DNA of 62,474 nt from Mycobacteriales bacterium (lineage in GTDB: Bacteria; Actinomycetota; Actinomycetes; Mycobacteriales; SCTD01): NCBI GenBank assembly GCA_040902655.1, contig JBBDWV010000032.1:1-62474 (forward strand), given 5' to 3'. The notes beneath the pieces are model-generated. The model worked only from the letters and a program-made list of their open reading frames with translations. It did not search any database and was not told the origin of the DNA. The translations under genes and the position numbers were made by a program. How positions within the stretch are numbered: the stretch's first letter is position 1; each line of letters begins with the position of its first letter. Positions 1 through 62,474 of the stretch are shown here, in pieces.

Positions 1-196
1 CAGATGCCGCTCCGGAGACATGTGTGCTGTCGGGGGTGTTGCAGCACAGGTCAAGAATCCAGAAATGTTGACCTGTGGTGTACACCCCCGTGCGGCGCAC
101 ATCGACGCGCGAGTGGCTCTGGTCGGCCGGGCCGTTGGCAGCCGGTGTCCTTGACAGCCGTCGACAGGCCCCCGCCCCACCTCGTGCTACGGAGCA

Positions 197-484
197 CTAG
201 CACTCCAGGTCGGCCAGCGCGGCGCGCAGTAGCTGCAGGCCGTTGCGGGCCAGCGCGTCGGCTTCGCCCGGCTCGACCTCGAGCTCCATCGCGGCACCGA
301 CCGGGCCCTCGGCGTAGCCGTGTGCGGCGACGACCGCGGCCCGCTCGGCGGGCGGCAGAGCGGCCAGTGCCGCCTCAAGCCGGTCGAGCACCTCGGGATG
401 GCTGGCGGTCGGTTCGGCCGCGGCCACCGCCTCGACGAGGTGCGACGGCAGAGGCCGGCAGCGGGGTGGACGCTCGCTGGTCAC
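197..484 (-). CDS. small sigma region 4-like hypothetical protein
   Basis: A 95-residue acidic, helical protein. The stretch LEAALAALPPAERAAVVAAH resembles the start of sigma-70 region 4 (leucine-rich helix, then LPPAERA), but no recognition helix follows and no region 2 is present. It could be a degenerate ECF-sigma-like protein or a small regulatory protein. It stands alone on the minus strand, with no gene in the first 196 bases or in the 249 bases before the next gene. Function is unknown; the sigma resemblance is inference. Confidence 0.55.
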   Translation of the reverse strand: MTSERPPRCRPLPSHLVEAVAAAEPTASHPEVLDRLEAALAALPPAERAAVVAAHGYAEGPVGAAMELEVEPGEADALARNGLQLLRAALADLEC

Positions 485-733
485 GCGACTCCTCGACTGG
501 CTGGGTCCGGGCGGGCTCGTGTCCGGGCGGGCGGGGGCCCGGGCGGGTCCCTGGAGAACAAGTCAGCCGCCCCGGTCGCCCGGAGCGGCTGCCTTGCGCC
601 TTCCCGTCAGGTCGCCTCACGGCGGTGTGTCGCTCTTGGCGACTGTGTTGGGACCGGGGGCCATGTATCGGGTCGGCACTGACAGTCAACCGCACGATCG
701 GCCGGACGATTCCCCCGGTCGGGTGCACCAGTC

Positions 734-1432
734 CTAGTTCTCCGGAGCCGACACCGAGTCGTCCGGAGCCGACGCGGGTGCCGCAGCCGGCTCCGGCGCA
801 GCGACCTGCCCCGGTGCCGGCTGGGGCGCGGCCGGCGTGACCTGCTCTGGTGCGGCCGGCGCGGGTGCGGCCTGTTCCGGTGCGGGCGTGGCTGGAGTGG
901 AACCCGAGACGTCGCTCCCGCCCGCGGCCGGCACGACGGCCCCGACCGGGACGTCCTCACCGGCCGGGCCGGGCGCCGCCGTGACGGGCGCACTCTCCCC
1001 CTGGCCCGGTCGCCGCTGACCGCGACCGCCGGCCTGCCGCTCGCCGGGCTCACCCGCCGGCCGGGAGTCCGGACGGGGGCGCCCACGGCGGGACTTGCGG
1101 CCCTCGCCCGGCGCGCTGGGCGCACCTTGCCGCGACGCGACCTGCGGCGCACGCCGGCCCGGCCCGCCCATGTCCATGGCGCCGGCCAGCCCGTACTCCT
1201 GGACGAGCAGTTCCATCTTGGCCTGCTCGGCCGGATCGGCATTCTCGGCCTTGCTGTGCGCCAGGTCGCGCAGGGCGTCCAGGCGCTGGCGGCGTCGACC
1301 CGGGTCGTCCGAGGAGTGGGTCAGCAGGACGGCGTGGGCCATGCAGGCCGCGGTGCCCGCCACGGAGGTGGCGGCCTCGCGAACCAGGGCGAGGTCGGCG
1401 ATGCAGGGGGCACAGTACGAGAGAGAGGTCAC
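734..1432 (-). CDS. hypothetical protein with CxxC N-terminus and Pro/Ala-rich tail
   Basis: A 232-residue protein starting at GTG. Residues 1-90 look folded and helical and carry an early CAPC motif. From about residue 95 the sequence becomes basic and low-complexity (RRGRPRP, GGRGQRR), then a long Pro/Ala/Gln tail (PAPEQAAPAPAAPEQ). The basic part resembles RNA-binding tails. It starts 18 bases after the stop of the DEAD-box helicase on the same strand, so co-transcription and an RNA-related role are plausible but not shown. Family not recognised. Confidence 0.7.
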   Translation of the reverse strand: MTSLSYCAPCIADLALVREAATSVAGTAACMAHAVLLTHSSDDPGRRRQRLDALRDLAHSKAENADPAEQAKMELLVQEYGLAGAMDMGGPGRRAPQVASRQGAPSAPGEGRKSRRGRPRPDSRPAGEPGERQAGGRGQRRPGQGESAPVTAAPGPAGEDVPVGAVVPAAGGSDVSGSTPATPAPEQAAPAPAAPEQVTPAAPQPAPGQVAAPEPAAAPASAPDDSVSAPEN

Positions 1433-1450
1433 CGGAGCACGGTAGCCGTC

Positions 1451-3163
1451 TCAGCCCGGGCCCCGGCCGCGGTCCAGGCGCACCGTCGCCTTGCGGCCCT
1501 TGATCTGCGTCGCGCGCAGCGCCTGGACGACCTCGCCCGCGGCGGCCTCGGGGATCTCCACCAGGGAGAAGCGGTCCGCGATCTCGATGGCGCCGATGTC
1601 CCGGCCGCTCAGGCTGGACTCGCCGGTGATCGCACCGACCAGGTCCTGCGGCCGCACACCCGCCGCGCGGCCGAGCCCGACGAACAGCCGGGTGTTGTCG
1701 GTCCGGGCCTTGCGCACGGGGCGCTCCGCAGCGGGGCGTCCGCGACCTGCGACCGGGCCCGGTGACGCCGCTGGGGCCGGTCGCGGCGCCACCGCCGGGA
1801 TGTCCTCGTCGTCCTCGCCGGCAGGTCCCGTCGTCGTCTCGTGCGCCAGCTTGACCGCCGCCAGCGCCACCTGCACCACGTCGAACTCGTCGGTCAGGGC
1901 GTCCAGCACGACCGAGTAACCGTCCAGGTCGTCCTCGATCAAAGCCTCGTGCAGCGCCGCCCGGGTGAGCTCCAGCCGGCGCGCGCGCAGGTCGGCGACC
2001 GTCGGCACCTTCTCGACCACGATCCGCTGTCCGGTGACCCGCTCGATCGTCTTGAGCATCCGGTGCTCGCGCGGTTCGGCCAGCGTGATGGCCATGCCCT
2101 CCCGCCCCGCCCGGCCGACCCGGCCGATGCGGTGGACATACGCCTCCGGGGTCGACGGCACGTTGTAGTTCACGACGTGCGTCAGGTGCTCGACGTCCAG
2201 CCCGCGGGCAGCGACGTCGGTGGCGATCAGCAGGTCGGCGGTGCGGCTGCGTAGCCGGCCCATGACCTTGTCGCGCTGCTCCTGGCCGAGTCCCCCGTGC
2301 AGCGCCTCCGCGCGGTAGCCCCGGCCGTTGAGCGTCTCCGTCAGCGCGTCGACCTCCTCCCTCGTACGGCAGAAGACGATCGCGGCCTCGGGCGACTCGA
2401 CGTCCAGCACCCGGCCGAGGGCAGCCGGCTTGTGCGGGCGCGCGACGACGTACGCGCTCTGCCGCACCTTGGGCGCCTCCCCCGCCTGCGCCTGCTCGCG
2501 GTGGATCTCGATGCGCACCGGGTCGCGAAGGTGGCGTCGGGCGATCCGGTCGACGCGCGACGGCATGGTGGCCGAGAACAACACCGTCTGGCGGCCGGCA
2601 GGGGTGTCCTCCAGGATCGCCTCGATGTCGTCGGCGAAGCCCATGTCCAGCATCTCGTCCGCCTCGTCGAGCACCACGGTGAGCAGCTCGGACAGGTCGA
2701 GGGTGCCGCGGGTGATGTGGTCGGTCACCCGGCCGGGGGTGCCGACCACGATGTCGACGCCTCGCTCGAGCTCGCGAAGCTGCCGGCCGATCGGCTGGCC
2801 GCCGTACACAGGCAGCACCCGGGCCCCGGCACCCGGCCCGAAAAGGTCCCTGCCGTAGCGATGGACGGCCTCGCTGACCTGCATCGCCAGCTCACGGGTC
2901 GGAGCGAGCACCAGGGAGACCGGCGCGCCGCCGCCGCGTCCGCCACGCCGCTCCAGTCGCTGGAGCAGCGGCAGAGCGAACGCCGCGGTCTTGCCGGTAC
3001 CGGTGGCGGCCTGACCCAGCAGGTCACGCCCCTCGAGCAGCGGCGGGATCGCCTCCCGCTGAATCGGCGTCGGCTCCTCGTAACCCAGCGCGGTCAGTGC
3101 GGCGAGCAGCTCGGCGCGCAGCGCCAGGTCGGCGAAGCTCGCCGGCTCGTTCGCCGTCGCCAT
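1451..3163 (-). CDS. deaD: DEAD/DEAH-box ATP-dependent RNA helicase (DeaD/CsdA type)
   Basis: A cytoplasmic RNA helicase of 570 residues. Visible motifs in order: Q motif (GYEEPTPIQ, about 27-36), Walker A AATGTGKT (about 53), PTRELA, TPGR, DEAD (LDEADEML), SAT, then the second RecA domain ending in HRIGRVGRAGR. The C-terminus after a Pro/Ala linker (TRLFVGLGRAAGV onward) matches the DbpA/CsdA RNA-binding domain. ATG at 3163 is chosen because AAGGA stands just upstream; the open frame continues upstream but overlaps the divergent phosphatase gene. Family knowledge points to ribosome assembly and cold or stress RNA remodelling. Confidence 0.93.
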   Translation of the reverse strand: MATANEPASFADLALRAELLAALTALGYEEPTPIQREAIPPLLEGRDLLGQAATGTGKTAAFALPLLQRLERRGGRGGGAPVSLVLAPTRELAMQVSEAVHRYGRDLFGPGAGARVLPVYGGQPIGRQLRELERGVDIVVGTPGRVTDHITRGTLDLSELLTVVLDEADEMLDMGFADDIEAILEDTPAGRQTVLFSATMPSRVDRIARRHLRDPVRIEIHREQAQAGEAPKVRQSAYVVARPHKPAALGRVLDVESPEAAIVFCRTREEVDALTETLNGRGYRAEALHGGLGQEQRDKVMGRLRSRTADLLIATDVAARGLDVEHLTHVVNYNVPSTPEAYVHRIGRVGRAGREGMAITLAEPREHRMLKTIERVTGQRIVVEKVPTVADLRARRLELTRAALHEALIEDDLDGYSVVLDALTDEFDVVQVALAAVKLAHETTTGPAGEDDEDIPAVAPRPAPAASPGPVAGRGRPAAERPVRKARTDNTRLFVGLGRAAGVRPQDLVGAITGESSLSGRDIGAIEIADRFSLVEIPEAAAGEVVQALRATQIKGRKATVRLDRGRGPG

Positions 3164-3322
3164 AGGTTCCTTTCGTACATCAGCTCGCGTGATCAGCTCC
3201 CCAGCCTTGCGCACCGTCCCCCGGCGGCCCGCGCCGGTCCCCGCGGTGCAATGCTGGCGGGGGCGCGAACAGGGACGTGCCCGCTGGGCCGGTCCGTGCG
3301 CCGGAGGCGGGAAGGACGGGGC

Positions 3323-5095
3323 GTGGACTACGCAGCGCTGTTCGCCGCCCTTCCCACGCCGTATCTCGTCCTGACGCCCGACCTGGTCATCGCCGAGGCC
3401 AACGACGCCTATCTCGCCGCCGTCGGGCGCACCCGCGAGGACCTCGTCGGCCGCCCGGTCTTCGAGGCCTTCCCGCCGAGGCCGGACGCCCTGGACGACA
3501 GCGGGGTCTCGCGGGTCCAGGTCTCCTTCGAGCGGGCCCGCGACACCGGTCGGCCGGACACCATGCCCATCCAGAAGTACGACATCCCGGACACCGGGAC
3601 CGGTGAGTTCGTCGAGCGCTTCTGGTCGCTGATCAGCGTTCCGGTGCTGGACGAGCAGGGCCGCACCGTCCTGGTGGTGCAGCGGGCCGAGGACGTCACC
3701 GACTACATCCGCGAGCGCGAGCGCGGTGCGGCCGAGCGCGAACGCGGGGAGGCCTGGCGACGCAAGGTCGAGGAGATCGAGACCCACCTGTTCGCGCGCG
3801 GGCAGGAGCTGTCCGCCGCCGTGCGGGCCCGCGAGATCGCCAGCCGGCGAATCGCCAGCCTGGCAGAGGTGGCGGTCCAGCTCAGCACGGCACAGACCGT
3901 GGAGGACCTGGCGACGGTGATCGTCGAGCGTGGTCTGGTCGCCCTGGGCGCCGACGGCGGTGCCGTCGCCGTACGCGTAGGCGACGTCCTGCAGCTGGCC
4001 ATCACCGCCTCGCTCGGCGTCCGGACGCAGGTCGACTACGCGGAGCTGCCACTGGACGGCCCGCTGCCCGTCTCGGTCGCCGCCGCGACCGGGGAGCGGA
4101 TCCTGCTGCCGGACGCCGAGGCGCTGCTCGCCTGGGGCCCGGGCACGCCGGAGGTCCTGGAGGCCACCAGCTGTCAGGCCTGGGCCTGCCTGCCACTGCG
4201 CAGCGAGGACCGGCTGCTCGGCTCGCTCAGCGTCGGCTGGCGGGAGCCGCGGACGTTCCCGCCCGAGGAGCTGGAGGTGCTGGAGGCGCTCGGGGCGCAG
4301 TGCGCGCAGGGCCTGGAGCGCATCCAGACCCGCTCGGCCGAGCGCAGCGCCGCCGCCGCCACCCGGCGGATGTCGGAGACGCTGCAGCGCAGCCTGCTCA
4401 CCGAACCGCCGCAACCGCCCCAGCTGCAGATCGCGGTCCGCTACCGCCCGGCCGTGCGGGACGCGCAGATCGGCGGCGACTGGTACGACGCGTTCGTCAC
4501 CTCCGACGGGTCCACCTCGGTGGTCGTCGGCGACGTGGCCGGGCACGACCGGGACGCGGCCGCCGCCATGGGCCAGATCCGCAACCTGCTCCGGGGCATC
4601 GCCTACACCATCGGCAAGCCTCCGGCGGCGGTCCTGTCCGCGCTGGACCGTGCGCTGCGCGACCTGGCGGTCGACTCGCTGGCCACGGCGGTGCTGGCGC
4701 GGATCGAAGGCGACGGTCCACGGCGGGTGCTCCGCTGGTCCAACGCCGGCCACCCGCCCCCACTCCTGGTGCAGCCCGACGGCGCCGTGCACGTCCTGCG
4801 TACCCCGGCCGACCTGCTGCTCGGCCTGGACGCCGACACCGTGCGGCGCGACCACCAGCGTGACATCGAGCCGGGTGCGACCGTGCTGATCTACACCGAC
4901 GGCCTCGTGGAGCGTCGCCACACCGACCTCGACGAGGGTGTGCACCAGCTGGCGGAGGTGGTCCAGGAGCTCGCGGGCGAGGAGCTCGAGGCGTTGTGCG
5001 ACGCCCTGCTCGAGCGGCTCGGGTCGCCGGCCGAGGATGACATCGCGCTGCTCGCCCTACGGGTCCACCCGGCGCCTGCACCGGAGCCGGCGTGA
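3323..5095 (+). CDS. PAS-GAF-SpoIIE (PP2C) protein serine phosphatase
   Basis: A 590-residue regulatory phosphatase. An N-terminal PAS domain (about 1-115, LVIAEANDAYLAAVGR) is followed by a charged coiled coil (about 120-175), a GAF domain (about 180-320) and a SpoIIE/PP2C domain (about 350-580). The PP2C metal-binding Asp is visible in IGGDWYDAF, with VVGDVAGHD and a terminal EDDIALLALR. GTG at 3323 follows GGAAGGAC. Enzymes of this type dephosphorylate anti-anti-sigma factors in partner-switching systems. Its stop overlaps the start of a HATPase kinase gene, which supports a phosphatase/kinase module; no STAS antagonist is in the window. Confidence 0.92.
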   Translation: MDYAALFAALPTPYLVLTPDLVIAEANDAYLAAVGRTREDLVGRPVFEAFPPRPDALDDSGVSRVQVSFERARDTGRPDTMPIQKYDIPDTGTGEFVERFWSLISVPVLDEQGRTVLVVQRAEDVTDYIRERERGAAERERGEAWRRKVEEIETHLFARGQELSAAVRAREIASRRIASLAEVAVQLSTAQTVEDLATVIVERGLVALGADGGAVAVRVGDVLQLAITASLGVRTQVDYAELPLDGPLPVSVAAATGERILLPDAEALLAWGPGTPEVLEATSCQAWACLPLRSEDRLLGSLSVGWREPRTFPPEELEVLEALGAQCAQGLERIQTRSAERSAAAATRRMSETLQRSLLTEPPQPPQLQIAVRYRPAVRDAQIGGDWYDAFVTSDGSTSVVVGDVAGHDRDAAAAMGQIRNLLRGIAYTIGKPPAAVLSALDRALRDLAVDSLATAVLARIEGDGPRRVLRWSNAGHPPPLLVQPDGAVHVLRTPADLLLGLDADTVRRDHQRDIEPGATVLIYTDGLVERRHTDLDEGVHQLAEVVQELAGEELEALCDALLERLGSPAEDDIALLALRVHPAPAPEPA

Positions 5096-5487
5096 GCGCC
5101 GGCGGGGCGGACCGCGACGGCGCCGAGCTGGTCCTGCCACCGGTGCCTGGTTCGGTGCACTCGGCCCGGCGCTTCGTCCTGGCGCGGTGCCGGCAGCTGG
5201 TGGTGGACCCCGGAACCGCCGAGGACCTCGTCCTGCTCACCAGCGAGGTCGTGACCAACGCGATCATCCATGGGCGCAGCGAGGTCCGGCTGCGCGTGCT
5301 CGCCGGGCAGGGCCGCTTGCGGATCGAGGTCGCGGACGAGAATTCCCGCCACCCGCAACTGCCCGGTGAGGACGCCGATGCGCTGGACGGTCGGGGCGTG
5401 CGCATTCTCGACGAGCTGGCCGCCCGCTGGGGCGTGCGCGACGAGCGCTACGGCAAGACGGTGTGGTTCGAGCTGCGGTCGGGCTGA
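5092..5487 (+). CDS. RsbW-like anti-sigma ATP-binding protein (HATPase_c)
   Basis: A 131-residue single-domain GHKL ATPase. The N box is visible in LLTSEVVTNAIIHG and the G1-type region in IEVADENSRHP, with a later GRGVRILDELAARWG. These small kinases phosphorylate STAS anti-sigma antagonists or bind sigma factors. The GTG start overlaps the TGA of the SpoIIE phosphatase by four bases, so translation is probably coupled and the two act in one switch. The target sigma factor is not encoded nearby. Confidence 0.9.
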   Translation: MSAGGADRDGAELVLPPVPGSVHSARRFVLARCRQLVVDPGTAEDLVLLTSEVVTNAIIHGRSEVRLRVLAGQGRLRIEVADENSRHPQLPGEDADALDGRGVRILDELAARWGVRDERYGKTVWFELRSG

Positions 5488-5493
5488 GGGATC

Positions 5494-6294
5494 TCACCGG
5501 TAGGCGACGCGGACCCGGCCGCCGTGGCTGTCGAGGCGCACGACCCGTCCGGAGCCGGGCCTGCTGTCGACCTCCACCCGGCTTTGTCCGCCGACGACCG
5601 AGGACTGCACGTCGTAGCCACCCTCGACCCGGGGGAGCAGCACGTCGACGCCGCCGCCCCGCGCCTCGATCTCCACCCTGCGGGGCGGGCTGGCGACGTC
5701 CACCCGGACCCGGCCGCCTCGGGAGTCGACCGAGATTTGCTGTGCGGTCAGCTGTTCTGCACGCAGGCTGCCCCCGCGGAGCTCGACCTCGACGCGACCG
5801 GAGATCCTGGTGACCCGCACTTGTCCGCCGGACGCGGAGATCCGCACGTCGTGCGCGTCGCGGACGTCGACCGCTGCCCCATGCGACGCCACCTCGAGCG
5901 GGCCGTCCAGGTCGGTGACGTCGACCCCGCCCCCGCGGATCTGCACCGACGTCCCGCGCGGCACCTCCACGAGCAGCTCGACCCGGCACTGCAACAGGTG
6001 CCCTGCGGGACAGCGGGTACGGAGGTCGGTACGCCCGCCGCCACTGACGACCTCGACCGCCGGACGGCCGAATGCCCAGCGCAGCCGGGAGGTGATCCGC
6101 AGGTCGGTCCGGTCGGCGCCCCGCACGACGACGCGTCCGGCACTGCGGATCCCGACCTCGGCGGTCGCCACGACGACCCGGTGCTCCACCGCCTCCTGCC
6201 GAGCGACGAGGGCGGCCGTGCCGGTGATCCCGGCCGTCAGCAGCAGCGCCGTCAGCACCGAGCCCAGGGCCAGCAGCCCACCGCGACCGGTCAT
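5494..6294 (-). CDS. membrane-anchored DUF4097-like beta-helical protein
   Basis: A 266-residue protein with one N-terminal membrane segment (about 5-32). The rest is short repeating beta strands rich in RGGxVxV and SGGxVRV, typical of DUF4097/DUF4098 'putative adhesin' domains, which fold as a stacked beta structure outside the membrane. ATG at 6294 overlaps the stop of the response regulator gene by four bases. It is therefore the last gene of the kinase-regulator operon and may be an envelope-stress output or sensor accessory. That role is inferred from position only. Confidence 0.8.
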   Translation of the reverse strand: MTGRGGLLALGSVLTALLLTAGITGTAALVARQEAVEHRVVVATAEVGIRSAGRVVVRGADRTDLRITSRLRWAFGRPAVEVVSGGGRTDLRTRCPAGHLLQCRVELLVEVPRGTSVQIRGGGVDVTDLDGPLEVASHGAAVDVRDAHDVRISASGGQVRVTRISGRVEVELRGGSLRAEQLTAQQISVDSRGGRVRVDVASPPRRVEIEARGGGVDVLLPRVEGGYDVQSSVVGGQSRVEVDSRPGSGRVVRLDSHGGRVRVAYR

Positions 6295-6941
6295 GTGGCA
6301 GCTCCCAGCCAGCGCAGCACCGCGAGCACCCGGCGGTGGTCGGTGTCGGCCGGAGCCAGCCGCAGCTTGCCGAAGATCCCCGCCACGTGCTTCTCAACCG
6401 CCCCGGGAGTGACGACGAGTGCCTCCGCGATGCCGCTGTTGCTGCGGCCCTCCGCCATCAGCCGCAGGACGTCGTGCTCCCGTGGCGTGAGCTGTCCGAG
6501 CGGGTTCTCGCGACGGCCGCGCAGGAGCAGCTGGGAGACGACCTCCGGGTCCAGCGCGGTGCCCCCCGCGGCCACTCGGCGCAGCGCCGCCACGAAGCCG
6601 CCGACGTCGGCCACCCGGTCCTTGAGCAGGTAGCCCACCCCGCGGGTGTCCGACGCGATCAGGTCGGCGGCGTAGTGCTCCTCGACGTACTGGCTCAGCA
6701 GCAGGACCGGCAGCGGCGGCGTGTTGCTGCGCAGGGCGACCGCTGCCCGTACCCCCTCGTCGGTCCAGGTCGGCGGCATCCGCACGTCGACCACCGCCGC
6801 GTCCGGCGCGTGCTGGTCCACGGCACGCAGCAGCGCCTCGGCGTCCGGCACGGCGGCGACGACCTCCATACGCGCGTCGGCGAGCAGGTGCACCAGCCCC
6901 TCACGCAGCAGCACCGAATCCTCCGCGATCACGATCCGCAC
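6291..6941 (-). CDS. NarL/FixJ-family response regulator
   Basis: A 216-residue two-component regulator. The receiver domain spans about 1-120, with the acidic pair in VIAEDS, phospho-acceptor Asp in VVDVRMPP and the Lys in LLKDRV. A LuxR-type HTH spans about 150-210 (LTPREHDVLRLMAEG, then AVEKHVAGIFGKL). GTG at 6941 overlaps the kinase gene by 13 bases. It most likely controls its own operon and the divergently transcribed MMPL exporter across the 164-base gap at 8165-8328. Confidence 0.93.
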   Translation of the reverse strand: MRIVIAEDSVLLREGLVHLLADARMEVVAAVPDAEALLRAVDQHAPDAAVVDVRMPPTWTDEGVRAAVALRSNTPPLPVLLLSQYVEEHYAADLIASDTRGVGYLLKDRVADVGGFVAALRRVAAGGTALDPEVVSQLLLRGRRENPLGQLTPREHDVLRLMAEGRSNSGIAEALVVTPGAVEKHVAGIFGKLRLAPADTDHRRVLAVLRWLGAAT

Positions 6942-8164
6942 GGGAGCACCGCCTCGATCCGGGTGCCGGAGCCCGGCGGGCTGTCGACGCGCAGCACGCC
7001 GTCGACCGCCGCCACGCGTCGTTGCAGACCGGCCAGTCCGCCGTCCGGGTGCAGCACCGCTCCGCCCGGTCCGTCGTCGGCGACCAGCACCCGAAGGCTC
7101 GGCCCGTCCCGCTGGACGTCGACCCGCACCGCCGAGCCACCGCCGTGCTTGACCGCGTTCGTCAGCGCTTCGGACACCACGAAGTACGCCGCCGCCTCGA
7201 CGGCGCGCGGCGGCCGCGCAGGGACCTCCACACGCAGGTCGACGTCCACCGGCAGTCGCGCGGCCAACGGTGGAAGAGCGGCCCCCAGCCCCCGGTCGGT
7301 CAGCACGCTGGGATGGATGCCGCGAACCAGGTCGCGCAGGTCGGCCAGCGCGTGCTTGGCCTCCTCGTGCGCCGAGTCCAGCAGCGCCCGGACCGCCGCC
7401 GGGTCGTCGTCCAGCTTGGCCCGCGCCATGCCCAGGTCCAGCGCCACCCGCACCAGCCGGGGCTGCGCACCGTCGTGCAGGTCCCGCTCGATCCGTCGCC
7501 GTTCGGCGTCGGCCGCGTCGAGGACACCGGCGCGGCTGACCTCGAGGTCCTCCACCCTGGCGGTCAGCTGCTGCCGGTCCGGCCGTCCGGTCAGCGCGCG
7601 CAGCAGGGCGACCTGCAGGCAGGCGGTGCCGCGGGCGAGCCACGGTGCGGCCAGCAGGATCGCGATGCCGACCAGCGTGGCGAGGGCCACCGACGGCGCA
7701 CCGCCGAGCCGGAGCGTGTCGTCCGGCGGGAGCAGCGCGGCGTACGCAGGAAGTGCCGTCAACGTCAGCCCGACCGACCAGGCGCCCACCACGACGGCGG
7801 CCGACAGGACGTTCGTCGGCAGCAGCAGCAGCGCGTAGCACAGCGCCCGCCAGGCGGCGGCACTGCGCAGATCGGGCAGCAGGCGCCCGCGCGGCTGCCG
7901 TGGGGCCGGCTCGATCACCTCACGCAGGACCAGCCGGGCACGGAGCACGTCGCCGGCCGCGACCAGCCACGCCACCCGCAGCGCGCACCACAGCGGAAGC
8001 AGCCCGAGCAGCGCGAGCGGGAGCAGCCCGACCGTCAGCGCCAGCAGGACCAGCAGCACGGGGGCACTCAGCAGTGCCCACGGCAGGCCGAGCACGACGT
8101 GCACCGTCGCCGTCCACGCCGCTGCGCTCCCGGGGGCGCGGAGCAGATCGGTGGGTGAGGGCAC
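6929..8164 (-). CDS. NarL-type sensor histidine kinase
   Basis: A 411-residue membrane kinase. Two long hydrophobic blocks (about 20-75 and 110-200) give four or more membrane segments with little extracytoplasmic sequence, so it probably senses membrane state. HisKA_3 is visible as ERRRIERDLHDGAQ, with the phospho-acceptor His in DLHDG. The HATPase_c domain carries EALTNAVKHGGG and VADDGPGG. GTG at 8164 is the last start before the divergent intergenic region. Cognate partner of the overlapping response regulator. Confidence 0.92.
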   Translation of the reverse strand: MPSPTDLLRAPGSAAAWTATVHVVLGLPWALLSAPVLLVLLALTVGLLPLALLGLLPLWCALRVAWLVAAGDVLRARLVLREVIEPAPRQPRGRLLPDLRSAAAWRALCYALLLLPTNVLSAAVVVGAWSVGLTLTALPAYAALLPPDDTLRLGGAPSVALATLVGIAILLAAPWLARGTACLQVALLRALTGRPDRQQLTARVEDLEVSRAGVLDAADAERRRIERDLHDGAQPRLVRVALDLGMARAKLDDDPAAVRALLDSAHEEAKHALADLRDLVRGIHPSVLTDRGLGAALPPLAARLPVDVDLRVEVPARPPRAVEAAAYFVVSEALTNAVKHGGGSAVRVDVQRDGPSLRVLVADDGPGGAVLHPDGGLAGLQRRVAAVDGVLRVDSPPGSGTRIEAVLPCGS

Positions 8165-8328
8165 GAGGCGGACGCTAGGCGCTGACGGGTCCAGGCGGAA
8201 CCAGGCTGCCACCCCGACGCAGCCGGGGGTTGTCCCCCGCCCGTTTCCGGGTGACCTCCGCAGAGACAACGCAGCCGGATATCGGCATCCTGCCCCGGTC
8301 AGACCGCTTGCGTCATGGAGGATCCGCC

Positions 8329-10569
8329 GTGGTGCGTCTTGCCGAATTCGTCCTGCGCCACAAGACACTCGTCACCGTCTGCTGGCTGCTGGCCCTGCTG
8401 GCCGGCGCCGCGACCGCCGGCGCCACCACCGAGCGGCTGACGTTCGACTTCTCCCTGCCCGGCCAGCAGGGGTACGAGACCGAGAAGCAGCTGCTCGAGA
8501 TCTACGGCAACGGCCCGGACGAGGGCACCACGCTGGTCGTGGTGACGGCTCCCGGCGGCAGCACCGTCGCCGACCACCGGGAGCAGGTCGACGCCGTCTT
8601 CCGCGGCATCGATGCGCAGTTCCCGCAGTACCGCGTGCTGTGGAGCGGCATCGCCGGTGCCGCCGCCGACCGGTTCCGTGCCGAGGACGGTCGGACGGCG
8701 TACGGCGTGGTCGTCGACGAGCGCTTCACCGGCTTCACCTTCGAGCCGGCCTTCCGCACGCTCACCCCGTACCTCGCCGAGCAGGAGCAGCGCACCGGCC
8801 TCGACGTACGCACGACCGGCTATTTCCAGTTGTCCGAAGGCAATGCCGGCAGCGGGGCCGAAGCGGAGCCGCCGAGTGTCCTCAGCGAGACGCTGCTCGG
8901 AGCGGCCGGCGCGCTGGTCGTGCTGCTGTTCGTCTTCGCGTCGTTCCTGGCCCTCGTGCCGCTGCTGGTCGCGGCGGTGTCGATCCTGTCGACGTTCCTG
9001 TGCGTGCTCGCCCTCAGCTATCTCACCGATGTCAGCTTCGTCGTGCAGTTCCTCGTCGCGCTGGTGGGTCTGGGGCTGGCGATCGACTACTCGCTGCTCG
9101 TCGTCACCCGGTGGCGGGAGGAGCGCGAGCACGGGGCCGGCAACGATGCGGCGGTCGTCGAGTCGATGCGCACGGCCGGCCACGCCGTGCTCGCCTCGGC
9201 AGGCACCGTCGCCATCTCGCTGGTCGCCCTCGTCGTCGTGCCGGTGCCGTTCCTGCGCAGCATGGGGTTCGGCGGCATGCTCATCCCCGTCGTCAGTGCG
9301 GCCGTCGTGCTCACCCTGCTGCCGGCCGTGCTCGCCGGCGTCGGGCCGCGGGTCGACTGGCCACGGATCAGGCACGAGAACTCCGCCTCCCGGGGCTGGA
9401 CGGCCTGGGCCCGTGGCATCACCCGCCGTCGCTGGCTGGCCGCCGCAGTCGGCACCGCGCTGCTCGGGGCTCTTGTGGCGCCCGTGTTCGGCATCACGGT
9501 CGGCCAGCCGCGCACCGAGTCGCTGGCCACCCGCGGCCCGGCGGTCGAGACACTTGCCGACCTGCACGACGGCGGGGTGCCGCGCGGGGTCGTCACCCCG
9601 CTCGAGGTGCTCCTACGCGGCGACGACACGGGGGCCGGAGCCCAGGAGGTGGTCCGGCTGCTGAACGGCGTCGACGGCGTCGCGTTCGCGGTGGCCCCGG
9701 ACGGGTGGCGGCTGCCGGACAGTTCCGTGGTGCACGTGGTGCCCGACGAGGAACTCGTCGACCTGCAGCGGGCCGGTGTCGTCGAGCGGATCCGGGACGC
9801 GATCGCCCCGGTACCGGGCGTGGTCGGCGTGGCCGGTCCGGGCGCGACCGTCCTCGACTACAACGACGCCGTCTTCGCCCGCTTCCCGCTGGTCATGGCG
9901 CTCATTGCGCTGACGACGTTCCTGCTGCTGGTGCGCGCCTTCCGCTCGCTGCTGCTGCCACTCAAGGCGGTCCTGCTGAACGTCGTGTCGGTCGCGGCCA
10001 CCTTCGGCTTCGTCGTGCTGTTCTGGCAGGAGGGCCTCGGCTCGGAGCAGGTGTTCGGCATCGCCGAGACGGGGGCGGTGACCTTCTGGCTGCCGGTGCT
10101 GATCTTCGCCTTCCTGTTCGGCCTGTCGATGGACTACGAGGTCTTCATCCTCTCGCGCATGCGGGAGGAGTACGACCGCAGCGGGTCGACCAGGACCGCT
10201 GTCGTCGAGGGACTGGGCCGGACCGGCCGGCTGGTCACCTGCGCCGCGCTGATCCTGTTCCTGGCCTTCACGGCGCTGGCCTCGGCGCCCGGGACCGACA
10301 TCAAGATCCTGGCCACCGCGCTGGGCGTCGGCATCCTCATCGACGCGACCATCGTGCGGGCGCTGCTGGTGCCGGCGCTGGTCTCGCTGCTCGGTGAGTG
10401 GAACTGGTGGCTGCCGTCGTGGCTGGCCCGCGCCCTGTGGGTGGAGCCGTCACCGAGAATCCCGGAGCCGCTGGAGGTCCCGGGCCGGCGGGCGGCCGCC
10501 GCGAGCCGGTCGGCTGAACGGCGGCCAGGGCCGTCACGGGGACGCACACAGAGTCACGGCCATTCGTGA
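8329..10569 (+). CDS. MMPL/RND-family membrane transporter
   Basis: A 746-residue proton-driven exporter of the MMPL family. One N-terminal helix is followed by a large extracytoplasmic loop (about 45-170), a block of five membrane helices (about 175-345), a second loop, and a second block (about 540-690) with FGLSMDYEVFILSRMREE, the hallmark of the family; the first block has LAIDYSLLVVTRWREE. GTG at 8329 lies about seven bases after GGAGGA. MMPL proteins export lipids or drugs. Divergence from a NarL kinase-regulator pair suggests induction by membrane stress. Confidence 0.92.
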   Translation: MVRLAEFVLRHKTLVTVCWLLALLAGAATAGATTERLTFDFSLPGQQGYETEKQLLEIYGNGPDEGTTLVVVTAPGGSTVADHREQVDAVFRGIDAQFPQYRVLWSGIAGAAADRFRAEDGRTAYGVVVDERFTGFTFEPAFRTLTPYLAEQEQRTGLDVRTTGYFQLSEGNAGSGAEAEPPSVLSETLLGAAGALVVLLFVFASFLALVPLLVAAVSILSTFLCVLALSYLTDVSFVVQFLVALVGLGLAIDYSLLVVTRWREEREHGAGNDAAVVESMRTAGHAVLASAGTVAISLVALVVVPVPFLRSMGFGGMLIPVVSAAVVLTLLPAVLAGVGPRVDWPRIRHENSASRGWTAWARGITRRRWLAAAVGTALLGALVAPVFGITVGQPRTESLATRGPAVETLADLHDGGVPRGVVTPLEVLLRGDDTGAGAQEVVRLLNGVDGVAFAVAPDGWRLPDSSVVHVVPDEELVDLQRAGVVERIRDAIAPVPGVVGVAGPGATVLDYNDAVFARFPLVMALIALTTFLLLVRAFRSLLLPLKAVLLNVVSVAATFGFVVLFWQEGLGSEQVFGIAETGAVTFWLPVLIFAFLFGLSMDYEVFILSRMREEYDRSGSTRTAVVEGLGRTGRLVTCAALILFLAFTALASAPGTDIKILATALGVGILIDATIVRALLVPALVSLLGEWNWWLPSWLARALWVEPSPRIPEPLEVPGRRAAAASRSAERRPGPSRGRTQSHGHS

Positions 10570-10586
10570 CGCCCCGTCCCGGTGCC

Positions 10587-10619
10587 GCCTGCACAGGTGG
10601 ACGGCGCCTGCACAGGTGG
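10587..10619. repeat. 14-bp direct repeat in a 291-base gene-free gap
   Basis: The gap 10570-10860 has no convincing gene. It holds two exact copies of GCCTGCACAGGTGG, 19 bases apart, shortly after the MMPL stop. The spacing is nearly two helical turns, so a protein-binding role is possible. No terminator-like T-run is visible. Confidence 0.4.
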
Positions 10620-10860
10620 TCGGTGTCGCGGTGAGTGTCCGGTGTGGCCGCCCGGTCCGGGGTCGTGCCGCAGCCGGCGTCCAGCAGCCAAGCTGGGTCT
10701 CAGCGCCAGACTCGTACGGCAGCCAGAGCTCGCACGGCTAGGGATCATCCCGGCCCAGACGGCGCTGCGCGCTGTGGACAGCCACCCGAGCCTCCACATT
10801 CCTTCGCCGGGACGGCAGCAGAGCGACAGCCGGTGGTCCGATCATCGTGGAGGTGCGACC

Positions 10861-11325
10861 ATGGCGGTGGACGAACGGGCCCGACGAATGCTGCACGACC
10901 GTCTCGAGGAGGTGCTGGGCGTGGGACAGGGCGACGTGCTCATGGACCACCTCCCGCCGACCGGCTGGTCAGAGCTGGCCACCCGACGTGACCTCGACGA
11001 GCTGGCCACCACCACCCGACACGAGCTGGCTGCCACGGAACAACGGCTCACGCACCGCCTCGACCGGACGGACGACCGGTTGGTGCACTTCGAGCAGCGC
11101 GTCGACGGGCAGTTCGCGCGGGTCGACGAACAGTTCGCGCGGGTCGACGAACAGTTCGCGCAGCTCGAGGAGCGGTTCGCCCGCCAGACCGCGGAGATCA
11201 CCGCGGCGTTCCGCGGCGAGATCACCACCGCGATCACGCTGCAGGTCCGGCAGACCGTCTTCGCCATCATCGGGGTGTTGCTGGCCGTCGCCGCGCTGAT
11301 GGCAGCCCTGCTCGGACTGGGCTGA
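10861..11325 (+). CDS. coiled-coil protein with C-terminal membrane anchor
   Basis: A 154-residue protein. Residues about 40-115 form a long coiled coil with heptad-like repeats (QFARVDEQFARVDEQ), and residues about 130-152 form one membrane helix (VFAIIGVLLAVAALMAALL). The layout resembles bacterial relatives of CCDC90/DUF1640-type tail-anchored proteins. ATG follows GGAGGTGCGACC. It sits between the exporter and the copper island and has no clear operon partner. Function unknown. Confidence 0.7.
   Translation: MAVDERARRMLHDRLEEVLGVGQGDVLMDHLPPTGWSELATRRDLDELATTTRHELAATEQRLTHRLDRTDDRLVHFEQRVDGQFARVDEQFARVDEQFAQLEERFARQTAEITAAFRGEITTAITLQVRQTVFAIIGVLLAVAALMAALLGLG
11110..11151 (+). repeat. 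exact 21-bp tandem duplication inside the coiled-coil gene
   Basis: Two identical 21-base units encode QFARVDE twice, flanked by degenerate units on both sides. The identical DNA shows recent in-frame duplication, extending the coiled coil by one heptad each time. Confidence 0.85.
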
Positions 11326-11346
11326 ATCAGAGGTCCGCGCACGCGG

Positions 11347-11405
11347 GGTCGGCACAGCGCCCGGCGCGGCACCTACCGCATGATCACCGGATCGACGACG
11401 ATCAG
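11347..11405 (+). pseudogene. relE toxin fragment
   Basis: About 59 bases align with the 3' half of the intact relE at 32748-33035 (segment about 32917-32976): 29 consecutive identical bases starting GGCACAGCGCCCGGCG, then further identity with three mismatches and a one-base deletion. The translated core would be HSARRGTYR, the conserved RelE/ParE segment, broken by the deletion. There is no start codon and no antitoxin. It is a vestige of a toxin locus, or an end of an old rearrangement, at the left edge of the copper island. Confidence 0.75.
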
Positions 11406-11528
11406 CAGACGGCACCCATAGCTCCCTCGTCGGCGCCTGTGGAGACATGCCGCTGCACCGGGCTCGCGGGTCAGGCCGTTCGTACGAGCACAGTACGACG
11501 TCCGGTAGTAGAGGTCAGGCCAGCCTGG

Positions 11529-12440
11529 TCACGCTTCCTGGTAACGCACGCCGAAGGTCCTTCCAGCGTCGTTCGACTCGACGACCCTGCCGTCCCGCGT
11601 CGCGACGAACACGTCGTCGCCGTCCGCAGTGACCGCCGCGGGCTGCCCTCCGGCGGTGCCCCGCAGATCCCAGGTCCTGCCGCCATCGGCGCTGACCTGC
11701 ACGCCGCCGTTCGGGTCGACCCCGACGAGCATCCCGTCCTCCGTCCAGGCGAGCAGGGCCAGGATCGGCGTGTCGGGGACCACCTGGAAGCTGCGCCCAC
11801 CGTCGTTGCTGGCTCCGAGCCCCTGCTGAGTGGTCACCAGGATGGTGTCCGCGTCGTCCGGGCTGACCGCCAGGTCGGCCAGCGGGATGCTGGCCCGCTC
11901 GTCCCAGGTCTTCTTGTCCTCGGACACCATCAGTTGTCCGCCGGAGTGCCCGTACACCCTCCCGTGTCGCGCCTCGAGCGTGTGGAAGTCCGCCTTGCCC
12001 TCGAGCGAGACGGTCTCCCAGGTCTGGCCGCCGTCGGTGCTCTCGATGAGGCCGAGGTTTCCGGGACCGCCCTGACCGGCGCCGGGGTGCCCACTGGCGA
12101 GATAGTGGCCGGGGCCCGCGACGCTGAAGCCCATGAAGTCCTGCGTCGGGCCGAACTGCTCGACGCTGCCGTCCTCGGCGATGCGGAACGCACCGAAGTG
12201 CGTCCCAGCGAGCAGCTCACCGTTCGCGGGATCGACGGCCAGACCGTGCACGTGCGCCATCCCCGCGGGGGCGGCGGTATCAGTGTCGCTGTCCCCACGC
12301 GCGAGGAAGAAGAGGACGCCGATCGCGAGAACCGCCACCACGACGCTGACGCCGATCGCGGCGCTGCTTCCGCCCCTGGCGGCGCCTCCTGTCCGGCTCT
12401 TGGCGTTGTTCTGCCGCGGCTTCGTGCTGCGCGAGTTCAT
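11529..12440 (-). CDS. membrane-anchored BNR/sortilin-like repeat protein (F510_1955-type)
   Basis: A 303-residue protein with one N-terminal membrane segment (about 28-50) and an extracytoplasmic beta-propeller. Asp-box repeats are visible as STDGGQTW, SNDGGRSF, SADGGRTW and SNDAGRTF. It is a paralogue of the gene at 20833-21732; both share LGLIESTDGG and an ADFH motif. Such proteins often sit in copper or CopC/CopD loci, but no enzymatic role is established. ATG at 12440 follows AGGAG. A TACTA half-site about 40 bases upstream suggests control by the nearby BlaI-type repressor. Confidence 0.82.
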   Translation of the reverse strand: MNSRSTKPRQNNAKSRTGGAARGGSSAAIGVSVVVAVLAIGVLFFLARGDSDTDTAAPAGMAHVHGLAVDPANGELLAGTHFGAFRIAEDGSVEQFGPTQDFMGFSVAGPGHYLASGHPGAGQGGPGNLGLIESTDGGQTWETVSLEGKADFHTLEARHGRVYGHSGGQLMVSEDKKTWDERASIPLADLAVSPDDADTILVTTQQGLGASNDGGRSFQVVPDTPILALLAWTEDGMLVGVDPNGGVQVSADGGRTWDLRGTAGGQPAAVTADGDDVFVATRDGRVVESNDAGRTFGVRYQEA

Positions 12441-12474
12441 GAGTCTCCTGGCTCTGCTGAGAAAAACGATCCAA

Positions 12475-12486
12475 GATAGTAGAACG
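12475..12486 (-). promoter_or_regulatory. BlaI-type half-site upstream of the BNR-repeat gene
   Basis: Reading the minus strand, GTTCTACTATC lies about 40 bases before the ATG at 12440. The same GTTCTACTA occurs upstream of the membrane protein gene at 26277-26498. Only one arm of the TACTAC-N8-GTAGTA operator is recognisable. Confidence 0.4.
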
Positions 12487-12588
12487 AAGCGGTTGTGCAC
12501 CGTGTTCCGCAACCGGCACCAGACCTGCCGCGACGTGCGATCTCCGGGTGATCGGCCTGTCGGCCCAGCCGCTCCGGTCGCCGGCAGA

Positions 12589-13542
12589 TCACGCGCTGAT
12601 CGACGGGACCGTGCAGACGTCTGCTCCTGCGGCGGCCAGGGCGGGATAGGCAGCCAGTACCGCGGGAGCCAGCAGGACCACGGTGAGCCCGCAGAGCGCG
12701 GCGATCGGCCGCGCAATGCCGACGGGTGCCACCGGACCGAGCAACCGGCTCACCCTGGCCGCTCCGCCGCGGTCGGCGGCGGCAAGCGCTGCGCGCGGCG
12801 CGCGCATCCCCGCGAGTGTCACCAGCGCGGCAGCCACGCTGATCTGATCGGTGTCGCGGGCGGCGGCGTCGTCGGCACAGAGCTCGACCAGGCGTGCGAT
12901 CTCCGATGCAGCAGTGGCGAACAGCGGAACGCCCGGGAAGGCGCGCACGACGCCGCTCGCGGCGCCCACCACCAGGTGGTGCCGTTCGCGCAGGTGAGCC
13001 CGCTCGTGAGCGATCACCGCGGCGAGCTCGTCCTCGTCCAGCGCAGCGACAGCGGCAGTGGTCAGGACGATCCGGCCGTGCCGGCCGGGCAGGCAGTACG
13101 CCGCAGCGACGTCTGCGTCGACGAGCGTCGCGCCCAGCACCGCGTCGTCGCGTGACACCAGAGCCAGGGCATCCCGGCTCCGGCGGCGCTCCCGGTATGC
13201 CGCCATGAGGTGAGCGCTGACCCACCCGGCCGGCCACAGGGTCGACGCGGCGGCGAGCAGGACTCCGGCAGTCACCGCCGGGAACTGCGTCGGCGCGCTG
13301 TAAGCGGCCTGGACGGTGTAGATGCATGCGCGCAGGAAGGTGGCAAGGCCATGCCCGAGATCGCTGCTCGGCACGATCAGGGTGGCTCCTGCCAACGCGA
13401 CGCTCGCCAGCGCAGCCAGGGACAGCACCTGCCACGCGAGCACCCCCACCCGCGGAAGCGCATCGAACAGGCGAACCCGCCGCAGCTGGGCACCGCCGAG
13501 CATGAGTACGACAGCAAGACCCAGCAGCGACAGCGCCGTCAC
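12589..13542 (-). CDS. M56-family (BlaR1/MecR1-like) membrane metalloprotease
   Basis: A 317-residue integral membrane protease. Four hydrophobic blocks are visible (about 3-18, 38-60, 85-108 and 275-297). The zinc site is VIAHERAHLRERHH (HExxH). The later ELCADDAAARD supplies the usual downstream acidic motif. It lacks the C-terminal penicillin-binding sensor domain of true BlaR1, so beta-lactam sensing is not supported. It overlaps the blaI gene (GTG start at 13542, blaI TGA at 13539) and probably inactivates BlaI by proteolysis in response to an unknown, perhaps copper-related, signal. Confidence 0.88.
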   Translation of the reverse strand: MTALSLLGLAVVLMLGGAQLRRVRLFDALPRVGVLAWQVLSLAALASVALAGATLIVPSSDLGHGLATFLRACIYTVQAAYSAPTQFPAVTAGVLLAAASTLWPAGWVSAHLMAAYRERRRSRDALALVSRDDAVLGATLVDADVAAAYCLPGRHGRIVLTTAAVAALDEDELAAVIAHERAHLRERHHLVVGAASGVVRAFPGVPLFATAASEIARLVELCADDAAARDTDQISVAAALVTLAGMRAPRAALAAADRGGAARVSRLLGPVAPVGIARPIAALCGLTVVLLAPAVLAAYPALAAAGADVCTVPSISA

Positions 13543-13907
13543 GAGCGCGGGCGCTTCCTCGCGGCCTTCACTGCTGCTGTCAACTCGGCGACGGCGTCGG
13601 GCTCGAGCTCGGAGACGAAGTGCATCAGCACGGCTTGGCGGTCGGAGGACCTTCCGAGCACCTCGCGCAGCAGCATCGCAGCGTGCTCCTCACGGTCCCA
13701 GGACGGCTGGTACATCCACGCCCGACCGCTCATCTCCCGGGTCACGACGCCCTTGCGGTGCAGGTTGTCCAGCACCGTCATGACAGTGGTGTACGCCAGC
13801 TGCTTGCCCGTCTCCAGCTCTCCGAGCACGTCGCGGACACTGGCGGGCTCGTTGCGCGCCCACAGGCACTCCATCACCGCGGCTTCCAGCTGTCCGAACG
13901 GACGCAT
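13539..13907 (-). CDS. blaI: BlaI/MecI/CopY-family transcriptional repressor
   Basis: A 122-residue winged-helix repressor. The N-terminus FGQLEAAVMECLW and YTTVMTVLDNLHRKGVV match the DNA-binding domain of the BlaI/MecI/CopY family (penicillinase_R). The C-terminal helices give dimerisation. It lacks the Cys-rich CxC tail of enterococcal CopY, so direct copper sensing through that motif is unlikely. ATG at 13907 follows AGGAGG. An operator-like TCCTAC-N8-GTAGTA overlaps the ribosome-binding site, so autorepression is expected. The same motif recurs across the copper island. Confidence 0.92.
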   Translation of the reverse strand: MRPFGQLEAAVMECLWARNEPASVRDVLGELETGKQLAYTTVMTVLDNLHRKGVVTREMSGRAWMYQPSWDREEHAAMLLREVLGRSSDRQAVLMHFVSELEPDAVAELTAAVKAARKRPRS

Positions 13908-13915
13908 GCTCCACC

Positions 13916-13935
13916 TCCTACGAGAAAGTGTAGTA
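13916..13935 (-). promoter_or_regulatory. BlaI operator, autoregulatory
   Basis: An inverted repeat TCCTAC-N8-GTAGTA lies eight bases before the blaI start and covers its Shine-Dalgarno sequence. It matches the perfect TACTAC-N8-GTAGTA at 27665-27684 at 11 of 12 arm positions. Confidence 0.65.
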
Positions 13936-14053
13936 GCAGGACCGGCGGCCGGCGGCTCTCCGTCGCCTGCCAGGAAAGGCAGGTGCCGGCGAGAGAGGTG
14001 CCAGGAACGGAGGTGCCAGGTCGGTCCCGGACGCGTACGTGTGGCTCGTCCCG

Positions 14054-14974
14054 TCAGTGACCTCGTCTGCCCGCGTCGAACAGCGTCAGCTGCTGCCCCT
14101 CCGTGCCCGACACCTCCCGGCGCTGCACCAGCACCGCGTTGAGTTCGCCGCCGAGCAGCAACCCGAGACTCAACAGGTAGGTCCACGTCATGACGATGGC
14201 CCCGCCGCCGAAGGCGCCGAGGACCCGGTTGCTCTCGGCCGCGAAGCCCAGGTAGATCCGGAAGCCGACCGTTGCCAGACCCCACAGCGCACCCGCCAGC
14301 AGCGCGCCGGGCAGGGCGTCTCGCCACCGCACGCGCCGACTCGGCGCCGTCCGCAGCAGGATCGTTGCCCAGGCGAGCAGCAGCAGAGCCATGGCCGGCA
14401 GGCGCATGCCGTTCCACACGAAGGTGAAGGCCGAGCCGAGCCCGACCAGCTCGGCGAGCTGTTCGCCGCGGCCGAACAGCGGACCGACGACGAGGACGCC
14501 CAACCCGAGGACACCGAGCAGCAGCGTGCCGATCGCCATCACGAGTCCGAGCAGCCGCCGCCGCAGCCAGCTGCGCATCTCGGCGACGTCGTGCGCGAGG
14601 TTGAGGGCGTTGATGGCGACGGCGAACGCTCCCGACAGCGAGACCAGTGCACCGGCAGTGGCGAACGTCAGCAAGCCGCCGCGGGACTCCTCGAACAGCG
14701 AGCGGACCGACTCCAACACGCCTGAGGCCTCGTCCGTCAGCACCAGCGACAGCAGGTCGAGCACACGGTCGCGCGCCTGCTCCGCCACGCCGTTGCCGAC
14801 CAGCGCCTCGAGCAGCCCGAGCAGGCTCCCGCCCACCAGCAGCGCGGGGAACATGCTGAGGACGACGAAGAACGCGGTCTCTGCAGCGAGCCCCGGTAGC
14901 CGGTCGTCGAGGACCTCGTCGACGTACTCGCGCCCGGCCGCCCGTAGGCCTGGCCTGCCTCGGCTCCCGTTCAC
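14054..14974 (-). CDS. YihY/virulence factor BrkB family membrane protein
   Basis: A 306-residue inner-membrane protein with six hydrophobic segments. Features typical of the family are AAETAFFVVLSMFPALL near the start, then FGGGAIVMTWTYLLSLGLLLGGELNAVL near the end. The family was once called ribonuclease BN but has no proven RNase activity. The GTG start overlaps a purine-rich GAGGAG, so spacing is tight and a slightly later start is possible. It follows the hydroxylase gene by about 100 bases on the same strand and may extend the copper operon. Confidence 0.88.
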   Translation of the reverse strand: MNGSRGRPGLRAAGREYVDEVLDDRLPGLAAETAFFVVLSMFPALLVGGSLLGLLEALVGNGVAEQARDRVLDLLSLVLTDEASGVLESVRSLFEESRGGLLTFATAGALVSLSGAFAVAINALNLAHDVAEMRSWLRRRLLGLVMAIGTLLLGVLGLGVLVVGPLFGRGEQLAELVGLGSAFTFVWNGMRLPAMALLLLAWATILLRTAPSRRVRWRDALPGALLAGALWGLATVGFRIYLGFAAESNRVLGAFGGGAIVMTWTYLLSLGLLLGGELNAVLVQRREVSGTEGQQLTLFDAGRRGH

Positions 14975-15070
14975 CTCCTCCTCGTGTGCCGCCGCACACC
15001 TACCGCAGAGGTGTGTCGGTCCGGGTGAGAGCGCATCAGCCCGCAGGATGGGCGCCCGTGCTGAGCTGCG

Positions 15071-15874
15071 CTAACCATGCTTGCTGACCGGCGCGCTGCC
15101 TGGCGCGCCGACGACGGCGTTCCAGGCGGCGGTGAACCGCTCCTCGCGGGCGACATGCTGGGCACGGGCGCTCTTGATGAACGGCGACTTCGAGACGGCC
15201 TTGATGATGCCGTCGTTGATGCGGTTCATCGGAGGCCGCAACGGCCGCTTGATGTCGAGGAACAGCACGACCCGCTCGCCGCCGGTGTCGTTCCAGGCCT
15301 CGTGCTCGTAGGTGTCGTCGAAGACCAGCGATCGCCCCTCGGTCCAGTGCCGGGTCTGGTCGCCGACGCGGATGCCGCACTTCTCGCCGGGTTCGGGGAC
15401 GATCAGCGCCAGGTGATGACGCAGCACGCCCCGGTACGGGCCGTAGTGCGGCGGCAGACGCTTGCCCGGCCCGAGGATCGAGAAGAAGCCGGTGATGACG
15501 CCGGGGATGGCGCGCAGGACGGCAGCGGTGGCCGTGCAGCGCAGGCAGTTGGGGTCGTCCCAGACGTCGTAGCCGACGAACCAGAACGTCTTCCACCGGT
15601 CGTCGTCGGACAGGTTGATCTGGTCGGGGGCGATGTCCTGGAAGTTCGGCAGCGCGTCGCGTACCTGCAGGACCCGCTCGGCCTCTGCGCGAATGGCCGG
15701 GTAGTGCTGCTCGAGCAGGGCCGTCCACGCGACCTCGCCCGGCGCGAGGAACGGCTCCGTCCCGACCTCGCTGAACCGGCCGAAGGTGCGGTGGGCGGCG
15801 TTCGGGATGGCGCGGCTGTTCTGCACGACCCGCTGCGCCCGGGCCAGCACACCCGATGGCATCGATGCGCTCAC
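15071..15874 (-). CDS. aspartyl/asparaginyl beta-hydroxylase-like Fe(II)/2-oxoglutarate dioxygenase
   Basis: A 267-residue protein of the Asp_Arg_Hydrox family. The cupin core shows [18 protein letters not shown], with the first metal His, then [12 protein letters not shown] with the second His, and [11 protein letters not shown] with the 2-oxoglutarate-binding Arg region. Members hydroxylate protein side chains or lipids. The GTG start overlaps the stop of the CopA ATPase gene by four bases, so synthesis is probably coupled to copper export. A link between this enzyme class and copper handling is not established to my knowledge. Confidence 0.85.
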
Positions 15875-18486
15875 CGTGCACCGCCGCTGTTCGCCGCCGC
15901 GTCCATCGACTCCGGCTGCTCGGACGGGTAGCGCTCGGCGCCGGGCAACTGCGGGGCCGTGAACGCATTGAGCCGGGTCGAGTTGAGGACCACGCTGATG
16001 CTGGACAACGCCATGGCAGCGGCCGCGATCAGTGGTGACAGCAGGACCCCGGTGAAGGGGTACAGCACGCCGGCCGCGACGGGGATCGCGGCGGCGTTGT
16101 AGCCGAATGCCAGGACGAGGTTCTGCTTGATGTTGCGCATCGTCGCCTTGGACAGCGCGATCGCGGTCACCAGGCCCTTGAGCTCGCCGGACATCAGGGT
16201 GACGTCGGCCGCCTCGATCGCGACGTCGGTGCCGGTCCCGATCGCGATGCCGACGTCGGCCTGCGCGAGGGCCGGGTTGTCGTTGATGCCGTCGCCGACC
16301 ATCCCGACGAGCTTGCCCTCGTCCTGCAGCGCCCGGACCTCGGCGGCCTTCTGATCGGGTAGCACGTCGGCGAGAACCCGGTCGATGCCTACCTGCCGGG
16401 CGACCGCGTTGGCTGTGCGCTCGTTGTCACCGGTGATCATCGCGACTTCGAGCCCCAGGTCGCGCAGCGCCCGGATGGCCGCCACGCTGTCGGGCTTGAT
16501 GGTGTCCGCCACGGCCACCAAGCCGGCGGCGCGGCCGTCGATCGCGACATACATCGGCGTCTTGCCGTCGTCGGCGAGCCGGTCGGCATGCTGCTCGAGC
16601 TCGCCGGTGGCGATGTCGGCGTCACGCAGGAGCCGGGCGTTGCCGATGAGCAACTCGCGCCCTTCAACGGCGGCTCGGATCCCCTTGCCGGTCACGGAGT
16701 CGAACGTCGTGACCCGGGCCAGGTCGAGCCCCCGCTCCTTCGCGCCGCCGACGATCGCCGCTGCCAGCGGGTGCTCGCTGTCGACCTCGGCCGAGGCGAC
16801 CAGTCGCAGCAGCTCCATCTCGTCCTGGCCGCCGACCGGGACGATGTCGGTCAGCGAGGGCTTGCCGCGGGTGATCGTGCCGGTCTTGTCGAGCACGACC
16901 GTGTCGAGCTTGTGAGCGGTCTCGAGCGCCTCGGCGTCCTTGACCAGCACGCCGTTCTGCGCGCCCTTCCCGGTGCCGACCATGATCGACAAAGGCGTGG
17001 CGAGACCGAGGGCGCACGGGCAGGCGATCACCAGTACGGTCACGGCAGCCACGACGGCGAGTGTGAGCTGCGAGCCGAGCACGGACCACAGCACGAAAGC
17101 GGTGATCGCGATGAAGATGGCGGCCGGGACGAAGTAGGAGGCCACGACGTCGACCAGTCGCTGGATCGGCGCCTTGGAGCTCTGCGCCTCCTGGACCAGC
17201 TTGATGATCTGCGCGAGCGCCGTCTCGGACCCGACCCTGGTGGCGCGCATGGTGAACGCGCCGGTCTGGTTGACGGTGGCGCCGATGACCTGCTCGCCGG
17301 CCGACTTCGACACGGGTACGGACTCCCCCGTGACCATGGACTCATCGATCGTGGAGGTGCCGTCGACGATCTCGCCGTCGACCGGGATCTTCTCGCCGGG
17401 CCGGACCCGGATCTGGTCGTCGACCCGGACGTCGTCGACGCCGACCTCGACCTCCTGACCGTCGCGCAGCACGTGCGCGGTGGCGGGCGCGAGCTCGACG
17501 AGGGCGCGGATGGCGTCGCCGGTGCCGGCCCGGGCCCGCGCCTCGACCAGCCGCCCGAGCAGGATGACGGTGATAATGAAGGAGACGACCTCGTAGTACA
17601 CGTCCCGCACCTGCTCGGGCAGGACGTTCGGGATGAACGTGGCCACCAGGCTGTAGCCCAGGGCGGCGATGGTGCCGAGCGTGATGAGACTGTTCATCTC
17701 GGCGCTGCGGTTGGCGAGCGCCCGCCAGCCGATGCTGTGGATCGGCCAGCCGACCCAGAAGAACACCGGCAGGGTGAGCAGCAGCTGGACGAAGCGGTTC
17801 TCCAGGACGTCGGGCACGTACTGCTCGCCGATGAAGTGCTCCACCATCGCCGCGTAGAGGACCGGCAGCGTCAGCAGCGCACCGACCGCCACCCGGCGCT
17901 TGAGGTCGCGGACCTCCGCGTCGTGCGCCTCCGCCTCGGCGTCCTCCGCGTCGAGCTCTGGCCCGACGCCCACCGCGCGAGCCGTCTGGCGGTTCTCGGT
18001 GTTCACCCCGCGCGCCGCCTCGACCACGTCGTCGCCGCCCTGCTCGGGAGAGGTCAGGCGCGTCTCTGAATGCTGCGCCTTGTCGAGCGTGCTGCCGGAC
18101 TCGTCGCCCTCGGGTGCCTCCGCGATGAGCGTCCCGTGCAGCATGTTCATGCCGCACGCCCACGCGTACTCCCCCGGCTCCTGCACGTCGAGGTCGAGCG
18201 TCGTCGTGCCGAAGGCGGCGAGCGACGCGCTCTTGCGGAAGTCGGGGAACACGACGCGGGCGGTGCAGTCGCTGTTCTCCTGGCGGTCGAACCGCAGCCG
18301 TACGGGCTTGCCGGCCTCGACCCGGACCAGGCTCGGTGAGTACCCGCCCTTGACGGTGATGTCGACGACCTGCCGGCCGTTCTCCCGCTGAGCGTGCGTC
18401 GCCTTGCGCGGGGCGAAGAAGTACCACGCAAGCACGGCGATCAGCACGATCCCGCCGAGGACGACGGCGACGTCAGCGGCGGTCAT
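15871..18486 (-). CDS. copA: copper-translocating P1B-type ATPase with N-terminal cupredoxin domain
   Basis: An 871-residue copper export ATPase. It begins with one membrane helix (about 5-25), then a cupredoxin-like domain (about 38-122) with C74, C111, M113, M115 and H117 as likely copper ligands (CGMNMLHG). It lacks the usual cytosolic CxxC heavy-metal domain. The P-type core has the transport motif CPC in VIACPCALG, phosphorylation site DKTGT, TGDNERT and [13 protein letters not shown] at 18486 follows AAGGAG and overlaps the hydrolase gene upstream. The membrane topology suggests the cupredoxin domain is extracytoplasmic, so it may accept rather than deliver exported copper. Confidence 0.94.
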
Positions 18487-19852
18487 GGAGAGCTCCTTGT
18501 CTGCCGGCTTCGGGAGCCGGCGGGAGTGCCGTGGAGGGGGCCGGGAGCTGCTCGAGGAGCAGCTGGGCCATCACGTCGGGCTGTTCGTACGCGATGCCGT
18601 GCGGTCCGGAACGCCGCAGGATGCGCACCCGGGAGTCGGCAGTCAGGTCGAGGACGTCGCTCGGCAGGACGGTCGCGTCCTGCTCGGCGAGCAGGACCGT
18701 GACCGGGCACGACGGCTGCCGCAGCAGGTCGACGAGCGGGTTGCCTTCCCACATGCTCGTCAGCGCGTCGGAATAAGCGGCGAAGCTGTGCTGCACGCCG
18801 TCACGCGCCACCTCGGCGGGCACGTCGGGTTCCATCCGCGGCGCCAGCCGCGCGACGAACGGCCGGGTCAGGCACATCAGGCCGCAGACGAATCCTCCCA
18901 CGGGTGAGCCGTTCAGCGTCATCCGAGCCAACCAGGACCGGCTCGAGAACCTGGCCTTCGCGGTGTCGACGTCGGCGAACACCGCCGGAGCGACGAGGGT
19001 CAGCCGCTCGACCCGGTCGGGATCGTGCCGCGTCACAGCGGCCGCGACCGTCGCGCCCCAGCTGTGCGCCACCAGGTGCGCGCGGCGGACTCCCGCGTGG
19101 TCCAGGAGCCGGACCACCGCGGCGGCCTGCTCGTCGAGGTCGAACACCGTGCCGAGTCGCATCGAGGAGCCGAAGCCGAGCAGATCCGGCACGAGGGAGG
19201 CATGTCCGGCTTCCGCGAGCCGACGGGCCGTCGGCGTCCAGGTCGAGGAGGTGGCGCCGAGCCCGTGCAGGAAGACCAGCGGCTCTGCTGCCTCCCGCAG
19301 CGGCGGCCCGAACGTCTCGTGCGCGAGCTGGTGCGTCCTGGGGTCCAGCTGCGGGCGGATGATCCCGCCGCCGCCGACGCCGACGGCGGGGGCCAGACCT
19401 GCCGACGCCTCGGCGTGCCGGGAGGCGAGCCACCGCGAGAGCAGCAGCGCGTATCCGGCGGCGGCGGTGAGCGCGACGACCAGCCAGGTGGTGTCGCCGC
19501 CGGGCAGGTAGTGGCTGCTCACGTGCCCCAGCGCCAGCCAGTCCATCCAGTGGTAGTGCGGGACGCCCGGGGCGCGGAAGATCAGATCCGGCCACATCGC
19601 CCACAGGTGGAAGCCCAGGACGGACAGCAGCTGGAAGCGGGTCGGCCGCGCGGCGACGAGCAGGAACAGCGCCCGCCACAGCGCGGCGACCGTCAGGCCG
19701 ACCAGGAAGTGCGTCGCCCAGTGGAACCGCGCCTCGTGGGTGGCGTAGCTGGAGTACAGCGCGACCTCGGCGACGACGAGGACGGCCAGCTGCCACAGCA
19801 GCGTGCGCGGGCGCAGCGGCGCGAAAGACGTCGACCACGCTGGGCTGGTCAT
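18473..19852 (-). CDS. membrane-anchored alpha/beta hydrolase
   Basis: A 459-residue fusion. The first about 150 residues hold four hydrophobic segments with His-rich loops ([18 protein letters not shown]). The remainder is an alpha/beta hydrolase with oxyanion motif [12 protein letters not shown], nucleophile elbow AHSWGATV (Ser), an Asp in [10 protein letters not shown] and a final His in [10 protein letters not shown]. Substrate unknown. Both ends overlap neighbouring genes of the CsoR-CopA operon, so it belongs to the copper response. The His-rich membrane part may bind metal, but that is a guess. Confidence 0.85.
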
Positions 19853-20430
19853 GTCACGGCCCCCACGATGGTCGTGACCTCGAAGGCGTTGGCCAGGTAG
19901 TCCGGGTCGAGCGTGGCGTAGCGCACCACCCGGTCGGCGTCGACGACGGCGTAGCCGACAGGCCGACCTCCATCGGCGGGGTCGGGCATGTCCACCGCCG
20001 CGGCGAGCCGGTTGCGCGGGTCGGCCACCGTCGGGACCGGCAGGTCGTCGGTGGCCGGCGCGGGCAGCACCACCCGGAGCTCGGCCGGCTCCGGCACAGC
20101 TGCGGCCCATTCCGCGAGTTCGTCGGCCGGCGGCACGTCCCGGACGAACAGCAGGACCACCGCCCGGCCACCGAAGCCCACTCCTGCGACCTGCTCGGGA
20201 AGAACCGGGCCGTTCAGCAGGAGCCCGTCGCGCTGGTAGGCGGGGTCGGGATCATCAAGGAGGCCGGGCGGCCGTACCAGCGTGACGACGACGAACGTCA
20301 GCACCACGGCCAGCGCGACGAACCATGCCAGCGGCGCCCAGGCCGGCAGCGGAGGCCGCCGCCCCGGGACGCGCCCCCAGACCTGCGCCTCGCGCCCGGT
20401 GTCAGCGGGGGCGGCGGAGGGGGCCGGCAC
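19849..20430 (-). CDS. membrane-anchored thioredoxin-fold protein lacking CxxC
   Basis: A 193-residue protein with one membrane segment (about 33-53) and an extracytoplasmic domain resembling AhpC/TSA or thioredoxin folds (AVVLLFVRDV, then VGYAVVDADRVVRYATLDPDY at the end). It has no cysteine pair, so classic disulfide exchange is not possible. GTG at 20430 lies two bases after the CsoR-family stop, and the gene end overlaps the hydrolase ATG. Possible roles include a scaffold or a copper-chaperone-like fold, by analogy with Sco proteins. Confidence 0.65.
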   Translation of the reverse strand: MPAPSAAPADTGREAQVWGRVPGRRPPLPAWAPLAWFVALAVVLTFVVVTLVRPPGLLDDPDPAYQRDGLLLNGPVLPEQVAGVGFGGRAVVLLFVRDVPPADELAEWAAAVPEPAELRVVLPAPATDDLPVPTVADPRNRLAAAVDMPDPADGGRPVGYAVVDADRVVRYATLDPDYLANAFEVTTIVGAVT

Positions 20431-20432
20431 AG

Positions 20433-20750
20433 CTAGCGGTTCCGGAACACGACGCGCATGACCTCGTCGTAGATCAACGGGTCGCCGCGCTTGACAGCGT
20501 CGGTGACGCACCGCTCCAGGTAGTTGCGGGCCACCTTCCGGCTGACGGCCTCGAGGGCCGACTGGGCCGCGTTGGCCTGCTGCAGCACATCGACGCAGTA
20601 GCGGTCCTGCTCCACCATCCTGGCGATGGCGCTCACCTGACCGTTGATCTTCTTCAGTCGCAGGAGGAGGTCGGCACGCAGCTCCTCGCTCATCATCGCG
20701 ACGTCGCACGCGTCAGCGCCTTGGCCCGGTACGACCGTTGCCTCGCTCAC
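20433..20750 (-). CDS. CsoR/RcnR/CstR-family repressor with altered metal site
   Basis: A 105-residue all-helical repressor (DUF156). RLKKINGQVSAIARMVEQDR opens the family core. In mycobacterial CsoR, copper is held by Cys-His-Cys with 25- and 4-residue spacing. Here the matching positions are C52, Y77 and C81, so the His ligand is replaced by Tyr. Two Cys without the His is also how the persulfide sensor CstR differs from CsoR. GTG at 20750 follows GGAGG. It is the first gene of an operon running through copA, so it probably autoregulates and responds to copper, reactive sulfur, or both. Confidence 0.9.
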   Translation of the reverse strand: MSEATVVPGQGADACDVAMMSEELRADLLLRLKKINGQVSAIARMVEQDRYCVDVLQQANAAQSALEAVSRKVARNYLERCVTDAVKRGDPLIYDEVMRVVFRNR

Positions 20751-20772
20751 GTCGCCTCCACAGGTAATCGCC

Positions 20773-20810
20773 TACTACGCTGGGTCTTCTTCTGATACTC
20801 CATGAGAGTA
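20773..20810. promoter_or_regulatory. divergent control region: TACTAC half-site and TACTC-N5-GAGTA palindrome
   Basis: Between the CsoR-family gene (start 20750, minus) and the BNR-repeat gene (start 20833, plus) stand CTACTACG at 20772-20779, one arm of the BlaI-type operator, and a perfect inverted repeat TACTC-CATGA-GAGTA at 20796-20810. The palindrome is a candidate CsoR-family operator, although typical CsoR sites are richer in G/C runs. Confidence 0.45.
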
Positions 20811-20832
20811 CCGCCAGGAGGAGGGTGCCCAC

Positions 20833-21732
20833 GTGGGCGATCAGCAACCCACCCGCGCGCGGATGCGTCTGGCAGTGGTCGCCGGGCTCGTCGTGGTCGG
20901 AGCCGGTACGGCGACTGTCTGGCTGAAGGGACAGGAGCCGGCCGCGCGCGAGGTGCCGCTGCCGGCAGGTCAGTTCCCCGAGCCGGGCATCGAGCACACG
21001 CACGGTCTCGGCGTGGACCCTGCTGACGGGGTGCTCTACGCCGCCACCCACTTCGGCCTCCTGCGCCTGGAGGACGGCCGGATGACCCGGGTGGCGAACC
21101 GGTACCAGGACACCATGGGCTTCGAGGTGGTCGGGCCCGGCCGCTTCCTGGGGTCGGGTCATCCTGACTTCCGTGAGGACAACCCGCCGCTGCTCGGCCT
21201 GATCGAGTCGACCGACGGCGGCCAGTCGTGGACGCCGCTGTCCCTGCGCGGAGAGGCGGACTTCCACGCGATCGGGTCGGCGCACGACAGGATCTACGCC
21301 TACGACTCGACCAGCGAGACGTTCATGGTCAGCGGTGACGGCCGGAGCTGGGACCGTCGCTCGCAGCTCGTCGTCCTGGACTTCGCCGTCAGCCCGCAGG
21401 ACCCGGACCTGGTCGTCGCCGCGACGGAGGCAGGGCCCCGCACGAGCACCGACGGCGGGCGGACCTGGGCGTCGCTGGCAGGTGCGCCGGACCTGGCGGT
21501 GCTGAGCTGGGACGACGAGCTGGTAGCGGTCAGCCAGGACGGCGGCGTGCACGCCAGCGAAGACCGGGGCCGCACGTGGTCGGCACGCGGACGCGTCGGC
21601 GGTGAGCCGGAGGCGATGACCGTGGCCGCCGTCGACGGTCGGCACTCGATCTTCGTCGCCGTTGCCGAGCGCGGCATCCTGCGGAGCCGCGACGGCGGCC
21701 ACACGTTCCAGGTGTTCTACCGCGGCCGTTAG
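20833..21732 (+). CDS. BNR-repeat membrane-anchored protein (F510_1955-type), paralogue
   Basis: A 299-residue protein with an N-terminal membrane or signal segment (about 12-32), then propeller repeats STDGGQSW, STDGGRTW, SEDRGRTW and SRDGGHTF. An early EHTHGLGVDP matches AHVHGLAVDP of the paralogue at 11529-12440. GTG follows AGGAGGAGGG. It is divergent from the CsoR-copA operon and shares its control region, which ties it to the copper response. Function unknown. Confidence 0.82.
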   Translation: MGDQQPTRARMRLAVVAGLVVVGAGTATVWLKGQEPAAREVPLPAGQFPEPGIEHTHGLGVDPADGVLYAATHFGLLRLEDGRMTRVANRYQDTMGFEVVGPGRFLGSGHPDFREDNPPLLGLIESTDGGQSWTPLSLRGEADFHAIGSAHDRIYAYDSTSETFMVSGDGRSWDRRSQLVVLDFAVSPQDPDLVVAATEAGPRTSTDGGRTWASLAGAPDLAVLSWDDELVAVSQDGGVHASEDRGRTWSARGRVGGEPEAMTVAAVDGRHSIFVAVAERGILRSRDGGHTFQVFYRGR

Positions 21733-21735
21733 GCA

Positions 21736-22365
21736 CTACCTCGGCTTGCGCCCCACGAGCCGCAGCACGAGCCCCAGCTTCGACCGCGTGCAGTGCTCGA
21801 CCTCCAGCCCGGCCTCCTGCACCCTGCGCTCGGGCTCCCGGAGCAGGTGGTCGGCCTCGAAGCGCAGGAACAGCGGAGCGAGGGCGTGCTGCACGGCCCG
21901 CACGGGCGCGAGCGGACTCCGGACGTGCTCGAGCAGCACCAGACGCCCCCCTGGTTTCAGCACCCGCACCATCTCCGCCGCAGCGGCCCGGTCGTCGGGG
22001 ATGCTGCACAGCGCCAGCGTCGCCACGACTGTGTCGAAGGACGCCTCGTCGAACGGAAGCGCCTGCGCGTCGGCAACACGGACGTCGACGTCACGGCCGA
22101 GGGCAGCCGCGCGCCGTTCGGCGTGCGCGAGCATGCGGGCGCTCAGGTCCACGGCGGTCAGCGCCACGTGCTGCTCGTAGTACGGCAGGTTCCGCCCGGT
22201 GCCGGCAGCGACCTCCAGCGTCCGGCCGGCAGCCTGGCTCGTCGCCCACTGCCGGCCGGATCCGAACAGCAACCGCTCAGGGATCTGGATCTTGCGGTCG
22301 TAGCCGTCCGCGGAGTCGTCGTAGATCCTCCGCACCCGTTCCAGGCTGTCGCTCATGTCGGGCAT
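21736..22365 (-). CDS. class I SAM-dependent methyltransferase
   Basis: A 209-residue cytoplasmic methyltransferase of the Methyltransf_11/UbiE-like type. Motif I is LEVAAGTGRNLPYY, motif II TAVDLSARML, motif III DAQALPFDEASFD, then VLKPGGRLVLLEH. Substrate unknown. Start is either ATG 22365 or ATG 22356; neither has a strong ribosome-binding site. It converges on the BNR-repeat gene with only three bases between stops. Similar methyltransferases are common in metal-resistance clusters. Confidence 0.88.
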   Translation of the reverse strand: MPDMSDSLERVRRIYDDSADGYDRKIQIPERLLFGSGRQWATSQAAGRTLEVAAGTGRNLPYYEQHVALTAVDLSARMLAHAERRAAALGRDVDVRVADAQALPFDEASFDTVVATLALCSIPDDRAAAAEMVRVLKPGGRLVLLEHVRSPLAPVRAVQHALAPLFLRFEADHLLREPERRVQEAGLEVEHCTRSKLGLVLRLVGRKPR

Positions 22366-22396
22366 GATGCCGCTTGCGCGCCTGGCCGCACAGGCA

Positions 22397-22633
22397 TCAA
22401 CGGGTGGCGGGACCCATCTGCATCATCGGCATCCCAGTGGTCCCTTCCTGCATGCGCTCGTGCATCCGGTCCATCCCCGGGGTCTGCATCATGCGCTCGT
22501 GCATCCGGTCCATCCCCGGATCGCGATGCTCCTGGCCCGCGGTCGCCGCCTGTGCCGCCGTTCCGGCGAGCACGGCGGCAGTCAGCGCGCCTGCGGTGAC
22601 GAGGCCGGCGCGGACGATCGTCTTGCTGGTCAT
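22397..22633 (-). CDS. secreted Met/His-rich tandem-repeat peptide, candidate copper binder
   Basis: A 78-residue protein with a clear signal peptide (hydrophobic 8-24, likely cleavage after AAQA at about 29). The mature part has two 13-residue repeats starting GMDRMHERM, then a Met-rich GMPMMQM. This gives about 12 Met and several His in under 50 residues and no Cys. Met/His clusters of this kind bind Cu(I) in periplasmic copper proteins. ATG at 22633 follows AGGAG. I do not recognise a named family. Its place in the copper island supports a role as an extracytoplasmic copper sponge or chaperone. Confidence 0.75.
   Translation of the reverse strand: MTSKTIVRAGLVTAGALTAAVLAGTAAQAATAGQEHRDPGMDRMHERMMQTPGMDRMHERMQEGTTGMPMMQMGPATR
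22451..22519 (-). repeat. 30-bp direct repeat with 39-base period
   Basis: Two exact 30-base copies at 22451-22480 and 22490-22519 encode the repeated GMDRMHERM core of the Met-rich peptide. The period is 39 bases, or 13 codons, so repeat number can change without a frameshift. Confidence 0.85.
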
Positions 22634-22644
22634 CTCGAGACACT

Positions 22645-22671
22645 CCTAGGTCGGGTAGGAATAGGCTGCCC
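22645..22671 (-). promoter_or_regulatory. inverted repeat and shared promoter motif before the Met-rich peptide
   Basis: On the minus strand the sequence reads GGCAGCC, then TTCCTACCCGACCTAGGAG, before the start. TCCTA-N7-TAGGA is a perfect inverted repeat overlapping the Shine-Dalgarno. The 10-mer TACCCGACCT recurs in the same position before the SHOCT gene at 25965-26228. Confidence 0.4.
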
Positions 22672-22721
22672 CTCAGCACGACCCGGTACACGCCCGGGGT
22701 ACCCAAGAATGCGGGAGAGAC

Positions 22722-22919
22722 ATGAGCGACGACCACGGCAGCGAGACGCCGAGCTCGCGAGAACCCACGGTGCGGGAGCTTCGAGCGGCCCGGCGACGGG
22801 CCCACGAGGAGGAGAAGAAGCGGCGCGGCAGCAGTGGCGGCGGCAAGGGCGGCAAGGGCGGCAAGATGAACAAGGGCGGCAACCCGGGGCCGACCTCTGA
22901 TGAGCGAAGCCGGCGTTAG
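22722..22919 (+). CDS. small Lys/Gly-rich basic protein
   Basis: A 65-residue, strongly basic, probably disordered protein. An acidic N-terminus is followed by RELRAARRRAHEEEKKRRG and a GGKGGKGGKM tail. ATG follows GGGAGAGAC. Its end overlaps the start of the next gene by 20 bases. Such tails bind nucleic acid or acidic surfaces. No family recognised. Confidence 0.5.
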   Translation: MSDDHGSETPSSREPTVRELRAARRRAHEEEKKRRGSSGGGKGGKGGKMNKGGNPGPTSDERSRR

Positions 22920-23694
22920 CCGCACGCTCTCGGGCGCGCGTCGACTCCGTCGTCGGTGGGCTCGACCCGTACGTCGGCTGCGCGCCCGCGGGCGGCTCCG
23001 CAGGCTCAACCTGCGGCGGTCACAGCGGGCGCTGCAGACACCGGTCCCACCCGCCCCGCACGCCCCAGCCGGTTCGGAGCCGGGCGTGTCCACGAGTTAC
23101 GGCGCGCCGCGGACGCTGCTCTACGTGACCATCAAGCGGGACAACACGTCCTGGCGAAGCATCTACGGGCACTGGTGGGTCGAGGTCGACGGCCGCGAGA
23201 GCTACGGCTGGTGGCCCGCCTCGGTGCCGCTGGGCGTCAGGCAGCTCGTGCGCGGCACCGACGGGATCCTGAACGGCCTCGGACTGCTGGGGCTGCGAGG
23301 CACCTGGTACCGGGACCCGAACCACGGCCAGTCCGCGGTCCACGCCTTCCACCCGGTGCTGTCCATCGTCAAGACCGACGACGAGGTGCGCGAGGATGTC
23401 CGGTCTTTCGCGCACGGCTACCGCGCGCCCTGGCGTTGGCACTGGACTTCTGCCCGTGCCTCCGGGACCTGCCGTGCGTTCCAGGACGAGTTGCTCGCCT
23501 CAGTGGGGCTGCGGGAAGGCCCGGAACAGCTCCACACGCGAGGCAGCGGCTGCCCGTTCCTGTACCCGTTCCGGGCCACGGGCTGGCGGCTCGCGGACGC
23601 GCTCGACGACCTCACCGCTCGTGCCGCCCCCGCTGAAGCTCAGAGGCCGCTCTGCCCGCCGGCTACTCGGGGTAGCTGTAGCTCCGCTGGATGA
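22900..23694 (+). CDS. hypothetical Trp-rich protein
   Basis: A 264-residue protein. The first 45 residues are extremely Arg-rich (RRLRRRWARPVRRLRARGRL). From about residue 65 a compact, Trp/Tyr-rich domain follows (YGHWWVEVDG, ESYGWWPASVP, WRWHWTSARASGTCRAF) with two Cys near the end. I do not recognise a named family. The GHWWVE/YGWWP pattern suggests a small enzyme or binding domain. It overlaps the convergent CopC-CopD gene by 32 bases. The start is supported only by overlap with the preceding gene. Confidence 0.6.
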   Translation: MSEAGVSRTLSGARRLRRRWARPVRRLRARGRLRRLNLRRSQRALQTPVPPAPHAPAGSEPGVSTSYGAPRTLLYVTIKRDNTSWRSIYGHWWVEVDGRESYGWWPASVPLGVRQLVRGTDGILNGLGLLGLRGTWYRDPNHGQSAVHAFHPVLSIVKTDDEVREDVRSFAHGYRAPWRWHWTSARASGTCRAFQDELLASVGLREGPEQLHTRGSGCPFLYPFRATGWRLADALDDLTARAAPAEAQRPLCPPATRGSCSSAG

Positions 23695-25615
23695 GGTGCT
23701 TGCTCGTCACGACTCGGGCGGCCACGACGCGATCCTGTTCGTCGAGTGTCATCGTGAAGTGGTAGCCGAGGGCGGGCATCGCGAAGGCGAGCGTGCGGGT
23801 CCCCTCGAGGTCGTGCAGCACCGGGTCGGTCACTCCTCCGTCCGACCATGGCTCGTCCTCCAGGTACTCCTGTCCGGTGCGCGTCGACGTCGTGGTGGGA
23901 GCAGCGCCGAAGCCGGACGTGACCGACTCCGTCGCCTGGATCTTCGACTGAGCACCCATCACCGTCTGCACGGTGCGCAGCAGGTCGTTGGCCGGCTGCG
24001 GCGGCCAGGGCACCTCGATGCGGGCCGTGCCTGCCTCCCATCCGGTCGCTGTGACGTCGGCGACGACCTCGTTCACGCCCGTCGCCCAGTCGACGTCGGC
24101 GCTCCAGCATGCGGCGCCGCAGGGCTGCAGGTCGGGCGAGCTCACCTGTCCATCGGGCGCCTCGACGGCCAAATCGAGGTCGTAGTCGACCTCCTCCTGA
24201 GGGCCTGGCGCGTAGACACGCGCCTCGAGCCGGCCGTCGGAAGCGACGAGGGCCAGCGTCACCTGATTCACCCGGTCGGCCACCCGCAGGACCGCCCCCG
24301 TGGGGGCCGGCAGCAAGGCGGTCTGCGACACCAGTCGCGGCGGCGTGGCTGACGTCAACCCGGCGGTGACGACGACGACGAGCGCAAGCAGCGCGGCCTG
24401 GAAGCGAGCAGCGTTGCTCAGCGCCCACGGACTGCGATCCCTGCGGTTCACGACGTCCGCACCGTTGTCGACTCCGCGCCTGTGCCGAAGGCGCGCCGTC
24501 AGGGCGGCAGCCAGCGCAGCCGCGACGACGACGAGCTTCAGCAGCAGGACCTGGCCGTACGTCGTACTGCTCCAGTCGCTCAACGTCGGCAGCAGCAGCA
24601 GCGCGCTGAGCGTGCCGGTCAGCAGGACGACCAGGAACAGCGCGGCGGCGATCCGCGCGTAGGCGCCGACGACCATCCACGTCGCCAGGGAACGGCCCCG
24701 CCAGGCGACGGCCAGACGCACGACGTGGACCAGCCCGCCCACCCACATCGCGGCCGCGGCCAGGTGCACCACGGTCAGCAGTACTCCGAAGCTTCCTACC
24801 GCCTCACCGGGATGAGCGCGGAGCCCCTCGAGCAGGACGACTCCCGCGAGCGCGACCGCGGCGACGGCGCCCCGCAACGGCGCGCGCGCCACGAGCAGCG
24901 CGAACGAGAACAGGGCGGCCTCGGCTGCGAGCAACCGGGCCGGGCCTGACGTCTGCAGCAACGCCGGCACATCCGATGGCTGAAACGACGCGACCTGCAG
25001 GAGCATGGTCGTGGCTCCGGCCACCCCCAGGAGGGCGCCGAGACGCGTCCATGGGCGGGTCGCGGCCCGGTCTCCCGCTTCGCGTCGCGCGATGGCCGCC
25101 CCGGCCATGCCGCCGAGCGCCAGGGCCAGGCCCAGGAACAGCAGCGCCCGCGGCAGTGCTGTGCCGGGTCGCACCTCGTCGGGATCGTCCTGCGAGGTGG
25201 CAGCCGCGCTGCTGCCGGTCGCGACAGGGCTGGCGACGCCGAACGCGAAGCTGCCCTCGATGAGGTCCCCGTCCAGTGCCACCACGCGGTAGGCAACCTC
25301 GTAGCTGCCGGCAGCGAGCTCCTCGTCCGGCACCCCCCGCAGCGAACTCCCGCCTTGCTGCAGGTCCACCACGAGCGGGATCGACGTACCGTCGCCGAGT
25401 CGCAGGGTGAGCGCGTCTCCCACCGGCGTGACCGGCTCGTTGAAGGTGACGGAGACCGCTTCCGGAGGGGAGGTCACGGCATACCCTGCGCCGGGCGTCG
25501 TCTCGACGAGAGCTGGATGGGCCAGCGCAGCGGTCGGCCACAGCAGGACCGCAAGGACGATCGACAGCGCGACCATCCCTCGCCCTGTCGAAGGGCGAGG
25601 CAGGACTGGTCTCAC
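23663..25615 (-). CDS. CopC-CopD fusion copper-resistance membrane protein
   Basis: A 650-residue protein. A signal peptide ends at ALA, so the mature protein starts with His (HPALVETTPGAG), as CopC needs for its copper brace. The CopC domain spans about 35-130. The usual DxH pair seems replaced by DGD in VALDGDLIEG, so the Cu(II) site may be altered. CopD membrane helices span about 160-430 with HLAAAAMWVGGLVHV. A C-terminal extracytoplasmic extension of about 220 residues follows. The GTG start overlaps the upstream TGA. Role: copper uptake or tolerance in the envelope. Confidence 0.88.
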   Translation of the reverse strand: MRPVLPRPSTGRGMVALSIVLAVLLWPTAALAHPALVETTPGAGYAVTSPPEAVSVTFNEPVTPVGDALTLRLGDGTSIPLVVDLQQGGSSLRGVPDEELAAGSYEVAYRVVALDGDLIEGSFAFGVASPVATGSSAAATSQDDPDEVRPGTALPRALLFLGLALALGGMAGAAIARREAGDRAATRPWTRLGALLGVAGATTMLLQVASFQPSDVPALLQTSGPARLLAAEAALFSFALLVARAPLRGAVAAVALAGVVLLEGLRAHPGEAVGSFGVLLTVVHLAAAAMWVGGLVHVVRLAVAWRGRSLATWMVVGAYARIAAALFLVVLLTGTLSALLLLPTLSDWSSTTYGQVLLLKLVVVAAALAAALTARLRHRRGVDNGADVVNRRDRSPWALSNAARFQAALLALVVVVTAGLTSATPPRLVSQTALLPAPTGAVLRVADRVNQVTLALVASDGRLEARVYAPGPQEEVDYDLDLAVEAPDGQVSSPDLQPCGAACWSADVDWATGVNEVVADVTATGWEAGTARIEVPWPPQPANDLLRTVQTVMGAQSKIQATESVTSGFGAAPTTTSTRTGQEYLEDEPWSDGGVTDPVLHDLEGTRTLAFAMPALGYHFTMTLDEQDRVVAARVVTSKHLIQRSYSYPE

Positions 25616-25902
25616 AACTCGGCGACGGACCACTCGGGACGATCGAAGACCGAGGAAGCGCGCACCTGGGCCCCGACGAGGGCCTGCGCCACGTCCGCCG
25701 CCGTCACCGGAGCCTCGACGGAGCTGCGCACCTCGACGTAACCAGGCTCAGCCGTTGCGTCGACGTCCCGGTCGGCGAAGCGCTCCCCCAGGAACCGGGC
25801 GCAGGTCTGGCTCAGCTCCTCGTCGCGGCTGTAGAGGTGCACGTGCACCACGTGATCGCACCAGGCCCGCAGTGCCACTTCGACCTCCTCGGCTACAGGC
25901 AC
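25612..25902 (-). CDS. hypothetical small protein of the copCD operon
   Basis: A 96-residue cytoplasmic protein with His and Cys in the first third (AWCDHVVHVHLYSRD, then SQTCARFLG), followed by an alternating beta/alpha pattern suggestive of a ferredoxin-like fold. No family recognised. The GTG start lies about ten bases before a BlaI-type operator, and its TGA overlaps the copCD start, so translation is coupled. A metal-binding or regulatory role is possible but unproven. Confidence 0.65.
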   Translation of the reverse strand: MPVAEEVEVALRAWCDHVVHVHLYSRDEELSQTCARFLGERFADRDVDATAEPGYVEVRSSVEAPVTAADVAQALVGAQVRASSVFDRPEWSVAEL

Positions 25903-25912
25903 GTCCCGCGCC

Positions 25913-25932
25913 TACTCCTACAGAGGGTAGTC
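25913..25932 (-). promoter_or_regulatory. BlaI-type operator before the copCD pair
   Basis: TACTCC-N8-GTAGTC lies just upstream of the GTG at 25902. It matches TACTAC-N8-GTAGTA at 10 of 12 arm positions with the same eight-base spacer. Confidence 0.5.
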
Positions 25933-25964
25933 GACAAGAGCGGTCCGGCGCCTGCCGTCGTGGG

Positions 25965-26228
25965 CTACGGACGTCGGGCCAGGTCGTTCCGGCGCTGCAG
26001 GAACTCCTCGCGGTCGATGTCCCCGGACGCATACCGGCGCTCGAGGATGCGCCGATCGTCCGAGCCGCCACCGCTGCTGCTGCTCAAGTGCTTCACGAGC
26101 CAGACCGTCGCCACCACCGCGAGAACGACCAGCGCGAGCGCCAGCACGGCCCACAGCACCATCCAGTTCCCCATCCATCCGTTCATCATGTGGTCGCCGT
26201 CTCCGTGCATCATCGCGACGAGGCTCAT
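25965..26228 (-). CDS. SHOCT-domain membrane protein with Met/His-rich N-terminus
   Basis: An 87-residue protein. The N-terminus MMHGDGDHMMNGWMGNWM is rich in Met and His and should face outwards. One membrane helix (about 25-45) and a Ser/Gly linker follow. The C-terminal SHOCT motif (ILERRYASGDIDREEFLQR) has the usual aliphatic and charged pattern. ATG follows GAAGGAGG. SHOCT proteins accompany membrane-stress operons. The N-terminus suggests copper binding. Confidence 0.82.
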   Translation of the reverse strand: MSLVAMMHGDGDHMMNGWMGNWMVLWAVLALALVVLAVVATVWLVKHLSSSSGGGSDDRRILERRYASGDIDREEFLQRRNDLARRP

Positions 26229-26247
26229 CGCCGGGGCCTCCTTCGTC

Positions 26248-26270
26248 AGGTCGGGTACCGAAGCTGTCCC
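26248..26270 (-). promoter_or_regulatory. shared upstream motif of Met-rich genes
   Basis: On the minus strand, GGGACAGC is followed by TACCCGACCT just before the Shine-Dalgarno of the SHOCT gene. The same arrangement, GGGGCAGC then TACCCGACCT, precedes the Met-rich peptide gene. It may be a shared promoter or operator. Confidence 0.35.
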
Positions 26271-26276
26271 TTGCTC

Positions 26277-26498
26277 CTACCCCGCTGCAGGGGACTTCTC
26301 GTCGCGGGCCTGGGCCTGGAACTGGTCGAGCTGGGCGCGCATGCGAGTGATCTCGCTCTCGTCGCTGACCGAGCGGACGGGCGCGCTGCCCTGAGCACCA
26401 CGATTGCTGTGCCGGCGCATCGACCAGGCCCACCAGCCCATGAGCCCGACCATGCTGAGCGGGCACAGCAGGGTGAACAGCAGGAAAAAGAGCTCCAT
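26277..26498 (-). CDS. small single-pass membrane protein
   Basis: A 73-residue protein. One long hydrophobic segment (about 2-24: LFFLLFTLLCPLSMVGLMGW) contains Cys, Met and Trp, and a charged helical tail ends in RMRAQLDQFQAQARDEK. ATG at 26498 follows AAAGG; upstream in-frame starts lack a ribosome-binding site. It leads the SHOCT and copCD genes. A TACTAC half-site lies about 80 bases upstream. Function unknown; it resembles small membrane proteins linked to P-type ATPase or SHOCT operons. Confidence 0.7.
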   Translation of the reverse strand: MELFFLLFTLLCPLSMVGLMGWWAWSMRRHSNRGAQGSAPVRSVSDESEITRMRAQLDQFQAQARDEKSPAAG

Positions 26499-26573
26499 GT
26501 CATTGCCTTTCGTTGCTGCCGGCAAGCGGCTTCGCGTGTCACCAGCTGCCTTGCTGGTCTTCATCGATGGCCG

Positions 26574-26582
26574 TTCTACTAC
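26574..26582 (-). promoter_or_regulatory. BlaI-type half-site before the SHOCT/copCD genes
   Basis: TTCTACTAC, read on the plus strand, lies about 80 bases upstream of the ATG at 26498. The downstream arm after eight bases is GTGAAC, only a weak match to GTAGTA. Confidence 0.35.
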
Positions 26583-26633
26583 CCATCTTCGTGAACGCCG
26601 ACCGTCCCTGTTCCGTTCCTGCCTGACGCCACG

Positions 26634-27467
26634 TCAGCCGGCCAGTACTCCGCTGGTGCCGGGAACGACCGTCTCCACGGCGCCGAGCAGGACGCGGAGC
26701 AGGTAGTAGGACGCGCCGACCAGGAAGAGCGTGCCGACGACCAGGTCCAGCCGCCGCCACTTCGCGCCGCCGAGCGGGCCCAGCAAGCGGCTCCCGGCCG
26801 CGGCAAAGCTGTACAGCGCCAGCCACCTGCCGACCACGAATCCTGTGATCGCGAGCACCGAGATCAGCACGCTGCCGGACGCCGCCGCGGCGCCTCCGAC
26901 CCCGATGGCGATCGGAGCGCAACCGGGACAGCCGACGACGGCGAACACCACCCCGGCACTGACGGCGCGCAACGGATCGGGAGGCAGCGCGAGCGTGCGG
27001 GAGCACAGCGACCACCGGCGGGTGACCAGGCGCAGCCCGGCCACCGCGAGCAGCACTGCCGCGAGGAGCGAGAGCGCCACGGCGCCACGAATGAGCAGGT
27101 AGGTCACCGACACGGCGAGCGCGCCGATGGTGGCGATCACGCCGTCCATGCCGATGACGAACCCGAGCACGACCAGCGCGCCACGCACCCGGCTCAGCGG
27201 TTGCCGCTCCTCTCCCCACTCGGGCGTCAGCCCGTCAGCCGTGCCTGCGCGCGCTGCGGGGGTGAGCACCGTCATGACGGCCGGGATGCTCGGCCAAGAG
27301 ATCGGCGAAAGGGTCAGCACGAGTCCGGCGACGAACGCCAGCACGGGCGCGACCGACGTCTCGAACGACACCGATCCGAGCAGCCACTCGATGGGCTCCG
27401 GCGGCAGCAGGGCGAAGGTCGGCACGTCGCTGACGCTCAGGCCGTCCACAAGGTTGATGTCTCTCAC
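26634..27467 (-). CDS. CcdA/DsbD-like membrane protein
   Basis: A 277-residue protein with six or more membrane helices. LTLSPISWPSIPAVMTVLTP aligns with the CcdA motif LSPCxxPLxP, but the Cys is replaced. A second motif, VVGCPGCAP, keeps a CxxC. CcdA proteins move reducing power across the membrane; with only one Cys pair the mechanism must differ, or this is a related metal or sulfur transporter. GTG at 27467 lies 11 bases after AGGAGG. It is divergent from the SQR-like gene across a BlaI-type operator. Confidence 0.78.
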   Translation of the reverse strand: MRDINLVDGLSVSDVPTFALLPPEPIEWLLGSVSFETSVAPVLAFVAGLVLTLSPISWPSIPAVMTVLTPAARAGTADGLTPEWGEERQPLSRVRGALVVLGFVIGMDGVIATIGALAVSVTYLLIRGAVALSLLAAVLLAVAGLRLVTRRWSLCSRTLALPPDPLRAVSAGVVFAVVGCPGCAPIAIGVGGAAAASGSVLISVLAITGFVVGRWLALYSFAAAGSRLLGPLGGAKWRRLDLVVGTLFLVGASYYLLRVLLGAVETVVPGTSGVLAG

Positions 27468-27664
27468 ATCGAACCAGTCCTCCTCGTGACGACCGTGCCG
27501 GTCTGATTCCCGTGGGGCGGCAGGCAGGTCGCACTGCGGCAGGCGGCCGCTCTTGTGGCCGGACCTACCCCCCCTCAGTACCCCCGCAGCCGGGGAAGCC
27601 ACGCCTGCAGTGCCGACGCCGGTCGGTGCAGCGTCAGGTCGTTGACGGCGACGAGAGTACGTCT

Positions 27665-27684
27665 ACTACGATAGATAGTAGTAA
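27665..27684. promoter_or_regulatory. perfect BlaI-type operator
   Basis: A perfect inverted repeat TACTAC-GATAGATA-GTAGTA lies between the divergent CcdA-like gene (start 27467) and the SQR-like gene (start 27844). It is the best copy of the motif that also precedes blaI. Confidence 0.65.
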
Positions 27685-27717
27685 TCGCCAGAATCCCGGC
27701 ATCCAACCAAGCTTCGC

Positions 27718-27800
27718 CAGCCCGCGCGAGGAGTCGAACCCGCGGTCGCACACCTCGTCGAAGATGTCCTGCCGGAGCCGGCGCCAGTCGTCCACGGGGG
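27718..27800 (-). pseudogene. fragment of a GH15-type glycosidase gene
   Basis: The minus strand encodes WRRLRQDIFDEVCDRGFD, which resembles the conserved segment WRxxRDEIHxEVCxRGFD of GH15 glucoamylase/trehalase enzymes. It has no start codon and is cut shortly after RGFDSSRG. It lies in the 376-base gap between the CcdA-like and SQR-like genes. I read it as a remnant left by insertion or deletion; the family match is from memory. Confidence 0.4.
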
Positions 27801-27843
27801 CCGACAGCGTTTCGACCTTCGGCGACCGCGGTAACGACCTCGG

Positions 27844-28986
27844 ATGAGCAGACACGTCGTGATCCTGGGCGCCGGGTTCGGAGGGCTCGAGCTGGCGACG
27901 CGCCTCGCCGAGGATCTCGCCGACGATGTCGATGTGACGCTGATCGACAAGAGCGAGGCGTTCGTCCTCGGCTACACCAAACTCGACGTGATGGTCGGCA
28001 AGCGCGACCTCGAAGAGGTCCGGCTGCCGTACCGGAGCATCACGAAGCCCAACGTGCGCTTCCACCAGGAGATGGTGTTGGCCATCGATCCGCAGTCCCG
28101 GCGCGTCGTGACCGATGCGGCCACCTACGACGCCGACGTCCTCGTTGTCGCGCTCGGCGCCGATCTCGATGTCGCGGCCACGCCGGGACTCGCCGAGGGC
28201 GGTCACGAGTTCTACTCGCCGGAGGGCGCGGAGCGGGTCCGCGAGGTCCTGCCGTCCTTCCGATTCGGTGTCGCCGTCATCGGGGTGCTCGGGCCGCTCT
28301 TCAAGTGCCCGCCGGCGCCGAACGAGGCGGCGTTCATGCTGCACGACTACCTGGTCGAGCAGGGCGTTCGCGACGACGTCACGATCCACCTGGTCAATCC
28401 GCTGCCGATCCCGATCCCGATCTCGACGGAGACCTCCGCAGCCATCGTCGACATGTTGGAGGAGCGTGGGATCCAGCACTGGCCGTCGTGCCGCGTCGTG
28501 CGCCTCGACCCGGAGCGCCGGGTCGCGCACCTCGAGGACGGACGCGAGCTGCCCTACGACCTGTTCCTCGGAGTGCCAGTGCACCGCGCGCCGGCAGTCG
28601 TCGTGGACTCAGGTCTCACCGAGGACGGCTGGATCCCGGTCGATCCGGCGACGTTCGCCACGCGCTTCCCCGGGATCTACGCCGTGGGCGACGTCACCAG
28701 CGCGCCCGTGCCGCGAGCGGGCACCATCGCCGAGGGTGAGGCTCGCACCCTTGCCGACGTGCTGATCTCCGAGGTCCGAGGCAGCGACCCCCCGCCGCCG
28801 TACGACGGTGCGGCCGTCTGCTACTTCGAGGCCGGCGGGGGAACCGTGGGAAAGGTGGACGTCAACTTCTTGTCAGGGCAGGCGCCCACCGCCGCGTTCA
28901 CCGCGCCGTCGCGAGATCTCGCCGACCACAAGACGCGGTTCGGCCTCGACCGCGCCCGCCGGTGGTTCGGGCAGGGCACCGGCTAA
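27844..28986 (+). CDS. SQR-like FAD-dependent NAD(P)/sulfide:quinone oxidoreductase
   Basis: A 380-residue flavoprotein. The FAD-binding GxGxxG is VVILGAGFGGLELA at the start, a second dinucleotide region begins FGVAVIGV, and FPGIYAVGDVTSA binds FAD near residue 280. KCPPAPNEAAFMLHDYL carries the Cys typical of sulfide:quinone oxidoreductase relatives. Only a few other Cys are present, so quinone-linked sulfide oxidation is likely but not certain. It is downstream of a BlaI-type operator. With the altered CsoR/CstR-like repressor it hints at crosstalk between copper and reactive sulfur. Confidence 0.82.
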   Translation: MSRHVVILGAGFGGLELATRLAEDLADDVDVTLIDKSEAFVLGYTKLDVMVGKRDLEEVRLPYRSITKPNVRFHQEMVLAIDPQSRRVVTDAATYDADVLVVALGADLDVAATPGLAEGGHEFYSPEGAERVREVLPSFRFGVAVIGVLGPLFKCPPAPNEAAFMLHDYLVEQGVRDDVTIHLVNPLPIPIPISTETSAAIVDMLEERGIQHWPSCRVVRLDPERRVAHLEDGRELPYDLFLGVPVHRAPAVVVDSGLTEDGWIPVDPATFATRFPGIYAVGDVTSAPVPRAGTIAEGEARTLADVLISEVRGSDPPPPYDGAAVCYFEAGGGTVGKVDVNFLSGQAPTAAFTAPSRDLADHKTRFGLDRARRWFGQGTG

Positions 28987-29081
28987 CTCGGCCGAGGAGT
29001 CGCCACGGCGTCCCGTGGCGGCGGCGGCACTGAGCAGAACGCCGACCGCAGGCACGCCGGATACTGCAAGGTTGCCAGCGC

Positions 29082-29630
29082 TCATGCTGCGGGCCGGACC
29101 CGAACCTGCGACTGCTCCGCCCGGCCCTGCTGCTGCTTGCGCCAGCCGTGACGAGTCAGTCCCTTGGGCTTGTACACCGACAGCACAACCGCCACCAGCA
29201 GGACGATCAACGCGGCGGCGGAGTGCAGCACCGGTGAGCTGCTGGGCAGCAGCGTGCGGTCGTCGGCCAGGCCCGGGCTGGACGCGGCGGCGCCGAGCAG
29301 GCGTAGCGTCGGGATGTACAGGAGCAGGACGGCGGTGGCGACCAAGGAGATGGCGAGCTTCACGATCACCCACCAGTGCCGCAGCAGGCCCCACGGAGTC
29401 CCGAGCGACTGCACCAGCCCGGAGGTGAACGACGCCAGGCTCAGCGGCACGAGCGCGGTGTAGCCCATGACTTCCATGGCGATGTACAGCGCTCGCTGCG
29501 TCTCGAGGTCACGGGTGCGAACGGCCGTGACAGCCAGCGTCAGAAACGCCGCGACAGCGCCGAGCCATCCCACAGACGCGACTACGTGCGTCACGAGCGC
29601 CGCCTTGCGCGCACCTGCGGGCAGTTGCAT
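29082..29630 (-). CDS. DUF2269-like integral membrane protein
   Basis: A 182-residue protein with four membrane helices. Conserved-looking polar residues are in THVVASVGWLGAVAAF and LLRHWWVIVKL, where His and Trp could bind haem or metal. The ATG at 29630 overlaps the TGA of the upstream gene (TGATG). The family is often found beside TetR regulators and copper or electron-transfer genes. Function unknown. Confidence 0.75.
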   Translation of the reverse strand: MQLPAGARKAALVTHVVASVGWLGAVAAFLTLAVTAVRTRDLETQRALYIAMEVMGYTALVPLSLASFTSGLVQSLGTPWGLLRHWWVIVKLAISLVATAVLLLYIPTLRLLGAAASSPGLADDRTLLPSSSPVLHSAAALIVLLVAVVLSVYKPKGLTRHGWRKQQQGRAEQSQVRVRPAA

Positions 29631-29896
29631 CACAGACCTGGCCACGCCTGCACGGTTGCCAGGGCTGCGCCCGAGGAAGCCGGCGGGGCGAGGCCGCCGA
29701 ATGCGCCGTGCATGCCGGGGCCGTGTCCGCCGACACCGCCGCCGATCAGGACCTTCGCGAGCACGGCGAGGACGAACAGGGCAAGGACCACGCCGGTGAT
29801 CTTCACCCAGCGGGGCGTCGCCGGTGGCTGCGCCTGACCGGCTGACGTGGCGGCCGCATCCGCTCCGTTGCTGTCGATGCTCTGTGGCTCGGTCAT
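29630..29896 (-). CDS. small membrane protein with Gly/His tail
   Basis: An 88-residue protein: a polar N-terminus, one membrane helix (about 32-53), then GGGVGGHGPGMHGAFGG, a Gly-rich tail with His and Met that may bind copper. ATG follows AAGGAAGCCCAG. It is the first gene of a two-gene unit divergent from the TetR regulator, with a palindrome between them. Confidence 0.65.
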   Translation of the reverse strand: MTEPQSIDSNGADAAATSAGQAQPPATPRWVKITGVVLALFVLAVLAKVLIGGGVGGHGPGMHGAFGGLAPPASSGAALATVQAWPGL

Positions 29897-29939
29897 CTGG
29901 GCTTCCTTCGCTTCAGGCGGCTGAGGACTGCACTGTACG

Positions 29940-29952
29940 AGACACAATGTCT
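29940..29952. promoter_or_regulatory. TetR-type operator candidate
   Basis: A perfect inverted repeat AGACA-CAA-TGTCT lies between the small membrane protein gene (start 29896, minus) and the TetR gene (start 30002, plus). Position and symmetry fit a TetR autoregulatory operator. Confidence 0.5.
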
Positions 29953-30001
29953 ACGGCCGCAGTCTGGATGTCCTACCAGCTACGGGCTGTAGGCTTCCCA
30001 C

Positions 30002-30565
30002 GTGCCCAAGCTGTGGCAGGACTCGGTCGAGGCGCACCGGGAGACGGTGCGCAAGGCCGCACTCGACGCTGCCGGCGCGCTCATCGCCGAGCACGGCCTG
30101 CCGTCGGTGACGATGTCGCGGATCGCGCAGGACGCCGGCATCGGCCGGGCAACGTTGTACAAGTACTTCCCCGACGTCCAGGCGGTCCTGTCCGCCTGGC
30201 ATCAGCGTCAGGTACACAGCCACCTTGCGCTTCTCGCTCAGGCGGCCTCACGACCGGGGACACCGCGCGAGCGGCTGCGTGCGGTGCTCGTCGCCTACGC
30301 GGGCGCGACGCGCCGCCAACACGGCAACGACCTGGGCGCGCTGCTGCACCAAGGCGAGCACGTCGTGCAGGCACAGGACCACCTGCGGCAGCAGCTGGCC
30401 GACCTGCTCCAGGAAGGAGCCGTCGTCGGCGAGGTCCGCAGCGATGTCGCTTCCACGGAGCTAGCGACGTTCTGCCTGCACGCCCTCACCGCCGCCGGCG
30501 CGCTCGGCTCCGACGCGGCCGTCCATCGGCTCGTGGACGTGACGCTCACCGGTCTGAGCCCCTGA
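30002..30565 (+). CDS. TetR/AcrR-family transcriptional regulator
   Basis: A 187-residue repressor. The N-terminal HTH is ALDAAGALIAEHGL, then VTMSRIAQDAGIGRATLYKYF. The ligand-binding half is helical and contains several His (HQRQVHSHLALL, LLHQGEHVVQAQDHL). GTG at 30002 has no strong Shine-Dalgarno. It probably represses the divergent membrane-protein pair through the AGACA-N3-TGTCT palindrome. Confidence 0.92.
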   Translation: MPKLWQDSVEAHRETVRKAALDAAGALIAEHGLPSVTMSRIAQDAGIGRATLYKYFPDVQAVLSAWHQRQVHSHLALLAQAASRPGTPRERLRAVLVAYAGATRRQHGNDLGALLHQGEHVVQAQDHLRQQLADLLQEGAVVGEVRSDVASTELATFCLHALTAAGALGSDAAVHRLVDVTLTGLSP

Positions 30566-30780
30566 GGCAGCCAAGTGACCGGGCCTTGTCGTAGTGCAGA
30601 CCGGATCACTCCCGTGGAGGAGTAGTCCCCGGCGACGACTCAGGCTCGCGCGCGGCGGGCGAGAGGGTAGGTGCCTTCGACGTCCGATGAGGGTTCGACC
30701 ACTGGGACGGCGCCGTGCGGCCGCAAGCCGTCGGCTTCCGGAGCTCCCACCGCACGCGGTCTGGCCACTGCTTCAGGAAC

Positions 30781-30798
30781 TAGCTACGATTATGGCTA
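30781..30798 (+). promoter_or_regulatory. promoter and operator of the first toxin-antitoxin pair
   Basis: A -10-like TACGAT at 30785-30790 stands one base before ATG 30792 and seven bases before ATG 30798, which would make the mRNA leaderless from the second ATG. TAGC-N10-GCTA is a small inverted repeat over the same bases and could be the antitoxin operator. Confidence 0.4.
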
Positions 30799-31085
30799 TG
30801 TCTGCCGCTGCTGAGCACATGCCTCTCGCTGACGTGAAGAATCGGCTCTCGGAAGTCGTCGAACGGCTGGAGCGCGAGCACGGACGGGTCGTGATCACCA
30901 AACACGGTCGTCCAGCTGCCGTCGTCCTGAACGTGGAGGACCTCGAAGGTCTCGAGGAGACCCTGGAGCTGTTGTCCGACGCGCGGGCGATGCGCCGTGT
31001 CCGACAGGGCCAGGCCGAGATCGCGGCGGGCGAGACAGCTGAGCTGACAAAGGAGCAAGCCCTGGCTCTCGCGCGGCGGCAGTGA
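30792..31085 (+). CDS. Phd/YefM-family antitoxin
   Basis: A 97-residue antitoxin. PLADVKNRLSEVVERLE and VVITKHGRPAAVVLNVEDLE form the Phd/YefM DNA-binding domain; the acidic C-terminal helix wraps the toxin. Two in-frame ATGs (30792, 30798) have no Shine-Dalgarno; the second fits a leaderless start. The stop overlaps the toxin start by four bases. It is a paralogue of the antitoxin at 32464-32751. Confidence 0.92.
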   Translation: MAMSAAAEHMPLADVKNRLSEVVERLEREHGRVVITKHGRPAAVVLNVEDLEGLEETLELLSDARAMRRVRQGQAEIAAGETAELTKEQALALARRQ

Positions 31086-31351
31086 GCGAGCGCATCCGCT
31101 CGCTTCGTTGGACGCCGACGGCTCAGCGGGATCTCCGGCGACTGCCCGAGAAGATCGCAACCGCCGTGGTCGAGTTCGTCTACGGATCCCTCGCCGACAA
31201 CCCCGAACGGGTGGGCCGCGAGCTTCAGCTGGAGCTCGCCGGGTGTCATGCGGCACGCCGCGGCGACTATCGCGTCATCTACCGGATCGATCGTCCTGCA
31301 GGTGTGGTCCTGATCGTGCACGTCGACCACCGCACCGACGTCTACCGGTAG
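31082..31351 (+). CDS. RelE/ParE-family toxin
   Basis: An 89-residue toxin of the RelE superfamily. The core LRWTPTAQRDLRRLPEKIA is followed by AARRGDYRVIYRID and VVLIVHVDHRTDVYR, keeping the basic and Tyr residues typical of ribosome-dependent mRNA interferases. GTG overlaps the antitoxin TGA. It is paired with the preceding Phd/YefM antitoxin. Confidence 0.92.
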   Translation: MSERIRSLRWTPTAQRDLRRLPEKIATAVVEFVYGSLADNPERVGRELQLELAGCHAARRGDYRVIYRIDRPAGVVLIVHVDHRTDVYR

Positions 31352-31632
31352 CCGTGGGCCCAGGCGGCTTGTGACATCGCCGCCCGGAACGTGCACGCCA
31401 GGATCCCGCATGGGGTTCGGCTTCCGCAGCGTTCCGGCACGAGCGAGGGGCTCAACCGGCCTGAACTCGACCGCCGCGGGCACACACCTCGGGCGTCGCT
31501 GAACGACGAGCCCCCGTTCATCGGAACGTGCGTCCACGGCGGCTTCGCCCTCGGCAGACTCATCCCCCCGCCGGGGACTCCGAGCCGAGCCACCCGTCCG
31601 ATACCGGTCGCATCGAGCAGGCCCTGGTGCCA

Positions 31633-32380
31633 TCAGACCTCTTCGTTGGCCAGCCGCCGCCCGAGCAGTCGGTGGATGGCGATCCCAGCAGCGGCTACGA
31701 CAAGAGCGGCCAGCAGCGGCGGCAGGACGAGGTCGGGCTCGCAGAACCTCCATCCCGTAGTCGACCATCTCCGACGGGTACGGCAGCAGCACCCGTGAGC
31801 CCGCCGCCGAAGCGATCGCGGTGAAAGCAGCGGGGACGATCCAGAGCAGGAGGAGGCTTCCGACGGCGGCGACAACGCGGCCACGTGTGCCGTGGCCGCC
31901 CCAGGCGATCGTGGCCCCCACGAGCACTGCGGGAACCCACCGAACCACGACGTTCAACGCCGAGGATCCGACCTCACCGGAAGCCGCCCCCAGCGCCATC
32001 AGGAGGTCCGCCAGCTACGAACCGGCCACGAGCGCTACGAGGCTCGATCCGATCACCGCTCCGGCCTTGGAAGGCGCAGTGATGAGCCGGAGCACCAGCA
32101 GTCCGGTCAGGACGGCGGCGGCGACGACGACCAGCAGGGCAGCGAGGTAGACGGTCGATGCGGTGCGCTCCGCCAGCCCGGAGGCGACGGTCGTCGCCGC
32201 CTGCACCGTGGCGACGAGGTGCACCGCCAACGCGCCCGCTCCGACCGCGAGCACCGCCCGGCGCGGCAGACGCGTCCTGATCGCTCGCACGAGGATGCCG
32301 GCGGCCCCGTAGCCGACTACGAGCAGGCTGAAAGTCTGGGACACCGCGTACTGGCTGAAAGGCAGCAACGCGATCGGCAT
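31633..32380 (-). pseudogene. disrupted multi-pass membrane protein gene
   Basis: The minus strand encodes about 248 residues with six or so hydrophobic segments, starting MPIALLPFSQYAVSQ and ending HRLLGRRLANEEV. An in-frame TAG at 32015-32017 interrupts it (VAGS stop LADLLMALG continues in the same frame). A +1 shift near 31748-31756 is needed to join DYG to RFCEPDLVLPPLL. Two separate lesions suggest true decay rather than one sequencing error. Family unknown. It lies between the two toxin-antitoxin pairs. The 281-base gap to its left (31352-31632) shows nothing recognisable. Confidence 0.75.
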
Positions 32381-32447
32381 GTCCTCAGGCTAGGCAGCGT
32401 CTGCACCGCCCACAGGGCCCCGAAGGCTCGACATCAGCCGGGTCAGT

Positions 32448-32463
32448 GGTCATACTTGTGACC
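32448..32463 (+). promoter_or_regulatory. antitoxin operator and leaderless promoter
   Basis: A perfect inverted repeat GGTCA-TACTTG-TGACC ends one base before the antitoxin ATG at 32464. A -10-like CATACT lies inside it. The mRNA would start at or near the ATG, and antitoxin binding would block polymerase. Confidence 0.5.
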
Positions 32464-32751
32464 ATGACGACGATGTCTCTGGCCGAGGCGAAGGCGCGCC
32501 TGTCCGACGTCGTGAGTCGCGTCAGCGGGCAGCATGAGCGCGTCACGGTGACCGTGTACGGGCGGCCTTCCGCCGTCTTGATCGCCCCCGAGGACCTCGA
32601 GTCGCTCGAGGAGACGCTGGCGATCCTGTCGGATCCGGACACGATGCGCCGGCTTGCCGCCTCCGACGACGAGCTGGCGGCGGGTGAGCAAGGATCTGAG
32701 GCCGATCTGGCGGCCGCCATGAGGCAACGGGGTCGCCGGCCCGTCGCGTGA
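32464..32751 (+). CDS. Phd/YefM-family antitoxin, second copy
   Basis: A 95-residue antitoxin starting MTTMSLAEAKARLSDVVSRV, with VTVTVYGRPSAVLIAPEDLE as the beta-hairpin and DNA-binding core. It shares the pattern EDLExLEETLxxLSD with the first antitoxin at 30792-31085. The GTG of the toxin overlaps its TGA. A palindrome immediately upstream supports autoregulation. Confidence 0.92.
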   Translation: MTTMSLAEAKARLSDVVSRVSGQHERVTVTVYGRPSAVLIAPEDLESLEETLAILSDPDTMRRLAASDDELAAGEQGSEADLAAAMRQRGRRPVA

Positions 32752-33035
32752 AGGCCGAGGGCGACCGCTACACGCTCCGGGTCAGCCCGACGGCCCGCCG
32801 TCAGCTCGCCGAGGTCCTGCCGGAGGCGGTCGCGATGGCTGCGCACGAGTTCATCGTGGGACCGCTGCTGAGCAACCCGCACCGGATGGGCAAGCGGCTC
32901 CGGCCCCCGTTGGAGGACCGGCACAGCGCCCGGCGCGGCACCTACCGCGTGATCTACCGGATCAACGACGAGCAGCAGAGCGTCACGGTCGTCGATGTCG
33001 CGCACCGCCTCGATGCGTACCGCAGGAGGTCGTAG
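32748..33035 (+). CDS. RelE-family toxin, second copy
   Basis: A 95-residue RelE-type toxin with RVSPTARRQLAEVLPE, DRHSARRGTYRVIYRIN and VVDVAHRLDAYR. The GTG start overlaps the antitoxin stop. Part of its 3' half is nearly identical to the relE fragment at 11347-11405, about 21.5 kb away. Confidence 0.92.
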   Translation: MKAEGDRYTLRVSPTARRQLAEVLPEAVAMAAHEFIVGPLLSNPHRMGKRLRPPLEDRHSARRGTYRVIYRINDEQQSVTVVDVAHRLDAYRRRS

Positions 33036-33191
33036 CGGACCGAGAAGGGCCACGTTGCATAGCGAGCGTCACCGGTGCTGTGATCAACGCCCTCTTCACG
33101 CACATTCCCGCCGTACCGGAAGTGAGCAATCCCGGCGCTGATCACGACCGGAGGCTGGGCCGGCGCGTGCGATAGCGCCGGCTACGAGCAG

Positions 33192-33515
33192 CTATGGCTG
33201 ACGTGTACGCGTGAGAAGCAGGTACACGCCACGCCACACCGCGACCGCCAGGAGCCCTGCGAGAACAGACGCCACGACGGTGTAGGTGGGTTCGTCGCCC
33301 CGCGTGATGATCCTTGGATCGACGATGCCGCCACCCGTCGCCCACCGACTGACCGCGGTGTACCCCGCGAAGAAGACCAGGGCATCCACGACGAACCTCA
33401 GGAGCCTCACGGACGGAATGTAGTCGCGGTTCCGCGCCGGTGCGGAACCGAGCAGAACAACGGTTCTGCTCGCCGGCGCCCACGAACTGTGAGCCGAGGC
33501 GAGGTAGGTGATCAA
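33192..33515 (-). CDS. small membrane protein
   Basis: A 107-residue protein with two membrane segments (about 38-55, VRLLRFVVDALVFFAGYTAV, and about 78-100, TVVASVLAGLLAVAVWRGV) joined by a short polar loop. The start is uncertain because no Shine-Dalgarno is seen. No family recognised. Confidence 0.5.
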   Translation of the reverse strand: MITYLASAHSSWAPASRTVVLLGSAPARNRDYIPSVRLLRFVVDALVFFAGYTAVSRWATGGGIVDPRIITRGDEPTYTVVASVLAGLLAVAVWRGVYLLLTRTRQP

Positions 33516-33846
33516 CCGAGGCGCTTGTTGGACGTCGAGCGTGACCTGAAGCTGCGACTCGCGGACGGCGCCCTATCGATCAGCGCGCCTGAACGGGCTC
33601 CGACGTGACCTTCGAGCGCTACGGGCGGCGCAGGCGTTGGCGATACCTGTCCGGACGCGGGATGGCCTCGGGGCAGCGACCGACCCAGACGAAGTCACCC
33701 GCATCCGGTTCTGCACCCTGCGCCAGGCTCCCCGCGAGCGATCACCGACGGAGGCCGTCAGTCGCAGGTCAGAGGCCTTCTTCCTTCTTCCGAGCCCGCT
33801 GCGTATCCCAGGTAGAGGAAGCCGTACGTTTCGTCTGTTGCGCGCA
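33516..33846. other. gene-free stretch with left attachment-like repeat
   Basis: No convincing gene is seen here. Frames are open but lack family resemblance or ribosome-binding sites. Its notable content is the 22-base copy of the phosphatase gene 3' end at 33807-33828. Confidence 0.5.
33807..33828. repeat. left copy of 22-bp direct repeat (attL-like)
   Basis: Twenty-two bases, starting CCCAGGTAGAGG, are identical to 40203-40224 in the same orientation, and the following seven bases differ at two positions. On the minus strand both copies encode YGFLYLG, the C-terminus of the gene at 40199-41641. This is what site-specific integration into a gene 3' end leaves behind. Confidence 0.7.
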
Positions 33847-34300
33847 TCACCGCAGGTCATGGGCTCGCGGGGGCGGCTCAGCGCTGGCCCGCGCGCAGCC
33901 GCTGACCGCCTGCAGCAGCCACACCGGCGCCCCGGCGCCGCTGTTCAGCGCCGCGACGGCCTGGTTCAGGTTCACCCCGTACCGGCCCAACGCCGTCCGG
34001 CCCTGCAGCAGCTCAGCCAGCAGCGCCCGGTCGGTCGAGGTCGCCGGCGCGACCCCCGCCCCCGGACAAGGTCAGGCCGGCGGCCGCGACGTACCCGGAC
34101 GGGGTCAGCCCGGCGAGCTGTGCCGCCGCCCGCACCGAGGCGACCTCCACGTCGTCGTACAGAACCTTGAGCGCGTTGCGGCGGCCCGGGAAACGGTGCG
34201 CCCGGTCCCGCACGAAGCCGGCCCGCTCAGCCCCCGCCGGCTCACTCTCGACCAGCTGCTCCGCTGGCACCTGCCCTGCCGCCTCGTGCAGCCCGTCCAT
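33847..34300 (-). pseudogene. frameshifted MobC-like plasmid mobilisation protein
   Basis: The minus strand encodes a MobC-like protein in two frames. The N-terminal part ends VRAAAQLAGLTPSGYVAAAG, the ribbon-helix-helix-like region. The C-terminal part, RALLAELLQGRTALGRYGVN followed by LNQAVAALN, is the MobC signature. The frames join at a G-run (GGGGGCGGGGG, about 34048-34066) by loss of one G. It could be true decay or a homopolymer sequencing error. No relaxase gene is present. It lies just inside the left repeat. Confidence 0.65.
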
Positions 34301-34342
34301 GACACAGCTCCCTGACCCGCGGAACGCGTCTCGTCCCCTCAC

Positions 34343-34713
34343 CCTTGGTAAGTGCGGTCGAAGGGGTGCTGTGACAAGCGATCTTCGACTTTGTTGCGCA
34401 CTGTTCCTTGCCGGCCCGCGCCCGGGCCGGCGAGACCCTTGCCCGCGACCACCGGCGCGGGGCCTGGGCAGGGGAGCTGACCGGACGCGTGCGTTTGGTC
34501 AGGTCACCTGACCATTAACTGCTCGGCTCCTCCTGGGCTGCGCCGGCAAGACCAGCGACGGCTCGCCGCGGCACCGAGCGAAGCCGATGCTTGTGGTCCG
34601 GCCCCCTGCCCAGCACCACAGCGCTACGACGCGGAGGCGGAGCTCCTCTGCTCGCACCCTGGCGGGTGGGATCACCCGTGCCCTGCCGCCGTGAGAGCAG
34701 CGGTGAAGCCGAG
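34343..34713. other. gene-free stretch with two strong inverted repeats
   Basis: No gene is seen in these 371 bases. A perfect hairpin GCCGGCCCG-N4-CGGGCCGGC lies at 34410-34431, without a T-run. A perfect palindrome GGTCAGGTCACCTGACC lies at 34497-34513 and looks like a repressor operator. Confidence 0.5.
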
Positions 34714-35085
34714 CTAGCCGAGGAACTCCTCGAAGAAGGACTTCTTGCGCTTCGGGTGCTTCCCGTACTGCTGCTCGTAGGGCCGGCCGTGCGACGACGA
34801 CTGCTGGTGCCCGCTCTTCGCGGCGCGTGCCTGTTGCAGCACCTCGCCAACCATCGCGCCGAGTCCGCCCTGCTGCGCCGCCGCCGAGGCGGGTGCGCCT
34901 GCCGCAGGCGCAGGCGCAGCCGGCGCGGCGGCGGAGGCGTTCCAGGCGTTCTCGGCGTCCACGAGCTTCTCAAGCTCGCCGCGGTCGAGGAAGATCCCGC
35001 GGCACTCTGTGCACTGGTCAACATGGACGCCGTTGCGCTCATAGGTGCGCATCGAGCCGTGGCACTTGGGACAGGTGAGTTCCAT
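34714..35085 (-). CDS. zf-TFIIB-type zinc-ribbon protein
   Basis: A 123-residue protein. A zinc ribbon at the N-terminus (CPKCHGSM, then QCTECRGIFLDRGELEKL) is the zf-TFIIB family. An Ala/Pro linker and a helical segment with a basic, His-rich tail (QQYGKHPKRKKSFFEEFLG) follow. ATG at 35085 is chosen so that the ribbon starts the protein; no clear Shine-Dalgarno is visible. Role unknown; members are small DNA- or protein-binding factors. Confidence 0.82.
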   Translation of the reverse strand: MELTCPKCHGSMRTYERNGVHVDQCTECRGIFLDRGELEKLVDAENAWNASAAAPAAPAPAAGAPASAAAQQGGLGAMVGEVLQQARAAKSGHQQSSSHGRPYEQQYGKHPKRKKSFFEEFLG

Positions 35086-35241
35086 GTTCGCACAACGGGC
35101 ACACAGCCCTGCCCGTTCCTTGGTCGTGACCGCCACCGCCCTCCAACTGGCAGGTCTCGCCAAGCCCGCCGTCCAATCAGCAGGCGCTTTTCGGCCCGGC
35201 CGCCTCTGCTACCGGTGGAAGTGCGCGTGGTCGTAGGCAGT

Positions 35242-36606
35242 TCATCCCCGCAGGGTCAGGGTGACTGCCAGGCCCTGGGTAGGTTTGTTGGCGGCGGTCA
35301 CCGTGCCGGAGTGCGCGGCGGCGACTGCGGCGACGATTGCGAGTCCTAGTCCTGCTCCGCCGGGTTCGTGCCGGGCGCTGTCGAGCCGGCTGAAGCGGTC
35401 AAAGAGCCCGGGCAGTTGGTCCTCGGGGACGCCGGGACCGGTGTCCTGCACGACGATGTCGGCGCCGTCGGTCGTGGGCCGAACCTCGATGCCGACGGTT
35501 CCTCCCTCCGGGGTGTGCCGCAGGGCGTTGTCGACCAGGTTGCCCACTGCTCGTTCTAGGCCGGCGAAGCTGCCGCGCACGACGGCGACCCCCGTGAACG
35601 TGAGGTGCACGCCGCGGCGGGTGGCGAGCGTGCTGAAGCGCGAGGTGACGGCCTCGACCAGCTCGTCAAGGTCGATCGGTCGGTGATCGGCCAGGTGACC
35701 CGCGTCGGCTCGGGCCAGAAGCAGGAGGTCGTCAACGAGCTCGCCGAGCCGGGCTGCCTCCGCCAGCGCCGTGTCGAGCGAAGCGCGTGCCGTGGGGTTC
35801 TTGATCCGGTCGCGGGCCAGTTCAACCTCGGCGCGCAGGATCGCCAGCGGGGTGCGCAGCTCGTGGCTGGCGTCAGCGGCGAAGCTGCGTTCACGATTCA
35901 GCGCTGATTCGAGCCGGCCGAGCATCCCGTTCAGGGTGCGGGTGAGCCGGCCGATCTCGTCCAACCGGGCTGGCGGTGACAGCCGTCGTGTCAGGTCCGA
36001 GCCGCCGATCGCCTCTGCCTCAGCCGTCATGCGACGCAGCGGCATGAGGCTGCGACGGGCGAGGACGTACCCGAGCGCGCCGGCAAGGACGGTGCCGAGC
36101 ACGCTCAGCGGTCCGTACACCGCCAGCAGCGCCTGCTGGGCGTCGTCGACCTCGTCGAGCTCCGCGGCCAGGATCGCGACCGTCCCGGGGTCGCCGTACG
36201 GGACGCCCAGCACGCGAAGCTGATCGTCCTCGTCCTCGGCGATCGTGGTCAGCACAGTCGTGCCGCTGCGAATCTGCGTCAGCGATGCGGGGTCCAGCAG
36301 GGGCGGGTCGTCGTCGAGCTCATCGCTGGCCTCGGTCACCTGTCCGCGCTCGTCGACGATCTGGATGAGGCGGTCGCTGATCTCCACTCCGGCGAGCTCG
36401 TCGTCCTCGCCGGGTCCCTTGAGCGCGGCGTCGTTCAGGCGTGGCGGCAAGGCGCCTGCGGCGTCGACGAGCTGCTGGTCGAGCCCGGAGCGCAGTCCGG
36501 CGCCGAGCTGCTGGTAGACGACCAGGCCGAGCAGTGCGAGCAGCGCTGCGAGGGAGGCGGCGAACAGCAAGGCCAGCCGTACGCTGATCGGCAGGCGAAA
36601 GACCAT
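35242..36606 (-). CDS. OmpR-system sensor histidine kinase
   Basis: A 454-residue membrane kinase with two membrane helices (about 10-32 and 165-187) flanking an acidic extracytoplasmic sensor rich in Asp/Glu (EDEDDQ, ELDDDP), which may sense cations. A HAMP domain follows, then HisKA with FAADASHELRTPLA (phospho-His), and HATPase_c with NLVDNALRHTPEGG and DTGPGVP. ATG overlaps the last base of the response-regulator stop. Cognate partner of the OmpR-type regulator. Confidence 0.94.
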   Translation of the reverse strand: MVFRLPISVRLALLFAASLAALLALLGLVVYQQLGAGLRSGLDQQLVDAAGALPPRLNDAALKGPGEDDELAGVEISDRLIQIVDERGQVTEASDELDDDPPLLDPASLTQIRSGTTVLTTIAEDEDDQLRVLGVPYGDPGTVAILAAELDEVDDAQQALLAVYGPLSVLGTVLAGALGYVLARRSLMPLRRMTAEAEAIGGSDLTRRLSPPARLDEIGRLTRTLNGMLGRLESALNRERSFAADASHELRTPLAILRAEVELARDRIKNPTARASLDTALAEAARLGELVDDLLLLARADAGHLADHRPIDLDELVEAVTSRFSTLATRRGVHLTFTGVAVVRGSFAGLERAVGNLVDNALRHTPEGGTVGIEVRPTTDGADIVVQDTGPGVPEDQLPGLFDRFSRLDSARHEPGGAGLGLAIVAAVAAAHSGTVTAANKPTQGLAVTLTLRG

Positions 36607-37289
36607 CAGCGCTCCGCCGCGGGGCAGACGAGGCGGTACCCGGCTCCGCGGACCGTCTGCACCAGGTCGAGGTCGTACCGGCGGTCGATCTTGTCCCGGA
36701 CGTACTTGATGTACACGTCGACGATGTTGGAGAGGCCGTCGTAGTCGTGGCCCCAGACGCCTTCGATGATCCGGGCCCGGGACAGGACGTGGTTGGGGTT
36801 GCGAAGCAGGAACTCCAGCAGGGTGAACTCACGGCTCGACAGCTCGACGATCTCGGCACTGACCATGACGACCCGTGTGGCTGAATCCAGCGACAGCGGC
36901 CCGCACTGCAGCACTGCCGGGCGGGGCGGGGTGCCGCGCCGTTGCAGCGCGCGGAGGCGGCCGAGCAGTTCGGTGAACGCGAACGGCTTGACCAGGTAGT
37001 CATCGGCGCCGTGGTCCAGCCCGGCGACCCGGTCGGCGACTGCGTCACGTGCGGTGAGCATGATCACCGGTGTCCACACGGCTCGTTGCCGCAGGGTGCG
37101 GCAGACCTCGAAGCCGTCCATGCCGGGCAGCATCACGTCCAGCACGATCGCGTCGTACGAGCTTGCGGTGGCGAAGCCGAGCCCGTCATGGCCGTCGGCG
37201 GCCACATCGACCACGTGACCTGCCTCCGTCAGTCCCCGACGGAGCACGTCGAGCATCCTGACGTTGTCCTCCACGACCAGCACTCGCAT
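36606..37289 (-). CDS. OmpR-family response regulator
   Basis: A 227-residue regulator. The receiver domain has VVEDN, phospho-Asp in IVLDVMLPGMDG and Lys in YLVKPFAF. The winged-helix output domain has ELSSREFTLLEFLLRNPN and VRGAGYRLV. It is divergent from the PepSY gene. Two pairs of 11-base-spaced direct repeats in the gap (37311-37364) are likely its binding sites for both promoters. Confidence 0.94.
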   Translation of the reverse strand: MRVLVVEDNVRMLDVLRRGLTEAGHVVDVAADGHDGLGFATASSYDAIVLDVMLPGMDGFEVCRTLRQRAVWTPVIMLTARDAVADRVAGLDHGADDYLVKPFAFTELLGRLRALQRRGTPPRPAVLQCGPLSLDSATRVVMVSAEIVELSSREFTLLEFLLRNPNHVLSRARIIEGVWGHDYDGLSNIVDVYIKYVRDKIDRRYDLDLVQTVRGAGYRLVCPAAER

Positions 37290-37310
37290 GCCGTCGAGGT
37301 TGGCACGGGC

Positions 37311-37364
37311 CGATGAGACAGCGATGAGAGCAACTCACAACCTCAGCTCATCGTCCTCTCATCG
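37311..37364. promoter_or_regulatory. paired 11-bp-spaced response-regulator boxes
   Basis: CGATGAGA occurs at 37311 and 37322, and CTCATCG (its complement) at 37347 and 37358. Each pair has the 11-base period typical of OmpR-family dimers. One pair faces the regulator gene and the other faces the PepSY gene, so the whole site is symmetric. Confidence 0.6.
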
Positions 37365-37426
37365 GCCGCGCAGATTCTGGCGTTCAGGACCGGCAGAGCG
37401 CCGGCGAGCTGAACGAGGAGCACCTC

Positions 37427-38140
37427 ATGCGTGTAGGACGACGAACTGTTGCCGTGGCTGGCGCCACACTGCTCGGCGTGGCCGCCTTGGGCGGTGTCGC
37501 TGTCGCCACGGGCACTGTCCCGATCGGTGACGACCTGGACCGCCCGGGCAGCATCACCGTCGATGAGCGGGCCCTCCCGGACAACGACGCCGCCGAGCGC
37601 GACGCGCTGTCGGCGCTCGCCGACGTCAGTAAGGCCGAGGCGACTGCCGCAGCCGTCAAGGCCGTCGGTGGCGGTGAGGCCGTGCGGGCCGAGCTGGAGG
37701 ACGAGGACGGCTACGTCTGGGAGGTGGTCGTCCGCGCCGGTGACGGCACCGGCCGTGAGGTGACGGTCGATGCCGGCGACGCGAGCATCCTGCGGTCCGA
37801 GCGCGCCGACGATGACGGCGACGATCGCGACGACCGGTCCTCGCTGCGGGCGCCGGGCACTGTCGTCGTGGACGAGCGGAAGCTGCCCGAGAACGACGCA
37901 GCCGAGCTCGACGCGCTGACCGCCCCGGCCAAGATCGACCAGGTCGCAGCAGGTGCCGCCGCTGTCCAGTCCGTCGGCGGTGGCGAGGCAGTCCGGGTCG
38001 AGCTGGAGGAGGAAGGCGGCTTCGTCGTCTGGGATGTCCTGGTCCGAGGCGGGGACGGCAGCTGGCGCGAGGTGACAGTTGACGCCGGGGACGCCCGCAT
38101 CCTGGGCACCGACCTCGACGGCGACGACGAGGACGACTAG
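37427..38140 (+). CDS. exported protein with two PepSY domains
   Basis: A 237-residue exported protein with a signal peptide (about 7-28). Two homologous repeats follow, each with VDERxLPxNDAAExDAL, a PepSY-like core (AVGGGEAVRAELE, SVGGGEAVRVELEEE) and REVTVDAGDA. The end is very acidic (DGDDEDD), which could bind cations. PepSY proteins are extracytoplasmic inhibitors or sensors often linked to two-component systems. It is divergent from the OmpR pair and probably its main target. Confidence 0.85.
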   Translation: MRVGRRTVAVAGATLLGVAALGGVAVATGTVPIGDDLDRPGSITVDERALPDNDAAERDALSALADVSKAEATAAAVKAVGGGEAVRAELEDEDGYVWEVVVRAGDGTGREVTVDAGDASILRSERADDDGDDRDDRSSLRAPGTVVVDERKLPENDAAELDALTAPAKIDQVAAGAAAVQSVGGGEAVRVELEEEGGFVVWDVLVRGGDGSWREVTVDAGDARILGTDLDGDDEDD

Positions 38141-38284
38141 TCACCGTGTCCGCCTCCGTACCCAGGGTCCATCCCCAGGCGAAGTGCCCAGCCGATCTCA
38201 GCAGGCTCGGCCGACCGGTGCCACTGCTGCTTGCCGCCGTTCCATGAAGGCTGCCCAATGGCTCTTTACTTGGTTTACTCCGTC

Positions 38285-38321
38285 TTACTCCCCTGGACTA
38301 AATTGGGGTAAGGCGTATAAG
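38285..38321 (+). promoter_or_regulatory. promoter of the ATPase gene, leaderless
   Basis: CTGGAC at 38293-38298 and TATAAG at 38316-38321, 17 bases apart, form a good -35/-10 pair. Transcription would begin at about 38328-38330, at the GTG itself. An imperfect inverted repeat, TTACTCCCC with GGGGTAA, brackets the -35 and may be an operator. Confidence 0.55.
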
Positions 38322-38329
38322 GTCCCCCC

Positions 38330-39547
38330 GTGCGCGCGCTGACGAACCCGTACACGCCCAACGCAGGGGCGGAACCTCAGGCAGTTGTCGGCCGTGACGA
38401 CCAGCTCGCATGGTTCGACCTGCTGCTCGCGAGGATCGAGCGCGGCCGCACCGAGCAGTCGATGCTCATCACCGGCCTGCGGGGCGTAGGCAAGACCGTG
38501 TTGCTCGGCCAGTTCCGGACGAAGGCCTTGGAACATGACTGGGTGGTCGTCGAACTGGAGGTGAGCAAGCACGACGAGACGGAGTTCCGCCGGGCAGTTT
38601 CCGCACGCTTGCGCACAGCCCTGCTCGAGCTGTCCCCGAGGGCGCGCTGGACCGACCGTTTCCGGCATGCGGCGGCGGTCCTCAAGTCCTTCACGATCAC
38701 GGTGGACGCATCCGGCACTGTTTCGGCAGGCCTCGACGTCGAGGCGGCCGAGGGCTTCGCCGACCACGCCGACCTCTCGATGGACCTGACCGACGTCTTC
38801 GTCGCCCTCGGGGAAGCGGCGCGCGAGCAGGAGCGCGGGATCGTCCTGCTCTTCGACGAGATCCAGTTCCTCAACCGGGCTCAGCTGGAGGCGCTCATAC
38901 AGGCTCTTCACAAGATGGTGCAGCGGAAGTTGCCGATCACACTCGTCGGAGCAGGGCTGCCGCAGATCGCCGAGCTGGCGGGGGACGCCAAGTCGTACGC
39001 GGAGCGATTGTTCAAGTTCCCCGAGATCGGCGTCTTGTCGCCGGGCGACGCAGAGCAAGCCCTTGTGCTCCCCGCCGCCGAGGAGGACGTCACCTACACC
39101 CAGCAGGCCCTGTCCACCGCCGTCGCCATCACGGGCGGGTACCCGTACTTCGTCCAGGAACTCGGCTACGCCGTCTGGACCGTTGCAGCCGGTCCGGAGA
39201 TCAGCGCGGCCGACGTCCGTGCCGCCGAACCGGCGTACGAGGCCAAGCTCGACGCCTCCTTCTTCCGAGTGCGGCTGGATCGAGCCACGGACCTGCAGCG
39301 CGCCTACCTCAGAGCCATGGCGCAATTGGGGCCGACGGCGCAGAAGGCGTCGGACGTCGCTGAGGTCATGGGACGGACGTCGACGAACTTAGGACCTACG
39401 CGAGCGGAGTTGATCAACATGGGGCTGCTCTATACGCCCCAACACGCCTACGCGGCCTTCACTGTTCCGCACTTCGACCGCTTCCTCCTGCGCGCCGTAC
39501 CCGTTCTCGACGTACCGCCACACAAGCCCCGTCGCCCGCGAACCTGA
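38330..39547 (+). CDS. AAA/Orc-type P-loop ATPase (archaeal ATPase-like)
   Basis: A 405-residue ATPase. Walker A is ITGLRGVGKTVLL (about 45-58), Walker B LLFDEIQFL (about 165), then sensor-like ITLVGAGLPQIAEL. A C-terminal helical, winged-helix-like part (about 300-400) follows. The family is common on genomic islands and is often an orphan ATPase of unknown role. GTG at 38330 has no Shine-Dalgarno but sits where a leaderless transcript would begin. Possible roles include replication or recombination helper of the element. Confidence 0.85.
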   Translation: MRALTNPYTPNAGAEPQAVVGRDDQLAWFDLLLARIERGRTEQSMLITGLRGVGKTVLLGQFRTKALEHDWVVVELEVSKHDETEFRRAVSARLRTALLELSPRARWTDRFRHAAAVLKSFTITVDASGTVSAGLDVEAAEGFADHADLSMDLTDVFVALGEAAREQERGIVLLFDEIQFLNRAQLEALIQALHKMVQRKLPITLVGAGLPQIAELAGDAKSYAERLFKFPEIGVLSPGDAEQALVLPAAEEDVTYTQQALSTAVAITGGYPYFVQELGYAVWTVAAGPEISAADVRAAEPAYEAKLDASFFRVRLDRATDLQRAYLRAMAQLGPTAQKASDVAEVMGRTSTNLGPTRAELINMGLLYTPQHAYAAFTVPHFDRFLLRAVPVLDVPPHKPRRPRT

Positions 39548-40198
39548 CGGACGGTCGATCCACCGCAAAGTCCGCCCATCGGCACCCATGAGAGGTCGAC
39601 ACCCTCCATCCAGAGGGCCCCTTCCGGTCGACGAACGGTCACCGACGTGATCGCACCCGCCCCGGTGCAAGCACGGCGGACCGGCGAGCCGCGGCCGGCG
39701 GACGTCCGCCCGTAGCCGCGTACGGGTCGGGTCGTGCCCCCGCCGCAGACCACCGCAAGCAAGGCGGAGACCTCGAGCCACTTACGGCCGTCGAGACCGC
39801 ATGGTCCGGTCAGGGCTCGACCCACGCGACCAGGGACGGCACTCATACTCAGCCCTTGCTGAGCGGCAAGCCTGCCGCCTTGAGTGACGTTGCACGACCT
39901 TGCGTGTTCGCAAGCCAGCAGACTGATGGCCTCGGGCTGCGTAAGGTCACCGTTGTCCGCGGCCTCGGCGCGCGGGAAAGACGACGACCTGAACGCGTCG
40001 ACCGACCGCCGGCGAGGGCCGCCGGAGAAGCACGGCAACAGCGCCGACGGTCCGCAGGCAGTCCGCAAGAAGTCGAGCTGTCCGCAGAAAGTCCGCAAGA
40101 ACGACCCTTCGGGAACGGTCCAAACACTCCCTACGGTCCCAGCCAGCCACGCATCGTTGCAGGTCAGAGGCTGTTTCACGGCAACGGCGCGGGCGATC
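39548..40198. other. 651-base gene-free stretch at the right end of the element
   Basis: Frames are open on both strands but without family resemblance or good starts. It contains a short hairpin CTTGCG-TGTT-CGCAAG (39899-39914) and an array of 11-base direct repeats (40050-40101). No integrase or excisionase remnant is recognisable. Confidence 0.5.
40050..40101 (+). repeat. array of 11-bp direct repeats (iteron or integrase-arm-like)
   Basis: GTCCGCAGGCA, GTCCGCAAGAA, a degenerate 8-base GTCGAGCT, GTCCGCAGAAA and GTCCGCAAGAA follow one another. Four units share GTCCGCA with an exact 11-base period within each half. The array ends about 100 bases from the right attachment-like repeat. Confidence 0.65.
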
Positions 40199-41641
40199 TC
40201 ACCCCAGGTAGAGGAAGCCGTACGCCTCGTCCCGGAACGGCACCCCGGCGGCGGTGAGCGCGTCGTCCCAGTCGCCGGTGCAGGTGGGGTCCGCGGCCTC
40301 CATACCGTGGTCCGCTGTCAGTAGCACCACCACGTCCTCCAGCAGCCCCCGCTGCTCCACCAGGTCGAGCCAGACTCCCAGCCGTCGGTCCGCGTCGACG
40401 AGCGAGGCCCGGGCGATGGGCGAGGCGGGTCCGCCGGCGTGGTGGCCCGAGTCGGTGAGCGTGGTGTTCCACCAGGTGAGGCGCGGCGGCTCGCCCTCGC
40501 GCCACTGGTCGAGCATCTGCGTGAGCCCGATGGCGTCGACCTGGGTCCCCCAGGCGTAGTCGGGGTTCGCCGCGACGTGCTCCTGGGTCGCGTGCACGTC
40601 GTCGGCCGCGGCCGGCAACACGTCCGCCAGCGACCCGGCTCCGGTCCGGCCGGCCTCGCGCATCAGCGCGAACGTCGAGTACGTCGCCCCGCTGTCGACC
40701 GGGTCGTTGATGCAGGCGCTGCGCGCGTCCGCGGGCAGCCGCTCGAACACCGTGCGCACGCCCGGACGCAGCCAGTCCATCGCGCGGTGCCAGGACGACG
40801 AGGCATTCGGGACGACCTGTTCGCCGGCGAGCCGGTCGAAGAAGGCGTTGTTCACGATGCCGTGCCGGCCAGGGCCGAGGCCGGTCAGGGCGCAGGTGTG
40901 GTTCACCAGGGTCACGCTCGGGAACTCCGCGATCGCGCCGCCGCGCAGAGCGCAGCCGCGGGCGAGCAGCCGCGCGACGTTGGGCAGCGTCCCGTCCTGC
41001 GCCAGGGCGAGCAGCTCAGCGTGCGGCGCGCCGTCCCACAGCAGACCGACGACGTATGTGGCTCCGGGCGCCACCAGCTCGACCGGCACACCGTCCATGT
41101 CGTCGCAGTCGGCCCCCGCCAGACGGGCCAGCGTCGCACCGACGTCGACCGTACGGGCCACCCCGTCGATGACGCCGCGGACCTGGACACCATGACCCGA
41201 CAGCAGCAGCGGAGCCCGTGACTGCAGCGCGTTGAGGGAGCCGTGCTCGCCCAGATGTCCGCCCCGCTCCGTCCAGCAGTGCGCGCCGGTGTGCACGACG
41301 GCAAGATCCGGCGCCCGCGGCTCAGCGAACAGCGAGTGCAGCCGGACGGCGGCGAAGGGGTAGCCCGACTCGCCGTAAGGGTCCTGGTCGGCGACCGGGT
41401 CCCGGCCGGCCAGCAGCAGCGCCGTCCCGTCCGCCGCCAGCGTGACGTGACCGCAGCTGTCGGCGACGTGCACCAGCCCGTTCTCCGACCAGCAGACGAG
41501 GTCGACGACAGGAGCCAGCGCGGGATCGAGGAGCACGTCCAGCGCCTGGTCGCGAAGGGCGGGCGTGGTCGGTCCCGTGCGCACGACCACGTCGGCAGCC
41601 AGGTTCCGCGAGGGCAGGGGCACGCTGTTCAGCGTAGGCAC
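40199..41641 (-). CDS. alkaline phosphatase superfamily (nucleotide pyrophosphatase/phosphodiesterase-like) protein
   Basis: A 480-residue protein. Residues about 1-190 resemble the C-terminal half of a phosphatase/sulfatase-fold domain (HGSLNALQSRAPLLLSGHG). From about 195 a type I phosphodiesterase-like domain begins (YVVGLLWDGA, with SVTLVNHTCALTGLGPGRHG as the nucleophile region) and ends with LLTADHGMEA. The arrangement looks like a half-domain plus a full domain. Its 3' end carries the right copy of the 22-base direct repeat, so it was probably the integration site, with the gene left intact. Confidence 0.8.
   Translation of the reverse strand: MPTLNSVPLPSRNLAADVVVRTGPTTPALRDQALDVLLDPALAPVVDLVCWSENGLVHVADSCGHVTLAADGTALLLAGRDPVADQDPYGESGYPFAAVRLHSLFAEPRAPDLAVVHTGAHCWTERGGHLGEHGSLNALQSRAPLLLSGHGVQVRGVIDGVARTVDVGATLARLAGADCDDMDGVPVELVAPGATYVVGLLWDGAPHAELLALAQDGTLPNVARLLARGCALRGGAIAEFPSVTLVNHTCALTGLGPGRHGIVNNAFFDRLAGEQVVPNASSSWHRAMDWLRPGVRTVFERLPADARSACINDPVDSGATYSTFALMREAGRTGAGSLADVLPAAADDVHATQEHVAANPDYAWGTQVDAIGLTQMLDQWREGEPPRLTWWNTTLTDSGHHAGGPASPIARASLVDADRRLGVWLDLVEQRGLLEDVVVLLTADHGMEAADPTCTGDWDDALTAAGVPFRDEAYGFLYLG
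40203..40224. repeat. right copy of 22-bp direct repeat (attR-like)
   Basis: Identical to 33807-33828 and located two bases from the stop codon of the phosphatase-superfamily gene (coding for the YGFLYLG end). Together the two copies delimit about 6.4 kb. Confidence 0.7.
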
Positions 41642-41698
41642 GCGACCGTCCCTGCACCCGTTCGGGTGCAGGGACGGCGTCGTCGCATCGTGCGGCAG

Positions 41699-41869
41699 TC
41701 AGCCGAGTGCGATCCGGGCGAGCCGGGCGCGGGCGGCGGCGGCCTGCGCCCGGCGGTCGAGCCGGCGAAGCCGGACCAGCCGGCGGGCCCGGCTCTCCTG
41801 TGCGGCCAGGTGTTCGCGCTCGGCCTGCTCGCGCGCGGCGAGCAGCAGATGGATGGTGGGGTCGTACAC
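41699..41869 (-). CDS. small Arg-rich helical protein downstream of whiB7
   Basis: A 56-residue protein starting with GTG (VYDPTIHLLLAAREQAEREH), followed by one long Arg/Ala/Leu helix. AGGAG lies seven bases upstream, which fixes the start. It follows whiB7 by 32 bases and is probably co-transcribed. No family recognised. Confidence 0.6.
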   Translation of the reverse strand: MYDPTIHLLLAAREQAEREHLAAQESRARRLVRLRRLDRRAQAAAARARLARIALG

Positions 41870-41901
41870 GGCACTGCTCCTGTCGGAGGGGTGGGAGAGG
41901 T

Positions 41902-42249
41902 CTACGCGGCCACGTCGGCCTTGCGGGGCCGGCCGCGGGGGCGCTTGCGCGGGACGACGACGCCGGCCACGACCAACTGGCCGCCCCACACGCCCCACGG
42001 CTCACGCCGGTCGAGCGCACCGGCCAGGCACGCCTCGCGCAGCGGGCACGGCAGGCACAGCGCCTTCGCGTCTTCCACGTCGCCGGGTGCCTCGGCGAAC
42101 CACAGGTCCGGGTCGGCGGTCCAGCACGGCAGGTCCGCGTCGGTGCCGCAGCGGGTTCCCGGAGCGGCGGTCGGGTGGGCGGTCGGCTCCGTAGAACCGG
42201 CGATGGGGTGGGCGGTCGGCTCCGCAGAAGCGGCGGTCGGGGCGAGCAT
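41902..42249 (-). CDS. whiB7: WhiB7-type redox-responsive transcription factor
   Basis: A 115-residue iron-sulfur protein. The WhiB core has the four Cys: one in the DLPCW segment, then CLPC and EAC, after an N-terminal Cys in TRCGTD. The turn is EPWGVWGGQ. The C-terminus RKRPRGRPRK is the AT-hook that marks WhiB7 and sits next to sigma-A at AT-rich promoters. WhiB7 turns on intrinsic antibiotic resistance genes. A long leader with an upstream ORF and terminator precedes it, and it follows uvrD2 as in mycobacteria. Confidence 0.93.
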   Translation of the reverse strand: MLAPTAASAEPTAHPIAGSTEPTAHPTAAPGTRCGTDADLPCWTADPDLWFAEAPGDVEDAKALCLPCPLREACLAGALDRREPWGVWGGQLVVAGVVVPRKRPRGRPRKADVAA

Positions 42250-42332
42250 CGTCGGTCACCTTCGATCTGGTTCGACCCGGTGGGGCCCTGGTCCTTGCAA
42301 GGGGTCGGGGCGGGTGAGCCCGAAGCGGGAGG

Positions 42333-42377
42333 AAAAAGCAACGAGGCCGCGGATCCCGTGTCGGGTTCCGCGGCCTC
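42333..42377 (-). terminator. intrinsic terminator/attenuator in the whiB7 leader
   Basis: On the minus strand a perfect 11-base stem GAGGCCGCGGA/TCCGCGGCCTC, extended inside by CCGAC/GTCGG-type pairs, is followed by GTTGCTTTTT. It lies between the upstream ORF stop (42400) and the whiB7 start (42249), so it can only act on whiB7 transcription. Confidence 0.85.
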
Positions 42378-42399
42378 GAGGCGCTGTTGGTCTGACAAA

Positions 42400-42735
42400 T
42401 CAGACCGGTGCACCTCGAGGTGGAGAACCCGGGAGATCGGCATTGCGGACGCCGGCGAACGCGGCCCGCACAGCAGCGGGCGTCACGGCGGCGGGCATCG
42501 CGACAGCGGGCGTCACGGCGGCGGCCCGCACAGCAGCGGGCGTCACGGCGGCGGCCCGCACAGCAGCGGGTGCACCGGTACGAGGCGCCGCCGCCTCGTG
42601 TGCCGCAGCGGACAGCCGCGCTTTGCGAGCCGCCGCCCGACGCGCGGCCTCGTCCGACAGCTGCGTCCAGGAAAGCGGGGGCGCCGCGTAGGCGGACACG
42701 CCGTCGACGGGCCGGATCGCACGGATGCTCTCCAT
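42400..42735 (-). CDS. upstream ORF in the whiB7 leader
   Basis: A 111-residue Ala/Pro/Val-rich ORF starting MESIRAIRPVDGVSAYAAPP after GGGAGGTGG. Its C-terminal half consists of 10-residue repeats (VRAAAVTPAA). The stop lies 23 bases before the terminator stem. In mycobacteria, translation of a short whiB7 uORF controls attenuation. This one is much longer, but its strong ribosome-binding site and position suggest the same job. It may have no protein function. Confidence 0.7.
   Translation of the reverse strand: MESIRAIRPVDGVSAYAAPPLSWTQLSDEAARRAAARKARLSAAAHEAAAPRTGAPAAVRAAAVTPAAVRAAAVTPAVAMPAAVTPAAVRAAFAGVRNADLPGSPPRGAPV
42461..42580. repeat. four 30-bp tandem repeats inside the whiB7 upstream ORF
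   Basis: Units start at 42461, 42491, 42521 and 42551. The first and third are identical, the second is a variant, and the fourth is identical over its first 20 bases. Three of the four contain CCCGCACAGCAGCGGG, which can fold into a 5-base-stem hairpin. The 30-base period keeps the reading frame. Confidence 0.85.
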
Positions 42736-42787
42736 GTCGTCCACCTCCCTCGCCTGGTCCGCTGCCGGGGGAACCCGGTCACGAGCG

Positions 42788-42826
42788 AAGGTAGAGGTCG
42801 TACGGCGCAGGGGCAACCGGTTTATT
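42788..42826 (-). promoter_or_regulatory. whiB7 promoter with AT-rich upstream box
   Basis: On the minus strand, AATAAA is followed by -35 TTGCCC (42811-42816), a 17-base spacer and -10 TACCTT (42788-42793). An AT-rich patch next to the -35 is what WhiB7 needs to activate its own promoter. The box overlaps the uvrD2 stop codon. Confidence 0.65.
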
Positions 42827-44993
42827 GCGACGACTGCGCGCCGACCAGGCCGAGCACGTCCTCGCCGTACTTGTCGAGCTTGGCCTGGCCGATCCCCGGG
42901 ATCCGGACGAGCGCCGCGACGTCGGCCGGGCGCTGCTCGGCGATCGCGGTCAGGGTCGCATCGGTGAACACGCAGTACGCCGGCTGGCTGAGCTCTTTGG
43001 CCCGGCCGGCCCGCCACTCGCGCAGCGCCTCGAAGAGCTGCTCGTCACGGTCGGCGGGACAGTCGGCGCAGCGGCCGAGCTTGCGGTCGACGGCCACCAC
43101 CAGCGAGGCGCCACACACCCGGCAGGGCACCGGACCCGAGCGCTCGCGGCGGGCCGCGCGAGCCGACCCGGTCGCCCGCACGGGGCGGGCCGAGGCCGTG
43201 TGCAGCCCGTCCAGGAAGCGCGACGGCCGGCGGCTGCCACGCCCCCCGGGTGATCGCGAGAGCGCCCACGACAGGAAGAGGGAGAACCGGGCTCGGGTGA
43301 CGCCGACGTAGAGCAGCCGGCGCTCCTCCTCGACCGCCGCCGGGGTGTCCGCGTGCACCAGCGGCATCGTGCCGTCGACCAGCCCGACCAGGAAGACAGC
43401 GTCCCACTCGAGGCCCTTGGCAGCGTGCAGCGACGCGAGCGTCACCCCCTCGACGCTCGGCGCGTGCTGCGCGGCCGCGCGCTCCTCGAGCTCGGCGACC
43501 AGCTCACGCAACCCGGCGGCCGGCGCGGCCGCGGCCAGATCGTCGGACGGATCGCCGGGCAGGCCGCCGGTCGCACCGCCGGCCAGGTCATCGGCCAGCC
43601 GGTGCAGCGCGGCCAGGGACTCCCAGCGTTCGCGGGTGGCGCCGGCACCGGCCGGCGGAGCGTCGCGCTCCCAGCCGAGTCCGGAGCGCAGCACGTCGGC
43701 CACCAGGTCGGCCAGCCCGGCCGGCGCGTCGGGGTCCGCCGCCCGGCCGGCGCCGCGCAGCAGCAGGATCGCCTCGCGTACCTCCTTGCGGTCGAAGAAA
43801 CGCTCGCCGCCGCGGACGAGGTAGGGCACCCCCGCGTCGGCGAGCGCGGCCTCGTACGCCGCGGACTGCGCGTTGACTCGGTAGAGGATCGCGATCTCGC
43901 TGGCCGGGGTGCCGGCGGCGATCAGCTCGCGGCAGCGGGCCGCGACCGAGGCCGCCTCGGCCGGCTCGTCGTCGTGCTCGGTGAAGATCGGCTCCGGGCC
44001 GGGCGGCTGCTGGGCGACCAACTCGAGCCGGGCCTGCGACGCCCATGCCTGCGACGTCCCGGCCTGCGACGCCCGGGCCTGCGCGATGACGCCGTTCGCC
44101 AGGGCGACGACCTGCGGCGTCGAGCGGTAGTCGCGCACCAGCCGCACCTCGGTGGCCTGCGGGTAGCGCTGACGGAAGCGCAGCAGGTGGTCCGGGGTCG
44201 CGCCGGTGAAGCTGTAGATCGTCTGCTGGGCATCGCCGACGACGCAGAGGTCGTCACGGTCGCCGAGCCAGGCGTCGAGCAGCCGCTGCTGCAGCGGCGT
44301 GACGTCCTGGTACTCGTCGACGACGAAGCAGCGGTACCGGGCGCGGAACTCCTCGGCGACCCCGGCGTGCTCCTCGAGCGCCGCAGCCGTCAGGAGCAAC
44401 AGGTCACCCCAGTCGGCGAGGCCCTGCGCGGACTTCAGGTCGACGTACGCGCCGTAGACCTGCGCGACGACGGCCGGGTCGTACGGGCCCTGCCGTCCGG
44501 AGCGGGCCGCTGCGGCGGGGTAGTCCTCGGGGCCGACCAGGCAGCTGGCCGCCCACTCCAGCTCCGACAGCAGGTCGCGCAACTCGCTGGTGCCGGGCCG
44601 CAGCCGGGCCCGCGCGGCGGCGTTGGCCACGAGTCCGAAGGTGTTCTCGACCAGCCGCGGCGGCGCACCGCCGATGACCCGGGGCCAGAAGTAGCCGAGC
44701 TGCTTTCTCGCGGCGGAGTGGAAGGTGCGGGCCTGCACGCCGCCGACCCCGAGCGCACGCAGCCGGGTGCGCATCTCCCCGGCGGCCCGGGCGGTGAAGG
44801 TGACCGCGAGCAGCGCCGAGGCCGGCGTCACCCCGGACAGCACGGCGTAGGCGGCCCGATGGGTGATCGTGCGGGTCTTGCCCGTGCCGGCGCCGGCCAG
44901 GATGCAGACCGGGCCCCGCACGGCCACCGCGGCGGCCCGCTGCTCGGGGTCCAGGGCCGCCAGCACGCCGTCGGGGGTCAGGTCAGCGCTCAC
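42822..44993 (-). CDS. uvrD2: UvrD2-type ATP-dependent DNA helicase with HRDC domain
   Basis: A 723-residue superfamily 1A helicase. Motif I is ILAGAGTGKTRTI, motif II CFVVDEYQDVTPLQ, then GDAQQTIYSF, SLHAAKGLEWDAVFLVG and LLYVGVTRAR. A tetracysteine motif (CRVCGASL and CADC) and a C-terminal HRDC domain (about 640-720) identify UvrD2 rather than UvrD1/PcrA. GTG at 44993 is divergent from mrx1 with a 96-base gap. It unwinds DNA in repair. A short repeated insert (ASQAGTSQAWASQA) sits near motif IV. Confidence 0.94.
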   Translation of the reverse strand: MSADLTPDGVLAALDPEQRAAAVAVRGPVCILAGAGTGKTRTITHRAAYAVLSGVTPASALLAVTFTARAAGEMRTRLRALGVGGVQARTFHSAARKQLGYFWPRVIGGAPPRLVENTFGLVANAAARARLRPGTSELRDLLSELEWAASCLVGPEDYPAAAARSGRQGPYDPAVVAQVYGAYVDLKSAQGLADWGDLLLLTAAALEEHAGVAEEFRARYRCFVVDEYQDVTPLQQRLLDAWLGDRDDLCVVGDAQQTIYSFTGATPDHLLRFRQRYPQATEVRLVRDYRSTPQVVALANGVIAQARASQAGTSQAWASQARLELVAQQPPGPEPIFTEHDDEPAEAASVAARCRELIAAGTPASEIAILYRVNAQSAAYEAALADAGVPYLVRGGERFFDRKEVREAILLLRGAGRAADPDAPAGLADLVADVLRSGLGWERDAPPAGAGATRERWESLAALHRLADDLAGGATGGLPGDPSDDLAAAAPAAGLRELVAELEERAAAQHAPSVEGVTLASLHAAKGLEWDAVFLVGLVDGTMPLVHADTPAAVEEERRLLYVGVTRARFSLFLSWALSRSPGGRGSRRPSRFLDGLHTASARPVRATGSARAARRERSGPVPCRVCGASLVVAVDRKLGRCADCPADRDEQLFEALREWRAGRAKELSQPAYCVFTDATLTAIAEQRPADVAALVRIPGIGQAKLDKYGEDVLGLVGAQSSQ
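44032..44076 (-). repeat. 15-bp tandem repeats inside uvrD2
   Basis: Three and a half 15-base units starting GCCTGCGACG encode xSQAx repeats in the helicase. The insertion looks recent and is in frame, in a surface loop after the motif IV region. Confidence 0.7.
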
Positions 44994-45089
44994 GGCAGCA
45001 GTCTCCCAGCCGCTGCGGTCGGGAAGTCCGCGGGCGTGCCGGCTGTTGATGCCGGACGTCGCGTCCCCGCCATCCCTGGAGCACTCCGC

Positions 45090-45338
45090 ATGACTGCCAT
45101 CGCCGGACTGACGATCTACAGCACGCAGTGGTGCGGCTACTGCCACCGGCTGATGAAGCAGCTGGACCGCGAGGGCGTCTCCTACGACGTCGTCGACATC
45201 GAGCACGACCCGACCGCGGCCGACTACGTGATGAGCGTCAACGGCGGCAACCAGACGGTGCCGACGGTCGTCTTCGGCGACGGCACGGCCATGACCAACC
45301 CCAGTCTGGCCCAGGTCAAGCAGCGGCTCGCCGGCTGA
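45090..45338 (+). CDS. mrx1: mycoredoxin-1-like glutaredoxin-family protein
   Basis: An 82-residue thioredoxin-fold protein with the active site TQWCGYCHRL, the cis-Pro region TVPTVVFGDG and a helical end. It matches the length and motif of actinobacterial mycoredoxin-1, which reduces mycothiol mixed disulfides. ATG follows TGGAG. It is divergent from uvrD2, as in the mycobacterial locus. Confidence 0.92.
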   Translation: MTAIAGLTIYSTQWCGYCHRLMKQLDREGVSYDVVDIEHDPTAADYVMSVNGGNQTVPTVVFGDGTAMTNPSLAQVKQRLAG

Positions 45339-45471
45339 GCCGGCCGGCCGGCCGGACCGCCGTCGGGGTGAGAATTCCCCCACGAGCGGCGTCGAGAGGC
45401 AATGATGAGGCCAGGCGCGCGGGACGGTCCCGCGTCCGGCACTGACCCGCCCTCCACTCCGGAAGCCTCCC

Positions 45472-46314
45472 GTGACCCTGCCGCTCCCCCAGCACCCGGC
45501 CATCGACGCCGTCATGTCCACCGCCGCATCCCTGTTGGGGATGGAGATCATCTTCCTCGGCGGGCTGACCGAGGACACCTTCACCTTCGAACGGGTGCAC
45601 TCCAGCGCCGAGTGGCCGGGCGTCGAGAAGGGTGCCAGCGTCGAGCGCAGCGCCTCGCTGTGCCACCGGCTGCTCGCCGGCGCGCCGCCCAGCACGTCCG
45701 ACGCCGCCCATGACCCGGACTACGCCGACGCCGCCACCCGTCGCGAGCTGGGCATCGTCTCCTACGTCGGGGTGCCGGTCTGCGATCCTGCCGGTCAGGT
45801 GGTGGCCACGCTCTGCGGCATCGACCGCAGCTCCGTCCAGGTCGATCGGGACACCCTCGCCGTCCTCGAACAGCTGGCCCAGGTCATCTCCGCCCACCTC
45901 AGCCCGCTGATCGCCCAGGGCGTCGTGATCCGGCGCGCGCCGGAGGGTGGCTGGGCGGTCGGCGAGGAGTCGGCCGGCGACCTCACCAGCGCGATGGTGC
46001 TGGCCGACCTGCTGGCCGACGACCTGTCGCCCGGCGCCCGGCCGGCCAAGAGCGACGCGCCGCTGGACGAGGTGGGCCAGCTGCGGATGTCGGTGCGGCA
46101 GCTCGAGCACGCCCTCGCCGCCCGGGTCGTGGTGGAGCAGGCCATCGGCGTGCTCACCGAGCGGCAGCGCAGCAGCCCCCGGCAGGCCTTCGAGCGGCTG
46201 CGCAAGGTCGCCCGGTCGCGTGGCCGCAAGGTGCACGACCTGTCCCGCGAGATCGTGATGTCAGCGAGCGACCCCGGCGTCCCGCTCCCGCCCGAGCTGG
46301 CCGGGCGCCGCTGA
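45472..46314 (+). CDS. GAF-ANTAR RNA-binding antitermination regulator
   Basis: A 280-residue protein. A GAF sensor domain spans about 10-145 (LGIVSYVGVPVCDPAGQVVA). The C-terminal ANTAR domain (about 205-260) has LAARVVVEQAIGVLTERQ, then AFERLRKVARSRGRKVHDL, with the conserved Ala and helical pattern. ANTAR proteins bind paired hairpins in nascent RNA and prevent termination. The GTG start has no strong Shine-Dalgarno. Its RNA target is unknown. Confidence 0.9.
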   Translation: MTLPLPQHPAIDAVMSTAASLLGMEIIFLGGLTEDTFTFERVHSSAEWPGVEKGASVERSASLCHRLLAGAPPSTSDAAHDPDYADAATRRELGIVSYVGVPVCDPAGQVVATLCGIDRSSVQVDRDTLAVLEQLAQVISAHLSPLIAQGVVIRRAPEGGWAVGEESAGDLTSAMVLADLLADDLSPGARPAKSDAPLDEVGQLRMSVRQLEHALAARVVVEQAIGVLTERQRSSPRQAFERLRKVARSRGRKVHDLSREIVMSASDPGVPLPPELAGRR

Positions 46315-46348
46315 GCCCTCCGGCGCAGTGGGCTCTCCCGGCCGTGGC

Positions 46349-47164
46349 CTACAGGTCGCGGTAGGCCGCCTCGAAGAACGACCACAGCGCGAAGGCCAGC
46401 AGCCCGGTCGCGGCCGACGCCAGCAGGACCTGCCCGTACGGCTGCTGCGCGACGGTCTCCAGTGCCGCGTCCAGTCCCTTGGCCTGCCGTGCGTCGGCGA
46501 GCACGGCGGCCCGGAGCAGGAAGGCACCGACCAGGGCGACCACCAGGCCACGGCCGAGATAGCCCACTGCCCCGACGAACACCGCCGGGCGCCGCAGCCG
46601 GGGCGGGACGCGGTAGTGCTCGAGGCAGTCGGCGTGCCGCCGGGTCACCGCCTTGGCGATCATGTACAGCCCGACACCCACCACGACCAGGCCGACCAGA
46701 GCGACGGCCGTCCGCCCGCCGGGGTGCGCCAGCACCTGCGCGGTGCGCGACCGCACGTCACCGGTCCCGCTCCCGCGCAGGAGGAACCGCACGGTGCCGG
46801 CGCACAGGGCCAGGTAGAAGATCCCCTTGACCAGCCCCTCCGCGCGGTGCCGCAGCCGGGTCGCGCCGGTCTCGGCTCGGTGGCCGACCGCAGCCGAGAG
46901 CAGCAGCCAGGTGGCGTAGCCGAGAAAGCCGAGTGCGAGAGTGGCCAGCAGCGGGCCGCCGACCGGGGTGTGCGCCAGCGCGCGGAACGCGCCGTCCTGG
47001 TCGGCATCGGCCGCGACGCCACGGGCCAGCGAGAACGCGAGCAGGCCGAGCACCAGCCAGACCAGCCCGCGGGCGGCCAGGCCGAGCCGGGCCAGCACCT
47101 CGAGCGGGCGGCTGTCGTACGCGGCTCGCGCAGCCTGTTCCGCATCGTCGACGGTGGAGGTCAT
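46349..47164 (-). CDS. DUF1206 membrane protein
   Basis: A 271-residue protein with six membrane helices arranged as three repeats of a two-helix unit (LARLGLAARGLVWLVLGLLA, HRAEGLVKGIFYLALC, GAVGYLGRGLVVALVGAFL). Each repeat keeps a G-x2-3-R/K-G-polar pattern, the DUF1206 signature. ATG at 47164. Function unknown; common in actinobacteria. It is followed on the same strand by no close gene. Confidence 0.9.
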   Translation of the reverse strand: MTSTVDDAEQAARAAYDSRPLEVLARLGLAARGLVWLVLGLLAFSLARGVAADADQDGAFRALAHTPVGGPLLATLALGFLGYATWLLLSAAVGHRAETGATRLRHRAEGLVKGIFYLALCAGTVRFLLRGSGTGDVRSRTAQVLAHPGGRTAVALVGLVVVGVGLYMIAKAVTRRHADCLEHYRVPPRLRRPAVFVGAVGYLGRGLVVALVGAFLLRAAVLADARQAKGLDAALETVAQQPYGQVLLASAATGLLAFALWSFFEAAYRDL

Positions 47165-47192
47165 GAGCGCTGTCTGCCCCGGCCGGTCGAGC

Positions 47193-48074
47193 TCAGTCCT
47201 CGGCCAGCCAGTCCTGGATCAGCAGCGCGGCGATGGACACCGGCGGGGGCAGTTGCAGGCTGTCCCCGCGGTCACCCCAGGTGGTGGCGGCGCGCAACTC
47301 GCTGCGGGTGAACCAGCGGACGTCCTCCAGCTCGCCGTCCACGGGAAGCGGCACGGCGTCGGCCTCGCAGCGGGCCCGGAAACCGAGCATCAGGCTGGAC
47401 GGGAAGGGCCACGGCTGACTGGCGACGTAGCTGACGTCCCGCACGGCCACTCCGGTCTCCTCGGCGACCTCGCGGACCACCGCCTGCTCGACGCTCTCGC
47501 CGGGCTCGACGAAACCGGCCAGCGTGGAGAACCGGCCGGCCGGCCAGATCGCCTGCCGCCCGAGGACACAGCGGTCCGCGCCGTCGTGGACCAGCACGAT
47601 CATCGCCGGGTCGCTGCGCGGGAAGTGCTCGCTGCCGTCGGCCGGGCACCGTCGCACCGAGCCGCCGCGGACGACGCCGGTCGCGGCGCCGCAGCGCGGG
47701 CAGTGCGGGTGCGTCGCGTGCCAGTTGGTCAGGCCGACGGCATGCACCAGCAGCCCGGCGTCGCGGTCGTCCAGCAGCCCACCGACGTCGCGCAGGCCCA
47801 GCGGGCGGGCGCCCAGCCGGCGCTGCAGCGGGCCGACGACGGCGAAGACCGGTCCGGCGGCGTCCCGGCCGAGGTAGAGCCGGTCGCCGTCCGGCGCCTG
47901 GCTGCTGGGCACCAGCACCAGCCGCGGCCGGTCGTCCTCGGCGACCAGGGCGGCGCCGTCGTGCAGGACGAGCACCCGGGCGTCCCGCCAGGCCTGGTCG
48001 AGCGCTGCCGGATCGTCCCGCGTCCGGGCGTCCCGGTCGACGGTGGCGCGGGACAGCGCGGGAGTCGCGCTCAC
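47193..48074 (-). CDS. nudC: NADH pyrophosphatase NudC
   Basis: A 293-residue Nudix enzyme. A zinc ribbon (CPRCGAATG, RRCPADGSEHFPR) is followed by the Nudix box GFVEPGESVEQAVVREVAEETG and the NADH signature SQPWPFPSSLMLGF. It cleaves NAD(H) to NMN and AMP and can remove NAD caps from RNA. The GTG start overlaps the M16 gene stop by four bases. Syntenic with nudC in mycobacteria. Confidence 0.94.
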   Translation of the reverse strand: MSATPALSRATVDRDARTRDDPAALDQAWRDARVLVLHDGAALVAEDDRPRLVLVPSSQAPDGDRLYLGRDAAGPVFAVVGPLQRRLGARPLGLRDVGGLLDDRDAGLLVHAVGLTNWHATHPHCPRCGAATGVVRGGSVRRCPADGSEHFPRSDPAMIVLVHDGADRCVLGRQAIWPAGRFSTLAGFVEPGESVEQAVVREVAEETGVAVRDVSYVASQPWPFPSSLMLGFRARCEADAVPLPVDGELEDVRWFTRSELRAATTWGDRGDSLQLPPPVSIAALLIQDWLAED

Positions 48075-49414
48075 CCCAGCTCGACGTCGGTCAGCGCGCG
48101 CAGCGGCGCCTCGACCTGCGCGACGTCGCCGACGAGCACGGTGGTCAGCCGGCTCGGTGCGAGAGAGCGGGAGGCCGCGGCCAGCGCGTCCTCCACGGTG
48201 ACCGCGGCCAGCTGCTTCGGGTAGTCCCGCAGCCAGCCGACGCCGAGCCCGGCCCCGGCCAGCTGCGAGAGCGTGGAGGCGAGGCCGGCCTGACTGCTGG
48301 TGCCCAGCGCCAGTGAGCCCACCGCGTAGCGCCGCGCCTGGTCGAGCTCGGCCTGGGTGACCGGTGTGGTCGCCACCCGCCCCAGCTCGTAGACCGTCTC
48401 GAGCAGCGCCGCGGCGGTCGTCGGCGTCGACACGTCGGCGCTGAGGGTGACCCGCGACCCGGCGGGCGGGTGCTCGACCTGGGCGTGCGGGCTGTAGGTG
48501 TAGCCCTTGTCCTCGCGGATGTTGGCGACCCACCGGGAGGAGAAGTAGCCGCCGAAGACCAGGTTCGCCAGCGAGAAGGCGGCGAAGTCGGCGTCGCTGC
48601 GCGACGGTGCGCCGGCGGCCATCCGCAGCGTCGTCTGCACGGCGCCCGGACGGTCCAGCAGCAGCGCCGGCTGCGCTGTCGCCGGCGGCAGGGCGGGGGT
48701 GTCGTAGGTCCGGCTGGTGGCCGACCAGCCGGCCAGCGCCGCCTCGACCTGACCGAGAGCCCGGGCCGGGGACAGATCGCCGACGACGGTCAGGATGCTG
48801 CCGGCGGGGACGACACGCTTGGCGTGCAGGGCGCGCAGCGCGCCGGGCTTGACCTCCTGCACCTCCTGCGCCGTCGGCAACTCCCGGCCGTACGGGTGGT
48901 CGCCGTACAGCCTGCCGAGCAGGGCTTCCCGGGCGACGACGGCGGCCTGGCTGCGGTAGATGGCCAGCTCCTGCACGAGCCGGTCCCGCTCCCCGAGCAC
49001 CTCGCGCTTGGGATAGCTGGCCCCGCTCAGGACGTCGGCGAGGATCTCCAGCAGCCCCGGCAGCCCGTCCACCAGGACCGAGCCGCCGAAGCCGAGCCGG
49101 TCGGCGTCGGTGCTCGCCGACAGCTGTCCGCCGAGCGCCTGCAGGTCGGCGGCCAGCTGCGCGGCGTCGCGCCGGCCGGTGCCGGACAGCAGCGTGTCGC
49201 CGAGGAGCGAGGCCTGCGCGGTGAACGCGCGACCACCCTTGCCGGCCGGGCCGGCGAACGGGATGCGCAACCGCAGCTCGGCCAGCGGGACACCGGGGCG
49301 GCGTACGGCCAGGACCCGCAGGCCGTTGTCGAGCGTGCGGTCCGCGACGGTCGGGAGCTTGACCGGCCGCGGTCGGGCCAGCGGCGGGACGGGGCGCTTC
49401 TGCGCGGCCGTCAT
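48071..49414 (-). CDS. M16-family peptidase-like subunit, catalytically inactive
   Basis: A 447-residue M16 fold protein made of two homologous halves. The position of the zinc motif HxxEH reads LLGDTLLSGTG, so the catalytic residues are missing. It overlaps the active M16 gene upstream by four bases. The two probably form a heterodimer like mitochondrial processing peptidase or the bacterial M16B alpha/beta pairs. Confidence 0.88.
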   Translation of the reverse strand: MTAAQKRPVPPLARPRPVKLPTVADRTLDNGLRVLAVRRPGVPLAELRLRIPFAGPAGKGGRAFTAQASLLGDTLLSGTGRRDAAQLAADLQALGGQLSASTDADRLGFGGSVLVDGLPGLLEILADVLSGASYPKREVLGERDRLVQELAIYRSQAAVVAREALLGRLYGDHPYGRELPTAQEVQEVKPGALRALHAKRVVPAGSILTVVGDLSPARALGQVEAALAGWSATSRTYDTPALPPATAQPALLLDRPGAVQTTLRMAAGAPSRSDADFAAFSLANLVFGGYFSSRWVANIREDKGYTYSPHAQVEHPPAGSRVTLSADVSTPTTAAALLETVYELGRVATTPVTQAELDQARRYAVGSLALGTSSQAGLASTLSQLAGAGLGVGWLRDYPKQLAAVTVEDALAAASRSLAPSRLTTVLVGDVAQVEAPLRALTDVELG

Positions 49415-50763
49415 GCCTGCGCCCCCGGTCGCAGCTCGAGGACGGTGCGGGTGTCGGCGGTCAGCGTCGCGGCTGCCGCCTGCACGTCCTGCGGGCTCAC
49501 TTGCCGCAGCAGGCCCGGCAGCTCGTTGACCAGCTCCGCACGGTCCCGCTGCTGCTCGAAGACCGCCATCGTGGTGGCCCGCCCGAGCACCGAGTCGACC
49601 TCACGCAGGTAGCGGGCCGTCATCCGCGCCACGGTCCGGTCGAGCTCCGCGGCGGGCAGCCCGTCGCCGGCCAGCCGGCGGAGCTCCTCGTCCACGGTGT
49701 CCAGCACGTCCTGGACCGGCGTCTCCTCGGGATGGTGCACCTCCAGCAGCAGGGGCGTCGGATCGCGGGCGTCGAGCGGGTCGCCGAGCAGGCCCAGGTA
49801 GCCGCTGATGTGCGTGGCGCTGCGGTCCTCGAGGATCATGCGCTCCTGCAGCCGGGAGGCGTCGCCGTCGGTGAGCACCTCGGCGAGCACGACGTAGGGC
49901 AGGTAGGTCGCCAGGTCCGCCGGGTCCGGGACCCGCCAGGCCAGGGCGACGGCCGGCGCCGGCGCGAGCCGGTCGTGCACGGTGACGCGGCGCTCGGCGG
50001 TAGGCAGCGGTTCGGCGAAGCTCGGGCGCTCGGGCGTCGGCCGGGCGGGGATGTCACCGAAGTGGTGCTGCACCCAGCCCTTCACCTGGGCGACGTCGAG
50101 GTCGCCGACGACGGTGAGCACGGCGTTGCCCGGCGCGTAGTAGCGCTCGAAGAAGCCGCGGGCGTCCTCGAGGGTGGAGCTCTCCAGGTCGACGAAGTCG
50201 CCGTAGCCGTTGTGGCTGTTGGCGAAGTCGTCGAACAGCACGGGCGGGATCAGCAGCCAGGGGAAGCCGCCGTACGACCGGTTGAGGACGTTGACCCGGA
50301 TCTCGTTCTGCACCACGGCGATCTGGTTGTCGAGGTTGTCCTGGGTGACCGCGACGCTGCGCATCCGGTCGGCCTCGAGGAACAGCGCCAGCTCGGTCGC
50401 CGCGCTCGGCATCACCTCGTAGTAGTTGGTGTAGTCCACGTGCGTCGAGCCGTTCAGGGTGCCGCCGTTGCCCTGGACGTAGGTGAAGTGCTCGGTCTTG
50501 CCCAGGCTCGCGCTGCCCTGGAACATCAGGTGTTCGAACAGGTGCGCAAAGCCGGTGCGGCCCTGGGGCTCGCTGCGCATCCCCACGTCGTAGTAGACGG
50601 CGACTGCGACGACCGGGCTGCTGCTGTCCGGGCTCAGGACGACGCGCAGGCCGTTGTCCAGGGTGAACCGCTCGAGCGGGTAGTCGGGCTGCGGGGCCGG
50701 CCGCGCACGTACCGGTCCCTTCGTGGCAGCGCGGCGGACGGCGGTCTTCGCGGGAGGCGGCAC
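49411..50763 (-). CDS. M16-family zinc peptidase, active subunit
   Basis: A 450-residue zinc protease. The inverted zinc motif is FAHLFEHLMFQGS (HxxEH), with the downstream Glu in AVVQNEIRVNV. The second half is the usual inactive repeat. GTG at 50763 is a likely start; an upstream extension is possible but overlaps the divergent promoter. It may clear peptides with its partner subunit. Substrate unknown. Confidence 0.9.
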   Translation of the reverse strand: MPPPAKTAVRRAATKGPVRARPAPQPDYPLERFTLDNGLRVVLSPDSSSPVVAVAVYYDVGMRSEPQGRTGFAHLFEHLMFQGSASLGKTEHFTYVQGNGGTLNGSTHVDYTNYYEVMPSAATELALFLEADRMRSVAVTQDNLDNQIAVVQNEIRVNVLNRSYGGFPWLLIPPVLFDDFANSHNGYGDFVDLESSTLEDARGFFERYYAPGNAVLTVVGDLDVAQVKGWVQHHFGDIPARPTPERPSFAEPLPTAERRVTVHDRLAPAPAVALAWRVPDPADLATYLPYVVLAEVLTDGDASRLQERMILEDRSATHISGYLGLLGDPLDARDPTPLLLEVHHPEETPVQDVLDTVDEELRRLAGDGLPAAELDRTVARMTARYLREVDSVLGRATTMAVFEQQRDRAELVNELPGLLRQVSPQDVQAAAATLTADTRTVLELRPGAQA

Positions 50764-50879
50764 CTGCTCGACGCTAGTACGGCTCCGCGCGTGGTGACCC
50801 GGGCAGCAGGCCGCTCGCGCTCGCGGCCCGAGGTACGGCAGGGTGTGCCGCACCACCCTGCCGTAGCCGAAGGAGCGAC

Positions 50880-51095
50880 ATGGCCGTCAGCGCCGACCTC
50901 AGCAAGTACCTGGAGGAGTCCCATGAGTCCTCGTCCCTCACCGAGATCCTGGCGGCGCCGCTCACCGCGCTGACCGGGGTGACCGAGGACGACGCCGAGG
51001 CGCTGCGCAAGGCCTTCCGCATCAGGACGATCGGTGACCTGGGCAAGAACAGGTACTTCCTGCTCGCCCAGGCGATGCACCAGCTGGCGAAGTAG
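50880..51095 (+). CDS. small helical protein with helix-hairpin-helix-like core
   Basis: A 71-residue protein. LTALTGVTEDDAEALRKAFR, then IRTIGDLGKNRYFLLAQAM resembles helix-hairpin-helix modules that count or bind DNA. ATG follows AAGGAGCGAC. It is divergent from the M16 pair. Function unknown. Confidence 0.7.
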   Translation: MAVSADLSKYLEESHESSSLTEILAAPLTALTGVTEDDAEALRKAFRIRTIGDLGKNRYFLLAQAMHQLAK

Positions 51096-51118
51096 CCGCC
51101 GGCAAGGGCGACGTGGGA

Positions 51119-52789
51119 CTAGGCCTGCGGAAGGGCGCGGGCCAGGACAGCCGTCGTGTCGGTGCCCTTCGGCAGGGTGCCGAAGGCGTGGCCCCAGTCC
51201 CCGGCGAGCCGGCTGGCGCAGAAGGCGTCGGCGACCGGCGTGGGCGCGTGACGTACGAGCAGGGAGCCCTGCAGCACCAGGGCCATCTGCTCCACCAGCC
51301 GGCGGGTGCGGCTCTCGATCTCGTCGGGATCGGCCAGCCCGGCCTGCAGCGCGCGGACCGCCCCGTCGAGCCGCGGGTCGGCGCCGCGCGCGAGTTCGAG
51401 CTCGGCGAAGAAGGCCTCGACGCCGGCCGGCTCGCGGGTCAGGGCGCGCAGCACGTCGAGCGCGTTGACGTTCCCCGAGCCCTCCCACACCGAGTTGAGC
51501 GGCGCCTCGCGGTAGAGCCGCGGCATGCCCGACTCCTCGACGTAGCCGTTGCCGCCCAGGCACTCGAGCGCCTCGGCCGCGACGGACGGGAAGCGCTTGC
51601 AGACCCAGTACTTCCCGACCGCCGTGGCGATCCGCTTGAAGGCCTGCTCCTGCCCGTCGCCGCGCTCGGCCCGGTCGGCGGCTCCGGCCAGCCGGAGCAT
51701 GAGCGTGGTGGCCGCCTCGGACTCCACCTGCAGGTCGGCGAGCACGTTGCGCATGAGCGGCTTGTCCAGCAGCCGGCTGCCGAACGCCGACCGGTGCGCG
51801 GCGTGGTGGGTGGCCTGCACGACCGCGGCCCGGATCCCGGCGGCGCTGCCGATCACGCAGTCGAGGCGGGTGGCCGCGACCATCGACAGGATGGTGTGCA
51901 CTCCGCGACCCGGCTCGCCGACCAGCTCGGCGACGGTGCCGTCGAACTCGGGCTCGGCGGAGGCGTTGCTGCGGTTGCCGAGCTTGTCCTTGAGCCGCTG
52001 GATCCGGAACACGTTCCGGGTGCCGTCCGGCAGGACGCGCGGCACCAGGAAGCAGGACAGCCCCGTTCCCCCGGAGGGTGCGGCCACCTGCGCGAGGACG
52101 AGGAACAGGTCGCACATCGGCGCGCTGGTGAACCACTTGTGGCCGCGCAGCGTCCAGCTGCCGTCTGCCTGCGGCGTCGCGACGGTGGTGTTGGCGCGGA
52201 CGTCGGAGCCGCCCTGCTTCTCGGTCATCCCCATGCCGGCGAGCAGCCCGGCCTTGCCGGTCGGCACCCGTAGGCCCGGGTCGTAGGTCCGGCTGGTGAG
52301 CAGCGGCTCGTAGACCGCGGCCAGCTCCGGTGTCGTCCGCAGCGCCGGGACGACGGCGTAGGTCATCGAGACCGGGCAGCCGTGGCCGGCCTCGACCTGG
52401 CTCCAGGTGAAGAAGCCGGCCGCGCGGGCGACGTGCGCGCCCGGCTGCGGGTCCGCCCAGGGTGCGCCGGCCAGCCCCTCGCTGACCGCGACGTCCATCA
52501 GCGCGTGCCAGGCGGGATGGAAGTCCACCTCGTCGACGCGGTGGCCGTAGCGGTCGTGGGTGCGCAGCTCAGGCTCGTGCCGGTTGGCCTGGTCCCCCCA
52601 GCGCTGCGCCTGCTCCGAGCCCGCGAGGCGGCCGAGCCGGTGCAGGTCGTCGAGGTACCAGCCGGACCCCTCCCGATCCAGGCCGGCGAGCAGCACCGGG
52701 TCGGCGGCGACGTCGTGACCGGTCAGCGGCGGCGGCTGGTTGGTCACCTCGTGGGTCGCGGCGGTGGACGGGGCGCCGATCGTGGTCAT
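51119..52789 (-). CDS. AidB-like acyl-CoA dehydrogenase
   Basis: A 556-residue flavoenzyme of the acyl-CoA dehydrogenase family, long form as in AidB. Motifs include GMGMTEKQGGSDVRANTT (FAD-binding), HKWFTSAPMCDLFLVLAQ, the helical domain RSAFGSRLLDKPLM and EALECLGGNGYVEESGMPRL, then REAPLNSVWEGSGNV. AidB binds DNA and may protect it from alkylation. ATG at 52789. It ends 24 bases from the convergent small helical protein gene and is divergent from the EEP gene. Confidence 0.9.
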   Translation of the reverse strand: MTTIGAPSTAATHEVTNQPPPLTGHDVAADPVLLAGLDREGSGWYLDDLHRLGRLAGSEQAQRWGDQANRHEPELRTHDRYGHRVDEVDFHPAWHALMDVAVSEGLAGAPWADPQPGAHVARAAGFFTWSQVEAGHGCPVSMTYAVVPALRTTPELAAVYEPLLTSRTYDPGLRVPTGKAGLLAGMGMTEKQGGSDVRANTTVATPQADGSWTLRGHKWFTSAPMCDLFLVLAQVAAPSGGTGLSCFLVPRVLPDGTRNVFRIQRLKDKLGNRSNASAEPEFDGTVAELVGEPGRGVHTILSMVAATRLDCVIGSAAGIRAAVVQATHHAAHRSAFGSRLLDKPLMRNVLADLQVESEAATTLMLRLAGAADRAERGDGQEQAFKRIATAVGKYWVCKRFPSVAAEALECLGGNGYVEESGMPRLYREAPLNSVWEGSGNVNALDVLRALTREPAGVEAFFAELELARGADPRLDGAVRALQAGLADPDEIESRTRRLVEQMALVLQGSLLVRHAPTPVADAFCASRLAGDWGHAFGTLPKGTDTTAVLARALPQA

Positions 52790-52832
52790 CCGCCGATCCT
52801 CGCAGCACGTGCACAGGGCTACCGTCGGCGCG

Positions 52833-53600
52833 GTGCGGCTGGCGACGCTGAACCTGCTGAACGGCATGAGCCTGCCGGACCGCCTCGTCACGCCGGGCCG
52901 GCTCGCCGACGCGGTGCGGGCGCTGCGGGCCGACGTCGTCGGGCTGCAGGAGGTGGACCGCTTCCAGCCGCGCTCGCACTCGGCCGACCTCACGTTGCAG
53001 GTCGCCGAGGGGATGGGCACGTCGCACTGGCGGTTCGTCCCCGCGCTCGTCGGCACTCCCGGCGGCAGCTGGCGCGCGGCCGGTGACGGGGACCATGACG
53101 GGAGCGGCGCGGCGTACGGCATCGGGCTGGTCTCGCGGTTCCCGGTCCTGTCGTGGCACGTCACGCGGCTGGCCGCCGCGCCGCTGCGCTCGCCGGTCGT
53201 GCTGCCCGGCAGCCGGCAGCTGATCTGGCTGCGGGACGAGCCGCGGGTCGGCGTGGCCGCCGTCGTCGCGACGCCGGCCGGGAGCATGACGATCGCCACG
53301 ACGCACCTGTCCTTCGTGCCGATCTGGAACGGCAGGCAGCTGCGCACGCTGACCACCGACCTGATGCGGCTGCCGGGCCCGCGGGTGCTGCTCGGCGACC
53401 TCAACATGCCGCCGCCGTTTCCCACCGTCCTGTCGCGCTGGCGGTCCCTGGCAAGGGTGGCGACCTATCCGGCGTGGCAGCCGCGGATCCAGCTCGACCA
53501 CGTCCTCGGCTCGGGCGACCTGCCGGCCGTGACCGCCGTCGAGGCGCCGGAGCTGGCGGTGTCCGACCACCGGGCACTGCTCGTGGAACTGGCGCACTGA
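52833..53600 (+). CDS. endonuclease/exonuclease/phosphatase (EEP) family protein
   Basis: A 255-residue protein. The EEP fold shows LATLNLLNGMS at the start (metal-binding Asn), DVVGLQEVDRF (catalytic Glu), THLSF, LLGDLNMPPPF (Asp-Asn) and SDHRALLVEL at the end (catalytic His). It could act on nucleic acids or phospholipids. GTG at 52833 places the first motif at residue 6, the usual position; a start at 52809 is also possible. Confidence 0.88.
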   Translation: MRLATLNLLNGMSLPDRLVTPGRLADAVRALRADVVGLQEVDRFQPRSHSADLTLQVAEGMGTSHWRFVPALVGTPGGSWRAAGDGDHDGSGAAYGIGLVSRFPVLSWHVTRLAAAPLRSPVVLPGSRQLIWLRDEPRVGVAAVVATPAGSMTIATTHLSFVPIWNGRQLRTLTTDLMRLPGPRVLLGDLNMPPPFPTVLSRWRSLARVATYPAWQPRIQLDHVLGSGDLPAVTAVEAPELAVSDHRALLVELAH

Positions 53601-53628
53601 ACCGACGCCGCGTTGATACCTTGCGCCG

Positions 53629-53919
53629 GTGCCCTTCCGGTTGGCCCTGGACGCGGACTCCGTGCTGACCACCGCCGCCTGCGTGCGCGGCGTCGGCGCG
53701 CGTCTGGACGCCGCCCCGGGCGGCGCCGCGCTGCGCCAGATCGCCGTGGCTGTTCCCGGCGGCGAGCTGTCCCGGGCCACCTGCGAGGAGGCTGCCGAGT
53801 GGGCCGGTGAGATGGCCGAGGTGGGAGCCGTTCTCGAGCGCTACGCGGCGCTGCTGGAGGCGGCGGTCGCCGGGCTGCGGCGCGCGGACGCTGCCGGCGC
53901 GGCCGCACTCGGCCGATGA
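53629..53919 (+). CDS. WXG100/ESX-like small helical protein
   Basis: A 96-residue, all-helical, Ala/Glu-rich protein (AALRQIAVAVPGGELSRATC, EAAEWAGEMAEVGAVLERY). It resembles the small partner encoded before DUF1023 hydrolases and other WXG100-like exported proteins, but no clear WxG is present. Its end overlaps the next ATG by four bases (ATGA). It probably pairs with the DUF1023 protein. Confidence 0.55.
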   Translation: MPFRLALDADSVLTTAACVRGVGARLDAAPGGAALRQIAVAVPGGELSRATCEEAAEWAGEMAEVGAVLERYAALLEAAVAGLRRADAAGAAALGR

Positions 53920-55694
53920 GCCTGGCGGTCTCGCGGCTGCGCGGCTGGTCGCCCGAGCTGCTGACCGCGGCGGCGGCCGACCTTCGCGCGACCGCAGACC
54001 TGCTGCTCGAGCTCCAGCGGGGCGTCAACCGGGCCGTGGGCGAGATGCGCTGGGAAAGTCCCGGCGCCGACGCGGCCCGGACCGCAGCCGAATCCCTCGT
54101 GCTCGCGCTCGCGGCGCTCGAACAGTCCTTCTCCCTGCAGGGCGATGCGGTGACCCGCGTCGGCGCGATGCTGGAGGCGGCCCAGGAGCTGCTGGTCCGT
54201 TCCTCGCGGCTGGCCGACGACCACGGGCTGACGATGCTCGAGGACGGCGGCGTGCTGCCGCCCCGGCCGGTGCTGATGTCAGCCGACGCGCCGTACGCCG
54301 AGAAGCAGCGTGTGGCAGACGCTTTCGCTGCCGCAGACGAGGCGCGTCGGCGGGCTGAGGCAGGAGCCCGCGAGGCCCTGCGCAGTGCGACCGAGGCCGA
54401 CCGCGATGCCGCGGCCGCCATCCGGGCAGGGGATGCGTTGGGGCTCCTGCTGGCCGGCATCGCGCCGGGGATCGCCGGGCTGCTCACGTCGACCAGCCCG
54501 CTGGAGGCGTACGCCCTGGCCGAGCGCACCCGGCTGCTCGACGCGGTCGACGGCCGGCAGGTTCCGGACCGGGGCAGCGACCCCTACGACGTGAGCGCCT
54601 GGTGGGCCACCCTGCCGCCGGAGGTCCAGCAGGGCGTGCTCGTCACCGCCCCCGAGCTGCTCGGCAGCCTCGACGGTATTCCTGCCGGGATCCGTGATGC
54701 GGCCAACCGGGCCCGGTTGGACGCTGAGCGGGCGCTGCTGGCAGCCGAGGTCGTGCGGCTGGAAAAACGGCTGCGGGACAACTGGTTCGGCGGGGCCTTC
54801 ACCGACGACGACGCAGCTCTGGTGTACGCCAGGGGCAAGCTCGAGGGGATGGACGAGCTGGCCGGGGTGCTCGACAAGGATGACCGCATGCTGCTCCTGC
54901 TGGACACCGGCGGGGAGCAGCTCGAGGTGGCCGTGGCCGTCGGGGACGTGGACACGGCCGACCATGTCGCCGTCTTCACCGGCGGCCTCGGCTCCACGGT
55001 CCAGGAGAGCCTGACCCGCTATGACGGCCAGCTGCACTCCCTGCGCGACCAGGCCGTCGAGATGGCCCAGCGCGCGGGCAGCGGGTCGGTGGCGGCCGTG
55101 ACCTGGCTCGGCTACGAGGCGCCGCAGCCGGGGGACATCTGGCGGCCCTCGCGCTCGGTGGCGCTGCCCGTGGCGGCCTCCCGTGGCGCGCAGGACCTGG
55201 CCGCGTTCTACACCGGGCTGGATGCGGCCCGGGAGAGCTCCAGTCACCTGGTGGCCCTCGGGCACTCCTACGGCTCCCTCACCACCGGCATCGCGCTGCA
55301 GCAGGGCACGGGCGTCGACGACGTGGTCTTCCTCGGCTCGCCCGGCATCGGCACCGACGACGTGCGCAACCTGGGCCTGCGCGCCGGTCACGTGTTCGTG
55401 ATCGAGGCCCGTCGCGACCCGGTCGCCGACCTCGCCGCCTTCGGCGCCGACCCCAACCAGCTCGCCGGGGTCACCGTCCTGTCGGCCGCACGCGAGATCA
55501 TCGACAACGAGGCACGGGCCGAGTCGCTCGGGCACAGCCAGTACCTGACCCAGGAGACCTCCAGCCAGTACGGCATCGCCGCGGTGGTGGCCGGGGTGCC
55601 GGAGCGTGCACCGCTCGACGGCGGCTCCGGGGGCGGGGACGTCGCCCGCAGGCTGATTCCGTTCATCGCGCCCGCGAGCGGTGCCGTGCCGTGA
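53916..55694 (+). CDS. DUF1023 alpha/beta hydrolase with N-terminal helical domain
   Basis: A 592-residue protein. Residues about 1-150 form a long helical, coiled-coil-like region similar to WXG100/EspG-type export partners. The C-terminal DUF1023 alpha/beta hydrolase has the nucleophile elbow VALGHSYGSLTTG, Asp in IEARRDPVADL and His in SLGHSQYL. It is translationally coupled to a small helical protein before and a lipoprotein after it. Probably exported or surface-associated; substrate unknown. Confidence 0.85.
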   Translation: MSLAVSRLRGWSPELLTAAAADLRATADLLLELQRGVNRAVGEMRWESPGADAARTAAESLVLALAALEQSFSLQGDAVTRVGAMLEAAQELLVRSSRLADDHGLTMLEDGGVLPPRPVLMSADAPYAEKQRVADAFAAADEARRRAEAGAREALRSATEADRDAAAAIRAGDALGLLLAGIAPGIAGLLTSTSPLEAYALAERTRLLDAVDGRQVPDRGSDPYDVSAWWATLPPEVQQGVLVTAPELLGSLDGIPAGIRDAANRARLDAERALLAAEVVRLEKRLRDNWFGGAFTDDDAALVYARGKLEGMDELAGVLDKDDRMLLLLDTGGEQLEVAVAVGDVDTADHVAVFTGGLGSTVQESLTRYDGQLHSLRDQAVEMAQRAGSGSVAAVTWLGYEAPQPGDIWRPSRSVALPVAASRGAQDLAAFYTGLDAARESSSHLVALGHSYGSLTTGIALQQGTGVDDVVFLGSPGIGTDDVRNLGLRAGHVFVIEARRDPVADLAAFGADPNQLAGVTVLSAAREIIDNEARAESLGHSQYLTQETSSQYGIAAVVAGVPERAPLDGGSGGGDVARRLIPFIAPASGAVP

Positions 55695-56212
55695 GAGCCC
55701 GGCTGGCAGCCGGGGTCGTCGTCGTGCTGCTCGTGCTGACCGGATGCACCGACGACGCAGGAGAGTCCATGGATACGCGGGAGCAGCAGAACGCCGAGCT
55801 GCGGGGGCGGCCCACCTCCGAGTCCGAGGTGGTCCGGCTGACCGAGGCGCAGGAAGCGGTCCGTACCGCGCTGGAGACCGATCTCGGCCTCGGCCCCTGG
55901 GCGGACACCGGTACCGGTGGCAACTCCGGCTGCCCGCAGTTCGACCGCAGCAACGGCGAGATCCGTTCCCTGGCCAGCCTGCTGCTGGAGGGTGGGGTGC
56001 CCGATGAGGTGTGGCCGCGCGCTGCCGAGCTCGTGCAGCAGACGGCGGCGCAGTACGGCTTCACGGCCGCCGACGTGGTGGTCGACAGGCCCGGCGAACA
56101 CGAGATCGTGCTGCGCGGCGAGTGGGAGTCGCTGCTGCGCTTCGGCACCCTGGCCAACGCCACGCTCCGGCTCGTGACCGGCTGCCATCTGCCGGCTGCC
56201 GCCGGCTACTGA
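55691..56212 (+). CDS. putative lipoprotein
   Basis: A 173-residue protein with a lipoprotein signal (hydrophobic 6-16, lipobox VLTGC). Two further Cys (GCPQF and GCHLP) may form a disulfide. It has about 150 mature residues with no recognised family. GTG overlaps the DUF1023 gene stop, so the two act together, the lipoprotein probably outside the membrane. Confidence 0.75.
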   Translation: MRARLAAGVVVVLLVLTGCTDDAGESMDTREQQNAELRGRPTSESEVVRLTEAQEAVRTALETDLGLGPWADTGTGGNSGCPQFDRSNGEIRSLASLLLEGGVPDEVWPRAAELVQQTAAQYGFTAADVVVDRPGEHEIVLRGEWESLLRFGTLANATLRLVTGCHLPAAAGY

Positions 56213-56280
56213 CGCACCGTGGGTGCATCGGGAATCGCCGTCGGGTCCGGCTCGGCGGCGCCACCTCGTAGCCTGCGCCG

Positions 56281-57381
56281 ATGACCTCGGTACTCCACCT
56301 GCGCGGACCCGTACTCCTCGGACCGGAGGAGGTGGTGGGTGAAGCGTGGGTGGCCGACGGTCTTCTCACCCTGGACCGGCCGCCCGCCGGCACCGACGTG
56401 GTCCACCTCGACGGGTGGGTCGTGCCCGGTCTCGTCGACGCCCACTGCCACGTCGGCCTGGCCGCGCACGGTGCCGTCGACGCGGCGGCCGCCGAGGAAC
56501 AGGCCCTGGCCGACCGCGACGCCGGCGCGCTGCTGCTGCGCGACGCGGGGTCACCGGCCGACACCCGGTGGGTCGACGAGCGGGCCGACCTGCCGGTACT
56601 GGTCCGCGCGGGGCGGCACATCGCCCGGCCGAAGCGCTACCTCCGCAACTTCGCGGCGGAGGTCGAGCCGGCGGAGCTGACCGAGGAGGTACGCCGGCAG
56701 GCCCGCCGCGGTGACCGCTGGGTCAAGCTGGTCGGCGACTGGATCGACCGGGAGACAGGCGATCTCGCGCCCTGCTGGCCGCTGGAGGCACTGCGTCCGG
56801 CCATCGCCGCCGCACACGCGGAAGGCGCCCGCGTCACGGCGCACTGCTTCTCGCAGGCCTCCCTGCCCGACCTGGTCGAGGCCGGCATCGACTGCATCGA
56901 GCACGCCACCGGTCTGGACGAGCAGATGCTCCCGCTGCTGGCCGCGCGCGGCGTCGCGATCGTGCCGACGCTGATCAACATCGACACCTTCCCCGGCATC
57001 GCGGCCAGCGCCGACGAGAAGTACCCGGCGTACGCCGCCCACATGCGGGCGCTGCACGCACGCCGCTACGACACGGTCGCGTCGGCGTACGAGGCCGGTC
57101 TGCCGGTCTATGCCGGGACCGACGCAGGGGGGTCACTGGCCCACGGCCGGATCGCCGACGAGGTCCTCGAGCTGGCCCGCGCCGGACTCCCCCCGGCGGC
57201 GGCCCTGTCGGCCGCCTGCTGGGCCGCGCGCCAGTGGCTGGGGCGGGACGGGCTGCGCGAGGGCGCGCAGGCCGACCTGCTGGTACTGGAGGCCGACCCG
57301 CGCGCCGACCTGCGGGTGCTGCAGGCGCCACGGGCCGTGGTGCTGCGGGGCGTGCTGCGGGGCGGGCTGGGGGCAGGCTGA
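56281..57381 (+). CDS. amidohydrolase-family protein
   Basis: A 366-residue metal-dependent hydrolase. The first metal motif is VDAHCHVGL, a Lys lies in WVKLVGDW, a His in VTAHCFS, then IEHATGLD and the Asp motif YAGTDAGGS. The C-terminus ends with GADLL-like residues typical of the imidazolonepropionase/dihydroorotase-like clan. Substrate unknown. ATG at 56281 lies 68 bases after the lipoprotein stop. Confidence 0.9.
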   Translation: MTSVLHLRGPVLLGPEEVVGEAWVADGLLTLDRPPAGTDVVHLDGWVVPGLVDAHCHVGLAAHGAVDAAAAEEQALADRDAGALLLRDAGSPADTRWVDERADLPVLVRAGRHIARPKRYLRNFAAEVEPAELTEEVRRQARRGDRWVKLVGDWIDRETGDLAPCWPLEALRPAIAAAHAEGARVTAHCFSQASLPDLVEAGIDCIEHATGLDEQMLPLLAARGVAIVPTLINIDTFPGIAASADEKYPAYAAHMRALHARRYDTVASAYEAGLPVYAGTDAGGSLAHGRIADEVLELARAGLPPAAALSAACWAARQWLGRDGLREGAQADLLVLEADPRADLRVLQAPRAVVLRGVLRGGLGAG

Positions 57382-57430
57382 CCGCCGAGCAGGCTGACCG
57401 CCGAGCAGGAGCGGGCCCTCGGTGCCGTCA

Positions 57431-57494
57431 TGATCAACGTCGCTCTTCCTCAGATTTGCCTGCCTCGGAAAATGCGCAAATGCGGCGTTGATCA
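57431..57494. repeat. intergenic palindromic element with nested arms
   Basis: TGATCAACGTCGC at 57431-57443 faces GCGGCGTTGATCA at 57482-57494 (12 of 13 pairs), and ATTTGC faces GCAAAT inside. It lies in the gap between the convergent amidohydrolase and adnB genes. It may act as a bidirectional terminator or be a dispersed palindromic repeat. Confidence 0.55.
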
Positions 57495-57597
57495 CCTGCG
57501 GACCGTCGCCGGACCCGGATCGCCGCACCCAGGCCGCCGCGCCACCGCCGCCGCACCCGGGTCGCCGCGCCACCACCGCCGCTCACAGCGCCGCCGC

Positions 57598-60500
57598 TCA
57601 CGGCAGCGTGAGCGCCTCCGCCTCGACCTCACCACGCAGCAGCTGGGCCAGCTCGGCCTCCCCCGGCAGCTCGTCGCCGTGGCGCACCTCCTCGCCGGTG
57701 GCGACGTAGTGGAAGACACCCTCCACCGCAGCCGGCTCGACGCCGGCCAGCCGCGCCCAGGCCAGCCGGTAGACGGCGAGCTGGAGCGGGTCGGCGCTCT
57801 CGCTGCCGGTCTTCCAGTCGACCACCTCCCAGCGGCCGTCGCCGAGGTCGTAGACCGCGTCGATGCGCCCGCGCACCACCCGGCCGGCGACCGGCAGCAC
57901 GAAGCCCGCCTCCACGGCGTACGGGCGGCGGCTCGCCCACGGGGAGGCCAGGAACGCCTCCTGCAGGCGCTCGAGGGCGACGTCGCCGTCGAGCCCGTCG
58001 TCGCCGGCGCCGGGCAGCTCGTCGGGGCCGAGCAGCGGGCGCTGGTCGAACAGCGCCTCGACCCAGGCGTGGAAGCGGGTCCCGCGCTGCGCCGCCGCCA
58101 CCGGCCGGCGCGGCAGCGGTCGGGCCAGCTCGCGGGCCAGGCCCGCCGGGTCGGCCTGCAGCCGCAGCAGCTGGCTGGCGGTCAGCGCTGTCGGCAGGGC
58201 CACCTCGCGGACGCCCCGGCGCGCCGCCCGCTCCTCCTCGAGCAGCAGCAGGGCCTCCCGGTCGTACCGCTCGAGCTGCTCGCGCTCCCACGGCAGCAGA
58301 CCGGCAAGGTCCTCGGCCGGCAGGGCGAGGCCGGCCTCGAGCGCGGCCAGGTCGGCCAGCACCGCGTCGGCGGCGGCGCGGCGGCGCGTGTAGGGCTCCT
58401 CGTCGTACGGCGCAGGCCAGACGTGCTGCGCCGGCTCGACGAGCGCGGGGTTGCTCGTCTCCAGGGGCCTGTCGGCCCAGCACTCCACCCGGCCGCCGCC
58501 GGCAAGGGCGTGGGCGCGCAGCTCGCCGAGAAACGTGGACGGCCCGCGTGGCTTCTTCTGCGTCGCCCCCCACCAGTGGCCGCTGCCGATGAGCAGGTGC
58601 CGCGCACGGGTGAAGGCGACATAGCCCAGCCGCCGCTCCTCGCGCTCGAGGTGGTCGCGGCACTCCTGGACGTAGGCCTTCAGGCCGTCCTTGTCGTAGC
58701 GGGCGAGCGTCGGCTGGTCCTCGGCGTCACCGCGCAGCGGGCCGGGCAGCACCGACCCGCTGGTGGTCCAGCGGTCGCGCAGGGTGTCGGACGGAAAGAC
58801 CTTGCGGGTCAGGTCGGGACAGGCGACGACGTCCCACTCCAGTCCCTTGGAACGGTGGGCGGTCAGCAGCTGCACCGCGTCGCTGCCGCTCGGCGTCACC
58901 GCGTCGAGCCCGCGCTCGTGCTCCTGCGCCGCGCGCAGGAAGGCCAGGAACGCACTCAGGCTGGTCTCGCCGTCGAGGTCGGTGAAACCGGCGACCACGT
59001 CGAAGAAGGCGGACAGCGACTCGCGCCGCCGGGCCTGCACCGCCTCCGGCGAGGCGGCCAACTCGACGTCGAGGCCGGTGACCTCCACGACCCGGTGGAC
59101 GAGGTCGAGCAGCGGCTCGTCGCGGAAGCCGCGCAGGGTGCGCAGCTCGGCGTCGAGGGCGGTGACCCGCGCCAGCGCCTCGGCCGACCAGCCCTGCGAG
59201 CCGGGTCGGTCCAGCGCGTCGGCCAGCGCCACGACGTCGCACGGGTCGACCCCCGCGACCGCCTGCTCGAGCGCGGTCCCGTCGGAGGGGTCCGCACCCC
59301 GCTGCTCGACGGCCAGGATCTCCCGCGCCCGCCGCCCGAGCACCGCGAGGTCGCGGGCACCGAGCCGCCAGCGCGGCCCCGTGAGCAGCCGCAGCAGCGG
59401 CGCGTTGGCGGTGGGGTCATCGAGCACCTGCAGGACCGCGACCACGTCGGCGACCTCCGGCAGCGCCAGCAGCCCGCCGAGCCCGACCACCTCGACCGGC
59501 AGGCCCGCTGCGGTGAGAGCGGCGTACAGGTCGGCGAAGTCGCTGCGCGCGCGGACCAGGACGGCGCACTCGCGCGGCGGCGTGCCGGCGTCGACGGCAG
59601 CCTTCACCTGCGCGGCCACCCAGGTGCACTCGGACTGCCAGGTGGTGTGCAGCGCGACGACCGTCTCCCCCAGGTCGGCCTTGGCCGGCGGTGCCTGCAA
59701 CTCGACGATCCGGTGCCGCAGCCGCAGCGAGGACGCGACGGAATTGGCCAGGGCCAGCAGCCGGCCGCCGGAGCGCTGGTTGACGGCGAGGGCGAAGGTC
59801 GCGGCCTGGCTGCCGTCGGGATGCGCGAAGTGCCGCGGGAAGCCGTCGAGATTGGACACCGACGCCCCTCGCCAGCCGTAGATCGCCTGGCACGGGTCAC
59901 CGACCGCCGTCACCGGGTGACCAGGGGCCAAGGGAGCGCCGAACAGCCCCACCAGCATCCGGCGCTGCGCGACGCTGGTGTCCTGGTACTCGTCGAGCAG
60001 CACCACCCTCGAGCGCTCCCGCTCGGCGGCACCGACCTCCGGCACCGTCTCGGCCAGCCGCGCGGCCAACGCCACCTGGTCCCCGAAGTCGAGCGCGTCC
60101 AGCTCGCTCTTGGCGGTGCGGTACGCCGCGACCAGGCCCGCGAGCTCGTGCCGCCGACGCGCCGCGAGCGCCATCGTACGAAGCTCGTCGCAGTGGCCCT
60201 TCGTGCCCTTCTGGCCGTCCAGCTCGGCGCAGGTCGCCTCGACGACCTCCAGCCACTCGGCGTCCCAGGCGCGCAGCTGCTCCGGGGCGACGAGGTGCTC
60301 GGACAGCTCGGACTCCAGCGATACCAGGTCGGCGACCAGCATGGTCAACGGGCTGGTGAGGTGGGTGATCGGCCCGCGGTGGCGCCGCAGGACGCGCGCC
60401 GCGAGCTGATAGCGGGTCGCGTCGGCGAGCAGCCGCGAGCGCGGCTCGACGCCCAGGCGCAGGCCGTGCTCGGTGACCAGCCGGCCGGCGAACGCGTGGT

Positions 60501-60786
60501 AGGTCGACACGACCGGCTCGCCAATCTCGCCCGCGTGGAGCAGCCCGCCGCGCAGCCGGCCCGCCAGCTCGGCCGCGGCCTTGTTGGTGAAGGTCAGCCC
60601 GAGCACCTGGTCCGGCGCCACCTGCCCCGTGGCCACCAGCCACACGACCCGGGCGGCCATCACGCTGGTCTTGCCGGAGCCGGCGCCTGCCACCACCAGG
60701 GCGGGGGCGAGCGGCGCCGTCGCGGCCGCCAGCTGCTCGTCGGTGAACGGGATGCCGAGCAGGTCGCGCAGGTCGGCGGGTCTCAT
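57598..60786 (-). CDS. adnB: AdnB-type helicase-nuclease subunit
   Basis: A 1062-residue UvrD/RecB-like protein. Helicase motifs: VVAGAGSGKTSVMAARV, VVLLDEYQDTSVAQ, GDPCQAIYGWRGA, TAHRSKGLEWDVV and YVAFTRAR. The C-terminal PD-(D/E)XK nuclease has GRIDAVYDL and EVVDWKTGS. AdnAB is the actinobacterial end-resection complex in double-strand break repair. It follows adnA on the same strand with a 52-base gap, as in mycobacteria, where the downstream gene is adnB. Confidence 0.93.
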   Translation of the reverse strand: MRPADLRDLLGIPFTDEQLAAATAPLAPALVVAGAGSGKTSVMAARVVWLVATGQVAPDQVLGLTFTNKAAAELAGRLRGGLLHAGEIGEPVVSTYHAFAGRLVTEHGLRLGVEPRSRLLADATRYQLAARVLRRHRGPITHLTSPLTMLVADLVSLESELSEHLVAPEQLRAWDAEWLEVVEATCAELDGQKGTKGHCDELRTMALAARRRHELAGLVAAYRTAKSELDALDFGDQVALAARLAETVPEVGAAERERSRVVLLDEYQDTSVAQRRMLVGLFGAPLAPGHPVTAVGDPCQAIYGWRGASVSNLDGFPRHFAHPDGSQAATFALAVNQRSGGRLLALANSVASSLRLRHRIVELQAPPAKADLGETVVALHTTWQSECTWVAAQVKAAVDAGTPPRECAVLVRARSDFADLYAALTAAGLPVEVVGLGGLLALPEVADVVAVLQVLDDPTANAPLLRLLTGPRWRLGARDLAVLGRRAREILAVEQRGADPSDGTALEQAVAGVDPCDVVALADALDRPGSQGWSAEALARVTALDAELRTLRGFRDEPLLDLVHRVVEVTGLDVELAASPEAVQARRRESLSAFFDVVAGFTDLDGETSLSAFLAFLRAAQEHERGLDAVTPSGSDAVQLLTAHRSKGLEWDVVACPDLTRKVFPSDTLRDRWTTSGSVLPGPLRGDAEDQPTLARYDKDGLKAYVQECRDHLEREERRLGYVAFTRARHLLIGSGHWWGATQKKPRGPSTFLGELRAHALAGGGRVECWADRPLETSNPALVEPAQHVWPAPYDEEPYTRRRAAADAVLADLAALEAGLALPAEDLAGLLPWEREQLERYDREALLLLEEERAARRGVREVALPTALTASQLLRLQADPAGLARELARPLPRRPVAAAQRGTRFHAWVEALFDQRPLLGPDELPGAGDDGLDGDVALERLQEAFLASPWASRRPYAVEAGFVLPVAGRVVRGRIDAVYDLGDGRWEVVDWKTGSESADPLQLAVYRLAWARLAGVEPAAVEGVFHYVATGEEVRHGDELPGEAELAQLLRGEVEAEALTLP

Positions 60787-60838
60787 GCGGGGTCCCCGGT
60801 GCGTGCTGGGCAGCGGCGAGCAACCCGCTCGGGTGCGG

Positions 60839-62474
60839 TCACGTCACCACCTGCCGGCCGTCGGGCTGTGCGGGGCAGCAGCTGCGGAACGGGCAGCGCC
60901 CGCACCGCTCCTGCGGGGTGGGCGGGAAGCTCTCGCCGAGCACCCGCCGCACGGCGGTGTCGAGCAGCGCCTCCACCCAGGTCGGGGACGGCTCGAGCCC
61001 CTCCTGTGCCTGGACCTTGGGGCCGGACCCGTCGGCGACCCGCAGCATCACCAGCTCGGCCCCGCCGACCTCGGGTCGGTCGGGCAGCAGCTCGTCGAGG
61101 GCACCCGCGCGCACGGCCAGCTGATAGCTGCCGAGCTGGGCATGGCCGGCGATGGCGGCCTTGGTGAAGGGCGCCTTCCCCGTCTTGAGGTCGACGACGT
61201 GCACCCGGCCGTCGCGGTCGAGCTCGACCCGGTCCAGGAAACCGCGCAGCAGGACGGGACCGCCGGGCGCCTCCAGCTCGACCCGGAACGGCACCTCCGT
61301 GGCGACCAGCGTCCTGTCCCGCGCCGCGGCGTGCCAGGTCAGGAAGCGGCGCAGCGCCTCGCGCGCCTGCTCGTGCTGCTGGGCCGACTGCCACGGCGCG
61401 TCGTAGGCCAGCTGCCCCCACACCGTGTCGAGCCGGGCCATCAGCACGTCGAGCTCGGCGGGAGTGCGGCCGGTGGCGACCTCGTCGGCCAGCGCGTGCA
61501 CCACTCCCCCGAAGCCCATCGCGGAGGAGGCTGCGGACTGCGCGTGCACCTCGTGCTCGAGGAACCAGCGCAGCGGGCACTCCTCGAGCCCGCTCAGCGA
61601 GGTGCCGGACAGCGGCACCGGCGTGCCCTCCGGGTGCACCGGCGTCGCGCAGGAGCTGACCGACGCGAGCCCCCACCAGGACGCAGGGTGCGCAGCCGGC
61701 GCCAATGGCCGGCCCTCGACGTCGACCTCGGCAGCCAGCCGGGCCAGCCGGGACGCTGCCGCCCGACGCGCGGCCGGGCTCCGCGCGGGATCGACGGCCG
61801 TCCGGCGCAGCGCGGCCACCAGGGACGGCAGCGACAACGGCCGGGCCACCCGGTCCAGGTGCTCCTGCACCGCAAGCCCCAGCTCGGACAGGAAGCGGGA
61901 CGGCCGCTCACCCTCCTCGTCGGTGCCGGCCACGGCGGTGACGGCGAGCCGCCGGCGGGCGCGGGTGAGCGCGACGTAGAACAGCCGCCGCTCGTCGGCC
62001 AGCAGCTCGGCGCGCTCCGACGGCGCCCGCAGCGACCCTTGCGACAGCGGCGCCAGCCGCTCGGCCTCCAGCAGGGTGGAGCGCCGGCGCAGGTCGGGCC
62101 AGACCCCCTCCTGCACGCCGGCCACGACGACGACATCCCACTCCAGGCCCTTGCTGCGGTGGGCGGTCACCAGCCGGACCGCCTCCCCGCGCACGCCCTG
62201 CTCGGCGAGCGTGTCGGCCGGGATCTGCTGAGCCTCGATCTCGTCGAGCAGGGTGCCGACGCCGGTCAACCGGCGCCGATCGCCGGCTCGCCCGACGGTG
62301 GCGAACAGCGACACCACCGCGTCGAGATCGCGGTCGGCCGACCGCCCCGTCGCACCGCCGCGCAGCGAGGCGGCCTCCAGCCGGGCCGGCCACGGGCTGC
62401 CGGACCACAGCTCCCACAGCGCGGCCTCGGGACCCTCGGCGAGCGCCTCGCGGGCGCGGGCGAGCAGCGCCGCG
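60839..62474 (-). CDS. adnA: AdnA-type helicase-nuclease subunit, 5' part outside the window
   Basis: The last about 545 residues of a UvrD/RecB-like protein. Present are TAHRSKGLEWDVVVVAGVQE, YVALTRARRRL, and the C-terminal nuclease with FLDRVELDRD and VHVVDLKTGKAPF. A Cys cluster follows (ERCGRCPFRSCCP) that resembles the iron-sulfur staple of AddB/AdnA nucleases. The gene runs out of the window upstream, so motif I and the start are not seen. It pairs with AdnB. Confidence 0.9.
   Translation of the reverse strand, partial: AALLARAREALAEGPEAALWELWSGSPWPARLEAASLRGGATGRSADRDLDAVVSLFATVGRAGDRRRLTGVGTLLDEIEAQQIPADTLAEQGVRGEAVRLVTAHRSKGLEWDVVVVAGVQEGVWPDLRRRSTLLEAERLAPLSQGSLRAPSERAELLADERRLFYVALTRARRRLAVTAVAGTDEEGERPSRFLSELGLAVQEHLDRVARPLSLPSLVAALRRTAVDPARSPAARRAAASRLARLAAEVDVEGRPLAPAAHPASWWGLASVSSCATPVHPEGTPVPLSGTSLSGLEECPLRWFLEHEVHAQSAASSAMGFGGVVHALADEVATGRTPAELDVLMARLDTVWGQLAYDAPWQSAQQHEQAREALRRFLTWHAAARDRTLVATEVPFRVELEAPGGPVLLRGFLDRVELDRDGRVHVVDLKTGKAPFTKAAIAGHAQLGSYQLAVRAGALDELLPDRPEVGGAELVMLRVADGSGPKVQAQEGLEPSPTWVEALLDTAVRRVLGESFPPTPQERCGRCPFRSCCPAQPDGRQVVT

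Follow-up and report, generated by a model that had tools for sequence, protein, structure and literature searches.

A ribosome-mediated transcription attenuator very probably controls whiB7 in an uncultured actinobacterium with an alanine-rich repeat array in its leader

The whiB7 gene of an uncultured actinobacterium of the order Mycobacteriales lies in a window of 62,474 nucleotides (the whole stretch of DNA that was analysed; contig JBBDWV010000032.1 of assembly GCA_040902655.1) and is very probably controlled by a ribosome-mediated transcription attenuator. The whole system is located on the minus strand, where the end of a uvrD2-like gene is followed by a promoter, an upstream open reading frame (uORF), a terminator and whiB7 (Table 1). 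A Rho-independent terminator precedes the main ORF, and overlapping uORF and terminator sequences form an antiterminator, as in the whiB7/wblC attenuators; in addition, a uORF that appears to be translated is placed between promoter and terminator, and the predicted promoter has a putative AT-rich WhiB7 element beside its -35 box. The attenuator parts, their geometry, the two competing structures, covariation and conservation were all obtained by computation. The mechanism is that of established whiB7/wblC attenuation; the system is of an ordinary kind and highly conserved, and unusual in the repeat array within its uORF.

Table 1. Features of the whiB7 leader and its flanking genes, with positions in the window
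Feature	Position	Strand	Details
uvrD2-like helicase (UvrD and HRDC domains)	42822..45080 (stretch scanned)	-	Pfam PF00580, PF13361, PF00570; stop codon 42824-42822
Predicted promoter	42788..42826	-	AATAAA-CCGG-TTGCCC-N17-TACCTT; AT-rich AATAAA 42826-42821; -35 TTGCCC 42816-42811; 17-nt spacer; -10 TACCTT 42793-42788
Regulatory uORF, 111 aa	42400..42735	-	ATG 42735-42733; TGA 42402-42400
Four in-frame 30-nt repeats	42451..42570	-	PAAVRAAAVT (42570-42541), PAAVRAAAVT (42540-42511), PAVAMPAAVT (42510-42481), PAAVRAAFAG (42480-42451)
Antiterminator	42362..42432	-	terminator 5' arm paired with the uORF 3' end (42431-42400) and the bases after its stop; tip GGTCTGA-TTTG-TCAGACC, 42406-42389
Intrinsic terminator	42332..42378	-	17-nt arms 42378-42362 and 42358-42342, loop ACA, then TTGCTTTTTC
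whiB7, 115 aa	41902..42249	-	ATG at 42249; Pfam WhiB PF02467, E 5e-14; ribosome-binding site AAGGTGA, about 42262-42256

The uvrD2-like gene lies upstream of the leader, and its stop codon is overlapped by the AT-rich promoter element. Three sets of sequences were used for comparison: upstream DNA from about 110 loci of order-level genomes and 80 named loci, 147 actinobacterial whiB7 leaders (named set included) for the uORF analyses, and 87 order-level leaders having a uORF for the antiterminator. A matching promoter architecture was found upstream of 142 of the 147 uORFs, with 0.6 expected in shuffled sequence. WhiB matches occur in 121 of 121 genomes (the source genome and 120 related genomes from its order), and among the relatives searched the product of the source gene, which has its ribosome-binding site directly upstream, matches WhiB7-type proteins best. 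Its C-terminus contains an RGRPR AT-hook and EPWGVWGG, as is typical of WhiB7. The N-terminal part of whiB7 contains a 33-nt tandem repeat in two copies (unit like AEPTAHP.., 42165-42230, minus strand); the source species thus has in-frame repeats in the uORF and again at the start of whiB7.

A uORF of 111 codons behind a strong ribosome-binding site, as described in the first-pass annotation, was confirmed: the Shine-Dalgarno sequence GGGAGGTGG is strong and located 5 nt upstream of the ATG. From the end of the uORF stop, it is 21 nt to the terminator stem and 150 nt to whiB7. An intrinsic terminator after the uORF had been recognized as well, but the gap had been given as 23 nt and the stem as 11 bp, which is too short; the stem consists of 12 bp, an A.A mismatch and 4 bp, closed by the loop ACA and followed by TTGCTTTTT. 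A simple pattern scanner reported just a 5-bp piece of it. The terminator folds with -33.9 kcal/mol compared to -14.9 +/- 2.8 in dinucleotide shuffles (z -6.8), and a terminator like GAGGCCGCGGAACCCG...CGGGATCCGCGGCCTC is nearly invariant in relatives and common to nearly all loci. In most relatives, a uORF with a ribosome-binding site stops 12-30 nt before the stem. The uORFs of the 147 leaders have a median length of 86 codons (quartiles 67 and 104), and 22 of them exceed the 111 codons of the source uORF, so that the contrast drawn earlier with a short mycobacterial uORF is weak. Within the genus, both the position of the uORF and its C-terminal end DLPGSPPRGAPV are conserved.

The central element of the leader, which was missing from the first-pass annotation, is an antiterminator that contains the uORF stop codon. 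The last ten uORF codons include CGGGTTC and CCTCGAGGTGC, whose pairing partners GAACCCG and GCGCCTCGAGG belong to the spacer and to the 5' arm of the terminator; the TGA in the tip hairpin is the stop codon itself. The stretch of 71 nt from 42432 to 42362 folds with -45.6 kcal/mol, compared to -22.3 +/- 2.9 in dinucleotide shuffles (z -8.1), a value reached by 0 of 200 shuffles. Folding further revealed that an RNA ending at 42362 folds wholly as antiterminator, and that the terminator alone forms when the left strand is masked, as if a ribosome occupied the stop codon. In the complete RNA at equilibrium, the terminator together with the tip hairpin is preferred (-57.3 versus -46.8 kcal/mol), and the full-length fold keeps the terminator in 83 of 87 loci; readthrough must therefore be kinetic and decided during RNA synthesis, as is usual for attenuators. 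None of the 4227 Rfam covariance models matched, up to E = 1. Among the 87 leaders compared, the uORF end pairs with the terminator arm in every case (at least 6 cross pairs), with z below -2 in 74. In 53 of the 87 loci, the apical helix has 6 or more Watson-Crick pairs; swapping the right strands among loci lowers this number to a mean of 9.8 (maximum 15). Helices of at least 5 pairs occur in 38 different sequences, e.g., GGTCTG/CAGACC, GCGCTG/CAGCGC and CTGGGCT/AGCCCAG. Since exchanging the right strands cuts pairing and the helix exists in so many sequences, the apical helix shows direct covariation. The longer helix between uORF end and terminator arm also exceeds the exchanged pairs (21 versus 10.3, maximum 15). 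The proposal that ribosome position controls attenuation of whiB7, made before the antiterminator had been noticed, is thereby supported.

We infer the kinetics of the switch, its inducing signals and the effect of the repeats as follows. RNA polymerase would initiate next to the uvrD2 stop codon, where the promoter lies, and ribosomes would translate the uORF during transcription. During normal translation, the leading ribosome at the uORF stop, which must melt the antiterminator hairpin to reach this position, would cover the left strand of the antiterminator, thereby allowing the terminator to form, and termination would fall about 85 nt before whiB7. If an antibiotic or a lack of charged tRNA stalls the ribosome more than about five codons ahead of the left strand, the antiterminator could nucleate at the stop-codon hairpin and zip into the terminator 5' arm before the 3' arm exists, and the polymerase would read into whiB7. 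The alanine-rich repeats may add places at which a shortage of alanyl-tRNA or a drug stalls the ribosome, judging by their composition only. The array lies wholly upstream of the antiterminator, and a ribosome stalled inside it would therefore leave the switch free.

In the middle of many uORFs, an in-frame motif GGN-ACC-GGT-NTG-YCC (peptide GTGLS or GTGLP) is present in Streptomyces, Frankiales-like MAGs, Nocardia and others (e.g., loci L006, L049, L152 and L192). Its core GGT[ACG]TG[CT]CC occurs in 45 of the 147 uORFs, always in frame, with 1.2 expected after codon shuffling. The wobble bases of the motif are kept even where the amino acids differ, and the constraint thus seems to act on nucleotides or codons and not on the peptide alone. 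The source uORF is without the motif and has ACC GGT GCA CCC at the seemingly corresponding place. A role as pairing partner of the terminator region was rejected, as a perfect complement exists there for just 6 of 48 motif hexamers. Resemblance to an RNA polymerase pause site (GGNNNNNNTNYG) showed only a modest excess (86 of 147 uORFs versus 66 in codon shuffles), and in a study of M. tuberculosis a strong pause consensus was not found (PMC10937400). The motif could possibly be a drug-stall site or a polymerase pause.

The four 30-base repeats described by the first-pass annotation are in phase within the uORF, and units 1 and 2 are identical; Tandem Repeats Finder (TRF) reports a period of 30, 3.7 copies and 85% matches, with a score of 178 on the uORF alone. 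The array is absent from the six other uORFs of the genus that were read (61-79 codons), most of which end in PGSPPRGAPV or a close form, several with a short alanine run before it. The array is thus an in-frame expansion of the variable uORF interior that is recent and specific to the species. An origin as a mobile or genome-wide element was rejected, the main other similar site in the genome (L002) being a low-complexity match to an unrelated stretch, rich in alanine and proline, within a longer ORF. About 19 of the 147 uORFs contain tandem repeats that differ in sequence from the array, with periods of mostly 12, 15, 18, 27 or 30 nt; the uORF interior appears free to grow in frame. In the whiB7 uORFs of loci L033, L071, L094 and L012, unrelated tandem repeats with periods of 15 and 18 nt are likewise in frame, which suggests recurrent in-frame slippage in the whiB7 uORF.

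The reading that we lean towards, if by a small step, is that the attenuator works and the repeats are neutral, having arisen by replication slippage where the uORF is GC-rich and unconserved; they would be tolerated there as multiples of three upstream of the antiterminator. The identity of units 1 and 2 would reflect a recent duplication; the sister species do without the array, the periods of the other tandem repeats are mostly divisible by three, and the repeat region folds no better than shuffled sequence. It has to be set against this that the array gives the source uORF the highest alanine count among the 147 uORFs (38 codons) and falls in a codon range that is mildly alanine-enriched elsewhere, which is still compatible with neutrality. 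By alanine fraction, the source uORF is fifth highest of the 147, behind mycobacterial-type leaders.

More tentatively, and on balance doubtfully, the repeats could be an adaptive alanine-codon sensor, the number of which sets the strength of stalling on alanyl-tRNA shortage before the antiterminator. The high alanine count would fit this, alanine-rich stretches are also found in mycobacterial and Streptomyces whiB7/wblC uORFs, and the literature links WhiB7 with alanine starvation. The amino-acid composition of the uORF is said, in work by Poulton from 2024, to determine whiB7 expression. Across genera, a mild enrichment of alanine is seen 17-48 codons ahead of the stop (genus-weighted excess +0.028; 3 of 200 rotations as large), which fits alanine sensing weakly. 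However, this excess is small, any upstream stall would suffice and extra codons may add little. The composition bias of a GC-rich genome also speaks against a sensor; UvrD2 next door, from which alone background alanine use was taken, contains 18% alanine and one 111-aa stretch with 30 alanines, and sister species manage with uORFs of 7-25% alanine. Neutral slippage is the simpler account. A related reading, that the tandem array serves as an evolvable dial in which slippage alters the number of alanine codons and thereby the sensitivity of whiB7 to alanyl-tRNA or drugs while the switch is untouched, is unlikely. Tuning through alanine codons is nevertheless plausible, and more so than tuning through hairpins.

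It is improbable that the repeat hairpins themselves regulate, for example as an early protector helix or by slowing ribosomes. It is literally true, as had been noted, that most repeats can form hairpins: units 1, 2 and 4 can each fold into CCCGC(6 nt)GCGGG or a hairpin much like it, with a stem of 4-5 bp. However, the repeat region folds with -62.8 compared to -62.6 +/- 3.0 in dinucleotide shuffles (z -0.06; 93 of 200 are no less stable), and its hairpins are thus what any such composition yields. The absence of the array from the other species of the genus likewise lends no support to a regulatory role of the hairpins. A possible 1:2 helix exists at this locus only: ACCGGTGCACC (42569-42579, before the repeats) is perfectly complementary over 11 bp to GGTGCACCGGT (about 42404-42414, uORF end), both on the minus strand, a complement reached in none of 100 codon shuffles. 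The same palindromes occur in both of its strands, however, and a conserved protector helix was rejected, as it is absent in relatives and an unusual complement is found in 1 of 147 loci, the source locus, which is below chance at that cut-off. It is extremely improbable that the 111-codon ORF simply encodes a small protein, followed by a terminator of its own, and is no regulatory uORF: it has a strong ribosome-binding site, an ATG and a length in the small-protein range, but the peptide matches no Pfam or NCBIfam family, is unconserved apart from the end coding for the antiterminator, and its stop is similarly placed relative to the terminator in relatives.

The ribosome-mediated attenuator proposed here shares the gene, the uORF, the terminator directly after it, the antiterminator and the AT-rich patch beside the -35 box with the whiB7/wblC attenuators of Mycobacterium and Streptomyces (Burian and Thompson 2018; Lee, Lee and Roe 2022; Dinan 2014, PMC4128351), which are induced by many ribosome-targeting drugs and by amino-acid starvation (PMC11550727, PMC10727445, PMC13393426, PMC4128351). 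Drug stalling within the whiB7 uORF was stated as never directly tested (PMC12121999). Unlike those attenuators, the source uORF, from an uncultured actinobacterium, carries a recent alanine-rich array of four 30-nt units. In the mycobacterial ilvB1 leader (PMC13236596) and in trp-type attenuators, a ribosome at the uORF stop likewise masks an antiterminator strand, which is freed by a stall at control codons; however, these are branched-chain or Trp codons and a biosynthetic operon is controlled, whereas the target here is a regulator and the role of alanine would be an extrapolation from composition. The uORF attenuators of ARE-ABCF genes and vmlR (PMC12421871, PMC9226507) are alike in that an antibiotic stall on the uORF flips the terminator to the antiterminator, but the Streptomyces ARE5 genes (PMC12421871) are different genes with uORFs of few codons and a stall at the start codon.

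WhiB7 sets intrinsic resistance to many ribosome-targeting drugs across Actinobacteria. The set of 147 leaders fixes the constrained parts of its control region, namely promoter, uORF end, stop-codon hairpin and terminator, and identifies the uORF interior as a part in which in-frame variation is free. It thereby becomes testable whether the length of the uORF and its alanine content have been tuned or are neutral. If the array does act as a dial, phase-variable or species-level changes in uORF length would retune intrinsic resistance.
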